Origin: Deltaproteobacteria bacterium
Lineage (GTDB): Bacteria > Desulfobacterota > Desulfobaccia > Desulfobaccales > Desulfobaccaceae
Length of the DNA stretch: 41,995 bases
Reading direction: 5' to 3'
NCBI GenBank assembly: GCA_019309545.1
Contig: JAFDGA010000018.1
Coordinates: 1 to 41,995 of the forward strand
The notes beneath the pieces are model-generated. The model was not told the origin of the DNA, searched no databases, and worked only from the letters and a program-made list of their open reading frames with translations. Positions 1 to 41,995 of this stretch are shown here, one piece after another (the stretch's first letter is position 1; each line of letters opens with the position of its first letter). Both the position numbers and the translations under genes were made by a program.

Positions 1-3000
1 GGTATCAAGCCAATTGACCCAGTTTTCCAAAATCTCCCAGGCCGCCGGGTCATTGCTGCAAAAGTAGTATTCCGCCAGCCGGTAGAAGGCCCAATACTGC
101 CCCAGGCCATGCCCCACTTCCGGATAAGAGCTGCCGTTTAATTTCCCTTGGATGATCTTCCAATTGTCCTGCAATTCGGTGGCTGGTAAAGCCCGGCCCT
201 TGGTAATCCTGACCATATCAATCCAGCCTTCAAAATAATGGTAATTGTTGTCGCTGGCCCGACCGATACATAAGGGATAAGTGCCGTCGCAATTGCCGGG
301 ACGTTGACAGACACAGGTGCCAATAGTTCCGTCTAAACAGAAGGTTACGTTGCCGTCCCGATCCGCCGAGGCCGCCACATAATGCCATTGGTTGTCATCT
401 ATTATTAAATCAGGGACAGGATAATGATGAGTGTGTGTGCCGTCATCAATTTCCAGATTTAATTTATTTGCACTGTTAATCCATAAACCCCAGCCGTATA
501 TGTAAGGGCTATCCCGTTTAACGACAATTCCCCTCCAGCTGCTGGATAGATCGTCGCGTTTAATAACCGCCTCGATGGTAAAATCTTCGGTTCCCATATT
601 GAAATCATCACAGCTGGCATGAGAAAGATAATGACTGGCATCCAAACGGACTGAGGTATCCCCGGGCTGACAGATGCCGGTGGAGTAAACCGGAGACCCG
701 CCGCCCTGCCAGGTCAGGGCATGCCCCTTGCCGGAAGCATCGGTCAGGGCCTCGTTGAAGTGCCAGAAGCCCATGACCTTGCTGTAATCCCGATAGCGCG
801 GCCACCAGCAAAACTTTCCGAAGTTTTCCTCGCCGCACAGGGCAATGTTTTCAATGTCGTTCCGGGTGTGCACCGGCATTATCGGGCCCTTGATCCCGCC
901 ATAACGCTCGTTAAACTCATCCTGGGCATCCCGGTGCAACTGTAAATAATTGGTCTTCAGATCATGCCGATCCAACAGATACGGCCCCAACGGATGCGCA
1001 TAATGCACCAGGGTCGGCCCCCGCCAGGCGTTCTGGCCATATGGCCCCAAGGAGATCGCCAACCGCGGCGCATAAGGATAGTCATCCCCGGCCTCCAGGT
1101 TGACCCCTACATCGTCCAGCCACCAGGCCGGTGCCTGCGATAAAATCATGGGGATTTCAGAATATTTGAATTCCAGCAGCCGTAGCCGGGTGGCGCTGGC
1201 AAAGGTCATATGGTCGTCAAACTTGATATCCGTAATCAGGAGGGTGCCGGCATCGGGAGGGCTGCCGGCAATGCTGAAATCAATTAGATTTATCGGGTGA
1301 GTTAGCTCATCCCCGGCATTCTCCGGGATAAAATCGTTAAAATCAATGCTCACCCGCTGCCAGGCGCCGATCGTCACCGTCTTATCTTTGTAAAAATAAT
1401 TGTCATTGGCATCCTTGATTTTGACCCGGATCTCCTGGCTGCTGACATTGGCAATCGACGGGTTGATCAGAAAATTGACATTCGTCCGCCCGGTCGAATC
1501 CACCTGGGCCGAATCCACCCCCACCCAGACCCCAAGAGAATAAATGGTCCCGGTGGACACCCAGCTGATTTTCCGCTGGGTATAAAAAATCTCCTCAAAG
1601 ATGGTCTCGGTCTCTTCCCGGTCGCTGATAGTGATCAGACACTTGCCGCTCCCGCCGGGATAATACCACCGTCCCCACTGGCTCCGCCGCCGGTCCCGGT
1701 CGTCCACGACATTGTCAATCCGCCAGAACTGGTCAAAATCCACCTCAAATTCGGTCAATTCCTCATACCGGTCCGGCACCGCATGTATAAAATAATGCTC
1801 TGCCCCCCAGGGATCCTCATCCCCCGGCTCCGAATCATTCAGGATCACCTGCAGCCGCCTGGGATGATGCTCCGGATCGCCTACCCAAAAAGACCAATAA
1901 TCATTTTCCTCAAAATCATTTCCTTCTCCCGCTTCCCAATAAATCGCCATGCCGTTACCCAATGCAATCGGCGTTTCTCGGCCGGCGGTTTTAATCTCGA
2001 CATGTTGGTCTATTTGAGTTTCCTCATAGTCATATACGGTCAAAGTAAATTCCGCATTGCCGATTTCACCTGCCTTGGTTATCTGGATGTCATACTTAAA
2101 ACTATCTCCGCTTTGATAACCATCATGAATTATGAGTTTAGCTGTACCTGGGTTCCCGCCTGCGGGATACTTGGTTTTCGCCATATTTCTGATCTGGCTG
2201 GGAGTGCCATTCCCCCGCAGCCTAAAGCGCACTTGATCAATGTTGCTGAAGGGGCTTTCGGCCAGGCTCCAGTTCATGCCATAGCCCCACCAGGCCGAAA
2301 AGTCGCTGGTGGTATAATCATTGATAATCACCCGCAAGGCCCGCGATCCCTTTGCCGGGGCCAGCTTCACCATCTCTTTTGCCTTATCCCCGGGATAGAG
2401 GTCGATGGCAAATTTCTCAAACCCTCCTGCTCCCAGAGTCGAATCATGATAAAGCAGATAGGAGCCTTTATCCCACCGCCCGCGCTCAAAGGTGTCCATA
2501 ATTAAGGGCGAACTCAGACTGGCCTGCCGGGAATAAAAACTCTCCCACAAAAATTCGATGATCTTGCTGTAGTCCCGGCCCCGTTCCCTCCCGGCAAAAT
2601 GCAGGATGGACATTAAATCCAGAATCCGGTCCACCGCGAAATCATAAGTGTAATCACCTGTTTCACGATAAGCCGGGCGCATACAAGGGTATGAACTGAG
2701 CGCCTCATACTTGCCTCCCCGCTCTCCGGTCTGATAGATGTAATAAACCTGGACTGCGGTGCCGGCTGGCAGGCAAGTGCCCAGAGTGATAATGGTCAGG
2801 TCCCCCTGGTTCTTAAAACTCCCTCCCGTATAGTAATTGGTTTTATCTCCGCTCTCGGGCTCGGCCCAGAACCCGTTCCAGGGGAACACCGCACTGGTTT
2901 TCCACACCCCGCGCAGATAATAGACCTGTCCGCCGCCCAACAGAGGCGCTTGAAGGTAAACCTTGCCATCCTGAGCCACTGTCGTCTGGCTGCTTACCCC

Positions 3001-3099
3001 GCTCCAGTTGCCGTGCACCGCCTCCATCAGCGGCGTGCCGCCCATATTATCGAACGTCCAGTTAAATTGAGCCGCCCGGGCCCACTGTATCCGCCCCAT
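1..3099 (-). CDS. Large phage tail / host-recognition protein with LamG domain (partial, runs off left edge)
   Basis: The frame is open from ATG at 3099 to base 1 (1033 codons, no stop), so the C-terminus lies outside the window. A GGAG ribosome site lies about 8 bases before the ATG. The N-terminal 300 residues are unrecognised but fit a tail-tip protein. Around residues 560-620 there is a beta-rich stretch like a carbohydrate-binding jelly roll (pattern 'IRVKIKDAND', 'GAWQRVSIDFNDF'). Residues about 776-980 form a clear LamG/concanavalin-A-like lectin domain, starting 'MGFWHFNE.LTDASG' and including 'FTIEAVIKRDD', 'NQWHYVAASAD' and 'YFEGWIDMVRI'. The last visible residues ('GLGQYWAFYRLAEYYF') look helical and could begin a glycosidase-like alpha/alpha domain, which cannot be proved here. 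It is the last tail gene visible, 55 bases after the hub-like gene. The inferred role is binding a host surface glycan. LamG is certain; the enzyme part is not. Confidence 0.8.
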   Translation of the reverse strand, partial: MGRIQWARAAQFNWTFDNMGGTPLMEAVHGNWSGVSSQTTVAQDGKVYLQAPLLGGGQVYYLRGVWKTSAVFPWNGFWAEPESGDKTNYYTGGSFKNQGDLTIITLGTCLPAGTAVQVYYIYQTGERGGKYEALSSYPCMRPAYRETGDYTYDFAVDRILDLMSILHFAGRERGRDYSKIIEFLWESFYSRQASLSSPLIMDTFERGRWDKGSYLLYHDSTLGAGGFEKFAIDLYPGDKAKEMVKLAPAKGSRALRVIINDYTTSDFSAWWGYGMNWSLAESPFSNIDQVRFRLRGNGTPSQIRNMAKTKYPAGGNPGTAKLIIHDGYQSGDSFKYDIQITKAGEIGNAEFTLTVYDYEETQIDQHVEIKTAGRETPIALGNGMAIYWEAGEGNDFEENDYWSFWVGDPEHHPRRLQVILNDSEPGDEDPWGAEHYFIHAVPDRYEELTEFEVDFDQFWRIDNVVDDRDRRRSQWGRWYYPGGSGKCLITISDREETETIFEEIFYTQRKISWVSTGTIYSLGVWVGVDSAQVDSTGRTNVNFLINPSIANVSSQEIRVKIKDANDNYFYKDKTVTIGAWQRVSIDFNDFIPENAGDELTHPINLIDFSIAGSPPDAGTLLITDIKFDDHMTFASATRLRLLEFKYSEIPMILSQAPAWWLDDVGVNLEAGDDYPYAPRLAISLGPYGQNAWRGPTLVHYAHPLGPYLLDRHDLKTNYLQLHRDAQDEFNERYGGIKGPIMPVHTRNDIENIALCGEENFGKFCWWPRYRDYSKVMGFWHFNEALTDASGKGHALTWQGGGSPVYSTGICQPGDTSVRLDASHYLSHASCDDFNMGTEDFTIEAVIKRDDLSSSWRGIVVKRDSPYIYGWGLWINSANKLNLEIDDGTHTHHYPVPDLIIDDNQWHYVAASADRDGNVTFCLDGTIGTCVCQRPGNCDGTYPLCIGRASDNNYHYFEGWIDMVRITKGRALPATELQDNWKIIQGKLNGSSYPEVGHGLGQYWAFYRLAEYYFCSNDPAAWEILENWVNWLDT

Positions 3100-3116
3100 C
3101 AAAACACTCCACTAGT

Positions 3117-3150
3117 CCCCTCTCCCTCTGGGAGAGGGCCAGGGTGAGGG
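3117..3150. repeat. REP-like palindromic repeat, copy 1
   Basis: A 9-bp perfect hairpin (CCCTCTCCC, loop TCT, GGGAGAGGG) is followed by AGGGTGAGGG. The 21 bases 3130-3150 match 22471-22491 with one mismatch. Here it sits between two phage tail genes. Confidence 0.75.
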
Positions 3151-3153
3151 TAT

Positions 3154-4842
3154 TTAATCCTCCCCCAGATACGCCCTGATCTTGATTTCCCCGAAATCCA
3201 CCCAGAATTCATATAAACACGCCGCTACAATGGCCTGAATGGCGCGGGCCGCTTCTAAATCCTCAAACCGCACCCCAATGTTGTATTCCAGGGTATCGGC
3301 TCGGGCCTGAGCAAAATGCTCCGGGCTGATATAATCCACCAGTCCCACCTGGGTCAAAATATCCTCGATGATATCCACCGGATGCCTGGTGTCATCCTTC
3401 ACCACCCGTGCTTCCACTCTCCCTGATTTCCCCACCACCGTTATTTCCCCGGTCTCCGCCGACGCCGCCACCGACCCGGTCACTTCCTCATCGTTCAGAT
3501 ACACCCCCGTAATCTCCTGAAACGGCGCCCCATATACCCGGTAGTGATAAACCTTGGCATGGGCGGTGATCTCCCACTGATCCCCGGCCACAAAGTCATC
3601 GCCGGCGCCGCCCGTCCAGTAAATCTCCAGGCCGTATTCCAGGATCAAGGGCTCCGCCGCCGACGCGGTCACAATTTCCGTCTTCTCCCAAGTCTGGCCG
3701 CCGTCCTTCGACCACTTGCAGGTCGCTGTCCCAAGCTCCCCGGTCGTCTCCGCCTCAATCAGATAAACTTTGTCTATCTCCCCGGCATACTTGCTGTCGT
3801 CGACGATATACAGGGTCGCCGAGCCGCTCCCGTTTTTTATCGGCTCATCACAAAACGCTTCATCCGTGCTGATCAACTCTGTCTTGTCCCGATAATACCC
3901 CCGCATGAACGGCCTCTTGGTGCCGTCCTCATCCGGCACCCCGATCTTCTTTTGCAAACCCTCCATGATCAAATCGGCCGTCTCCAGCACCGCAGTATGT
4001 CGCCCCTGCCAGCTATGGCCGATCTGGCTGATCTTCAGCAGCTTCCCGATATAGACCAACTGCCACTCAACAGACCCGTTGGCCAGTTCAAAGCCATGAT
4101 AAAGCCTGATAAATTTCCGATACCAGGGCAGCTCTTGGAGATAGAAGCTACCGCCTCCAGGGATCCACTGCCGCTTCCGGTTATCCACTTCCAAAGCATT
4201 AGTTCCAGCCCTTAAGTCGCTGAAATCCAAGGCCATATCTACGGCAATCTCGCCAGGGCTGATGATTTCGCTATCCGCCAAATGAATCTGCCCCTCAAAC
4301 CCCAGGTCCTCCAAGTATCCCGGAAACTCCCCATCACTGGCATAGCTCTGATAGCCGCTCTCTGGGGCCTGATCGACCGCATAGGCAGTATAATTATCCG
4401 CATTGCCGACCTCTTCTACCGCCCAGGCCCGGATGTTTTCATCAAACTCTACCTGTATTTGGAAAAATTGGTTTAAATCATACTCCTGGCCTGCAGTCAG
4501 TTTCTGGTAAGGCGCGCTGCTGACAAGACCATATTCTGCTGCACTCCGCAGCCTGATTACGGTCTCCAGGTATCCGGCCTGGTCCTTCCAGCTAGGGATC
4601 ATCCGGTTCAGATTGGCCGTATGGGCCTGCATCACCGGCCCGGTCCAAGCCCCGGAGGTCTTATATCCGGCCTGCATGGCCAACTTGCCGGCCACGCCAC
4701 CATATTCAGTATTTACATAATCCCCTGAGTTCTCCGCCAACCCGTAATCCAGATCGTAGGGATAGAGGACCGCTTTGACCAGAGGCTTGGCTCCCCGTAA
4801 TCGGCGTTCTTCCTGGATATATTCTACGGTTGCGTCTCTCAT
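3154..4842 (-). CDS. Putative phage tail hub / baseplate-like protein
   Basis: This 562-residue protein starts at ATG 4842 with an AAGGTG ribosome site. No enzyme motif is visible. Residues 1-250 are beta-rich and contain 'VLYPYDLDYGLA' and an alternating 'VDMALDFSDL' region. Residues 330-450 look like an inserted beta domain ('GSGSATLYIVDDSKY', 'KWSKDGGQTWEKTEI'), of the type common in tail-tip proteins that handle surface ligands. The C-terminus has 'HPVDIIEDILTQVGLVDYI', a pattern seen in tail hub proteins just before the fibre-binding part. It lies between the distal-tail-like gene and the large LamG protein, where a siphophage tail hub would be expected. The tail assignment rests mainly on gene order; the exact family is not recognised. 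Confidence 0.6.
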   Translation of the reverse strand: MRDATVEYIQEERRLRGAKPLVKAVLYPYDLDYGLAENSGDYVNTEYGGVAGKLAMQAGYKTSGAWTGPVMQAHTANLNRMIPSWKDQAGYLETVIRLRSAAEYGLVSSAPYQKLTAGQEYDLNQFFQIQVEFDENIRAWAVEEVGNADNYTAYAVDQAPESGYQSYASDGEFPGYLEDLGFEGQIHLADSEIISPGEIAVDMALDFSDLRAGTNALEVDNRKRQWIPGGGSFYLQELPWYRKFIRLYHGFELANGSVEWQLVYIGKLLKISQIGHSWQGRHTAVLETADLIMEGLQKKIGVPDEDGTKRPFMRGYYRDKTELISTDEAFCDEPIKNGSGSATLYIVDDSKYAGEIDKVYLIEAETTGELGTATCKWSKDGGQTWEKTEIVTASAAEPLILEYGLEIYWTGGAGDDFVAGDQWEITAHAKVYHYRVYGAPFQEITGVYLNDEEVTGSVAASAETGEITVVGKSGRVEARVVKDDTRHPVDIIEDILTQVGLVDYISPEHFAQARADTLEYNIGVRFEDLEAARAIQAIVAACLYEFWVDFGEIKIRAYLGED

Positions 4843-4866
4843 GGCACCTTTGCGTTTTGGCCTGAG

Positions 4867-5232
4867 CTAAATTTCTTCCAACTCAATGGTTCCTGACCAA
4901 TAACCCGGGGCTACCTCGACAAAATCAAAATCATTCACCCAGGCAAAAACCCCTGTCCGATTCTCATTCGCGTCCCGGTAGAAATCAATATCCACCCCGG
5001 CCTGCTTGATCTCCCGGAACTGCTCTTTTTGAGATGGAGAAATATAGCTAAAATCCAGTCGCCAGAATTGTTTTAAAGCCCGGTTATAACTTCTTAGCGT
5101 TCCATCCAGAGATCGTTGCCGATCATGGTCGTCGTGGCAAGCCTCTTGATAATTCCAGGAAAAGTTTACCGGGAAATTATAGGTTTGTGGGCTCCCTCCC
5201 ACTGGTGTCCAGACAAATTTCCCATTCGGCAT
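4867..5232 (-). CDS. Putative distal tail protein (Dit-like), small
   Basis: This 121-residue protein starts at ATG 5232 behind an AGGGA ribosome site. The sequence is aromatic and beta-rich ('NFPVNFSWNYQEACHDDHDRQRSLDGTLRSYNR', seen as separate short blocks), and ends in 'YWSGTIELEEI', a typical ending for small tail-tip or tail-terminator-type beta-sandwich proteins. It lies directly downstream of the tape-measure gene and 24 bases upstream of the hub-like gene, the usual place of the distal tail protein in siphophages. Function is inferred from size, composition and gene order only. Confidence 0.5.
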   Translation of the reverse strand: MPNGKFVWTPVGGSPQTYNFPVNFSWNYQEACHDDHDRQRSLDGTLRSYNRALKQFWRLDFSYISPSQKEQFREIKQAGVDIDFYRDANENRTGVFAWVNDFDFVEVAPGYWSGTIELEEI

Positions 5233-5275
5233 CTTTGAGTTCCCTAATTTTCTTTAAAGTAATATCTGGCTACTG

Positions 5276-6091
5276 CTAGACTTTCCGGCTTTGGGCCCTG
5301 TTCAAAGCGGGTATTATCTGCCGACTGACAATCCTATCCCAATTAAGCCCGGCCACGCTGTCTCCATCCAAGGCCTGTACCTGGATCTGAATCTTATAGT
5401 TGTGACCGGCTGCCACCTTAGAATCGGCCAGTCGCTCAAACTGGCCGGTTCGCAAGGCCTCAAAGTGCTTTTGTCCCAGGCGGGCCATGCTGTCTCGCGG
5501 CAATATGCCTTCCCCGGTTTGGGCGACTATTAGTTTCTCGTCGGCCTCCAGGTGATTGGTTATCCCCCCCAGATAAGACGGCGGCACCACCATCCCCTGG
5601 TGGGCCTTGACTACCCCACCGTGGTGGAACCATCCTAAACCCGGACTGACTCCTCCCGATAGGCTGCCGCCGCCCAGATCTCCCATCAGGCCCAAATTGC
5701 TGCCAAAAGCGTTCAGCCCGGGTCCCCAGGCTTGCTTGAGATTATTTACCAGCCCCGCTCCCAGATCGTCCAAGTTCTCGGACAGGTCTTGAACCACCTG
5801 GTGCAAACTCTCGGATATCGTCTTGGTGGTATCCACGGCTTGGTCGGCGATCTGAGCAAATTTTTGGCCGGCCATGCTTTCCATCGAGTTCAGGGTGCCT
5901 TCCCAATCTTGGGCCATATCCTCCCAGAATCCTTGCAATTGGCTTATTTCCTCTTGCCAGCTTTGCAGTCGGGCCTCGCTGTAAGAATCGTTAAGATCGT
6001 TTATATGCTCCTGAGATTCCTGATAGTTACTGACCATTTCGGCTTCTTTGAATTTGCCCCAGGAATCTTTCGGGTAAGTTCGCTTCGCCAT
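5276..6091 (-). CDS. Short tape-measure-like tail protein
   Basis: The frame opens further upstream with TTG, but ATG 6091 has an AAAGGA ribosome site 7 bases away, so 271 residues are chosen. The N-terminal 130 residues are strongly helical ('EISQLQGFWEDMAQDWEGTLNSMESMAGQKF'-type heptads, 'LHQVVQDLSENLDDLGAGLVNNL'). A Gly-rich linker follows, then the classic tape-measure C-terminal signature: 'WFHHGGVVKAHQGM' followed by 'ADEKLIVAQTGEGILPRDSM' and a final basic 'RAQSRKV'. The tape-measure protein sets tail length and feeds through the tail tube. Its place just after the two chaperone frames fits. It is much shorter than usual (often 600 residues or more), which suggests a very short tail or a shrunken gene. 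Confidence 0.7.
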   Translation of the reverse strand: MAKRTYPKDSWGKFKEAEMVSNYQESQEHINDLNDSYSEARLQSWQEEISQLQGFWEDMAQDWEGTLNSMESMAGQKFAQIADQAVDTTKTISESLHQVVQDLSENLDDLGAGLVNNLKQAWGPGLNAFGSNLGLMGDLGGGSLSGGVSPGLGWFHHGGVVKAHQGMVVPPSYLGGITNHLEADEKLIVAQTGEGILPRDSMARLGQKHFEALRTGQFERLADSKVAAGHNYKIQIQVQALDGDSVAGLNWDRIVSRQIIPALNRAQSRKV

Positions 6092-6124
6092 AATCAATCC
6101 TTTTAAATCCTTGTCCAAGCCTAA

Positions 6125-6451
6125 TTAGGCGGTTGTGTGACGGTCGGAACTCGGGGAATTTTTAACTAGTCGCTGACTATTGATAATCCGCCTGAACAGC
6201 CCCAATAACATCCAGGTCTCTAAACTTAGGTCATTGGCCTGGAAAGGATAGCCTGCGCTTTGGAGTTGGTAAAGAAATAATAAGTGCCAGGTCCAGGGGG
6301 AGATCCGCTCGACAGGGATATACTCCCGACACTGGCTACAGGCCCACTCTGAAAATCCCTGGTCCTCCTGCTGACATTTCTGGCGCTGGGCCTCGGTACA
6401 TAGCCGACCGGAGACAATTGCTCCGATTTCCCTGATGAGGTCGGTAATCAT
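6125..6451 (-). CDS. Tail assembly chaperone second frame (gpT-like), with CxxC motifs
   Basis: From ATG 6451 this gives 108 residues, but no ribosome site precedes that ATG. The same frame stays open upstream through the end of the previous gene to the run of six C (plus strand) at 6507-6512. It therefore more likely continues the upstream protein after a -1 frameshift (127 residues past the shift, fusion of about 254). The protein contains 'CTEAQRQKC' and 'WACSQCREY', which could bind a metal, then a helical tail. Overlapping chaperone frames just before the tape-measure gene are the rule in long-tailed phages (lambda G and GT). The frame relation is seen in the sequence; the shift itself is inferred. 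Confidence 0.65.
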   Translation of the reverse strand: MITDLIREIGAIVSGRLCTEAQRQKCQQEDQGFSEWACSQCREYIPVERISPWTWHLLFLYQLQSAGYPFQANDLSLETWMLLGLFRRIINSQRLVKNSPSSDRHTTA

Positions 6452-6501
6452 GTTGCCATCGCCGTTGTTTAGGGCACAGCCGTCCCTGGCTGCGCCGGGG
6501 G

Positions 6502-6888
6502 TTATTCCCCCCAGTTGGGACTCCCGGCCGATTCCGCTCTTAACCCCTCAAAGACATATTGCCCCAAAAAAGAGATCAAATCCGGGGCATGACGGGCCAG
6601 CTGTTCCTTCCAATCCGAATCCGTCGCGGCATCCAAGGGCACTTCCTGACCATCTTTAATCACGTAAAAATCTCCCGGGGCAAAGCCGGTCATAATCTCC
6701 AGGCCAAATTTAAGCCTGGTTTCGCCTAAACGTAATTGCCGGCGTTGGCCTTCGATCCGGAAAGCCGAGGTCTGGTAGGCCACTCGTTCTTCTGAAGTCG
6801 GAATCCGATAATACAGAGTGATCACCGTTCCCGAAATCGGATCCCGGACCCGCAAAGTCTGTGGCTCATCAGCAAGTTTTCTGCCCAT
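6502..6888 (-). CDS. Tail assembly chaperone first frame (gpG-like)
   Basis: This 128-residue protein starts at ATG 6888 behind a strong AGGGAAGGAT ribosome site. It opens with a 'RVRDPISGTVITLYYRIPTSEERVAYQ' type segment (short blocks shared by small tail chaperones that bind the tape-measure protein) and a helical second half, ending 'SPNWGE' before TAA at 6504-6502. It lies between the tail-tube gene and the tape-measure gene, the standard chaperone position. The last codons TGG-GGG-GAA-TAA contain a run of six G on the coding strand from which the -1 frame stays open into the next gene. The family call rests on gene order and the frameshift layout. Confidence 0.65.
   Translation of the reverse strand: MGRKLADEPQTLRVRDPISGTVITLYYRIPTSEERVAYQTSAFRIEGQRRQLRLGETRLKFGLEIMTGFAPGDFYVIKDGQEVPLDAATDSDWKEQLARHAPDLISFLGQYVFEGLRAESAGSPNWGE
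6505..6513 (-). other. Candidate -1 programmed frameshift site
   Basis: The coding strand reads TGG GGG GAA TAA. A slip of one base back with GGG in the P site re-pairs perfectly (GGG to GGG) and gives GGG GGA ATA ACC and onward, open through to 6125. It is not a textbook X-XXY-YYZ heptamer because GAA to GGA mispairs in the A site, so efficiency is uncertain. Confidence 0.55.
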
Positions 6889-6958
6889 ATCCTTCCCTTT
6901 GTAAAGCAGCCATCAATTTTCAGTCACTGACTACTGACCACTGGTTAATGACAACTGA

Positions 6959-8254
6959 TTATCGACCATAACCCGAGACCTGATTTTGGACATAAACTAT
7001 CACTGATCCCAGGCTGTCGTCCTCCAGCACCGCAAATTCGATGCTCTCTGCCAAGCGCCGTTCCGCCACCCGCGTCGGCACCGCCACAATTCCTACTTTA
7101 GGAAAGACAATCTCCACCGTGTATTTATATCCAGGCGCGTACTCGGGGCCTTCAGATTTGAGATGCACTACCAGGGTGTCATTATCGGCCAGATGTTGTT
7201 TCATCAGAAAATCGCGGAAATCCCGATCAAATTCTAGCTTCTGGCGGCGACCCCGGCGAAAGGCCCGATTAGCATAAAGGGCGCCACTCCCGGCAGTGCT
7301 TTCGATATTTAAATTGTTCATAAAAGTCCAACTCAGGTCCCGCAACTCCGCCGCCAGCAGATGCCCCCCCTGGATGGCGCTGCCGGTCCACTGACCGCCA
7401 AGAGTGACGCGTAATTGGGTGGACCGCAGTGGGGGTTCGCTAACCCGTTCGGGAAAATTCATCCAGCCGCCTTCGGTGGGAAGATAATAAACCCGGTAAT
7501 TAGTATTATCCCCGGTGCCGCCGGGGGCAATGATGGTAATTACCGCCGGGCTGGTCCCAGAAACCGCGGTATAGGTAACGTCCTCCCAGGCTGCCGTGCC
7601 CGGGTTTTGCACCTTTATGGCCTGAACATTACTGAGCCGTTCGGCTGCCGTACTGCCTGCCACCCCATTGCTGGCCAGAGTCAGACTGGTAGCATTATAA
7701 GCCTGCAATACCGTTTCCCAGTAGGTATTGTCGTCAATTTTGCCGGTGCCTTTGACAACCCCGCTGATCTTGGCCCAACCATCCTTGGGAAATCGAACCT
7801 TGACCTGGTCGACAAAACAGGAGACAAAACGGCACTTCATCACCTGTTGGCCCAGACGTTGGGCTGCAGTGAAGGACGGATTTGATCGGGCCACGTCCAG
7901 GTTGCCGGCCATCGGGGTGATGGTATGCCGATAGCCGCCGCTTCCCGCGGTGCTGGTGCTTACCTGCCCCAGGGCATAAGCCAGCAAAAAGGCAAAATGC
8001 TGCGGCTGGGCCCGGGAAAATTCCACATTGCCGCGCGTCAACCCTCCCAGGTCGTAAATTCTATCCGGTTCTTCCTTGCCCGTGGCTTCTTCACTGTTGG
8101 TCCAGCGGGTCGGGTAGTAGTTTAGGACATTATGCAGATCAACCAACAGAGTGGTGTCCAGCGTCTGGGCGGAATTTATCTCGGCTTCGCGCTGTTGCGC
8201 GGAAACGGCCAACAGATTATGAGTGGCCAGAAAGTTGCGAATAGACCAGGCCAT
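6959..8254 (-). CDS. Major tail tube protein
   Basis: This 431-residue protein starts at ATG 8254 behind GAGGGGAG. It opens 'MAWSIRNFLATHNLLAVSAQ', and the alternating hydrophobic pattern throughout suggests beta-barrel tail-tube protomers. An inserted domain of about residues 190-270 ('TSLTLASNGVAGSTAAERL', 'WEDVTYTAVSG') is Ala/Thr-rich and resembles surface-exposed insertions in tail tubes. The C-terminus has a conserved-looking 'AERRLAESIEFAVLEDDSLG'. Its place after the gp37-like connector and before the chaperones fits a tail tube. No sheath gene precedes it, so the tail is probably non-contractile. The protein family was not confirmed by search. Confidence 0.65.
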   Translation of the reverse strand: MAWSIRNFLATHNLLAVSAQQREAEINSAQTLDTTLLVDLHNVLNYYPTRWTNSEEATGKEEPDRIYDLGGLTRGNVEFSRAQPQHFAFLLAYALGQVSTSTAGSGGYRHTITPMAGNLDVARSNPSFTAAQRLGQQVMKCRFVSCFVDQVKVRFPKDGWAKISGVVKGTGKIDDNTYWETVLQAYNATSLTLASNGVAGSTAAERLSNVQAIKVQNPGTAAWEDVTYTAVSGTSPAVITIIAPGGTGDNTNYRVYYLPTEGGWMNFPERVSEPPLRSTQLRVTLGGQWTGSAIQGGHLLAAELRDLSWTFMNNLNIESTAGSGALYANRAFRRGRRQKLEFDRDFRDFLMKQHLADNDTLVVHLKSEGPEYAPGYKYTVEIVFPKVGIVAVPTRVAERRLAESIEFAVLEDDSLGSVIVYVQNQVSGYGR

Positions 8255-8372
8255 ATAATGCTCCCCTCTCGAACCCTAGTTGGGGTTTTGGTTTTTAGTT
8301 TTAGTTGGTAATCTTAAAAGATAACCAATGATTCCATCCGCTAAACCAAAACCATCCACCAAAACTGCCAAC

Positions 8373-8816
8373 TTATCCAAAACTTACAACCACTTGAGTC
8401 TGATAATCGGCGGCAAACACCGCTACCTGGCGATTATTGATCAGAGCCTCTTCCCTGAGCAGCATAAAAGGATTGACCTCCAATCCCAGGTCCTGATCCC
8501 ACAACGCCAACCGTACATCTTCTAACATCTGATAGGCCCCGGTATTGCCCAATCGCCCTTGCTGATTTCCCCGCAGGTTGCGGTCGGCCACGATAATGCT
8601 GAAGGTCAGTTTCAGGTCATAACTGTGGGCTGCGGCTTTTCTAACCTGGGTGTCCTTCAACATGACCAAAGACGCAGGAAGGCGCCAGGCAAACTCCCCC
8701 AGATCCGCCTCCAGCTGTCCCTGGTAACTTTCAATGGTCTTGACATAGGACCCCAACCGGTCGGTCAATGCCGCTAAAATCGCATCCTCAATCTCTTTAA
8801 TGGTGTAATCCGCCAT
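8373..8816 (-). CDS. Mu gp37-like head-tail connector (DUF1834 type)
   Basis: This 147-residue protein begins 'MADYTIKEIEDAILAALTDRLGSYVKTIESYQGQL', a pattern matching the Mu gp37/DUF1834 family (seen here in short blocks). The centre carries 'LKLTFSIIVADRNLRG' and 'GAYQMLEDVRLAL', also typical. In Mu-like phages it follows gp36 and takes part in completing the neck or tail. Here it lies between the gp36-like and tail-tube genes, as expected. The upstream GGA ribosome site is weak. The 118 bases after it are non-coding. Confidence 0.75.
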   Translation of the reverse strand: MADYTIKEIEDAILAALTDRLGSYVKTIESYQGQLEADLGEFAWRLPASLVMLKDTQVRKAAAHSYDLKLTFSIIVADRNLRGNQQGRLGNTGAYQMLEDVRLALWDQDLGLEVNPFMLLREEALINNRQVAVFAADYQTQVVVSFG

Positions 8817-8904
8817 TTTCTATCCAGTGTCTCGGCTTTCTCTATGGTTGCTAAACCCGGTCCAGAACAGTTCAACCGGTTGTTGCCGCCCAACCATGAA
8901 ACCG

Positions 8905-9327
8905 CTACCATCTTCCCAGGTAGGTCCGGCTAAATACCCGCGCCTCGCTGGTCATCTCAGTCACCTCCCGGCCGGTGGACGTGGCGGTGCTGCCGGAAAC
9001 GCTCACCACTGCGGTCCCCTGGGCAATGGCCTTAAGCTGCACCAGCGCATCCTCATACTTCTGCCGTCTGACCACGGGGGCCACACTCCGCCGGGAATAA
9101 AGATGATACAAAGCAATGTCCACCGATAATGACTTGACTCGATCCGGAACCGGATCAAACGGCACCAGGTACTGCACGCCACAGTAGGCATCGATCTCAC
9201 TATCGGCCTTGGCAATCGCCTCCGCCACCACCGCGGCATCGGGCGTACCCCCGGACTCGCTGGTGATTTCAGCCAGTTCTTCCAAGGGAATCATCTTCAG
9301 CAGATCATCTTGGCTGCAATAGGCCAT
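8905..9327 (-). CDS. Mu gp36-like head completion protein (DUF1320 type)
   Basis: The frame opens at 9390, but ATG 9327 has a GGGAGG ribosome site and gives the expected start 'MAYCSQDDLLKMIPLEELAEIT', so 140 residues are annotated. The helical N-terminal half includes 'VVAEAIAKADSEIDAYCGVQY' and 'VPDRVKSLSVDIALYHLY', the hallmark of gp36/DUF1320 connector (adaptor) proteins that sit under the portal. The C-terminal tail is Ser/Thr-rich and probably disordered. It is followed by the gp37-like gene, as in Mu-like phages. Confidence 0.8.
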   Translation of the reverse strand: MAYCSQDDLLKMIPLEELAEITSESGGTPDAAVVAEAIAKADSEIDAYCGVQYLVPFDPVPDRVKSLSVDIALYHLYSRRSVAPVVRRQKYEDALVQLKAIAQGTAVVSVSGSTATSTGREVTEMTSEARVFSRTYLGRW

Positions 9328-9464
9328 CCTGCCTCCCTTTTGTCCGTCTTTGCTGCCCGTCGTCAGTTGCTGACTACTGACCACTTTCACAACCCCGAAT
9401 CGGGGCCTTTCTATCGGTCTGGATCAGACACCGCCTCGGCTTTAATCGAAACTGACAACTAAAA

Positions 9465-9800
9465 CTAAAAGAAATAGGTAATCCTCAAGATACCCGACTT
9501 ATTTTTCGCCTGAATCGCCTTAAACTGCCTTAAATTCTGGGTTCCCCACAATACCATTGAATCGCCGGCCCCCATCAAGTGACCTTCGTCTTTGGCCGGG
9601 GCCTGGCCATCCAGGCGAAAACGGATATCGGCGACCTCCAGGCTTAGCAGCGCCCCCCGGGCTTCCAAATTTTCCGTAATATCCTCCGGTCTGATCTTCG
9701 CCGGAGTCAGGCTGACCGCCATCTCAGCTATGGTAAGGGTTTCATACTCTTTGGGGACCCGTTCCAGGGTTTCTAGATGATTTTTGCTAAGCCAGACCAT
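9465..9800 (-). CDS. Small phage head-region protein of unknown function
   Basis: ATG 9800 is chosen because an AAGGAAGG ribosome site lies 4 bases before it (111 residues); an upstream ATG at 9824 lacks one. The N-terminal half is acidic and amphipathic ('SKNHLETLERVPKEYETLTIAEM'); the C-terminal half 'LMGAGDSMVLWGTQNLRQFKAIQ' and 'GILRITYFF' is beta-rich. It lies directly after the major capsid gene, where Mu-like phages carry gp35 or another small structural protein. I do not recognise a family; a virion role is only inferred from position. Confidence 0.6.
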   Translation of the reverse strand: MVWLSKNHLETLERVPKEYETLTIAEMAVSLTPAKIRPEDITENLEARGALLSLEVADIRFRLDGQAPAKDEGHLMGAGDSMVLWGTQNLRQFKAIQAKNKSGILRITYFF

Positions 9801-9870
9801 ATGCCTTCCTTGGTTAAGGGGCATGATTATTCACGCCCCTGAAATTTGTTTTAAATCTTTAAATACTGAC

Positions 9871-10764
9871 CTAACTTAGCCAATGGACCACCAACAAGTC
9901 GGCCGAGCTTCTCCAGATATTACTTTTGCTGCCCCCGGCAGTGGTATCGCCCAGGATGAAATCAGCATGTAAAATCTCCCGGGCCGCGGCCTCCAAAGAG
10001 GGCGGCACCACCAGCATATTGGGCATAATCCCCAGCGGCACCCCTTCGTCATTGGTAAACGCGGTCATCGCCGCCCGAGCCAGAGAATAATTGGTGGCAT
10101 TCAAGGTCTCTTTGGAGGCATAGGCCAATTGCCACAGGCCATAGCCAAACGAACCCCGATAATTGGCTCCATACAGGTAGCGTCCCGATAAAAAGACTTC
10201 CTGGTCCTCGGGCCGATCCAAAGAGGTGAATTCCACCTCACTGCGCTTCTGGAAGATCAGCGGTTTGATTACCCGTGAGGTATCCAGCAGATACCAGGCG
10301 GTCCCCGTCCCCCCCGCGAAGTTGCTTTGGGTGCCGCTCCCTACCGGATGGTCCGTATCAAAGAAATTTTGACCGTCGTAGCAGGCGGTGCTAAAGCCTT
10401 GCGGCAGCAGGCCGAAAACCTGTTGGTTGATATGATGGGCCGCCTGTTCAGCCAGAGCCTTCACCAAGTAGGTAAACATTCCCAGCTGATCATCGGCGAT
10501 CTCGTTCTTATGGAGGGTGATACCGTTGGCCCACTCCTGGTTGACCAGGGTATAACTGTAAGCCTTTAAATCCTGAATCCGTCGATTGCCTAGCCATTCA
10601 GTCATCATCGGCACTTCCCCCAGCCATTTGTAATCATTCTGGCTGGTAGTGGAAGGCACCACCATGGCTACCTTTTCATACAAGGCGGGGACCTGGCTCA
10701 TGGTTTCATAAAACAAGGCCCGGGCACTGCGATAAATATCGGCCAGATTTGCTAATCCACGCAT
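9871..10764 (-). CDS. Major capsid protein, Mu gpT-like
   Basis: This 297-residue protein starts at ATG 10764 behind AGGAGG. The pattern is that of Mu gpT major head subunits: 'ALFYETMSQVPALYEKVAMVVPS', 'DYKWLGEVPMMTEWLGNRRIQDL', 'YTLVNQEWANGITLHKNEIADDQLG', 'FFDTDHPVG' and 'MLVVPPSLEAAAREIL' (short blocks). Length matches Mu gpT (about 305). It assembles the HK97-fold head shell. It lies downstream of the protease/scaffold and decoration genes, the order expected of a Mu-type head module. Confidence 0.92.
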   Translation of the reverse strand: MRGLANLADIYRSARALFYETMSQVPALYEKVAMVVPSTTSQNDYKWLGEVPMMTEWLGNRRIQDLKAYSYTLVNQEWANGITLHKNEIADDQLGMFTYLVKALAEQAAHHINQQVFGLLPQGFSTACYDGQNFFDTDHPVGSGTQSNFAGGTGTAWYLLDTSRVIKPLIFQKRSEVEFTSLDRPEDQEVFLSGRYLYGANYRGSFGYGLWQLAYASKETLNATNYSLARAAMTAFTNDEGVPLGIMPNMLVVPPSLEAAAREILHADFILGDTTAGGSKSNIWRSSADLLVVHWLS

Positions 10765-10778
10765 GCTTTGCTTTCCTC

Positions 10779-11189
10779 CTATCGCATGTCAATATCGACC
10801 AAGACACTGGTGGCCGATTTAAAGCCGGCGATTTTGCCACAGGCAATATCATTAGTGGCCTGAGCCGCGGTCCCCACCGTCTGATCGTCCAGCACATAGG
10901 CGCAATCACAAATTTTGGTGATCGCCATGGCTGAGGCCCCGAATTCAAAAACTCCCTTGCGCCATACCCGGACCGATTTAGCCCCGTTGGCCCCGGCGCT
11001 GTTATCCACATATTCTGCTGCTACTCCCAGGAATTTATAATTTGCCGTATCCGCCGCCGGAACCACATAACCGGAGGTGTTGAGGCAGACCAGGGAATTG
11101 GCATAAATAACAGTATTACCGGCTACTTTATAGGGCAATTCATCTCCGGCATACTTCTCCAATCGGCGATCCTCGGTTAATGCCGCCAT
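10779..11189 (-). CDS. Capsid decoration / cement protein (DUF2190-like)
   Basis: This 136-residue protein starts at ATG 11189 behind GGGAGG. It is small and beta-rich, with 'YKVAGNTVIYANSLVCLNTSGYVVPAADTANYKFLGVA' and 'VRVWRKGVFEF' type segments, as in head stabilising (decoration) proteins of the lambda-D or DUF2190 kind. The position between the protease and the major capsid gene fits a cement protein. Two Cys at about residues 95-97 ('ICDCAYVLD') are not obviously metal ligands. Confidence 0.7.
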   Translation of the reverse strand: MAALTEDRRLEKYAGDELPYKVAGNTVIYANSLVCLNTSGYVVPAADTANYKFLGVAAEYVDNSAGANGAKSVRVWRKGVFEFGASAMAITKICDCAYVLDDQTVGTAAQATNDIACGKIAGFKSATSVLVDIDMR

Positions 11190-11191
11190 GT

Positions 11192-12328
11192 TTACTCCCT
11201 CCCTTCAGAATTATATTTTAAGTAAATTTCTTCACTTATCCCCATAAGCTGGTTGATCTCCATCTGACTTGAGCTGAGAGTGGGCTTGGGTTTGCAGTCC
11301 TCCCTCAGATTTAACTGCTCTCCCACCGGAATAATCTTAGGAGCTTGGGCCAGGAACACTTTAAACCCCTCCGGGTCCCGACGGACATATTCTACCGCCC
11401 ATTCCCGCTGGGCCGGGGTCACCTTGCCGGATTTCAGGGCTAACTCCATCAACTCCTTGGAGGACCGCTCCGCCTCGGCTGCCTTGAGCTTGGCCACCTC
11501 TTCCTGAAGCCTCTCCGCACTTGCAACCCCGCTTTTAAGCGCCGCAATCGTGGCCTGGACTTGAGATCGATCGGCAGTATCCGGTAACCCCAAGGCGCTT
11601 AAAATCTCTTCCCGGCTCATCTGGTTGGCGGCTCTGGTTCCATCCGCGGTATAAAACCTTAATGGATCTTGGGGCCGTATCTCCTTTAATTGGCCTTCCA
11701 TCTCCCCGTCCTCATTCTTACAGGCAATTGCGCCTTGTCGAGGGATAGACCAGCTGCCCAGTGGCCCAAAGGTTAAACTGGCAGTCTGATCTTCCAATCC
11801 CTTTCCCTCCATACCCATGGCTGCTGGTCGACTTGGAGCCTCATTGGCCTTTGCCTTGATTTCCGCTGCTCCCCTGGCATCCGCTGCCATCGTCAGTTTG
11901 GCTACCAGGGGCGGCAAGTGATTGATGGCCGGGGTATTGGTCAAAGCCACATGATGCAGGGCGATAGGCCGGCGCGTCTCCCGGTCGAGCGTCAGTACCG
12001 GGGAAAAGTAGCGGTACTCTCGATTATGTAAGTAGTCGCGTCCTTTTTCGGTCCACTCTACCCGCGCCCAGAGGCCATCCTCTCGACTCACCAGGGACTT
12101 GATCCAACCCGCCGCCGGGGCCTGACCGCCTTCCAAAGTCTGATGCTCGTAGTCAATCACCATATCCAGCCCGCGCGCCGTGAAGTGGTTGATGATGTTG
12201 TCGATGGCTTCCTGGTCAACCTCAAACTCCGGACGACCATCTCCCAGGCTGATCAACCCAAGTGGCAATATCCGAATCCACTCCGGGATTCCGGAAGTTT
12301 CGATACTTAATGCAATTTCTTTATGCAT
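11192..12328 (-). CDS. Prohead protease / scaffold, Mu gpI-like
   Basis: This 378-residue protein starts at ATG 12328 behind an AGAGGGAG site. Residues about 1-145 match the Mu I protease: 'RILPLGLISLGDGRPEFEVD', 'LDMVIDYEHQTLEG', 'AAGWIKSLVSREDGLWARVEWTEKG' and 'YRYFSPVLTLDRET' (short blocks). After an acidic linker, residues 230-340 are strongly helical and charged ('GVASAERLQEEVAKLKAAEAERSSKELME'), the scaffold half. In Mu the scaffold is also made alone from an internal start; here internal Met codons near residues 170-210 are possible, with no proof. The gene lies directly after the portal gene, with no MuF-type gp30 between. Confidence 0.88.
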   Translation of the reverse strand: MHKEIALSIETSGIPEWIRILPLGLISLGDGRPEFEVDQEAIDNIINHFTARGLDMVIDYEHQTLEGGQAPAAGWIKSLVSREDGLWARVEWTEKGRDYLHNREYRYFSPVLTLDRETRRPIALHHVALTNTPAINHLPPLVAKLTMAADARGAAEIKAKANEAPSRPAAMGMEGKGLEDQTASLTFGPLGSWSIPRQGAIACKNEDGEMEGQLKEIRPQDPLRFYTADGTRAANQMSREEILSALGLPDTADRSQVQATIAALKSGVASAERLQEEVAKLKAAEAERSSKELMELALKSGKVTPAQREWAVEYVRRDPEGFKVFLAQAPKIIPVGEQLNLREDCKPKPTLSSSQMEINQLMGISEEIYLKYNSEGRE

Positions 12329-12338
12329 TGCTCCCTCT

Positions 12339-13625
12339 TTAATCAGTGTTAGGTGGTGCCTGGCTTTGGATTAATTTCTGCCCTGGTTCCGGCAGGGGGA
12401 TGCCAAACCGCTCCGCCACATGTTCCTGGGTCAGGGGATAACCGATCTTATCCAGATTGACATATACCTCTGATAGGGTCTTAAGGTCCTCCTCTTCGGC
12501 GTATTTGAACCGGAACCAGGGCAGTGGCCTATCCCATCCGAAATTAAACCCTACCAGGGGTTGAATCAACTGAGACCGCAAAGTACGACTCAAGGCCTCG
12601 GCATCTGCCCGCAGCAGATCCTGTCGCACCAGATTATGGGTTTTGGCAGCACTATATGTCCCAGTGCTGCCGGCGGTATCGGTGGTCAGGGTCTGCCCTA
12701 GAATGGCCTTGGACATCTCCCGATTACAAAATTCCGCCATCACTAAATACGGGATATTTTGCCCCGATTGCCGGGCCGAAATCTCCACAAATTCGATCTC
12801 GGTATTCTTACTGATCACCCCGGCAGCATCGGTCCCCAGAGCCCGGATCGCCGCTACTAGGGCATCCCGATCCACCTGACTGGCGGAGGGTTCATACTTT
12901 CCCAACCGCAAGGGCATACCAAAGACCTCATTAAAGGTAGCCCAATCTTTCAGAGCATAATTTTTGAATAGATACATCCAGGCCACAACTCGCAGCATCC
13001 CGGCCCGGGTATCGTAGCCACTGCGAGCTTTGTAACGATGATAGATGATCTTCCATTCCGGCGGCTCAATCCCCCGCCAACGCTCCTGATCAGTAAGAAT
13101 CCGAGGCGTTAAGCTGTCGGAAAAGCAGAGTTTTTTCTGGTTTATCCAGCGCAATCCGCTAACCACCGCCCGATTATCCACGACGTCCCAGAAGATTTCG
13201 CTGACCGCAATGCCCTTGCCGATGGCATCGAGCAGATCAAGCAGGGTGTCCTCAAAATCGTCCAACCCAAAGATAATATCCCCTACAAATCCGGCAATCT
13301 GTCGATCCTGAGGCGTATCGCTATAAGGCAAGATGTCGTAATCAAGGCTCAACACTGCCAGTTTGCGGGTTTGCAGAATACCCGCCAGATGCGGGTCTTT
13401 TTCTTCCATCTCTTCAAAGAGTTCGGCCTGACGGTAAATATCCCCGTAATCTGCCTCCCGGAAGATAGCTACCAAACGCTCCGGCGTCAGACCGGCACTG
13501 GGATAAGTGCTCCATCGGTCCTGTAAATTGACCGCGGCGATTTCCTCAGTCACCGGACTCACCTTTTTCTTATCTAACCTTCGCCCTCGGTGGGCGACCC
13601 AACTGAAAAAATCCTTTAAGGCCAT
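12339..13625 (-). CDS. Portal protein, Mu gp29-like (DUF935 type)
   Basis: ATG 13625 is used (428 residues); the frame also opens two codons earlier with TTG. Typical features are 'VAIFREADYGDIYRQAELFEEMEEKDPHLAGIL' (short blocks), 'DTLLDLLDAIGKGIAVSEI', 'WMYLFKNYALKDWATFNEVFGMPLRLGKYE' and 'CNREMSKAILGQTLTTD'. The ring of portal subunits forms the DNA entry vertex and binds the terminase. It is somewhat shorter than Mu gp29 (about 510). The next gene downstream is the protease, not the MuF minor head gene that normally follows. Confidence 0.9.
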   Translation of the reverse strand: MALKDFFSWVAHRGRRLDKKKVSPVTEEIAAVNLQDRWSTYPSAGLTPERLVAIFREADYGDIYRQAELFEEMEEKDPHLAGILQTRKLAVLSLDYDILPYSDTPQDRQIAGFVGDIIFGLDDFEDTLLDLLDAIGKGIAVSEIFWDVVDNRAVVSGLRWINQKKLCFSDSLTPRILTDQERWRGIEPPEWKIIYHRYKARSGYDTRAGMLRVVAWMYLFKNYALKDWATFNEVFGMPLRLGKYEPSASQVDRDALVAAIRALGTDAAGVISKNTEIEFVEISARQSGQNIPYLVMAEFCNREMSKAILGQTLTTDTAGSTGTYSAAKTHNLVRQDLLRADAEALSRTLRSQLIQPLVGFNFGWDRPLPWFRFKYAEEEDLKTLSEVYVNLDKIGYPLTQEHVAERFGIPLPEPGQKLIQSQAPPNTD

Positions 13626-13717
13626 AATCAAACCCTGATCCTTGCAATCATTGGTGGACTGGTAAACTTCCTTCAGACTTGCTTTGAAACTGGTACAGAA
13701 ACCAGGAAACTGAAAAC

Positions 13718-15418
13718 TCAGTACGCTCCTCTGCTCCCAAAGGCCCGCTTCTGCAGCGGCGCATAACGGGGCAACCCTACCGGCAATCTCTGGGCCAGCC
13801 GGATAGCTCCTTCCAACGCGTCAGGGCCATCATCATGGATCGACGCCGAAGGAAAATAAAGCAATTGCTCGATTAAAAGTTCCTGATCGGAATGTCCTCG
13901 GATAAACCGGATCTTACCTCGCTCCAACAGAGGTGATAGACCGGCAATCCGGGTCTCCTTGGCTATCCGGTTGGTCACTCCTTTGATGGGCAGAATCTGG
14001 CCCCGCTCCTGACCCAGGCGCTCAAACTCCTTGAGGAGCAACCGCTGGAAAAGATTGTCTTCCACTCCTAACAGATGGTAATTAAATTCTTGATGTCGAT
14101 CAAAAATGATATTTAAGGTGTGTTCTAAGGTGGCCTTCTGAATAAAGGCATCCAGGACATAAAAGACCATTTCCTTGGAATCGAAACCTACCGTGACACA
14201 GGCTTTGTAATCGGCGCTGGCCCCGCTTTCAATAGATGGGTCAAAGAATCCAGTGACAATTAAATTTCGATCCTTTAAACAATCCGGATGGTAATAATGG
14301 ATCCACTGTTGCTGGAACAGCCCGGCTTCCTGGACCGGTTCGTTCATCTTTTCCCGATTGAACGCTACGGTCCCCATCAATTGCTTCTCCAACAACAGCT
14401 TCTTCAGGGGGTGCTTGGCCTCCCATAAAGAGGTGCCATCTTCCTGAATGGCCCGGTAGATGCGGCGCCCGAAATAGCAGTAAGGTTCCTCCTCACTGGT
14501 CAGCATGATGTGAAGGGCACTATGCCAACGCAACACCGTGCCGATAATAAACAGATTTCCCCCGGCATCGATGGCCGGGTAGACGGCTGACTTGACCCAG
14601 TTTAATATTTGCTGGACGATTTTTGGGTTGCGGACATTGGTATCGTTTTCCAAGTCATCCAAGATCACCAGATCCGGACGCCATTGGCGGTGCTTGAGGC
14701 CGCGCAGCCTTTGCCCCCGCCCCCGGGCCTTGACGCGAATGTCATTTGTGGTCACAAAATCATTGACTGGACGGTTGCCCTTCACCAGTTCCCCGAAATC
14801 ATCTCGTATCCGATCATTGTATAATAATTCCAAGTAGATGTATCCCGTCAGGTCGCTGGCCAGGTCTTCGGTATCACTACCGATAATGATAAAATGACGT
14901 TTGCCAAAGCAGATTTGATGCAGCACATACCCGAAAGAACATAAGGTCGTCTTGGCAAATTCCCGGGGGGCCGCCACCACTACCGGGGTTACCGCAGTCG
15001 CCAGGCCGTCGTTTCCCTCCGCTTCCTTCTCCGGCTCCGCCTCCGGGCTCTTTAATACTGCTCTTTGTTCTAATAACTTCACTAACTCATACTGAAAGGG
15101 GGCTGGGGCCTGAGAAAAATAGTGCGGCAGATAGGTCTTACAAAAAAATAGGGGGTCCCGGGCCGCCCGTTGGAGCCGATCTTCCCGCTGACCCTCGGTC
15201 TCGGGAAGGAAGGAGGTCACTTCCAGATTCAGCCGGATCAATATCTCATCCACCCGCTGCCGAAACTCAGTCCGAGTCAACTTCCTTTTCAGAGTCATCG
15301 ACTTCTTTCTCCTGGGAGGCTTGGCCGCTGATTGCTCCTGGTCGGTCCGCTTCTCCGAACTGACTATTTTTTCTCCTCCAACTCTTGGAAAAACTCTTGA
15401 ATCCGACGTGAGAAACAT
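13718..15418 (-). CDS. Phage terminase large subunit
   Basis: This 566-residue frame overlaps the small terminase by 55 bases from ATG 15418 (GGGAG site). An alternative ATG at 15298 with AGGAG would remove 40 poorly structured residues. The ATPase half has a Walker-A-like 'APREFAKTTLC' at about 150-160 (R/E-type loop, not classic GxxxxGKT), adenine-side 'FIIIGSDTEDLA', and Walker B 'VILDDLEND' at about 251-259. The nuclease half has 'VTGFFDPS', 'LLGVEDN' and 'HDDGPDALEGAI', the acidic cluster of the RNase-H-like fold. It cuts and pumps DNA into the head. Confidence 0.9.
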   Translation of the reverse strand: MFLTSDSRVFPRVGGEKIVSSEKRTDQEQSAAKPPRRKKSMTLKRKLTRTEFRQRVDEILIRLNLEVTSFLPETEGQREDRLQRAARDPLFFCKTYLPHYFSQAPAPFQYELVKLLEQRAVLKSPEAEPEKEAEGNDGLATAVTPVVVAAPREFAKTTLCSFGYVLHQICFGKRHFIIIGSDTEDLASDLTGYIYLELLYNDRIRDDFGELVKGNRPVNDFVTTNDIRVKARGRGQRLRGLKHRQWRPDLVILDDLENDTNVRNPKIVQQILNWVKSAVYPAIDAGGNLFIIGTVLRWHSALHIMLTSEEEPYCYFGRRIYRAIQEDGTSLWEAKHPLKKLLLEKQLMGTVAFNREKMNEPVQEAGLFQQQWIHYYHPDCLKDRNLIVTGFFDPSIESGASADYKACVTVGFDSKEMVFYVLDAFIQKATLEHTLNIIFDRHQEFNYHLLGVEDNLFQRLLLKEFERLGQERGQILPIKGVTNRIAKETRIAGLSPLLERGKIRFIRGHSDQELLIEQLLYFPSASIHDDGPDALEGAIRLAQRLPVGLPRYAPLQKRAFGSRGAY

Positions 15419-15834
15419 CGCAACTCCCTTGGATCTCTGACCTGTTGGCGCAAAAATTCAACAAATTGACTCATTACCTCCAGGGCTGCGACTCTTAGAT
15501 CCCAGGCCTGCTTGCCTAACCGATCGATGAGGGTGATCAATTTCGTCAACTCCTCTACTTCCGCGGCCCGGAGATCTCCCTTGGCTAATAGCCTCTCCGT
15601 TTTCTGGCGCAGCACCCCTTTTAACGCTTCCCCTAACAGGCGAGGAGAGCGATGGGCGGCTTGCCGTTTTTCTTCCCAATGACCCTGTTTCTGCCAACTC
15701 TTTAAAGTTCTCTGGGCTACCGGCAAAATGTTCCCGATCTCTTCTACACTCTTCCCGGCCAGATACAGAGATTGGGCTTCGGCACAGTAAAGCTCCCGTT
15801 TGCTTTCTCGCTTGGATTTCCTAACTGTCGCCAT
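15364..15834 (-). CDS. Phage terminase small subunit (Mu gp27/DUF1804-like)
   Basis: This 156-residue protein starts at ATG 15834. The N-terminal HTH is visible ('AQSLYLAGKSVEEIGNILPVAQRTLKSWQKQGHWEEKRQ', in short blocks), followed by long helices that would form the oligomerisation core. It recognises the DNA to be packaged and passes it to the large subunit, whose gene overlaps its 3' end. No clear ribosome site precedes the start; the DNA before it is AT-rich (TATATATA at about -14), so a promoter very near the start codon is possible. Confidence 0.75.
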   Translation of the reverse strand: MATVRKSKRESKRELYCAEAQSLYLAGKSVEEIGNILPVAQRTLKSWQKQGHWEEKRQAAHRSPRLLGEALKGVLRQKTERLLAKGDLRAAEVEELTKLITLIDRLGKQAWDLRVAALEVMSQFVEFLRQQVRDPRELRCFSRRIQEFFQELEEKK

Positions 15835-15952
15835 AGTGGCGATTTATATATATGAAATCATTAATAATTACCAGAACGCCTGGATAATCTGGCACAATCA
15901 TTGCGCTAGGGTCACCACAATGGCCTCTCCACCTACCATCCGCTGCTCCTCT

Positions 15953-16126
15953 TCACCAGATCACTTCCAACATCAACTGCACCGAGCTCTCCAAAATCCG
16001 TAGACTTCCCTCGCTTAACTTGATGCCTCTTAGCTTGCCCTCCCAAAACCAGCGATAAACCGTGGAGCGCGATACCCCTAATCGCTGAGCCACCTCTCGC
16101 GGTCGTAACAATCGGTCCTGATTCAT
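15953..16126 (-). CDS. Excisionase-type HTH protein (HTH_17 / AlpA-like)
   Basis: ATG 16126 with GGAGGGG 4 bases upstream is chosen (57 residues). The protein is one winged-helix unit: 'LLRPREVAQRLGVSRSTVYRWFWEGKLRGIKLSEGSLRILESSV'-type blocks, matching MerR-like excisionase/HTH_17 DNA-binding domains. Such proteins act as recombination directionality factors or as activators of phage genes (AlpA). It lies 118 bases upstream of the small terminase, on the same strand, so it could control late transcription. A paralogue on the plus strand lies 474 bases away. Confidence 0.75.
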   Translation of the reverse strand: MNQDRLLRPREVAQRLGVSRSTVYRWFWEGKLRGIKLSEGSLRILESSVQLMLEVIW

Positions 16127-16271
16127 TTTCCCCTCCATGGTCACCCTTTGCTTCAGACCCTGTTTCAAGAATCATGTCCAACAAGAGAAAAATGTCCTCT
16201 CCTGTCACTGAAACCAGGAGATTTTCTCGTTGACTGCAAATCTGCTTGATATTTCATCACTTATGCCGTAG

Positions 16272-16286
16272 AGCGGTCAGACCGCT
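16272..16286. promoter_or_regulatory. Palindrome, candidate operator
   Basis: AGCGGTC-A-GACCGCT is a perfect 7-bp inverted repeat about one central base, 146 bases upstream of the minus-strand HTH gene. A regulator-binding site is one possible reading; no factor can be named. Confidence 0.35.
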
Positions 16287-16372
16287 ACCTTATCCGCCCG
16301 GCTCGGCGGTTATTGTCAGGGTGGAAGGAACCGGAAAATCAACAAAAAGAACTGAACAGCCCTAGAGAGATC

Positions 16373-16420
16373 AAAAAAACCCCTAGAAATTAGGGAAAAT
16401 CTCTCCTAAAAATCTAGGGG
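16373..16420 (-). terminator. Rho-independent terminator, minus strand, nested stem
   Basis: The minus strand reads CCCCTAGA, an inner TTAGG/CCTAA stem, TCTAGGGG and then TTTTTTT. The outer stem is 8 bp and the inner 5 bp. A competing 7-bp pairing (GAGAGAT with ATCTCTC) is also possible. No gene on the minus strand precedes it closely. Confidence 0.6.
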
Positions 16421-16483
16421 TATTCGCAGGAATCTGGTGGCTTATTTATTATTAATAATATTTACTGATACTTATAAAATGTC

Positions 16484-16534
16484 GTTATCGGCCTCAGTTT
16501 TGCTTAGAAAATAACCCAAAAATTTTGTTATCGG
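16484..16534. repeat. Direct repeat GTTATCGG x2 upstream of HTH gene
   Basis: The octamer GTTATCGG occurs at 16484-16491 and 16527-16534, starts 43 bases apart (about four helical turns), 66-116 bases before the plus-strand HTH gene. It may be a paired binding site; chance is not excluded. Confidence 0.3.
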
Positions 16535-16599
16535 AAACCTAGACCAGCCTCTCTAAATTTATCCAAGCAGGCAGAAACGCATTTGAAAGGAGGAGAATT

Positions 16600-16803
16600 A
16601 TGGAATTTATCAACAGAAAACGGTTATTCCGTCCGGACGAAGTTGCCCAGCTGCTGGACCTCTCACGCCGGACCATCTATCGCATGATCCGTGATGGTCG
16701 ATTAAACGGGGTGCGCCTGGGATCTCGTCCCTGGCGAGTTCCTCGAGAAGCGCTGATAGCTCTGTGTCCGGAAATTTTTAACCCTCACACTACTAGATAT
16801 TAG
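16600..16803 (+). CDS. Excisionase-type HTH protein (HTH_17)
   Basis: This 67-residue protein follows a very strong ribosome site (AAAGGAGGAGAATT-ATG). It is a single winged-helix DNA-binding domain: 'RLFRPDEVAQLLDLSRRTIYRMIRDGRLNGVRLGSRPWRVPREAL' type blocks, the excisionase/HTH_17 signature, with a short C-terminal tail. It is related in pattern to the minus-strand HTH protein at 15953-16126 but is not a close copy. The role could be excision, regulation of the phage genes or a cellular regulator; the sequence cannot decide between these. Confidence 0.75.
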   Translation: MEFINRKRLFRPDEVAQLLDLSRRTIYRMIRDGRLNGVRLGSRPWRVPREALIALCPEIFNPHTTRY

Positions 16804-16842
16804 GTCAGAAAAAGGTTTCCCCCAACCCATTCTCACAACCTT

Positions 16843-16904
16843 AGGGGAGGTTGGGAGGGAAGCTGAAGGGAGGGCGGGGGGTCGGCAGTCCCCCAACCTC
16901 CCCT
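16843..16904. repeat. 13-bp inverted repeat with G-run loop (potential G-quadruplex)
   Basis: AGGGGAGGTTGGG (16843-16855) pairs perfectly with CCCAACCTCCCCT (16892-16904). The loop contains GGGAGGG, GGGAGGG and GGGGGG, five runs of three or more G between 16853 and 16881. No T tract follows on either strand, so it is not a normal terminator. Confidence 0.6.
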
Positions 16905-17091
16905 CTAACTAAACTGAATAAATTAAACTTTTAAATCCCCCGAGTGAACTTTACAGAACTTTATCAACCCGATCTACCTATTTTTTCCCCAAAAACGCAA
17001 TTTACCCTTATTTATTTTTTTCCCTCAGCCGATAAGATTGTTGGTGATACAAATAATTGATAACTTTGTGAAACCCTAGCTTGAGAGGCTG

Positions 17092-17568
17092 ATGGTAATC
17101 GATAACCAAATCCTATCTCCCGGCCAGAATCAACGAGTTCGATCCGAGTTTAAAGGGATGAATTTTTTAGTAGTCGATGATATGGCGGCTATCCGAGAAG
17201 TTTTGTGTCTGATGCTGGTTAAGCTAGGGGTGCGGGAACTGATCGAAGAAGCCGGCGATGGTCTGGAAGCCATTGCAAAATTAAAAGAGACCCAAATAGA
17301 TTTCATTATTAGTGACATCAATATGCCCCGTTTGAATGGCTTAGAACTCCATAAATGGCTGCGTAATTCCAAAAAATTCCGAAATATCCCATTTTTAATG
17401 ATTACCGGCGAAGTCCCGGAGGAAACCGTTGCCGCGGCAATTGTCGGTGAATTGGACGGCTATTTGCTAAAACCATTCCAGCTGGCTACCCTTGAAGTCA
17501 AGATTCTTGAATTAATCAAGAAGAAACAAAATCATGCCGCCGAGAAGATTAGCTTCAGCAAGGCCTAA
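17092..17568 (+). CDS. Single-domain response regulator (CheY-like)
   Basis: This 158-residue protein starts at ATG 17092 behind GAGAGG. The receiver domain spans about residues 22-143: acidic pair D29-D30 ('LVVDD'), phosphoacceptor D75 ('IISDINMP'), T105 ('MITGE') and K127 ('LLKPF'), all conserved. There is no output domain; the last 20 residues are basic and probably loose. It resembles CheY-type regulators that receive phosphate from a histidine kinase and act by protein contact. No kinase or chemotaxis gene is nearby, so the partner is unknown. It stands alone, with 230 bases of non-coding DNA before ftsH. Confidence 0.9.
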   Translation: MVIDNQILSPGQNQRVRSEFKGMNFLVVDDMAAIREVLCLMLVKLGVRELIEEAGDGLEAIAKLKETQIDFIISDINMPRLNGLELHKWLRNSKKFRNIPFLMITGEVPEETVAAAIVGELDGYLLKPFQLATLEVKILELIKKKQNHAAEKISFSKA

Positions 17569-17799
17569 GCTTATTCCACTCCTCTAACCAAGAAAAATCT
17601 GACATTTTTTACTTTATCGCCACCTGAGGATCGTCTGGAGGCAGCCAGGAAAGGTCTTGACAGGCAATAAATAATTACTAAACCCTTGCCGACTTCGAGT
17701 TGCAGGTTTATATTCTAATTGCCATTGTTGCAAATTGACTTAGAATATGATAAAAATTATTCGAATCGTTGGGTTTCCCTTAGATTTTAAGGATAATTA

Positions 17800-19683
17800 A
17801 TGAACAATCGTCTCACCCCTTTCTATAAAAACCTGGCTCTCTGGCTCCTGATAAGCCTGGTGATGATCTTTCTTTTTAATTTTTTTAATCGACCCCAGTC
17901 AGCGCGCGAAAAAATTCAGGTAAGCTATAGCCAGTTTCTGGATCTGGTTAATGAAGGCAAGGTAGCCAGTGTCACTTTGCAGGGGGAAGAAATAGTTGGA
18001 AAAAAACTAGACGGCCAAGACTTCCGCACTTATTCTCCCCATGATCCAGAATTAATCAAAATTTTGCGGGATAAAGGTGTCGAAATCGTCGCCAAACCCG
18101 TAGAAGATTCCCCTTGGTACACCAACTTCCTGATCTCTTGGCTGCCGATGCTCCTTCTGGTCGGTGTCTGGATCTTTTTCATGCGGCAAATGCAAGCCGG
18201 GGGCGGAAAGGCCATGTCCTTTGGCAAAAGCCGGGCCCGACTGTTGTCCGAGAACACCGTCAAAATAACCTTTAATGATGTCGCCGGGATTGAAGAGGTC
18301 AAGGATGAAGTAAGTGAGATTATTGAGTTCCTCAAAGATCCCAAGAGATTTTCGCGCCTAGGGGGGCGGATCCCGAAGGGCGTTTTACTTGTCGGTCCTC
18401 CCGGGACTGGCAAGACGTTGTTAGCCCGCGCCATTGCCGGTGAGGCAGGTGTCCCCTTCTACAGCATCAGTGGTTCCGACTTTGTCGAGATGTTTGTCGG
18501 GGTCGGGGCAGCCCGGGTCCGCGATCTTTTCCTCCAGGGGAAGAAAAATTCTCCCTGTATTATATTTATCGATGAAATCGACGCGGTCGGCCGCCACCGG
18601 GGAGCTGGGCTCGGAGGGGGCCACGACGAACGCGAACAGACCCTCAACCAACTACTGGTTGAAATGGACGGCTTTGAAGCCAATGAAGGGGTTATCCTGA
18701 TTGCTGCCACTAACCGCCCTGACGTCTTGGACCCCGCCCTGCTCCGTCCCGGACGCTTTGACCGCCAGGTAGTGGTTCCCATACCTGATCTCAAAGGTCG
18801 AGAGGCTATCCTCAAGGTTCATACCCGTAAAACCCCGATTGCCGATCTGGTCGATCTCTCCGTCCTGGCTCGGGGAACCCCGGGTTTTTCAGGGGCTGAT
18901 CTCGAAAATCTGGTTAACGAGGCCGCCCTGTTCGCGGCTCGAGCCAACAAAGATCGCCTCACCATGGAAGATTTTGAACACGCCAAAGACAAGATCCTGA
19001 TGGGCTCGGAACGCAAAAGCATGATCCTTTCCGATGAGGAAAAAAGGAATACTGCTTACCATGAATCCGGCCATACACTGGTAGCCAGGCTTCTCCCGGG
19101 GACCGATCCGATCCACAAAGTTACCATCATCCCCCGGGGGCGAGCCCTGGGCGTAACCCAACAGCTTCCTTTGGACGAAAAACATACCTATTCAAAAGAA
19201 TATTTGCTCAATACCCTGATCGTCCTATTGGGAGGGCGAGCTGCCGAAGAACTGGTCCTGAAACATCTCACAACCGGGGCCGGCAACGACATTGAACGGG
19301 CCACCGATCTGGCCCGCAAGATGGTCTGCGATTGGGGCATGAGTGAGGAATTGGGTCCTCTCACCTTTGGTAAACGCGAAGAGCAGATTTTCTTGGGACG
19401 AGAGATTTCCCAACACCGTGATTATAGCGAAGAAACCGCCCGCAAGATCGACGCTGAAATAAAGAAGCTAATCACTGATTGTCATCAGCGGGCCACCGAA
19501 CTTCTCTGCAACAACCTGCCCAAATTGCATGCCTTGGCGCAAGCCTTACTGGAAAAGGAAACCCTGGGATCTGCCGAAATTGATGAAATCATACATGGTC
19601 CCACTCCAGCGGACCGTTCGCCTGAACCCGAAGATACCCAGGATTCCCCAGTATCCCAATCTCTACTCGTCCAGCAGGCGTAA
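17800..19683 (+). CDS. ftsH: ATP-dependent zinc metalloprotease FtsH
   Basis: This 627-residue inner-membrane protease starts at ATG 17800 behind AAGGA. Two membrane segments (about 11-29 and 108-128) flank the periplasmic part. The AAA domain has Walker A GPPGTGKT (199-206) and Walker B IIFIDEID (254-261), followed by the second region of homology '[18 protein letters not shown]'. The protease has HESGH (421-425) with the third zinc ligand D497 ('GAGNDIER'). It degrades membrane and short-lived cytosolic proteins as a hexamer. It is the first gene of a tight operon: folP begins 3 bases after its stop. Confidence 0.97.
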
Positions 19684-19686
19684 GTT

Positions 19687-20589
19687 ATGGACCAGCGGGC
19701 GGTGACCTTAGGCGGTGCCGGGTTAAGTTCCGTTCTGCGGCCGGCTCGCCGATTCACCATCGGCCATCATTCCTATGATCTCTCTCTCCGAGCCTTGATC
19801 ATGGGGGTGATTAATGTGACCCAAAATTCTTTTTCCGATGGTGGCCAATTCTTCGAACCGCAGGCAGCTCTGGAGCATGCTCAGGCAATGGTCGCCGCAG
19901 GCGCCGATATTATTGATATCGGCGGTGAATCGACCCGGCCCTTTGCCACCCCAATTTCTCTCCAGGAAGAACTGGATCGAGTCATCCCGATCATTGAAAC
20001 CCTTCGCAGCCGGTCAGAAGTCCTTATTTCTATTGATACCTATAAAGCTGTGGTCGCCCAAAGGGCCCTGAAAGCCGGAGCCAACCTAATCAATGACATC
20101 AGTGCCCTGCGCTTTGATCCGGACATGGCTGACCTGGTGGCCGAAACCGGGGTGCCGGTAGTCTTGATGCATATGCAGGGTACTCCCCAAAATATGCAGA
20201 TCAAACCCCAATACCAGAATCTGATCGGCGAGATCAAAACGTTTTTCCAGGAACGTCTGGCCTTTGCCGTTGCCCATGGTATATCTCGTTCCCGGATCAT
20301 CCTGGACCCAGGCATCGGGTTTGGCAAAAACTGGCAACATAATCTGGAATTAATCCAAAGACTGGACGAATTTCAGGAACTCGGCTGCCCGATCCTCCTG
20401 GGGCCATCGCGCAAAGCCTTCATCGGTAAAGTTCTTGATCTCCCGGTTACTCAGCGTGATATCGGCACCCTAGGGGTCATTGCCGTGGCCCTGATGCGCG
20501 GGGCCAACATCATCCGGACCCATAACGTCTTGTGGGGCCGCCAGGTAATCAACATGGTGGAGGCCATCCTCCACAGTTACCCAAAATAA
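19687..20589 (+). CDS. folP: Dihydropteroate synthase
   Basis: This 300-residue enzyme joins p-aminobenzoate to dihydropterin pyrophosphate in folate synthesis. The TIM-barrel signatures are present: 'GVINVTQNSFSDGG' (loop 1), 'GGESTRP', 'SIDTYKA', 'INDISAL', 'MHMQG', 'DPGIGFGK' and the final 'GPSRKAFIG'. Loop 1 normally reads NVTPDSFSDGG; here P-D is replaced by Q-N, an odd change next to the sulfonamide/pABA site. The N-terminal 35 residues before the barrel are longer than in E. coli. It is coupled to ftsH (3-base gap) and followed by cdaA. Confidence 0.93.
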   Translation: MDQRAVTLGGAGLSSVLRPARRFTIGHHSYDLSLRALIMGVINVTQNSFSDGGQFFEPQAALEHAQAMVAAGADIIDIGGESTRPFATPISLQEELDRVIPIIETLRSRSEVLISIDTYKAVVAQRALKAGANLINDISALRFDPDMADLVAETGVPVVLMHMQGTPQNMQIKPQYQNLIGEIKTFFQERLAFAVAHGISRSRIILDPGIGFGKNWQHNLELIQRLDEFQELGCPILLGPSRKAFIGKVLDLPVTQRDIGTLGVIAVALMRGANIIRTHNVLWGRQVINMVEAILHSYPK

Positions 20590-20618
20590 ATTTCTTCAGC
20601 ACTCCAGAGTATCAAAAA

Positions 20619-21422
20619 ATGCAAGAATTATATAATCTGCGGTGGCAAGATGGGGTGGATATCATTTTGGTGGCCATCCTGATCTACCAGTTGATCCTGC
20701 TCTTACGAGGCACCCAAGGCATTCAGGTATTGGCCGGTATGGTCATTCTGTTCTTAGCTTACTGGGGCGCTCGGCGGCTGAATTTATTTACTTTAGAGTG
20801 GGTGCTAGAAAGTTTTGTCAAAAGCTTCCTATTGATTGTGATCATCCTTTTCCAGGCCGATATCCGCCGGGTATTAAGCCGCATGGGCCGACGCGCCATC
20901 ATCCGCCCATCTATTCCGGTGCCCAAAGCCCTGGAAGAAATCTGTGCCGCCGCTGATTCCTTGGCCAGTAAAAAAATCGGCGGTCTGATCGTGCTGGAGC
21001 GGCAGGCCCAGCTGAACGATTACCTCGAAGGCGCTATCCGACTCGATGCCCTGGTCACCCGCGAACTGCTCACCAGTCTTTTCTGGCCCCATACCCCCAC
21101 CCATGATGGGGCGGTCATTGTCCAGGGTGACTTGATTATTGCGGCCGGCTGCGTTCTTCCTTTATCCCGCCGTCCCGGGATTGACAAAACTATGGGAACC
21201 CGACACCGGGCAGGGTTGGGCATTACTGAAAATACCGATGCGGTGGCCTTAATCATCTCGGAGGAAAGGGGTCAGGTGTCCCTTGCCCAGGGTGGCAAAA
21301 TGATTCCCAATCTCAGCCGGGTACAACTCTTACAAACCTTAGAGGAAATTTTTATCCGAGAAAAAGAAAGTGAACAAGAAAGCTGGCTGGCAAAAATTTT
21401 TAACTTCACTGAGCAAAAATAA
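20619..21422 (+). CDS. cdaA: Diadenylate cyclase CdaA (DisA_N domain)
   Basis: ATG 20619 is chosen (267 residues) because 'LRWQDGVDIILVAILIYQLILLLRGT' follows at once, the usual CdaA start; the longer frame overlaps folP. Three hydrophobic segments lie at about 12-30, 36-50 and 67-79, then the DisA_N cyclase domain with DGA at 163-165 ('HDGAVIV') and RHR at 195-197 ('GTRHRAGLG'), the catalytic motifs. It makes c-di-AMP from two ATP at the membrane. The 3' end overlaps ybbR by 53 bases, and the two proteins probably work together, as CdaA and CdaR do in Firmicutes. Confidence 0.95.
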   Translation: MQELYNLRWQDGVDIILVAILIYQLILLLRGTQGIQVLAGMVILFLAYWGARRLNLFTLEWVLESFVKSFLLIVIILFQADIRRVLSRMGRRAIIRPSIPVPKALEEICAAADSLASKKIGGLIVLERQAQLNDYLEGAIRLDALVTRELLTSLFWPHTPTHDGAVIVQGDLIIAAGCVLPLSRRPGIDKTMGTRHRAGLGITENTDAVALIISEERGQVSLAQGGKMIPNLSRVQLLQTLEEIFIREKESEQESWLAKIFNFTEQK

Positions 21423-22320
21423 AGGACTCAAGATACTTTCCCTGGCGCTGGCCTTGGCCCTATGGTTCGCGGTGGGTGGCGAAGAGCGGATCGAAACCGG
21501 TTTGAAACTCTCCCTGGAACTGGTAAATATTCCCGCCAACCTCATTATAACTAACGATATTTCCCCGCAGATCGAGGTTCGCATCCAGGGCCCTCATAGT
21601 GTCGTCCGGGAATTGAGCGCGGAAAGATTGCATAAACGGATTGATCTTACCGGCTATAAACCCGGCAATTATGTCTTCCCCTTAAGTCCTGGCAGCTTTG
21701 ACTTTCCTCGGGGAGTGGTAGTAACCCGGATCCGTCCCAATGCCATTACGGTGATTCTTGACAAGGCTATTACGCGCCGCCTGGAGATCCATCCCGTCAT
21801 AAAAGGCAGCCCCGCCCCGGGTTATGAGTTGGTCAAAGTTAAAATGTCTCCAGAGCGGATTGAGGTCAAGGGGCCGGAAAGCGAGCTTTCTCAACTTAAT
21901 TCCTTAAATACCCTGCCTATTGAAATCAGTCATCTTAGCTCCCCTGTGACCCGTGAAGTAGATCTAAATTTTCAGAATCTTCGTCTTTCCTATGTTGGGA
22001 ACAAACCAATATTGGCTGACCTGGAAATACATCCCATCCAGAAAACCAAGGTGCTTACCGGAGTTGAAATAGTGCCCACTATGGCCTCCGGGCCAGTTCA
22101 ACTTCATCCCCCCAGGGTATCTTTAACTATCCGAGGTCCTGCCCCTAAACTTGATGACCTTTCCCCCAACGATTTAACTGCCGAGGTCGATCTGCATAAC
22201 CTCAAACCAGGACGACACAAGGTCCGGGTTAACGCGCAACTACCTCCTGGATTGGAATTACTGAGTATTCAGCCCCAAACGGTCCAGGTGCGTCTGAAAA
22301 AGACCAAGAAAAAAAGTTAG
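21370..22320 (+). CDS. YbbR-domain protein (CdaR-like)
   Basis: This 316-residue protein starts at GTG 21370 inside cdaA. One N-terminal membrane segment ('LKILSLALALALWFAVGG', about 20-37) anchors it, and the rest lies outside the membrane. Three YbbR-type beta repeats follow, with recurring 'V.IRGP', 'IEVKGPESEL' and 'LTIRGPAPKLDDL' units. CdaR-type YbbR proteins regulate CdaA in Firmicutes. Here the overlap with cdaA suggests translational coupling. The usual next gene, glmM, is not present; a 400-base non-coding stretch and tRNA-Leu follow. Confidence 0.88.
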   Translation: MNKKAGWQKFLTSLSKNKGLKILSLALALALWFAVGGEERIETGLKLSLELVNIPANLIITNDISPQIEVRIQGPHSVVRELSAERLHKRIDLTGYKPGNYVFPLSPGSFDFPRGVVVTRIRPNAITVILDKAITRRLEIHPVIKGSPAPGYELVKVKMSPERIEVKGPESELSQLNSLNTLPIEISHLSSPVTREVDLNFQNLRLSYVGNKPILADLEIHPIQKTKVLTGVEIVPTMASGPVQLHPPRVSLTIRGPAPKLDDLSPNDLTAEVDLHNLKPGRHKVRVNAQLPPGLELLSIQPQTVQVRLKKTKKKS

Positions 22321-22450
22321 GCTTTTTTCTGTGAGTTGTGCGCCTGCCTCGGTCTTTGAATCGTTGGCCGCCGGAGATAACCAGTCAATAGGATAATTAT
22401 TGATGATATTAATACCGGTTAGCTTTCAAATGAGTAATTTTACCCTTTAT

Positions 22451-22493
22451 CCCCTCTCACCCGCCGGCGGGGGAGAGGGCGAGGGTGAGGGGG
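22451..22493. repeat. REP-like palindromic repeat, copy 2
   Basis: CCCTCTC-A-CCCGCC pairs with GGCGGG-G-GAGAGGG (22452-22479, one mismatch), followed by GCGAGGGTGAGGG. The 21 bases 22471-22491 match the copy at 3130-3150 with one mismatch. Confidence 0.75.
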
Positions 22494-22568
22494 CATTTTA
22501 GCTCTTTGATCGCAACTTGGTATAAGCTATTATGGTTTTTGTCGCCCCTACAGTAGTGCTGTTTATCT

Positions 22569-22680
22569 ATCGGGACGAGGTATATCGAGAGGAGTCGCCG
22601 GATACTGGCGATGGTGGTCTTTGAGCAGGCCAGCGAGACAAACCCTTGGGTGAAAGTCTCACACTAAAATGAGGGAAGGG
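22569..22680. ncRNA. Structured RNA-like stretch, possible group II intron remnant
   Basis: Local stems include TCGCC/GGCGA (22595-22599 and 22607-22611) and GAGAC...GTCTC (22635-22639 and 22656-22660) around an inner CCC-TT-GGG hairpin. The text 'GAGCAGGCCAGCGAGACAAACC' (first part) and 'GGGTGAAAGTCTCA' resembles domain I of group II introns as I remember them. No reverse transcriptase is nearby, so at most it is a fragment. Low confidence. Confidence 0.3.
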
Positions 22681-22703
22681 TTTAGGTCGCTTCACCTAAA
22701 CCC
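22678..22703 (-). terminator. 10-bp hairpin after tRNA-Leu
   Basis: GGGTTTAGGT and ACCTAAACCC pair perfectly with a 6-base loop, 22 bases after the tRNA 3' end on the minus strand. The bases that follow on that strand (TTCCCTCATTTT) are T-rich but interrupted, so the terminator call is moderate. Confidence 0.55.
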
Positions 22704-22724
22704 TAAATAACTTATTGAAATTAT

Positions 22725-22812
22725 TGGTGCCGGAGGCGAGACTCGAACTCGCACAGGCATAAAGCCCGGGGGATTTTGAGTCCCCTGCGTCTACCCATTC
22801 CACCACTCCGGC
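22725..22812 (-). tRNA. tRNA-Leu (anticodon CAA)
   Basis: The minus strand folds as a class II tRNA: acceptor GCCGGAG pairs with CTCCGGC, discriminator A and an encoded CCA (22725-22727). The anticodon loop is CTCAAAA, between GGGGA and TCCCC, so CAA reads UUG. A variable arm (GGGCTTTATGCC) and a T arm with GTTCGAGTC are present. It lies 84 bases after the cysK-cysS gene on the same strand and could share its transcript. Confidence 0.95.
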
Positions 22813-22896
22813 AATCGGATTAACAAAATCAGTCCACTATGAATTTATAAAATCTCTGGGCCGGTTTGGCAAGATCTTTTGTTTCCAGAGGCTGGC

Positions 22897-25203
22897 TTAC
22901 CTTCGCCGCCACACCGGCCCCTGTTGGGTATCGATCACTTCAATACCCTGGGCGGCCAATTCCTGGCGGATCTGATCCGCCCGGGGCCAATCCCGCTGAC
23001 GCCGGGCTTCCTCCCGGGCCTGGATCTGGGCTTCAATGGTGGCATCTTCAACCGGCTCAGGGATGTTCATGATCCCTAAGATCTCGTCCAATTCCTGGAA
23101 GCGGACCAGAATGGCTTGGGCTCCTGCCTGGTCGAGACGGTTCTGGTCCATCAGTCCATGCCCGACCTTCAAAAAATTAAAGAATGCCGCCAATGCCTGG
23201 GAAATGTTCAGGTCATCGTCCATAGCCGCCATAAAATCCTTCTTTAATTGGAAAAGCAGCTGATCAAGCTCTGGAAAATGACCCCCGCGGCGTACCTGGG
23301 CCAGACGATCCAGGAAAAAATCGAGTCGTTGGCGACCACGGCGAGCCGCGTTTAGGCTGGCTGGCGTAACCTGGAGCGACTTGCGATATTGCGTGGCCAT
23401 CAGAAAATAGCGCAAATCTTCCCCCCGAAACCCTTGTTCCAGCAGTTCCCGCACTGTACTGTGTCCCTGACCTTCGGGGATTTTGCGGCCCTCACAAAGA
23501 ATGCGTTCACTATGGAGCCAATAACGGGCCAGCGGTTTTCCCGTAGCGGCTCCACAGATAGCCGTGACGTTTTCATGGTGGGGAAAGATCTGATCCAAAC
23601 CACCGGCATAGATATCGATAGTCTCACCCAACTGCTTCAGAGCCATGGCAGCGCATTCCAGGTGCCAGCCCGGACGGACATTGCCCCACTCGGTGGCATA
23701 ATAAAGGCCGCTTTTCAATTCCCCCAGTTTGGCCCTTTTCAGCAAGGTGAAATCCCGGGGATTATCCTTTTCATACTCGTCCAGATCAACGGTTTTACCT
23801 AGCCGGATCTTGGTCAGATCGATGCGGGACAGCTTGCCATATTCCTTAAAGCGGGAAATATCGAAATATACCGAGCGCAGTTTTTCATAAGCGTAGCCCC
23901 GATCCATCAGACGCCGGGTAAGGGCCAGCATACCATCGACATGCTCGGTAGGACGCGGATAAGCAGTGGCGGGCTTCAATCTTAGTGCCTTAAGATCCTT
24001 AAAGAATTCTGTGGCATAGTGCCGCGTGAACTCTGTTATCGGCTGTCCAGCCGCGGCCGCGCCCTGAATGGTTTTATCGTCTAAATCAATCAGATTGACC
24101 ACCAGGCGGACCGCCAATCCCTGATATTCGAGATAGCGCCGCAGCAGATCGACCATTACCAACCGCCGCGCCCCGGTAAGAGAGAGATGGGCATTCATGG
24201 TAGGCCCATCGGTATAGATAGTTACTTCGCCAGGCTTAAGGGGAGAAAAGGCCTCTTTCTGACGGGTCAGGGTATTGTAAAAAACCAGGGAGGGCTTCTC
24301 TTTTTCAGCAAATAAAGGAGTCGACAGATAACGTTCACCGCCATCCGGGCAGATAGCGACAATCAGTCCCTGTGCCAATTCCTGAGCCAGTCTTAAGGCC
24401 ACGGCTACTGCCGCCCCGGAACTCATTCCCAAGAACAGGCCTTCGTCCCGGGCCAGGCGGCGCGTGGTTTCAAAGGCTTCCTCGTCCTCGATGTTGACAA
24501 TGGCATCGGCCTGGGTTTTGTCAAAGATGCCGGGTTTATAAGATTCCTTCATATTTTTGAGGCCTTGCAGTTTATGGCCTAAATAGGGTTCGACTCCGAT
24601 GATTTGCACCGCGCGATTAAGTTCCTTGAGTCGCCGATAGGTGCCCATCAGCGTGCCGGTAGTCCCCATGGTAATGACCACCATACTGACCTGGCCCTCG
24701 GTCTGATCCCAGATTTCCTGAGCCGTACCATAATAGTGGGCCAGAGGATTGCTGGGATTGTTAAACTGATCAGGCAAATAATATTTTTCCGGGTGTTCCC
24801 GGACCAGTCGGTAGACCTCTTCAATGGCACCGTCGGTCCCCAGTGCGGCCGGGGTCAAGAGTAGTTCGGCGCCCAGGGCCTTGAGGATGATTTTGCGCTC
24901 CTGACTGGCCGATTCTGGCATGGCCAGCAGCAGGGGATAGCCTTTCACGGCACAGACCATGGCCAGGCCGATGCCGGTATTGCCGCTGGTTGCCTCAATA
25001 ACCGTCTTGCCTTTGGTCAGTTCCCCGCGGGCCTCGGCATCCTGGATCATGGACCAGGCCACCCGATCTTTGATAGAGCCCCCCGGGTTGAAACTTTCAA
25101 GTTTGACATAGATTTCTACATCGGGGTTGGGATTGAGGCGATTGAGACGGACCAGCGGGGTCCGGCCAATGAGTTCGAGGATATTATTATAACATTGGCG
25201 CAT
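22897..25203 (-). CDS. Cysteine synthase fused to a cysteinyl-tRNA synthetase-like domain with lost catalytic motifs
   Basis: This is one 768-residue frame. Residues 1-305 are a PLP-dependent O-acetylserine sulfhydrylase: PLP lysine K45 in 'GGSIKDR', 'ATSGNTG' (71-77), the phosphate loop 'MGTTGTLMG' (179-187), and 'GMSSGAA' (259-265). Residues 306-768 align along the full length of CysRS, down to the C-terminal 'RRQRDWPRADQIRQELAAQG' and 'VWRRR'. The key sites are altered: the zinc Cys of 'VCGPT' is D332, HIGH is S341-L-T-G344, and KMSKS is K574-I-P-E-G578. C517 ('GWHLEC') and H542-H-E-N remain. The first half should make cysteine; the second half should not charge tRNA, so a normal CysRS is expected elsewhere. 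What the second half does is unknown. Confidence 0.9.
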   Translation of the reverse strand: MRQCYNNILELIGRTPLVRLNRLNPNPDVEIYVKLESFNPGGSIKDRVAWSMIQDAEARGELTKGKTVIEATSGNTGIGLAMVCAVKGYPLLLAMPESASQERKIILKALGAELLLTPAALGTDGAIEEVYRLVREHPEKYYLPDQFNNPSNPLAHYYGTAQEIWDQTEGQVSMVVITMGTTGTLMGTYRRLKELNRAVQIIGVEPYLGHKLQGLKNMKESYKPGIFDKTQADAIVNIEDEEAFETTRRLARDEGLFLGMSSGAAVAVALRLAQELAQGLIVAICPDGGERYLSTPLFAEKEKPSLVFYNTLTRQKEAFSPLKPGEVTIYTDGPTMNAHLSLTGARRLVMVDLLRRYLEYQGLAVRLVVNLIDLDDKTIQGAAAAGQPITEFTRHYATEFFKDLKALRLKPATAYPRPTEHVDGMLALTRRLMDRGYAYEKLRSVYFDISRFKEYGKLSRIDLTKIRLGKTVDLDEYEKDNPRDFTLLKRAKLGELKSGLYYATEWGNVRPGWHLECAAMALKQLGETIDIYAGGLDQIFPHHENVTAICGAATGKPLARYWLHSERILCEGRKIPEGQGHSTVRELLEQGFRGEDLRYFLMATQYRKSLQVTPASLNAARRGRQRLDFFLDRLAQVRRGGHFPELDQLLFQLKKDFMAAMDDDLNISQALAAFFNFLKVGHGLMDQNRLDQAGAQAILVRFQELDEILGIMNIPEPVEDATIEAQIQAREEARRQRDWPRADQIRQELAAQGIEVIDTQQGPVWRRR

Positions 25204-25267
25204 AAGGGCCGACTTCCTGGCTGAAAAAATTAATCATGAAAATATTAACCGCCGCTAAGCAGTGTGT

Positions 25268-25357
25268 TTAAAAAGGAATTTCGGTCTCTTCCAGAGCAGC
25301 CAGATCCCTCTGACCCGATAGCCGCTTATAGAATACCCGATAAAAGGTTGGCCGCAC
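25268..25357 (-). CDS. Possible 29-residue small protein
   Basis: GTG 25357 with GGAAG 7 bases upstream opens a 29-residue frame rich in aromatic and charged residues ('RPTFYRVFYKRLSG', 'ALEETEIPF'). The frame stays open upstream to near the end of the preceding gene without an ATG, so it could instead be the decayed end of a longer gene. It lies between the small helical gene and the cysteine synthase fusion, same strand. Confidence 0.25.
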   Translation of the reverse strand: MRPTFYRVFYKRLSGQRDLAALEETEIPF

Positions 25358-25391
25358 ATCCGAGCTTCCGGATGCTTCGGCAGGGCAAAAT

Positions 25392-25634
25392 TCAGGCCTG
25401 TCCCAAAGTGCCAGCCAGGTGCTGATTGATTAATTGCACTACCGAAAGGGTAAAAAGCCGCTGGGCTTCCGGATTTTCGTCCAGAGCCTGCAGCAAGCGG
25501 TGCATCAGCGCAATGATAATGGTCCCGGCCTCTTGGGGATTAATATTTTCCTCATTGAAGCGGGCCAGGATCTCGTTGACCAGAGGGCGGACACGCTCTG
25601 CCAGTTCAAATTCCGGGGTGTGTTCCATTACCAT
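25392..25634 (-). CDS. Small helical protein of unknown function
   Basis: This 80-residue protein starts at ATG 25634 behind AAAGGA. It is predicted to be all helix with no motif: 'ELAERVRPLVNEILARFNEENINPQEAGTIIIALMHRLLQAL' type amphipathic blocks and a C-terminal 'LFTLSVVQLINQHLAG'. No signal peptide or membrane segment is evident. It precedes the cysteine synthase fusion on the same strand, 188 bases away, so the two could be cotranscribed. I do not recognise the family. Codon use and the ribosome site support a real gene. Confidence 0.65.
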   Translation of the reverse strand: MVMEHTPEFELAERVRPLVNEILARFNEENINPQEAGTIIIALMHRLLQALDENPEAQRLFTLSVVQLINQHLAGTLGQA

Positions 25635-25965
25635 AATCTATTCCTTTGGACTCCGACATACCATCCTCTGGGTAACCTTGGGACTCGAGATCACCTGAGG
25701 TAAGGACCGGGGCTGGTTAACCAAAAAGTAACTTACCATTTTAGCAAGAAAATTATCATAATCTGTTGTTGATTGCAAATCAGGTTGGCCAATCATGGGT
25801 AGTTCAAGTATAATTCAGATCCATCAAATGCGCCAAAGTTTTCTAAATGGGTTCAGGAAATTCAAAAAACTTCCGTTTTTTGTGACCTCTACCCATAAAA
25901 ATTATAAATGACTGCTTAATACCAGCGAATAAAAATACTATCCGGAAAACGGGAGCCAACCACCT
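25635..25965. other. 331-base divergent intergenic region
   Basis: No gene is seen. It separates the small helical gene (minus) from the nucleotidyltransferase gene (plus). It contains the plus-strand promoter candidate at 25880-25908 and an 8-bp inverted repeat at 25863-25882; the rest is AT-rich with no other clear signal. Confidence 0.6.
25880..25908 (+). promoter_or_regulatory. Sigma-70-type promoter candidate for the nucleotidyltransferase gene
   Basis: TTGTGA, 17 bases, TATAAA. The predicted start of transcription is near 25915, giving a leader of about 50 bases. CAAAAAAC-TTCC-GTTTTTTG (25863-25882), an 8-bp perfect inverted repeat, overlaps the -35 box and could be an operator. Confidence 0.5.
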
Positions 25966-27030
25966 ATGAAAGGACTGATATTAAGCGGCGGCAAGGGGAC
26001 CCGTCTACGACCCTTGACCTATACCGCGGCCAAACAACTGGTACCAGTGGGTAACAAACCAATTCTGTTCTATGTGATTGAAAATTTAATCCATGCCGGG
26101 ATTAACGATCTGGGAATAATCATCTCTCCAGAGACCGGGACCCTGGTTCAGGAGGCCGTGGCTAATGGTGACCGGTGGGGAGTCAATATAACTTATATTG
26201 TCCAAACCGAGCCCGCCGGGTTAGCCCATGCGGTCACCACTGCACAAGAATTTTTAGGAGACCAACCCTTTGTGATGTACCTGGGTGACAACCTGATTGG
26301 CAGCCGGATCAATGGCTTCCTTGAGACCTTTCAACATGATCAGACAGATGCCCTGATACTGCTTAAAGAAGTCAGTAATCCTTCCCAATTCGGCATTGCT
26401 GAAGTAGATTCCCAGGGGTGCCTGGTCAGGTTAGAAGAAAAACCTCAGAATCCTGCTTCTAATCTGGCCTTAGTGGGGGTCTATATCTTTTCCCCACTGA
26501 TTCACCAGGCCATTGCCGGATTGACCCCATCCCGACGGGGAGAACTGGAAATCACCGACGCCATCCAGAAGCTCCTGGAGTCCGGGGGAGGAGTGAAAAG
26601 CTATCGGCTCGACTCCTGGTGGTTGGATACCGGAAAGAAAGATGATCTATTGACGGCCAATACCATTGTTCTGGACGAATGGGTCAGTCGTGATCTGCAG
26701 GGAGAGGTGGACGATTTAAGCCAGATCAGCGGCCGGGTCAGCATCGCCCCGGGAGCCCGGATCATTAATTCCACACTGCGGGGCCCCATAGTAATTGGGA
26801 CCAACTGCCTCATTAAGGACAGCTTCATTGGCCCTTTCACCAGCATCGGGAATAATTCCAGGGTAGAAAGTTCAGTTATTGAACATTCAGTGATCCTTGA
26901 CGAAGTCCAAATCCAGCAGATCGACCGGCTGGAAGACAGTCTAGTCGGTAAGAATGCCAGGTTGGCCCGCCATGAACGACATCGATGCCTGCGGGTGATG
27001 ATTGGCGATGATTCGGTAGTGGAACTATAG
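25966..27030 (+). CDS. Glucose-1-phosphate thymidylyltransferase, long form (RmlA-long)
   Basis: This 354-residue protein has the nucleotidyltransferase signature 'LSGGKGTRLRPLT' (6-18), 'QTEPAGLAHAV', 'MYLGDN' (metal site), 'EEKP' and 'WWLDTGKKDDLL'. From about residue 245 it continues into a left-handed beta-helix of hexapeptide repeats ('ISGRVSIAPGARIINSTLRGPIVIG', 'IGNNSRVESSVIEHSVI', short blocks). This is the long form common in Archaea and some bacteria, rather than the 290-residue RmlA. It makes dTDP-glucose (or a related sugar nucleotide) for polysaccharide synthesis. No rmlBCD genes are nearby, so the exact substrate is inferred. Confidence 0.88.
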   Translation: MKGLILSGGKGTRLRPLTYTAAKQLVPVGNKPILFYVIENLIHAGINDLGIIISPETGTLVQEAVANGDRWGVNITYIVQTEPAGLAHAVTTAQEFLGDQPFVMYLGDNLIGSRINGFLETFQHDQTDALILLKEVSNPSQFGIAEVDSQGCLVRLEEKPQNPASNLALVGVYIFSPLIHQAIAGLTPSRRGELEITDAIQKLLESGGGVKSYRLDSWWLDTGKKDDLLTANTIVLDEWVSRDLQGEVDDLSQISGRVSIAPGARIINSTLRGPIVIGTNCLIKDSFIGPFTSIGNNSRVESSVIEHSVILDEVQIQQIDRLEDSLVGKNARLARHERHRCLRVMIGDDSVVEL

Positions 27031-27336
27031 GACCATGCTTAGTTAGGGACACCGAGGCAAACCCAAAAATCAGATGCAACCCCTTAATTTAACCCTGCTT
27101 ATTTACCAGATCCTCCCCCTTTTTCTCTCCCCATCTCGTCATGAAAGACTGCATTGCTGTCCAGTTGTAAAAATTCTTAAACGTTATGTGCGAATAGTCA
27201 AACAATATTGCTAGAACTGAGCGCCTCTTACTACTGGCAGGCATTGCTATTCTAATCAATCTTATTTTCTGATTTTGGTATGTGAATTGCATTTAATTCA
27301 GTATAACAAAATACTTGGCTCACAGGAAACCAGAAC
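27031..27336. other. 306-base intergenic region
   Basis: Nothing that looks like a gene, hairpin terminator or conserved site is seen. It is AT-rich toward 27200-27310. Confidence 0.5.
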
Positions 27337-27639
27337 ATGCCTGGGAAAACCGAAGTCTCTCGGGTTCAATCCGACCCCGAAGCGATTCAAAGCCAACTCC
27401 AACTGGCCCGGGAGCTAATGGACCGGGGCTGCTTATCGGAGTCATTGATTCAATACTTACAGGCTCTGGAGAATTCTCTGGTAGCCTTACAGCAAAAGCT
27501 CGGCATGTTTCATGAGTTTCTGGTCCGGCGCCGATCTAGGTCTCGGAAACAGGTTCTACAGCTGAACCGAGATTTACTACATGACCTTAACCGATTAAAA
27601 AGAAATTATATTAAGAAAGATCCCTCAACCCTCCATTAA
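27337..27639 (+). CDS. Small helical protein of unknown function
   Basis: This 100-residue protein starts at ATG 27337 with AGGA about 9 bases upstream. It has an N-terminal disordered part and two helices: 'AIQSQLQLARELMDRGCLSESLIQYLQALENSL' (TPR-like spacing, short blocks) and a strongly basic second half ('LVRRRSRSRKQVLQLNRDLLHDLNRLKRNYIKK'). The first part could be a single helix pair like a TPR unit; the basic half could bind nucleic acid. No family is recognised. A candidate terminator follows at 27678, so it is probably a single-gene unit. Confidence 0.55.
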   Translation: MPGKTEVSRVQSDPEAIQSQLQLARELMDRGCLSESLIQYLQALENSLVALQQKLGMFHEFLVRRRSRSRKQVLQLNRDLLHDLNRLKRNYIKKDPSTLH

Positions 27640-27677
27640 GGAAGTATTCTTCCAGCCACTAAAGCAAACCTTGTAAA

Positions 27678-27709
27678 GGGGGCCGGAGTTTTGGCCCCTC
27701 CCTCCTTTT
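27678..27709 (+). terminator. Candidate Rho-independent terminator
   Basis: GGGGCC and GGCCCC pair around a short loop, followed by TCCCTCCTTTT. The T tract is interrupted, so the call is moderate. It would end transcription of the 27337-27639 gene. Confidence 0.5.
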
Positions 27710-27767
27710 CAGGCAAGCCGAGGGTTTCAAAAAGTTGACAAAATTTCAGACATCAGTTTAAATTACA

Positions 27768-28286
27768 ATGATGTCGGTACATCTCATCATAGACGGTTAT
27801 AATCTGATTCGGCAATCCCCGGAACTGCTGATTTTTGAAGCCCAGGACCTACAAGCCGGGCGGCAGGCCCTGCTCCAGAAACTGGCCGCCTATCGCCGGG
27901 TGCGGCACCATCCCATCACCGTGGTCTTCGATGGCTGGGAATCAGGAGAGTTGACCGAAAGCCGTGATCGCTACCAGGGCATCCTGATCATCTATTCCCG
28001 TCGGGGAGAACCAGCCGATGAAGTGATTAAACGGTTAGCTTCTAAAGAAAGGCAGCGAGCCCTGGTGGTCACCTCCGATCGGGAAATTCTGGACTATGCG
28101 GAACATCAAGGGGCCACCGCCATATCGGTACCGGAGTTTGAGTCCCGCCTGCAACTGGCCGTGGCCGGGCAGGAGGACCTATCCGAGGAAGAAGAGCCCA
28201 TCTTCAAGCATACCCGCAAAAAAGGCCCGGCCTACCGCGCCCCCAAAAAGAAACGGCGGCATAATCAGCGGGTTCGAAAGATTTAA
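27768..28286 (+). CDS. YacP-like NYN-domain ribonuclease
   Basis: This 172-residue protein starts at ATG 27768 (or the next codon, also ATG). It shows the NYN/PIN-like pattern: 'LIIDGYNLIRQ' (acidic residue D9), 'VVFDGWE' (second acidic), 'SRRGEPADEVIKRLA' and 'LVVTSDREILDYAEHQGA' (D of 'TSD'), the YacP (Rae1) arrangement for a metal-dependent endoribonuclease. The last 40 residues are Lys/Arg-rich ('KHTRKKGPAYRAPKKKRRH', short blocks) and suit RNA or ribosome binding. It is not an obvious part of the downstream lexA operon, which has its own promoter. Confidence 0.82.
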   Translation: MMSVHLIIDGYNLIRQSPELLIFEAQDLQAGRQALLQKLAAYRRVRHHPITVVFDGWESGELTESRDRYQGILIIYSRRGEPADEVIKRLASKERQRALVVTSDREILDYAEHQGATAISVPEFESRLQLAVAGQEDLSEEEEPIFKHTRKKGPAYRAPKKKRRHNQRVRKI

Positions 28287-28369
28287 GACCCTTGAGAGCC
28301 AATCACCCCATCCTTCCGGCCAGTCTTATATTGCTCAGGTCATAAAATATCTGAGTAATAACTATTTAC

Positions 28370-28398
28370 TTGACAAGTATTCATCTGTTTAGTATACA
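28370..28398 (+). promoter_or_regulatory. lexA promoter
   Basis: TTGACA (28370-28375), 17 bases, TATACA (28393-28398): a near-consensus sigma-70 promoter. Transcription would begin about base 28405, the A of the lexA ATG, so the mRNA may be leaderless. Confidence 0.7.
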
Positions 28399-28399
28399 G
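28385..28399. promoter_or_regulatory. Candidate LexA operator overlapping the -10 box
   Basis: CTGT-N7-ACAG (CTGTTTAGTATACAG) overlaps the -10 box of the lexA promoter. E. coli LexA sites are CTGT-N8-ACAG, so spacing differs by one and the site may be lineage-specific. Autoregulation of this operon is inferred. Confidence 0.45.
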
Positions 28400-28404
28400 T
28401 GATC

Positions 28405-29019
28405 ATGCGAGCACTGACGGATAGACAGCGGGCGGTATTGACCTTTATAGAAGAGTTCTGTCACCAGCAGGGCTATCCGCCTACGGTGCGGGAGGTGGCG
28501 GCTCACTTCGGCATCCAGCCCCGGGCCGCCGCCGACCATCTCAGTGCCCTGAAGCGCAAGGGCTATCTCCATCGCGAGCCCGGGCGCTCTCGAGGTCTGG
28601 CGTTGCGGTCGCGCAGCCTGGGCAACACGGTGGAGGTGCCGCTGCTGGGTCAGATTGCCGCGGGGCGGCCGCTGTGGGCAGTGGAACAGATCGAGGACAC
28701 CATCCCCTTGCCCGAGGCCTGGGTACGCGGGGACGAGGTCTTTCTCCTGCGGGTCTCTGGCGACAGTATGGCCCCGCTGCTGTTGCCGGGCGATCTGGTG
28801 ATCGTCCGGGTCCAGTCCCAGCTGGGACGGGGAGAGATCGGCGTGGTGCGGTGGGGCGAGGAGGCTACCATCAAGCGGGTTTATCAGGAGCCGGATGGGC
28901 TGGTGCTGAAAGGTGACAACCCGGATTTTGCCCCGCTGCGACTCACTCCGGAGCAGGCGGCTCAGGTCCAGGTGCTGGGCCGGGTGATCGGCGTCTATCG
29001 CGCCCTGGGGGCAGCGTGA
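28405..29019 (+). CDS. lexA: SOS repressor LexA
   Basis: ATG 28405 is chosen (204 residues); a GTG two codons earlier overlaps the -10 box region. The N-terminal winged HTH reads 'LTDRQRAVLTFIEEFCHQQGYPPTVREVAAHFGI' (short blocks). The self-cleavage site is A86-G87 ('IAAGRP'), with catalytic S121 ('SGDSM') and K158 ('ATIKRVY'), so it should be cut when RecA is active. Like E. coli LexA (202 residues) in size. The stop is 9 bases before the RecA-like gene, so the four genes lexA to polB form one unit. Other LexA targets lie outside the window. Confidence 0.95.
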   Translation: MRALTDRQRAVLTFIEEFCHQQGYPPTVREVAAHFGIQPRAAADHLSALKRKGYLHREPGRSRGLALRSRSLGNTVEVPLLGQIAAGRPLWAVEQIEDTIPLPEAWVRGDEVFLLRVSGDSMAPLLLPGDLVIVRVQSQLGRGEIGVVRWGEEATIKRVYQEPDGLVLKGDNPDFAPLRLTPEQAAQVQVLGRVIGVYRALGAA

Positions 29020-29028
29020 GGCCTGGGG

Positions 29029-29703
29029 ATGGGTGCAGCCGGAACCTGGAAATACTGGTTAGCGACCGCGAGCGCGGGGCAGGGATTACTGCTTTTTGGG
29101 GAGACTATCCGGCCTCTGGTAGCGCCGGCCGCGGTCTGGGCCACGGCCCGCGGGGCTAAGGTCCTGGTCGTGGACGCGGTCGGGGCTTTCGATCCCTATC
29201 ATCTGGCCCGGGAGGCCCGCTTTCGGGGACTGGTGCCGGCCAAGGCCCTCGACCAGGTGCGGGTCGCCCGCGCCTTTACCTGTCATCAGTTGGTCCGGTT
29301 GGTGCGGGAGAGTCTGCCCGCTGAACTGGCCGCTATTCCCAGCCCGGAGGGCGGTACCCCCCCTGCCCTCTTGCTCCTGCTGGGTCCTTGTTCCTTATTT
29401 TATGATGAACAGGTGCCGCTGGCCGAACGGCGCCAGCTCTTTCAGACCTTGGTCCACGGACTGGCACAACTCAAGCCCCGAGCCACTATCTGGCTGCTGC
29501 AGCCCTGCCTGCCCCAGGTGATTCCTAATCGCCATTTTGGCCGCGGGCTGGCGCCGCTGGTCGATATTATTCTGGAACTGCGCTGGGGGCGGCACGGCCC
29601 CTATCTGCAACCTCGACCGTGCTTGAGCCACCGGGCCGGGTCTTATACCAGTTTTAGTGCCAGAGGCAACCAACCGAAAACCGACAACCGGAAACGGTAT
29701 TAA
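29029..29703 (+). CDS. Degenerate RecA-like protein (ImuA-position protein)
   Basis: This 224-residue protein starts 9 bases after lexA. It has a RecA-type core pattern: hydrophobic strand 'GLLLFGETIRPLVAPAAVWATARGAKVLVVDAVGAFDPYHLAREARF' (blocks), then 'VRVARAFTCHQLVRLV' and 'ALLLLLGPCSLFYDE' as the later strands, ending in a 'LVDIILELRW' strand. At the P-loop position the sequence reads FGETIRPL, lacking GK[T/S], and the Walker-B-like strand lacks an Asp at its end. ATP hydrolysis is therefore unlikely. ImuA proteins occupy this place in lexA-imuA-imuB-dnaE2 cassettes and are RecA-derived too. I infer an accessory role for the polymerase two genes later. Confidence 0.7.
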   Translation: MGAAGTWKYWLATASAGQGLLLFGETIRPLVAPAAVWATARGAKVLVVDAVGAFDPYHLAREARFRGLVPAKALDQVRVARAFTCHQLVRLVRESLPAELAAIPSPEGGTPPALLLLLGPCSLFYDEQVPLAERRQLFQTLVHGLAQLKPRATIWLLQPCLPQVIPNRHFGRGLAPLVDIILELRWGRHGPYLQPRPCLSHRAGSYTSFSARGNQPKTDNRKRY

Positions 29704-29715
29704 CTGGGAGTATTT

Positions 29716-30000
29716 ATGGGTCGCACTGTCCTGCCTTACAGTCAGGTCCTGGAACAGGAAAAACTGCGCTGGCAGAAATTCCGCCGGGCCTTGCGCCGGG
29801 AAGATCAGGCCCAGTTAGACCGCCTCTTTGAACTGGCCCGGCTCCATACCCAGGCCGGGGTCTATGCCTCGCAGCCCTGGCCCCTGGAGGTCATCCTGAT
29901 GTCTATGCTGCTCGAGCATCAGAAGGCCCTGGAGGCCCTGGAGGAGCGGCTCCGGCGCTTAGAGGGAAGCGGGGATGGAGACCACGGCCTGGCTCTTTGA
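29716..30000 (+). CDS. Small coiled-coil protein between RecA-like and PolB genes
   Basis: This 94-residue protein starts at ATG 29716 behind GGGAG and ends inside the polymerase gene (26-base overlap), a strong sign of coupled translation. It is nearly all helix: 'LEQEKLRWQKFRRALRREDQAQLDRLFELARLH' and 'LLEHQKALEALEERLRRLE' (heptad-like blocks), with a central 'QPWPLEVILMSMLL' segment. No known motif is seen. It may link the RecA-like protein and the polymerase. The unit order is visible; the function is not. Confidence 0.6.
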   Translation: MGRTVLPYSQVLEQEKLRWQKFRRALRREDQAQLDRLFELARLHTQAGVYASQPWPLEVILMSMLLEHQKALEALEERLRRLEGSGDGDHGLAL

Positions 30001-32188
30001 CCTCTATCCTTTGGAATCCCGGATGGTGCTCTGGTTCGTCACTGCGGCCGGCCAGCGCCTCCGGGTAACCGACAGTTTTACCTATCGGATTTATGTCCAC
30101 GGCCCCCAGCCGAAGTTGCGGAGCCTGGCCGCCCACCTGAAAAGCCGCGCCCCGGCCAGCCGCTGGGTTAAGCGAACCTATATGGACCAGGGGATGGAAC
30201 TCTGGCAGGACCAGAGGCTGGACGTGCTCTGCCTGGAACTCCGGGTCTATGGTGACCTGGCACCGCTGTTGGCCTACCTGGGAACCTGGGACGCGGAGCT
30301 AGCGCTTTATAACTGCGACCTCAGTATTCCGGTCTATTATCTCTATGAAAAAAAACTCTTTCCCTGTTCCTGGTACCGCCTGGAGACCACCGGGGATCAG
30401 CTTGACCGTCTTAGCCCGCTGGAGCATCCCTTTCAGGAGGAGTTTGTCCTACCCTCCCTGAGGACCATGACCATCTCTCTGACCCGGGACCCCCTGATCC
30501 CGCTGGAGGCGGGTAACTCCCTGGCCCTTACCTGGGAGGGCCAGACGCTGGAGTTGGAGGCGGCCAGCCCGGCCGAACTGGTGAGCGAGGTGACCCGGCA
30601 ACTGGCCCGCGGCGATCCGGATCTGGTAATCAGCGACTGGGGCGATGAACGCATCATCCCCGCCCTGTGGAACTGGAGCCGCCGCTACCATCTGGACCTG
30701 CCGCTGGACCGGGAGCCGCGGCCGGTCTCCCGGAAGCTCAGCCTGCGGGGGCGGTCTTATTTTTCTTATGGCCGCATCGTTTATCAGGGTCCGGCTGCAC
30801 CTTTTCAGGGCCGCTGGCACGTGGACCGGCGCAACTCCTTTTTTTATCGGGAGGCCGGGATACCCGGCCTGGTGCAACTGGCCCGCCTCGGCCAGATGCC
30901 CCTGCAACAGGTGGCCCGGGCCAGCCCCGGGACCCTGATCACCTCCATGCAACTGGCCCAAGCCGTGGCGGACCGCATCCTCATCCCCTGGCGCAAAGGT
31001 GAGCCGGAACGGTTCAAGAGTGCCGCCGAACTCTTGGTATCGGATAAAGGGGGACTGGCCTTCCTGCCGCCGGTGGGCTGCCATACCCAGGTGGCAGAGC
31101 TCGACTTTGCCTCGATGTACCCGACAATTATGGCGATTCACAATATCTCGCCGGAAACCGTCAATTGCCGGTGTTGTTCCAGCCCCCGGGTCCCGGAAAC
31201 CGGCTATACCCTGTGCCAGCGGCGGGAAGGGCTGGTGCCTCGCACCCTGAAGCCGATCCTGGCCTTACGGGCCCGGCTCAAGACCCGGGCCTGCCAGGCA
31301 GAGGGAGAAGCGGCGGCGGAATTCAATGCCCGCCAGAATGCCCTTAAGTGGATTCTGGTGACCTGTTTCGGCTATCTGGGTTACAAAAATGCCCGGTTTG
31401 GGCGTATCGAAGCCCACGAGGCCGTAACCGCCTTTGGCCGGGACAAACTCTTGACCGCCAAAGAAATCTGTGAGGCTGCGGGTTACAAGGTGCTCCACGG
31501 GCTGACCGATTGTCTGTGGATTCAGAAGCCCGACCTGCAGGAGGTCGAGATCAGAGAGCTGTGTGACCGGATTACCGAGGCTACCGGGGTGACCATGTCT
31601 CTGGAAGGCATCTACCGCTGGGTGGCGTTTTTACCCTCCCACAATCAGGCCGACCGTCCGGTAGCCACCCGTTATTTTGGGGTTTTCCAGGATGGCCGCC
31701 GCAAGTGCCGGGGGCTGCTGTGCCGCCGCCGGGACACCCCGCCCTTGGTACGCCGGGCCCAGGAGGAGCTGTTGGCGCTGCTGGCCCGGACCGCGGGTTG
31801 GGATCACGGCCACCCTCAGGAGACGGAAATCCAGGAATTGATCACTGACTATCGTCTCCGGTTGGAGCAGGGTCAGCTCCGGCCTCAAGACCTGCTAATT
31901 ACCAAGGTATTGTCACAACCGCTGGACCACTATCGGGTAGAAACCCATACCGCTCTGGCCGCTCGGCAATTGGAAGCGGCCGGGATAATGCTGAAACCAG
32001 GAGAAAAGGTGCGCTATGTAGTCCGGGACCGGCAGGCGCCCCCGGAAAGCCGGGTGCTGGCGGCCCCCTTCCTGGACCAGTTGGATGGCTATGACACCGC
32101 TTATTATGTGGAGCTTCTGGCGCGGGCCGCCCAGGAGGTGCTCTCACCTTGGAAAAATAATAGTGAGTTCAGCAGATTATCTACTTGA
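29975..32188 (+). CDS. Family B DNA polymerase with degenerate exonuclease
   Basis: This 737-residue protein has the PolB palm: motif A 'ELDFASMYPTIM' (D377), motif B K458 followed by 'VTCFGY' (N and S of KxxxNSxYG replaced by V and T, Y by F), and motif C 'LTDCLW' (D512 kept, first D replaced by L). The exonuclease motif I position 'VLCLELRV' lacks the D-x-E pair, so proofreading is probably absent. C398-x2-C401-x12-C414 follows motif A, a place where Pol epsilon carries an iron-sulfur CysX motif. It resembles the bacterial PolB group described as related to Pol epsilon (from memory). Lying in a lexA operon suggests damage-induced, possibly error-prone synthesis. Confidence 0.85.
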   Translation: METTAWLFDLYPLESRMVLWFVTAAGQRLRVTDSFTYRIYVHGPQPKLRSLAAHLKSRAPASRWVKRTYMDQGMELWQDQRLDVLCLELRVYGDLAPLLAYLGTWDAELALYNCDLSIPVYYLYEKKLFPCSWYRLETTGDQLDRLSPLEHPFQEEFVLPSLRTMTISLTRDPLIPLEAGNSLALTWEGQTLELEAASPAELVSEVTRQLARGDPDLVISDWGDERIIPALWNWSRRYHLDLPLDREPRPVSRKLSLRGRSYFSYGRIVYQGPAAPFQGRWHVDRRNSFFYREAGIPGLVQLARLGQMPLQQVARASPGTLITSMQLAQAVADRILIPWRKGEPERFKSAAELLVSDKGGLAFLPPVGCHTQVAELDFASMYPTIMAIHNISPETVNCRCCSSPRVPETGYTLCQRREGLVPRTLKPILALRARLKTRACQAEGEAAAEFNARQNALKWILVTCFGYLGYKNARFGRIEAHEAVTAFGRDKLLTAKEICEAAGYKVLHGLTDCLWIQKPDLQEVEIRELCDRITEATGVTMSLEGIYRWVAFLPSHNQADRPVATRYFGVFQDGRRKCRGLLCRRRDTPPLVRRAQEELLALLARTAGWDHGHPQETEIQELITDYRLRLEQGQLRPQDLLITKVLSQPLDHYRVETHTALAARQLEAAGIMLKPGEKVRYVVRDRQAPPESRVLAAPFLDQLDGYDTAYYVELLARAAQEVLSPWKNNSEFSRLST

Positions 32189-32591
32189 GAACTTTAATGC
32201 ATTGGCGCATCTAAAATCAGGCTGGGGCCGTCTGCAGGGATAAAAAATCGCCCGGGGCTGAATTACTGACCCCAGGAAATTGATCCCAAGAAATTTTTTT
32301 AGAAAAATCATCAAAAATGCAGACCACAAGTGAGTTTTTTTATTGTCAGAATATACCCTCCTGTGCTATGGATATTCAATAATTACCAATCTACTCCACC
32401 AACTACCAAAAAATACTTTAAATGCGTGTGCCACCGAGGCCAGACCAGCCTGAAGGGGAAAAATTTATGATAAAGGGGGGAGAGAGGAACAAGATATTAT
32501 TTTTACTGAAAAATTGTGGCTTATGGAGGAGTCCAGCCGACAGGAGGACAGTTAATCATCTGACAACCAAATGGAGAGAGGGAGAAAAGGA
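32189..32591. other. 403-base intergenic region before the HU gene
   Basis: No credible gene is seen. The first 100 bases hold only a weak inverted repeat (GGGG...CCCC near 32254-32274) with no good T tract; the rest is AT-rich with several poly-A/T runs. It presumably contains the HU promoter. Confidence 0.5.
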
Positions 32592-32864
32592 ATGACCAAG
32601 GCAGAATTAGTATCTCGGATTGCGGGAGAGGCTCAGGTAACCAAGTTGGATGCGGAAAAAACCCTTAACGCCTTGATACACAGTATCACCGACATCTTAC
32701 AGACTCAAGGGCGGCTGACACTGGCCGGGTTTGGAACCTTTTTGGTCAGCGAGCGTAAAGAACGAGAGGGGCGCAACCCCCAGACCGGGGAACCCATCAA
32801 GATTGCTGCCACCCGAGTGGTTAAATTCAAGCCAGGCAAGGCTCTCAAAGAATCTATCAAGTAG
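32592..32864 (+). CDS. HU-family DNA-binding protein
   Basis: ATG 32592 is chosen (90 residues, the normal HU length); a longer frame from 32571 adds 7 unlikely residues. GGGAG lies 7 bases upstream. The HU fold is clear: 'MTKAELVSRIAGEAQVTKLDAEKTLNALI', the beta arm signature 'TLAGFGTFLVSERKEREGRNPQTGEPI' and 'KFKPGKALKE' (short blocks). It bends and compacts DNA as a dimer. HU is an abundant chromosomal protein; no phage link is suggested by its neighbours. Confidence 0.95.
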   Translation: MTKAELVSRIAGEAQVTKLDAEKTLNALIHSITDILQTQGRLTLAGFGTFLVSERKEREGRNPQTGEPIKIAATRVVKFKPGKALKESIK

Positions 32865-32941
32865 CTCAAGTAATAGCCAGGTGCCAATTTTTTACCCAAC
32901 CGGGTCAGAGCTAAGATGTGGCTCCTAGAACAGATCATCCG

Positions 32942-32964
32942 GCCCCTGTCTCTCGGACAGGGGC
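32942..32964 (+). terminator. Hairpin terminator after the HU gene
   Basis: GCCCCTGTC and GACAGGGGC form a perfect 9-bp stem with loop TCTCG, followed about 18 bases later by a T6 run. The late T run leaves some doubt about its class. Confidence 0.6.
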
Positions 32965-33082
32965 TGATTCACATTGACCGTTTTTTCTGACCTCCAGTTC
33001 ATTTATTTTCTGATCTAAGTTATATTTTGTGAGCTGAACAATACTCTTAAAGGCTGGCGCAACCCATCCCAATTTATAACCT

Positions 33083-33874
33083 ATGATTAAAGACTATTAT
33101 CAGATTCTGCAAATACCCCCGGTGGCTGATAGCGAAGAGATCAAAAGGGCTTATCGTCACCTGGCCTTGAAGTATCATCCGGATAAAAACCCAGGACAGC
33201 TGTGGGCGGAAGAAAAATTTAAGCTGGTCAGCGAGGCCTACGGAGTCCTCATTGATCCGCAGAAACGGCATTGTTATGACTGCCAGCGGCGGGAAAAACC
33301 TCCCGAAACCGCCGCCCCAGGCGGATTCAGCCTTTCCCAGGAGGATATCTTCCAGGATTTAAGGCAAAATCTCTCAGCCTGGGAAATATTCCGCCAGATG
33401 GCCCGGGAAGCTCGGGGGTTCCGCTTTGATGAGAATTTCCTGGGACAAATGTTTGGAGGTGGTTCGGGGACCTCTCCTAGAGGTTATCATCGTTCCCCAC
33501 CCGCCCAGAGACCTTCACGTCCGGCCCGCCGGTCAACCTTGGGGAAAATATCGGGCTTGGGGGGGCAAGTGCGCCGTGCCATTGATAACCTCTTAGCCTG
33601 GCTTGACAAAAAATTCTCTCTGGACCCGGATCCCAAAATAAAGTCCGGTTCGGCAGCTTCAGACCTGGTGATGAACTTGAAATTGCCTCGTCGAGCCGCT
33701 ATTCAGGGAACCGAAATCAAACTGGCGGTGCCGGGACCATTGGTTAAAAAGTACCTCCGAGTTAAAATCCCGCCCGGAACCCACCACGGGGACTGCCTCC
33801 GGCTTAAGGATATGGGGGAGGACTGGGAAAGTAGCAAGGGAGACTTATACCTCAAAATTACCATCATCGATTAG
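33083..33874 (+). CDS. J-domain co-chaperone (DnaJ/CbpA-like, short)
   Basis: This 263-residue protein has an N-terminal J domain (about 4-66) with the HPD motif at 32-34 ('KYHPDKNPG'), which stimulates DnaK ATPase. A Gly/Phe-poor linker with Arg/Ser-rich stretches follows. The C-terminal 80 residues match one DnaJ-C substrate domain ('[35 protein letters not shown]' in short blocks). There is no zinc-finger domain, as in CbpA, and the C-terminal part is shorter than in CbpA (one beta domain rather than two). Its last 30 bases overlap the end of selA on the opposite strand. Confidence 0.85.
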
Positions 33875-35302
33875 GGTGGTTGAATTTTCAGGCTCTGGCA
33901 ACAGGTTTTCCAGGACGTGGAGCAACAAGGGTTGATCTTCCGACAGAATGGTGCGCAGATCCAGCAGCAGGTGCTGCTGTTCCAGACGGGCAATAACCGG
34001 CGGATTGGACTGGCGGAGACGGGCTTCCAGATGATGGGGAGGCCAATCCGGGTGCTCCAGGCTCAGAGCTTGACTGGGGAGAACCAATTGGGGCAAGGCT
34101 CCCCCTCCGACCCGGGCCAGGCTGGGCCACAACCGCACCCGAAGGCCGTTAGTCAGGCGGCGTCGTAGACGGCGGGCTAAGCTTTGGGCCTGACGCTTGA
34201 TTTCGTCCAGGGGCCGGGTAATCATCCGCAGGGTGGGAATTGCAGCCACGGCCTGCGGTTCGTCGAGGTAGAGGCGTAGGGTGGCTTCTAAGGCGGCCAG
34301 GGTGAGTTTATCGGGGCGCAGGGCCCGGGCAAGTGGATTGCGCTTGAGCTTTTCCACTAAAGATTTATCTCCCAGGGCCAGACCGGCCTGGGGCCCCCCC
34401 AGAAGTTTGTCCCCGCTGAATAAGACCAGATCTGCCCCGGACTTGAGGGCCTCCGAAACCGTCGGCTCTTTTTCCAGACCATAGCGACTCAGGTCTAGCA
34501 AACAACCACTTCCCAGGTCCTCCACCACCGGCAGACCATGCCGGTGTCCCAGGGTTACCAACTCCGTCAAAGGCACCTCCTGGGTAAAACCGACTATACG
34601 GTAATTGCTCATATGAACCTTGAGTAAGACCGCGGTTTCAGGAGACAGGGCAGCTTCATAATCGCTAAGGTGGGTCTTATTGGTGGTGCCCACCTCCCGC
34701 AGTCGGGCCCCGCTGGCCGCCATGATTTCCGGCATCCGAAAAGAGCCGCCGATTTCTACTAACTGACCCCGGGAGACTATCACTTCCCGTCCCTGGGCCA
34801 GAGTATTGAGGGTCAACATCACTGCGCCGGCATTGTTATTGACAATCAGGGCCGCCTCAGCGCCCGTCAGGTCATGGAGCAGACCCTCCAGGTGGACATG
34901 CCGTGACCCCCGTTTCCCAGCCTTAAGATCATATTCCAGATTGGAATAGTGGCCCCCGACTGCCAGCAATCGCTCCAGGGCCGCTGCCGGCAAGGGGGAA
35001 CGGCCTAAGTTAGTATGGATGATGACTCCGGTGGCATTGATGACCCGGCACAACTGGGGACGTTGAGCCTGTAAGAGACTCTGCTGAATATACTTCAACA
35101 GCTCTGCTTGGTTAATGTTGTTGGGTAACTGATCTAGAGGGCACTGCAGTAGCTGACGGCGATGGGCTTCCAGGGTCTCTCGAATTACTTGCGTCATTAG
35201 TTTCCGGGGTAAGCTCAAACGCGTAGCGTGAAATTCAAAGTGCTGTAAGAGTTCATTGACTCCGGGGAGCTGCCGGAGCAGATGGCGACGCTGGGCATCC
35301 AT
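33845..35302 (-). CDS. selA: L-seryl-tRNA(Sec) selenium transferase SelA
   Basis: This 485-residue PLP enzyme converts Ser-tRNA(Sec) to Sec-tRNA(Sec) using selenophosphate. Signatures seen: '[14 protein letters not shown]' (88-101), '[17 protein letters not shown]' , '[19 protein letters not shown]' (short blocks), '[12 protein letters not shown]', '[13 protein letters not shown]' and the PLP lysine K299 in '[13 protein letters not shown]'. Length is normal for the family (about 460). Its presence implies selenocysteine use by the organism; selB, selC and selD are not in this window. It ends in a 30-base tail-to-tail overlap with the J-domain gene. Confidence 0.96.
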
Positions 35303-35406
35303 GATGTTTTCCTCTAAAAATGAAATATGCCAACAAATTCATTGTCTGTCAAATATCTAATTCTGAGTCTAAGACTGGTTATTTGACTGGATGATGGCGG
35401 GTCTCG

Positions 35407-35428
35407 GAGCCGGCAATTTTCCCGGCTC
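35407..35428. repeat. 7-bp hairpin in the selA-lptD intergenic region
   Basis: GAGCCGG and CCGGCTC pair with an 8-base loop, between the divergent selA and lptD genes. No T tract follows. Its role is unknown. Confidence 0.4.
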
Positions 35429-35452
35429 TAATAGGGGGAAGTAGCAAAAATC

Positions 35453-35482
35453 TTGAAACTTATGCCGTTAAGGTAGTATAAA
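35453..35482 (+). promoter_or_regulatory. Sigma-70-type promoter candidate for lptD
   Basis: TTGAAA, 18 bases, TATAAA, ending 43 bases before the lptD ATG. The spacing and both boxes are good; no experimental proof. Confidence 0.55.
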
Positions 35483-35525
35483 GTAAAATATTTCGTCCCA
35501 TGGGAGCTACGAAGGATGGTTTAAG

Positions 35526-37736
35526 ATGACAAGAGTGATCTGCGTTTTGGGGGCAGTGCTGATATTGTTGACGGTATGTCCGGTTTGGGGTCAGGAAATC
35601 GAGCTCTTTCAAGCCGAGCAATTTGAGGGCGGACCCTGGACCATCAAAGCCGACCAGATCACCTATGATGCTGATACGCAAACCTACGATGCCCATGGGC
35701 GGGTTGAGATTCTCCAGGGAAATCGGCGCATTACCGCCGATCACATCCGGGTCAATGAAACAACCAAGATCGCCTCGGTGCGAGGTCATGTCGTGATGGT
35801 GTTGGAGGACGACATCTTTACCGGGCGGGTGGGAAACTTTAATCTGGCCACCCGCTGTGGCGAAATGCAGGACGCCCGTTTGTTCCTGAAACAGAACCAT
35901 TTCCATGTGGACAGTGCCCTGATCCGCAAAACCGGTGACAGCACCTATCATGCCGAACGCTGTGTGGTCACCACTTGTGATGCCGACCGACCGGTGTGGA
36001 GTTTTTACGTCCGGGAACTGGATGTAGTAATGGAAGGCTATGCCATCGGCAAATTTACCCGGCTGCAGGTGGGTCCCCTCCCGCTGATGTTCCTGCCCGT
36101 GGTAGCAATTCCAGTAAAAACTACCCGGCAGAGCGGTTTTCTGATGCCCCAATACGGTCAGCATCAGGCCGGGGGGACGGTAGTAGAAATGCCGCTATAC
36201 TGGGCCATCAATAACTATATGGACGCCACCTTTTACCAGACCCTGATCAGTTCCCGGGGTTATATGCAGGGTGGAGAATATCGTTATGCCGCCAGTCAGA
36301 ATTCCGGCGGGACCCTGAGATTGGCCTATCTCCGGGACGGCAAGGAAGAAGCTCCGACGCCACATCGCTATTGGGTGAGCGGCATGAGCAATCAGCATCT
36401 GCCCGGAGACTGGCAGGCCAAACTTACTTTAGATCGGGTCAGTGATGCACGTTACTTGGAAGATTTTAATTTTGGCTATCTGGGTTTAAATCGTTACAAT
36501 AATATTTTAAAAAAAGATTACGGCCGAGATCTCGAACAGGAAGATGTTAACACCCGGGTATCCTCTCTGTTGCTGACGCGGAATTTTTCCTTAGTCAATC
36601 TGACCGCCTTTTCACGCTATTACCAGCGCCTGTTGACCTCTTATCCTATGCCTTTTCATAAAGTGCCGGCCTTGAGTGTGAATACGCTAAACATTCCATT
36701 GGGGAATTGGCCCGTACTGCTGGGCCTTAATACCTTGTATACATATTATTATCAGACCCATGGGCTGGCTGGTCATCGACTCGACCTGCATCCCCAGTTA
36801 ATCTGGCCGGTGCGGCTGTTCGGGGCATTGGATTTAAAAACTCAATTTGGCCTGCGGGAGACTGCCTATCGGGTTGAAAAACGGGGCGAATATCAGCAAT
36901 TGGATGATTATTCGGGCCGGCAGTTGTATGACCTGAAGGTTAGCATGTCAACCTCCCTTTGTCGTGATTATGGTCGAAATTCTGGGTCAACAAGTTTCTG
37001 GCGGCATATTCTGCGGCCGGAAGTCACCTATTGGAGCCTGCCCGATTATACCACCGACCGTTATCCCCCTTTTGATCCGATCGATCTGGGCTGGCGGGAT
37101 CAGACCGATCGTAATTTGCCGATTCTGGAAGGGGATGAGCCTTTCGGCGGAGTCAATGCCGTAACCTACTCACTCAGCAATAGTTTTTTGCGGCGCTCGG
37201 TAACTCCCCAGGGATTGTCCCAGGTCAAGGAGCTTTTTTGGCTACGCCTCAGCCATAGTTGCTTTTTTAATTCCGCCCACTATGGCCTGGACGGCATACC
37301 CCAGCCTCATCATCGGTTTTCTGATCTACTGACCGAATTTGAGTGCTATCCCTTGGACAATTTTTCCTTGGGACTAGATCTGGGAACCTCACCCTATAAA
37401 GAAGGACTGAACCGGGTGAATTTGAGGATGGCATATCACGACCAGCCGCGGCAGAACTATCTGAACGTGGACTACCTTTATCTAAAGGACTATGCCCAAC
37501 AGATCAATACTGTGGCTTATCTAAATCTCTTTAGATCGATTAAAACCTGGATTTCCCATCAGCACACCTTTGTTTCCGAAAACAGGTTGGAAACCAAATA
37601 CGGCGTGATTTTTCAACGCCAATGTTGGGGCTTGAGCCTCCATTTTACCGATCGCCCCGATGACAAAAGAATAGGCTTTATGATCTTTATCCCAGGTTGG
37701 GGGGAAAGAATGGTGTCCTCTCCGGTGCGGCAGTGA
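35526..37736 (+). CDS. lptD: LPS-assembly protein LptD (OstA/Imp)
   Basis: This 736-residue outer-membrane protein starts at ATG 35526 with GAAGGA upstream. A signal peptide (about residues 1-22, 'VICVLGAVLILLTVCPVWG') is followed by the OstA/LptA-like jelly roll: 'IKADQITYDADTQTYDAHGRVEILQGNRRITADHIRVNE' (short blocks). The rest is a beta-barrel with 'MPQYGQHQAGGTVVEMPLYWAINNYMDATFYQTL', typical of LptD. It inserts LPS into the outer leaflet with LptE. Cys residues at about 110 and 145-151 could form the disulfides that LptD needs, although the pattern is not the E. coli one. Confidence 0.92.
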   Translation: MTRVICVLGAVLILLTVCPVWGQEIELFQAEQFEGGPWTIKADQITYDADTQTYDAHGRVEILQGNRRITADHIRVNETTKIASVRGHVVMVLEDDIFTGRVGNFNLATRCGEMQDARLFLKQNHFHVDSALIRKTGDSTYHAERCVVTTCDADRPVWSFYVRELDVVMEGYAIGKFTRLQVGPLPLMFLPVVAIPVKTTRQSGFLMPQYGQHQAGGTVVEMPLYWAINNYMDATFYQTLISSRGYMQGGEYRYAASQNSGGTLRLAYLRDGKEEAPTPHRYWVSGMSNQHLPGDWQAKLTLDRVSDARYLEDFNFGYLGLNRYNNILKKDYGRDLEQEDVNTRVSSLLLTRNFSLVNLTAFSRYYQRLLTSYPMPFHKVPALSVNTLNIPLGNWPVLLGLNTLYTYYYQTHGLAGHRLDLHPQLIWPVRLFGALDLKTQFGLRETAYRVEKRGEYQQLDDYSGRQLYDLKVSMSTSLCRDYGRNSGSTSFWRHILRPEVTYWSLPDYTTDRYPPFDPIDLGWRDQTDRNLPILEGDEPFGGVNAVTYSLSNSFLRRSVTPQGLSQVKELFWLRLSHSCFFNSAHYGLDGIPQPHHRFSDLLTEFECYPLDNFSLGLDLGTSPYKEGLNRVNLRMAYHDQPRQNYLNVDYLYLKDYAQQINTVAYLNLFRSIKTWISHQHTFVSENRLETKYGVIFQRQCWGLSLHFTDRPDDKRIGFMIFIPGWGERMVSSPVRQ

Positions 37737-37826
37737 ACCAGTATGACCACCTTAGCTCAAATGATCTCCTCCCAATCAATCTGGTGGAAAAACATCTTTC
37801 TAAATAATACATTTTTGAGGTGATGA

Positions 37827-39161
37827 ATGCGGATAGCCGTTATAGGTACTGGTTATGTGGGGCTGGTTACCGGAGCCTGCTTTGCCGAAATGGGCAACGA
37901 CGTTATCTGTGTCGACATTGACCAGGGCAAGATCGAGTTGCTCCAGCAGGGCCAGATTCCGATCTATGAGCCGGGCCTGGAGGAACTGGTGCGCCAGAAT
38001 TGTCAGGAGCAGCGCCTCTTTTTCACCACTGACCTAGCCCACGCAGTGGAAAAGAGTCTGTTCTGCTTCATTGCCGTCGGCACTCCTCAGGATAAGGATG
38101 GGTCGGCGGATCTTTCCTACGTTTTGGAAGTGGCGCGCGATATTGGCCGTCATATCAATGGCTACAAGGTGATCGTGGAGAAATCGACGGTCCCGGTCGG
38201 GACCGCCGCAAAAATTCAACAAATAATCCAGGAAGAGCTTCGGGCCCGCCGGGTGGAATATGAATTTGATATAGTTTCCAATCCCGAATTCTTAAAAGAA
38301 GGCACGGCTATTGACGACTTTATGAAGCCGGACCGGATTGTGGTGGGATGCGACAACGTCCGGACTGCGGAGCTCATGAAGGAGCTCTATGCTCCTTTTG
38401 TCCGGACCCACCGCCCGATTATTTTAATGGATGTGGTTTCCGCCGAGCTGACCAAGTACGCCGCCAATGCCTTCCTGGCCACCAAGATCTCCTTCATCAA
38501 CGAAATCGCCAATATCTGCCAGCGGGTCGGTGCCAATGTGACTCACATCCGCAAGGGTATCGGCTCGGACCAACGCATCGGCAATCAATTTCTCTTCCCC
38601 GGGGTCGGTTATGGGGGGTCTTGCTTCCCCAAGGATATGCAAGCCCTGATTAAAACCGCAAAAAACTATAACTATCAACCTCGCCTGCTGGATGCCGTGG
38701 AGGCCATCAACCAAGACCAACGCCAGATTTTTGCTGATCAGGTGCTGGACTATTTCAATCGGGACCTGAAGGGTAAAACCCTGGCCTGCTGGGGACTATC
38801 CTTCAAGCCTCTTACTGGTGACATGCGCGAGGCCCCTTCTCTGACCATCGTTTCCCATCTGATTGAACACCAGGCGCAGATCCAGGCCTACGATCCCAAG
38901 GCTATGCCCTTCGCCAAGCAGATCCTGGGGGACAATCAGGCCATTTCTTTTGCACCCTCGTGTTACGAAGCCCTGAAAGGGGTGGATGGGCTGATGATCA
39001 TCACGGAATGGACTATTTTCCGAGAACCGGATTTCGAGCGCATGAAGGGCTTGATGAAAGCTCCGGTAATCTTTGACGGCCGCAATCTGTATGATCCGAA
39101 TAAAATGAAGAAACTGGGGTTCACTTATTTCAGCATCGGACGGGAGAAAGTCTTACCCTGA
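37827..39161 (+). CDS. UDP-glucose 6-dehydrogenase
   Basis: This 444-residue enzyme begins with the NAD-binding motif '[19 protein letters not shown]' (5-23) behind GAGGTG. Other family blocks are 'FIAVGTPQ' (81-88), 'EKSTVPVGT', '[12 protein letters not shown]', '[12 protein letters not shown]' and the catalytic Cys266 in '[11 protein letters not shown]'. It oxidises UDP-glucose to UDP-glucuronate for exopolysaccharide or LPS. It lies between lptD and hldE on the same strand, with 90 bases before it and 38 after, which suits envelope polysaccharide supply. Confidence 0.94.
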
Positions 39162-39199
39162 GATGATGCCTAGGCTTGGGCCGGTTACAGCTTAACACC

Positions 39200-40711
39200 A
39201 TGCATGCTCCTGAGATCACAGACAGTTCTCTGCCCTCTTTTGAGCGTTTGCGCCAATTGGACCTGCGCGACCTCTCTTCCTTGAAAGTCCTGGTGGCCGG
39301 AGACTTCATGCTGGACGAATACCTGTGGGGAGAAGTGGAGCGAATCTCTCCCGAAGCTCCGGTCATGGTGGTCAATGTGGAACATGAAACCCGGGTATTG
39401 GGTGGAGCCGGAAACGTGGTCAATAATCTGATCGGCCTGGGAGCGCAAGTGGAAGTCCTGGGTCTGGTGGGGCAAGATCAGCCTGGCGCTCAGCTTCGGG
39501 AAGAACTCCAGCGCCTGGAAATTGACCCCAGAGGTCTGATCACTGATCCTGGGCGTCAGACCACCCGCAAAACCCGAGTGGTGGGGGGTAATCAGCAGAT
39601 CGTTCGGCTGGATCGGGAACACCGCCACCGAGCAGGAGAAGAGTTCGAACAGGCCGGCCTCCGCCACTTGCAGGATTGTCTGCCCTCGGTGGATGCAATT
39701 ATTGTCTCAGACTATGGCAAAGGATTGCTGACCCCCCGCTTGCTAAGCGGTTTGATTGACCAGGGCCGTAAACATGATCTGCCGGTGGTGGTGGATCCCA
39801 AGGGCAATGACTTCTCACGATACCGCCGGGCGACGATGATCACCCCCAATCGCAAGGAGGCTGAGGCCGCGGTGGGTTTTTCTCTGAGCCATCCGGATGA
39901 GCTGATCCGCGCCGGAAATATCTTGTGTCGTGACCTGCAGACCGAAGCCATTCTAATCACTCAGGGGCCGGCCGGAATGACCCTGTTCCGTCCGCTGGCG
40001 CCAGCCTTACATATCCCGGCTCAGACCCGGGAAGTTTACGATGTCTCCGGTGCCGGGGATACCGTAGTAGCCGTGGTTACCCTGGGGCTGGCCCGCTGGC
40101 GGGATGCCGCGCTGGCCGCTACCCTGGCCAATATCGCCGCCGGCGTGGTGGTCGGGAAAGTGGGAACCGCACCTATCTATCGGCCCGAATTAGAAGAGGA
40201 ATTACAGGCGTGCGGCGAACTCAGTTATGAAAAAATCGTCAGCCTGGCGGAACTGCGGCTGCTGGTGCCGCGGCTGCAGGCCCAGGGCAAACGAGTGGTC
40301 TTCACTAATGGCTGTTTTGATCTGTTGCACTGGGGTCATATCAAATTTCTGGAGGAGTCGCGGCGTCAAGGCGATGTCCTGATTGTGGCCCTTGATTCCG
40401 ATGCTTCGGTGCAGCGGGTCAAGGGCGAAGGGCGCCCGGTGATAGGCGAACAACAACGCCTTCGGATGTTGGCGGCCTTTAAAGCAGTAGATTATGTAAC
40501 TCTGTTTGCCTCCGACCAATTACCCGAGATCCTGATGACGCTCAGGCCGGAGATTTTGACCAAGGGCAGCAACTACCCGGAGACCGAGGTGGCAGGTCAT
40601 GAACTCGTCCGGAGCTATGGCGGGGAGGTTGTGCTGATCCCGATTACCGACGCCATCTCCATCCGGGGTCTGATTCGCCAGATCAAGGAAGGCAATTCAC
40701 AACTGCTGTGA
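39200..40711 (+). CDS. hldE: Bifunctional heptose 7-phosphate kinase / heptose 1-phosphate adenylyltransferase
   Basis: ATG 39200 is used (503 residues); a TTG eight codons earlier is possible. Residues about 30-330 are a PfkB/ribokinase-type kinase with 'GGAGNVVNNL' (68-77) and the catalytic 'GAGDT' (284-288, D287). Residues about 363-500 are the cytidylyltransferase-type half, with 'FTNGCFDLLHWGH' (HxGH at 377-380). It makes ADP-heptose precursor for the LPS inner core, so the cell probably has heptose in its LPS. Both halves appear complete. Confidence 0.95.
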   Translation: MHAPEITDSSLPSFERLRQLDLRDLSSLKVLVAGDFMLDEYLWGEVERISPEAPVMVVNVEHETRVLGGAGNVVNNLIGLGAQVEVLGLVGQDQPGAQLREELQRLEIDPRGLITDPGRQTTRKTRVVGGNQQIVRLDREHRHRAGEEFEQAGLRHLQDCLPSVDAIIVSDYGKGLLTPRLLSGLIDQGRKHDLPVVVDPKGNDFSRYRRATMITPNRKEAEAAVGFSLSHPDELIRAGNILCRDLQTEAILITQGPAGMTLFRPLAPALHIPAQTREVYDVSGAGDTVVAVVTLGLARWRDAALAATLANIAAGVVVGKVGTAPIYRPELEEELQACGELSYEKIVSLAELRLLVPRLQAQGKRVVFTNGCFDLLHWGHIKFLEESRRQGDVLIVALDSDASVQRVKGEGRPVIGEQQRLRMLAAFKAVDYVTLFASDQLPEILMTLRPEILTKGSNYPETEVAGHELVRSYGGEVVLIPITDAISIRGLIRQIKEGNSQLL

Positions 40712-40767
40712 TCCAAAGTCCCCTGCCCTGGCCACTTCAAATATAATTACTTTAACGAGGCATTATC

Positions 40768-41541
40768 ATGAGTAAAAAAATCTTTGCCTGGCTTTCTATC
40801 ATCTCTTTAGTCCTGATCAGTCTCCCGGCTCAGGCCGTTAACGGCACCGCCTTGGGATTGCAACAGGATTTTATCCGGGTGGTGGAGCGCATCATGCCCT
40901 CGATTGTCAGCCTCCGTTGTCTCCGCGTGGTTACCGTGTCTCCCTTTCCAGATCTGAGTGAAGATTTTTTCCGGGGAACGCCGTTTGAAGGTTTCTTCCG
41001 AGAATTTGCACCTCCTCCGGCCTATCGCCAGCGCCAGGAGGGCCAGGGTTCCGGCCTGATTATTGATAGCCGGGGTTACATTCTGACCAATTACCACGTG
41101 GTCGCTGGAGCGCAGGCGATCACCGTGCGGCTCAATGATGGCCGCCAGCTCCCCGGTCGGCTGATCAGCGGCGATCAGCGGGCCGATCTGGCGCTAATTA
41201 AGGTTTCGGCATCTGGTTTACAGGCGGCTCCATTGGGCAATTCGGATCAGATCAAAGTGGGACAGTGGGCCATCGCCATCGGCAGTCCCTTCGGTCTGGA
41301 ACACACGGTGACCGTTGGGGTCATCAGTGCCACTGGCCGGCGGGGTCTGGGCCGGGGAAGTTATGGTGACTTTATTCAAACCGATGCCTCGATTAACCCC
41401 GGTAACAGCGGCGGCCCCTTGCTGGACATTAACGGCCAGGTGATCGGCATCAATGCCATGATCGTGGCCCCGGGACAGGGCATCGGCTTTGCGATCCCGA
41501 TCAATCTGGCCAAAAAAATCATGGCCAAGTGGATCAAATGA
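40768..41541 (+). CDS. HtrA/DegP-type serine protease without PDZ domain
   Basis: This 257-residue protein starts at ATG 40768 (GAGG upstream). A signal peptide ends near residue 23 ('LPAQA'), so it acts in the periplasm. The trypsin-like domain has the triad H110 ('LTNYHVV'), D140 ('RADLALI') and S214 ('GNSGGPLLD'). A Pro/Phe-rich loop ('FRGTPFEGFFREFAPPP') is typical of the LA loop of HtrA proteins. The frame stops right after the protease domain ('LAKKIMAKWIK'); no PDZ domain follows, unlike DegP/DegS. The next gene begins 12 bases later. Confidence 0.92.
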   Translation: MSKKIFAWLSIISLVLISLPAQAVNGTALGLQQDFIRVVERIMPSIVSLRCLRVVTVSPFPDLSEDFFRGTPFEGFFREFAPPPAYRQRQEGQGSGLIIDSRGYILTNYHVVAGAQAITVRLNDGRQLPGRLISGDQRADLALIKVSASGLQAAPLGNSDQIKVGQWAIAIGSPFGLEHTVTVGVISATGRRGLGRGSYGDFIQTDASINPGNSGGPLLDINGQVIGINAMIVAPGQGIGFAIPINLAKKIMAKWIK

Positions 41542-41553
41542 AGAGGCTGGGTC

Positions 41554-41826
41554 ATGTCAGACACTCTTGGCGAAGCCCGATTAAGAGCCAATTTTGCCAA
41601 GATTAAGGAGATCATCAGCGACCAGGAAATGTTAGAGCGGGTACCCTCGGAGGTGTTGGAATTCTCCCCGGCCCATCTGGAGGATCTGGTCAAATACGCC
41701 TATTTCGGCGGGTTCATCGATATGGGCGATGTTCGCCGGCTGCTCCTCTTGGAACGACGGCAACTCCAGCAACGCCTGATGGCCTGGTACGAAGAGGTGC
41801 GAGAAAAAGGCTGCTGGTTGTGCTAA
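41554..41826 (+). CDS. Small helical protein of unknown function after the protease gene
   Basis: This 90-residue protein starts at ATG 41554, 12 bases after the protease stop, so it is probably in the same operon. It is helical, with 'ARLRANFAKIKEIISDQEMLERVPSEVLEF' and 'GGFIDMGDVRRLLLLERRQLQQRLMAWYEEVREKG' (short blocks), and ends in CWLC. No signal peptide or membrane segment is present, so it is cytosolic unless anchored by a partner. The family is not recognised. Confidence 0.6.
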   Translation: MSDTLGEARLRANFAKIKEIISDQEMLERVPSEVLEFSPAHLEDLVKYAYFGGFIDMGDVRRLLLLERRQLQQRLMAWYEEVREKGCWLC

Positions 41827-41918
41827 GCGAAATTTTTTCACTCTGACCATCATCAACTTAATTATATTATCCCTGACCTATTTTTGAGCTCTTCCAAGCA
41901 ACCTGATAATGGATCAAG

Positions 41919-41995
41919 ATGACCCCAAGAAAAAAATCGCATCAACCCCGACGGTCCGAGCAACAGCAGGTCTTGCAGGTTTTTAAGCGGGCCAA
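41919..41995 (+). CDS. Start of an unidentified gene cut by the right edge
   Basis: ATG 41919 opens a frame to the end of the window (25 codons, basic: 'MTPRKKSHQPRRSEQQQVLQVF'), with only weak ribosome-site bases before it. Another short frame from 41909 stops at once. Too little is visible to name it. Confidence 0.35.
   Translation, partial: MTPRKKSHQPRRSEQQQVLQVFKRA

Follow-up and report, generated by a model that had tools for sequence, protein, structure and literature searches.

Our analysis indicates that a genome of the Desulfobaccaceae carries a bacterial PolB2 mutasome operon that is, with high probability, under the control of its own LexA. The operon lies in the window, the whole 41,995-nucleotide stretch of contig JAFDGA010000018.1 that was analysed. 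Since its PolB2, iRadA, and PPB2 proteins show the features published for the PolB2 mutasome, we identify the locus from its sequence hallmarks as a bacterial PolB2 mutasome operon (iRadA–PPB2–PolB2) with lexA, and not as a new cassette. Makarova 2014 described the four-gene lexA form in Leptospirillum ferriphilum (LFML04_0990-0993; PMC4104785), Timinskas 2025 found iRadA–PPB2–PolB2 to be the only bacterial order and lexA to be enriched near bacterial polB2 (PMC11791011), and a 2026 survey lists PolB2 as bacterial group G2 (PMC12926913). The window has the same four genes as this published system, in the same order and with the same inactivation pattern, MGRT arm, DK loop, and xTD motif, but in a new host lineage, the Desulfobaccaceae. 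To this published picture we add a conserved operator-like element that appears to be unique, in a genome that lacks competing polymerases; as far as we found, published descriptions of PolB2 mutasome operons assign no SOS box to them.

The four-gene operon and the hallmarks of its proteins

The genes lie on the + strand, the first three separated by 9 and 12 bases and the last two overlapping by 26 bases, and the order, common strand, and spacing given in the initial annotation proved exact to the base.

28370..28398, + strand: lexA promoter, with −35 TTGACA (28370-28375), a 17-base spacer, and −10 TATACA (28393-28398)
28376..28393, + strand: putative LexA operator AGTATTCATCTGTTTAGT, an imperfect dyad of ACTAWACANNTGTWTAGT that overlaps the spacer and the beginning of the −10
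28405..29019, + strand: lexA, assigned from LexA equivalog TIGR00498, Pfam, residues, and single copy
29029..29703, + strand: iRadA, with a RadA/Rad51 core fold, after a 9-base gap from lexA
29716..30000, + strand: PPB2 (arCOG07300 family), a 94-aa helical protein starting MGRT, after a 12-base gap from iRadA
29975..32188, + strand: PolB2 (bacterial group G2), a family B polymerase, with a 26-base overlap with PPB2

LexA matches TIGR00498 at 183 bits (cut-off 111), is encoded by a single copy in the host genome (2.43 Mb, 99% complete), and has all of its autocleavage residues: the A84-G85 cleavage site, Ser119, and Lys156. Relatives conserve the ATG at 28405 as the start codon; an alternative in-frame GTG at 28399 is possible, yet it directly abuts the −10.

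In described PolB2 mutasomes, iRadA lacks the N-terminal domain and has an inactive ATPase site (PMC11791011). The protein encoded here matches Rad51/RadA weakly by sequence (3e-4 and 1.2e-4), and its AlphaFold model (pLDDT 81) matches RadA/Rad51 structures in the PDB with Z of about 20 over 183-187 residues; for RadA, Z is 20.4 (rmsd 2.6, 183 residues). Residues 4-201 of the model align with residues 117-333 of RadA, and the N-terminal helical domain is absent. A scan of the protein found no GxxxxGK[ST] Walker A motif, and alignments show LLG at the position of the Walker B aspartate. Taken by motif and modelled fold, the protein is an inactive RadA/Rad51 paralogue and not ImuA; its earlier description as a RecA-fold protein lacking a P-loop thus holds.

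The small third protein and the family B polymerase with a damaged exonuclease, both reported previously, are likewise borne out, the former as the helical PPB2 and the latter with a decayed exonuclease site. PPB2 proteins are about 90 aa long with an N-terminal MGRT arm predicted to enter the polymerase cleft (PMC11791011); in our alignment of 17 homologues, MGRT is invariant across bacteria, Leptospira phages, and one haloarchaeon, where the copy is on a plasmid. The published hallmarks of PolB2 are loss of the first DxD aspartate and of the exonuclease, together with a D(K/R) pair that is conserved in the loop preceding motif A (PMC11791011). The polymerase of the window matches DNA_pol_B at 4.7e-29, and its model matches archaeal family B polymerases in the PDB by fold. 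Motif A reads DFASMYP at 377, and motif C reads HGLTDCLW, with LTD at 510-512 instead of DTD, so that the first aspartate is gone: an alteration of the catalytic motif beyond what the initial annotation had noted. The exo II motif YNGDNF.FP is replaced by SDWGDERIIP, and inspection by eye of the exo I and III regions found neither DxE nor YxxxD. The DK loop is present as SDKGG (D357-K358) and is invariant in 11 aligned bacterial PolB2s, and motif A and the second motif C aspartate are invariant across the bacterial PolB2s aligned. A β-clamp motif in iRadA or at the PolB2 C terminus occurs in a fraction of PolB2 mutasome members (PMC11791011); by eye, no clear QLxLF-like tail was recognised in either protein here.

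The host genome contains no Y-family gene (PF00817; the control was positive in 11/14), one C-family DnaE with no second DnaE, and one family B match, and Y-family genes are also absent from six same-family genomes. On this complement, PolB2 would be the candidate for any bypass synthesis by a dedicated polymerase and, among the Y, B, and C families, may be the genome's only dedicated bypass polymerase.

The lexA promoter and the reach of LexA

The TTGACA box and 17-base spacing of the lexA promoter recur in 27 lexA promoters from related genomes, where 28 columns spanning the operator-like element carry 42.5 bits. A scripted search of these 27 promoters for dyad symmetry placed the best long centre in the middle of the element. 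More distant relatives have the almost perfect ACTAAACANNTGTATAGT at the same position relative to TTGACA, and the element of the window is symmetric only imperfectly. The pattern was derived from lexA promoters, so its presence there is by construction and its absence elsewhere is the real test. Sixteen genomes have a single exact match each, in every case upstream of lexA (by 447 bases in one of them), with 2 control hits in 59 genomes; in the host genome the exact match falls solely at the lexA promoter. The initial annotation had proposed a mutasome-like unit that is linked to SOS and contains a B-family polymerase, and that reading of function stands, with SOS control drawing its support from this conserved operator-like element.

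How far the control extends is a separate matter. We see an even balance for the proposal that LexA acts as an ordinary global SOS repressor, the PolB2 genes being one of its many targets, and that its operator looks unique only through an overly strict pattern; this proposal is compatible with a PolB2 mutasome operon under its own LexA, because it concerns the regulon and not the identity of the operon. It is consistent with LexA being a standard cleavable protein and with the survival of lexA in four relatives that lack an intact PolB2, two of which retain a whole or partial iRadA relic. Because lexA outlives PolB2 in these four, LexA must there serve something else, or be on its way out. 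Against a global role, allowing two mismatches in the host genome gave operator hits in no excess over a reversed-pattern control, allowing one mismatch in 30 genomes gave 10 non-lexA sites versus 20 control hits, and inspection of recA of the host genome revealed no such site. The regulon was examined by pattern searches only, and weaker or different operators may occur elsewhere. Since the element was not found elsewhere above chance in the host genome or its relatives, the mutasome and LexA itself may constitute the whole LexA regulon. More tentatively, and with appreciably less than even confidence, we suggest that LexA here is a private switch rather than a global SOS regulator: its sole recognisable operator would lie in its own operon, and its regulon would be one transcript, from which the genome's sole dedicated bypass polymerase, an enzyme of archaeal origin, is made. 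In sister genomes this transcript also encodes a membrane protein with one span, a possible SOS effector.

The −10 at 28393-28398 predicts a transcription start near 28405, which is the lexA ATG, and the lexA message may therefore be leaderless; the same geometry between −10 and lexA ATG recurs in lexA promoters of the order. A second conserved operator-like site in several members of the order, CT[CT]NTCATWTGTATAGTAT, precedes a ketoacyl-ACP synthase III-like gene at the five readable loci (L147, L149, L150, L152, and L153, near base 1500); its left half is a misfit, and it was treated as a promoter coincidence.

Both same-genus genomes (L082 and L083) lack lexA, PolB2, and Y-family polymerases, and are apparently SOS-less and devoid of dedicated bypass polymerases.

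Linkage in relatives and origin of the cassette

A PolB match was found in 29 of the 59 genomes searched, a few of the weakest (22-30% identity) being other B-family enzymes. Within the Desulfobacterota, lexA, iRadA, PPB2, and PolB2 occur together, in one order and on one strand, in nearly every related locus with a long enough contig; this four-gene order is far beyond chance. The initial annotation had called for a search for conserved linkage, and the order is indeed kept, with lexA, in related genomes. One genome has other genes inserted between iRadA and PPB2.

Members of the sister family encode a protein of 60-70 aa between iRadA and PPB2 (L121:3380-3589, L122:2797-3015, L123:1073-1279, and also L092 and L090). 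It has one C-terminal membrane span (..LPEDA..YL.EILKFLGTVALI..TGLLLLLAG), has no Pfam match, persists where PolB2 has been lost, and is absent from the window. Because it sits within the lexA operon, our guess is that it could be an SOS cell-division inhibitor. PolB2 proteins of the same sister family (L043, L092, L093, and L022) have variable inserts, in frame and roughly 10 to 110 aa long, in a CxCC...C loop, at about residue 402 of the window protein; the reading frame stays open, and the inserts resemble translated intergenic repeats.

The GC content of the cassette is 62-67% and that of its neighbours 48-57%, making the cassette about 10 points richer. This contrast, the absence of the cassette from both same-genus genomes, and the presence of PolB2 and PPB2 on Leptospira phages would fit a recently acquired mobile or phage-derived island. 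We consider such an origin unlikely, however: the copies in relatives are GC-rich as well, genomes of the same family and order carry the cassette near the same yacP-like gene, and the phage copies are only 35% identical. The equally GC-rich same-family copies near the yacP-like gene led us to reject recent horizontal gain as the main explanation, and because relatives hold such copies at that place, the evidence favours the cassette as an old resident of the order rather than a recent arrival.

Other routes were considered and set aside. The two same-genus genomes have a different gene set after yacP and showed no clean join that would mark an empty site. Plasmid spread was rejected, as iRadA has no plasmid match and the plasmid relatives of PolB2 are mainly haloarchaeal (about 30% identity), as was viral spread, with one clear PolB2 in IMG/VR (36% identity). 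A defence system was also rejected, as the polymerase region gave the one PADLOC hit, to a model for a large homing endonuclease. In LE1-type Leptospira phages (L118:4736-7259 and L119:4724-7448), an MGRT-starting PPB2 directly precedes a PolB2 (35% identity), and the deposited PPB2 gene model misses the MGRT start.

Proposed mechanism and comparison with related systems

For the PolB2 mutasome operon under its own LexA, we infer LexA binding, induction, complex assembly, and bypass activity as follows. In the undamaged cell, LexA would sit on the dyad between the −35 and −10 and block the single promoter, keeping the four genes low. Upon DNA damage, LexA, stimulated by RecA filaments, would cleave itself at Ala84-Gly85, and transcription of the four genes into one mRNA would follow. 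PolB2, with no working proofreader and an altered DTD, would then assemble with one iRadA and a PPB2 trimer, in line with the modelled PolB2–iRadA–PPB2(3) heteropentamer (PMC11791011); it would grip iRadA in the manner of a Rad51 subunit–subunit contact, and one MGRT arm of the PPB2 trimer would lie in the cleft near the PolB2 active site. The complex would extend mispaired or lesion-blocked primer ends, giving survival at the cost of mutations, and LexA produced from the same mRNA would restore repression once the damage is gone. Both SOS control and mutagenesis are proposed here with backing from the genetics of Dpo2 in Sulfolobus: in Sulfolobus islandicus, Dpo2, in which the first aspartate is also missing, is published as damage-inducible and solely responsible for targeted mutagenesis. 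The Sulfolobus genes for Dpo2 (PolB2), a RadA-like protein, and an arCOG07300 protein belong to the same three protein families as those of the window, but their control is archaeal (Orc1/Cdc6 linkage), whereas here it would be exerted by LexA.

The replacement of the first motif C aspartate by leucine (LTD) and the loss of the exonuclease site could instead mean, as the family was read in 2014 (PMC4104785), that PolB2 is catalytically dead and that the complex, instead of performing translesion synthesis, serves as a scaffold or regulator in the clearing or restart of stalled forks. This seems improbable to us, given that Dpo2, also without the first aspartate, is needed for damage-induced mutation in S. 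islandicus, and that the invariance of motif A and of the second aspartate in bacterial PolB2s would be unexpected had polymerisation been lost.

Among bacterial systems, E. coli Pol II (PolB group G1) is also an SOS-inducible B-family enzyme; it consists of one subunit, and its exonuclease and DTD are intact, whereas the PolB2 of the window is without both. The lexA-imuA-imuB-dnaE2 cassette is likewise LexA-linked and combines an inactive RecA-family subunit with an error-prone polymerase, an activity that would apply here by inference; its polymerase is of the C family rather than B, ImuB is absent here, the accessory protein differs, and the two are not homologous as units. That the operon is a variant of the ImuA–ImuB–DnaE2 mutasome, despite the like plan of lexA, an inactive RecA-family protein, a small accessory protein, and a polymerase, is very improbable indeed, as all three proteins match PolB2, PPB2, and iRadA with their own archaeal history, the RecA-like protein is RadA/Rad51 by fold, and the genome encodes neither ImuB nor a second DnaE. 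The likeness to lexA-imuA-imuB-dnaE2 drawn in the initial annotation, which had noted the lack of ImuB, thus survives as an analogy, but the locus is not an undescribed variant of that cassette; it represents the separately described PolB2 mutasome, whose origin is archaeal.

What is known of bacterial PolB2 mutasomes comes solely from sequence and modelling, and this lineage offers a clean test case. With a single lexA and a single operator, and with neither a Y-family polymerase nor a second DnaE, any damage-induced mutagenesis should run via PolB2, and control by LexA can be tested directly thanks to the conserved operator.

Elsewhere in the window, 22897-25203 holds a 768-aa fused gene that, from sequence only, reads as a cysteine synthase joined to a cysteinyl-tRNA synthetase.
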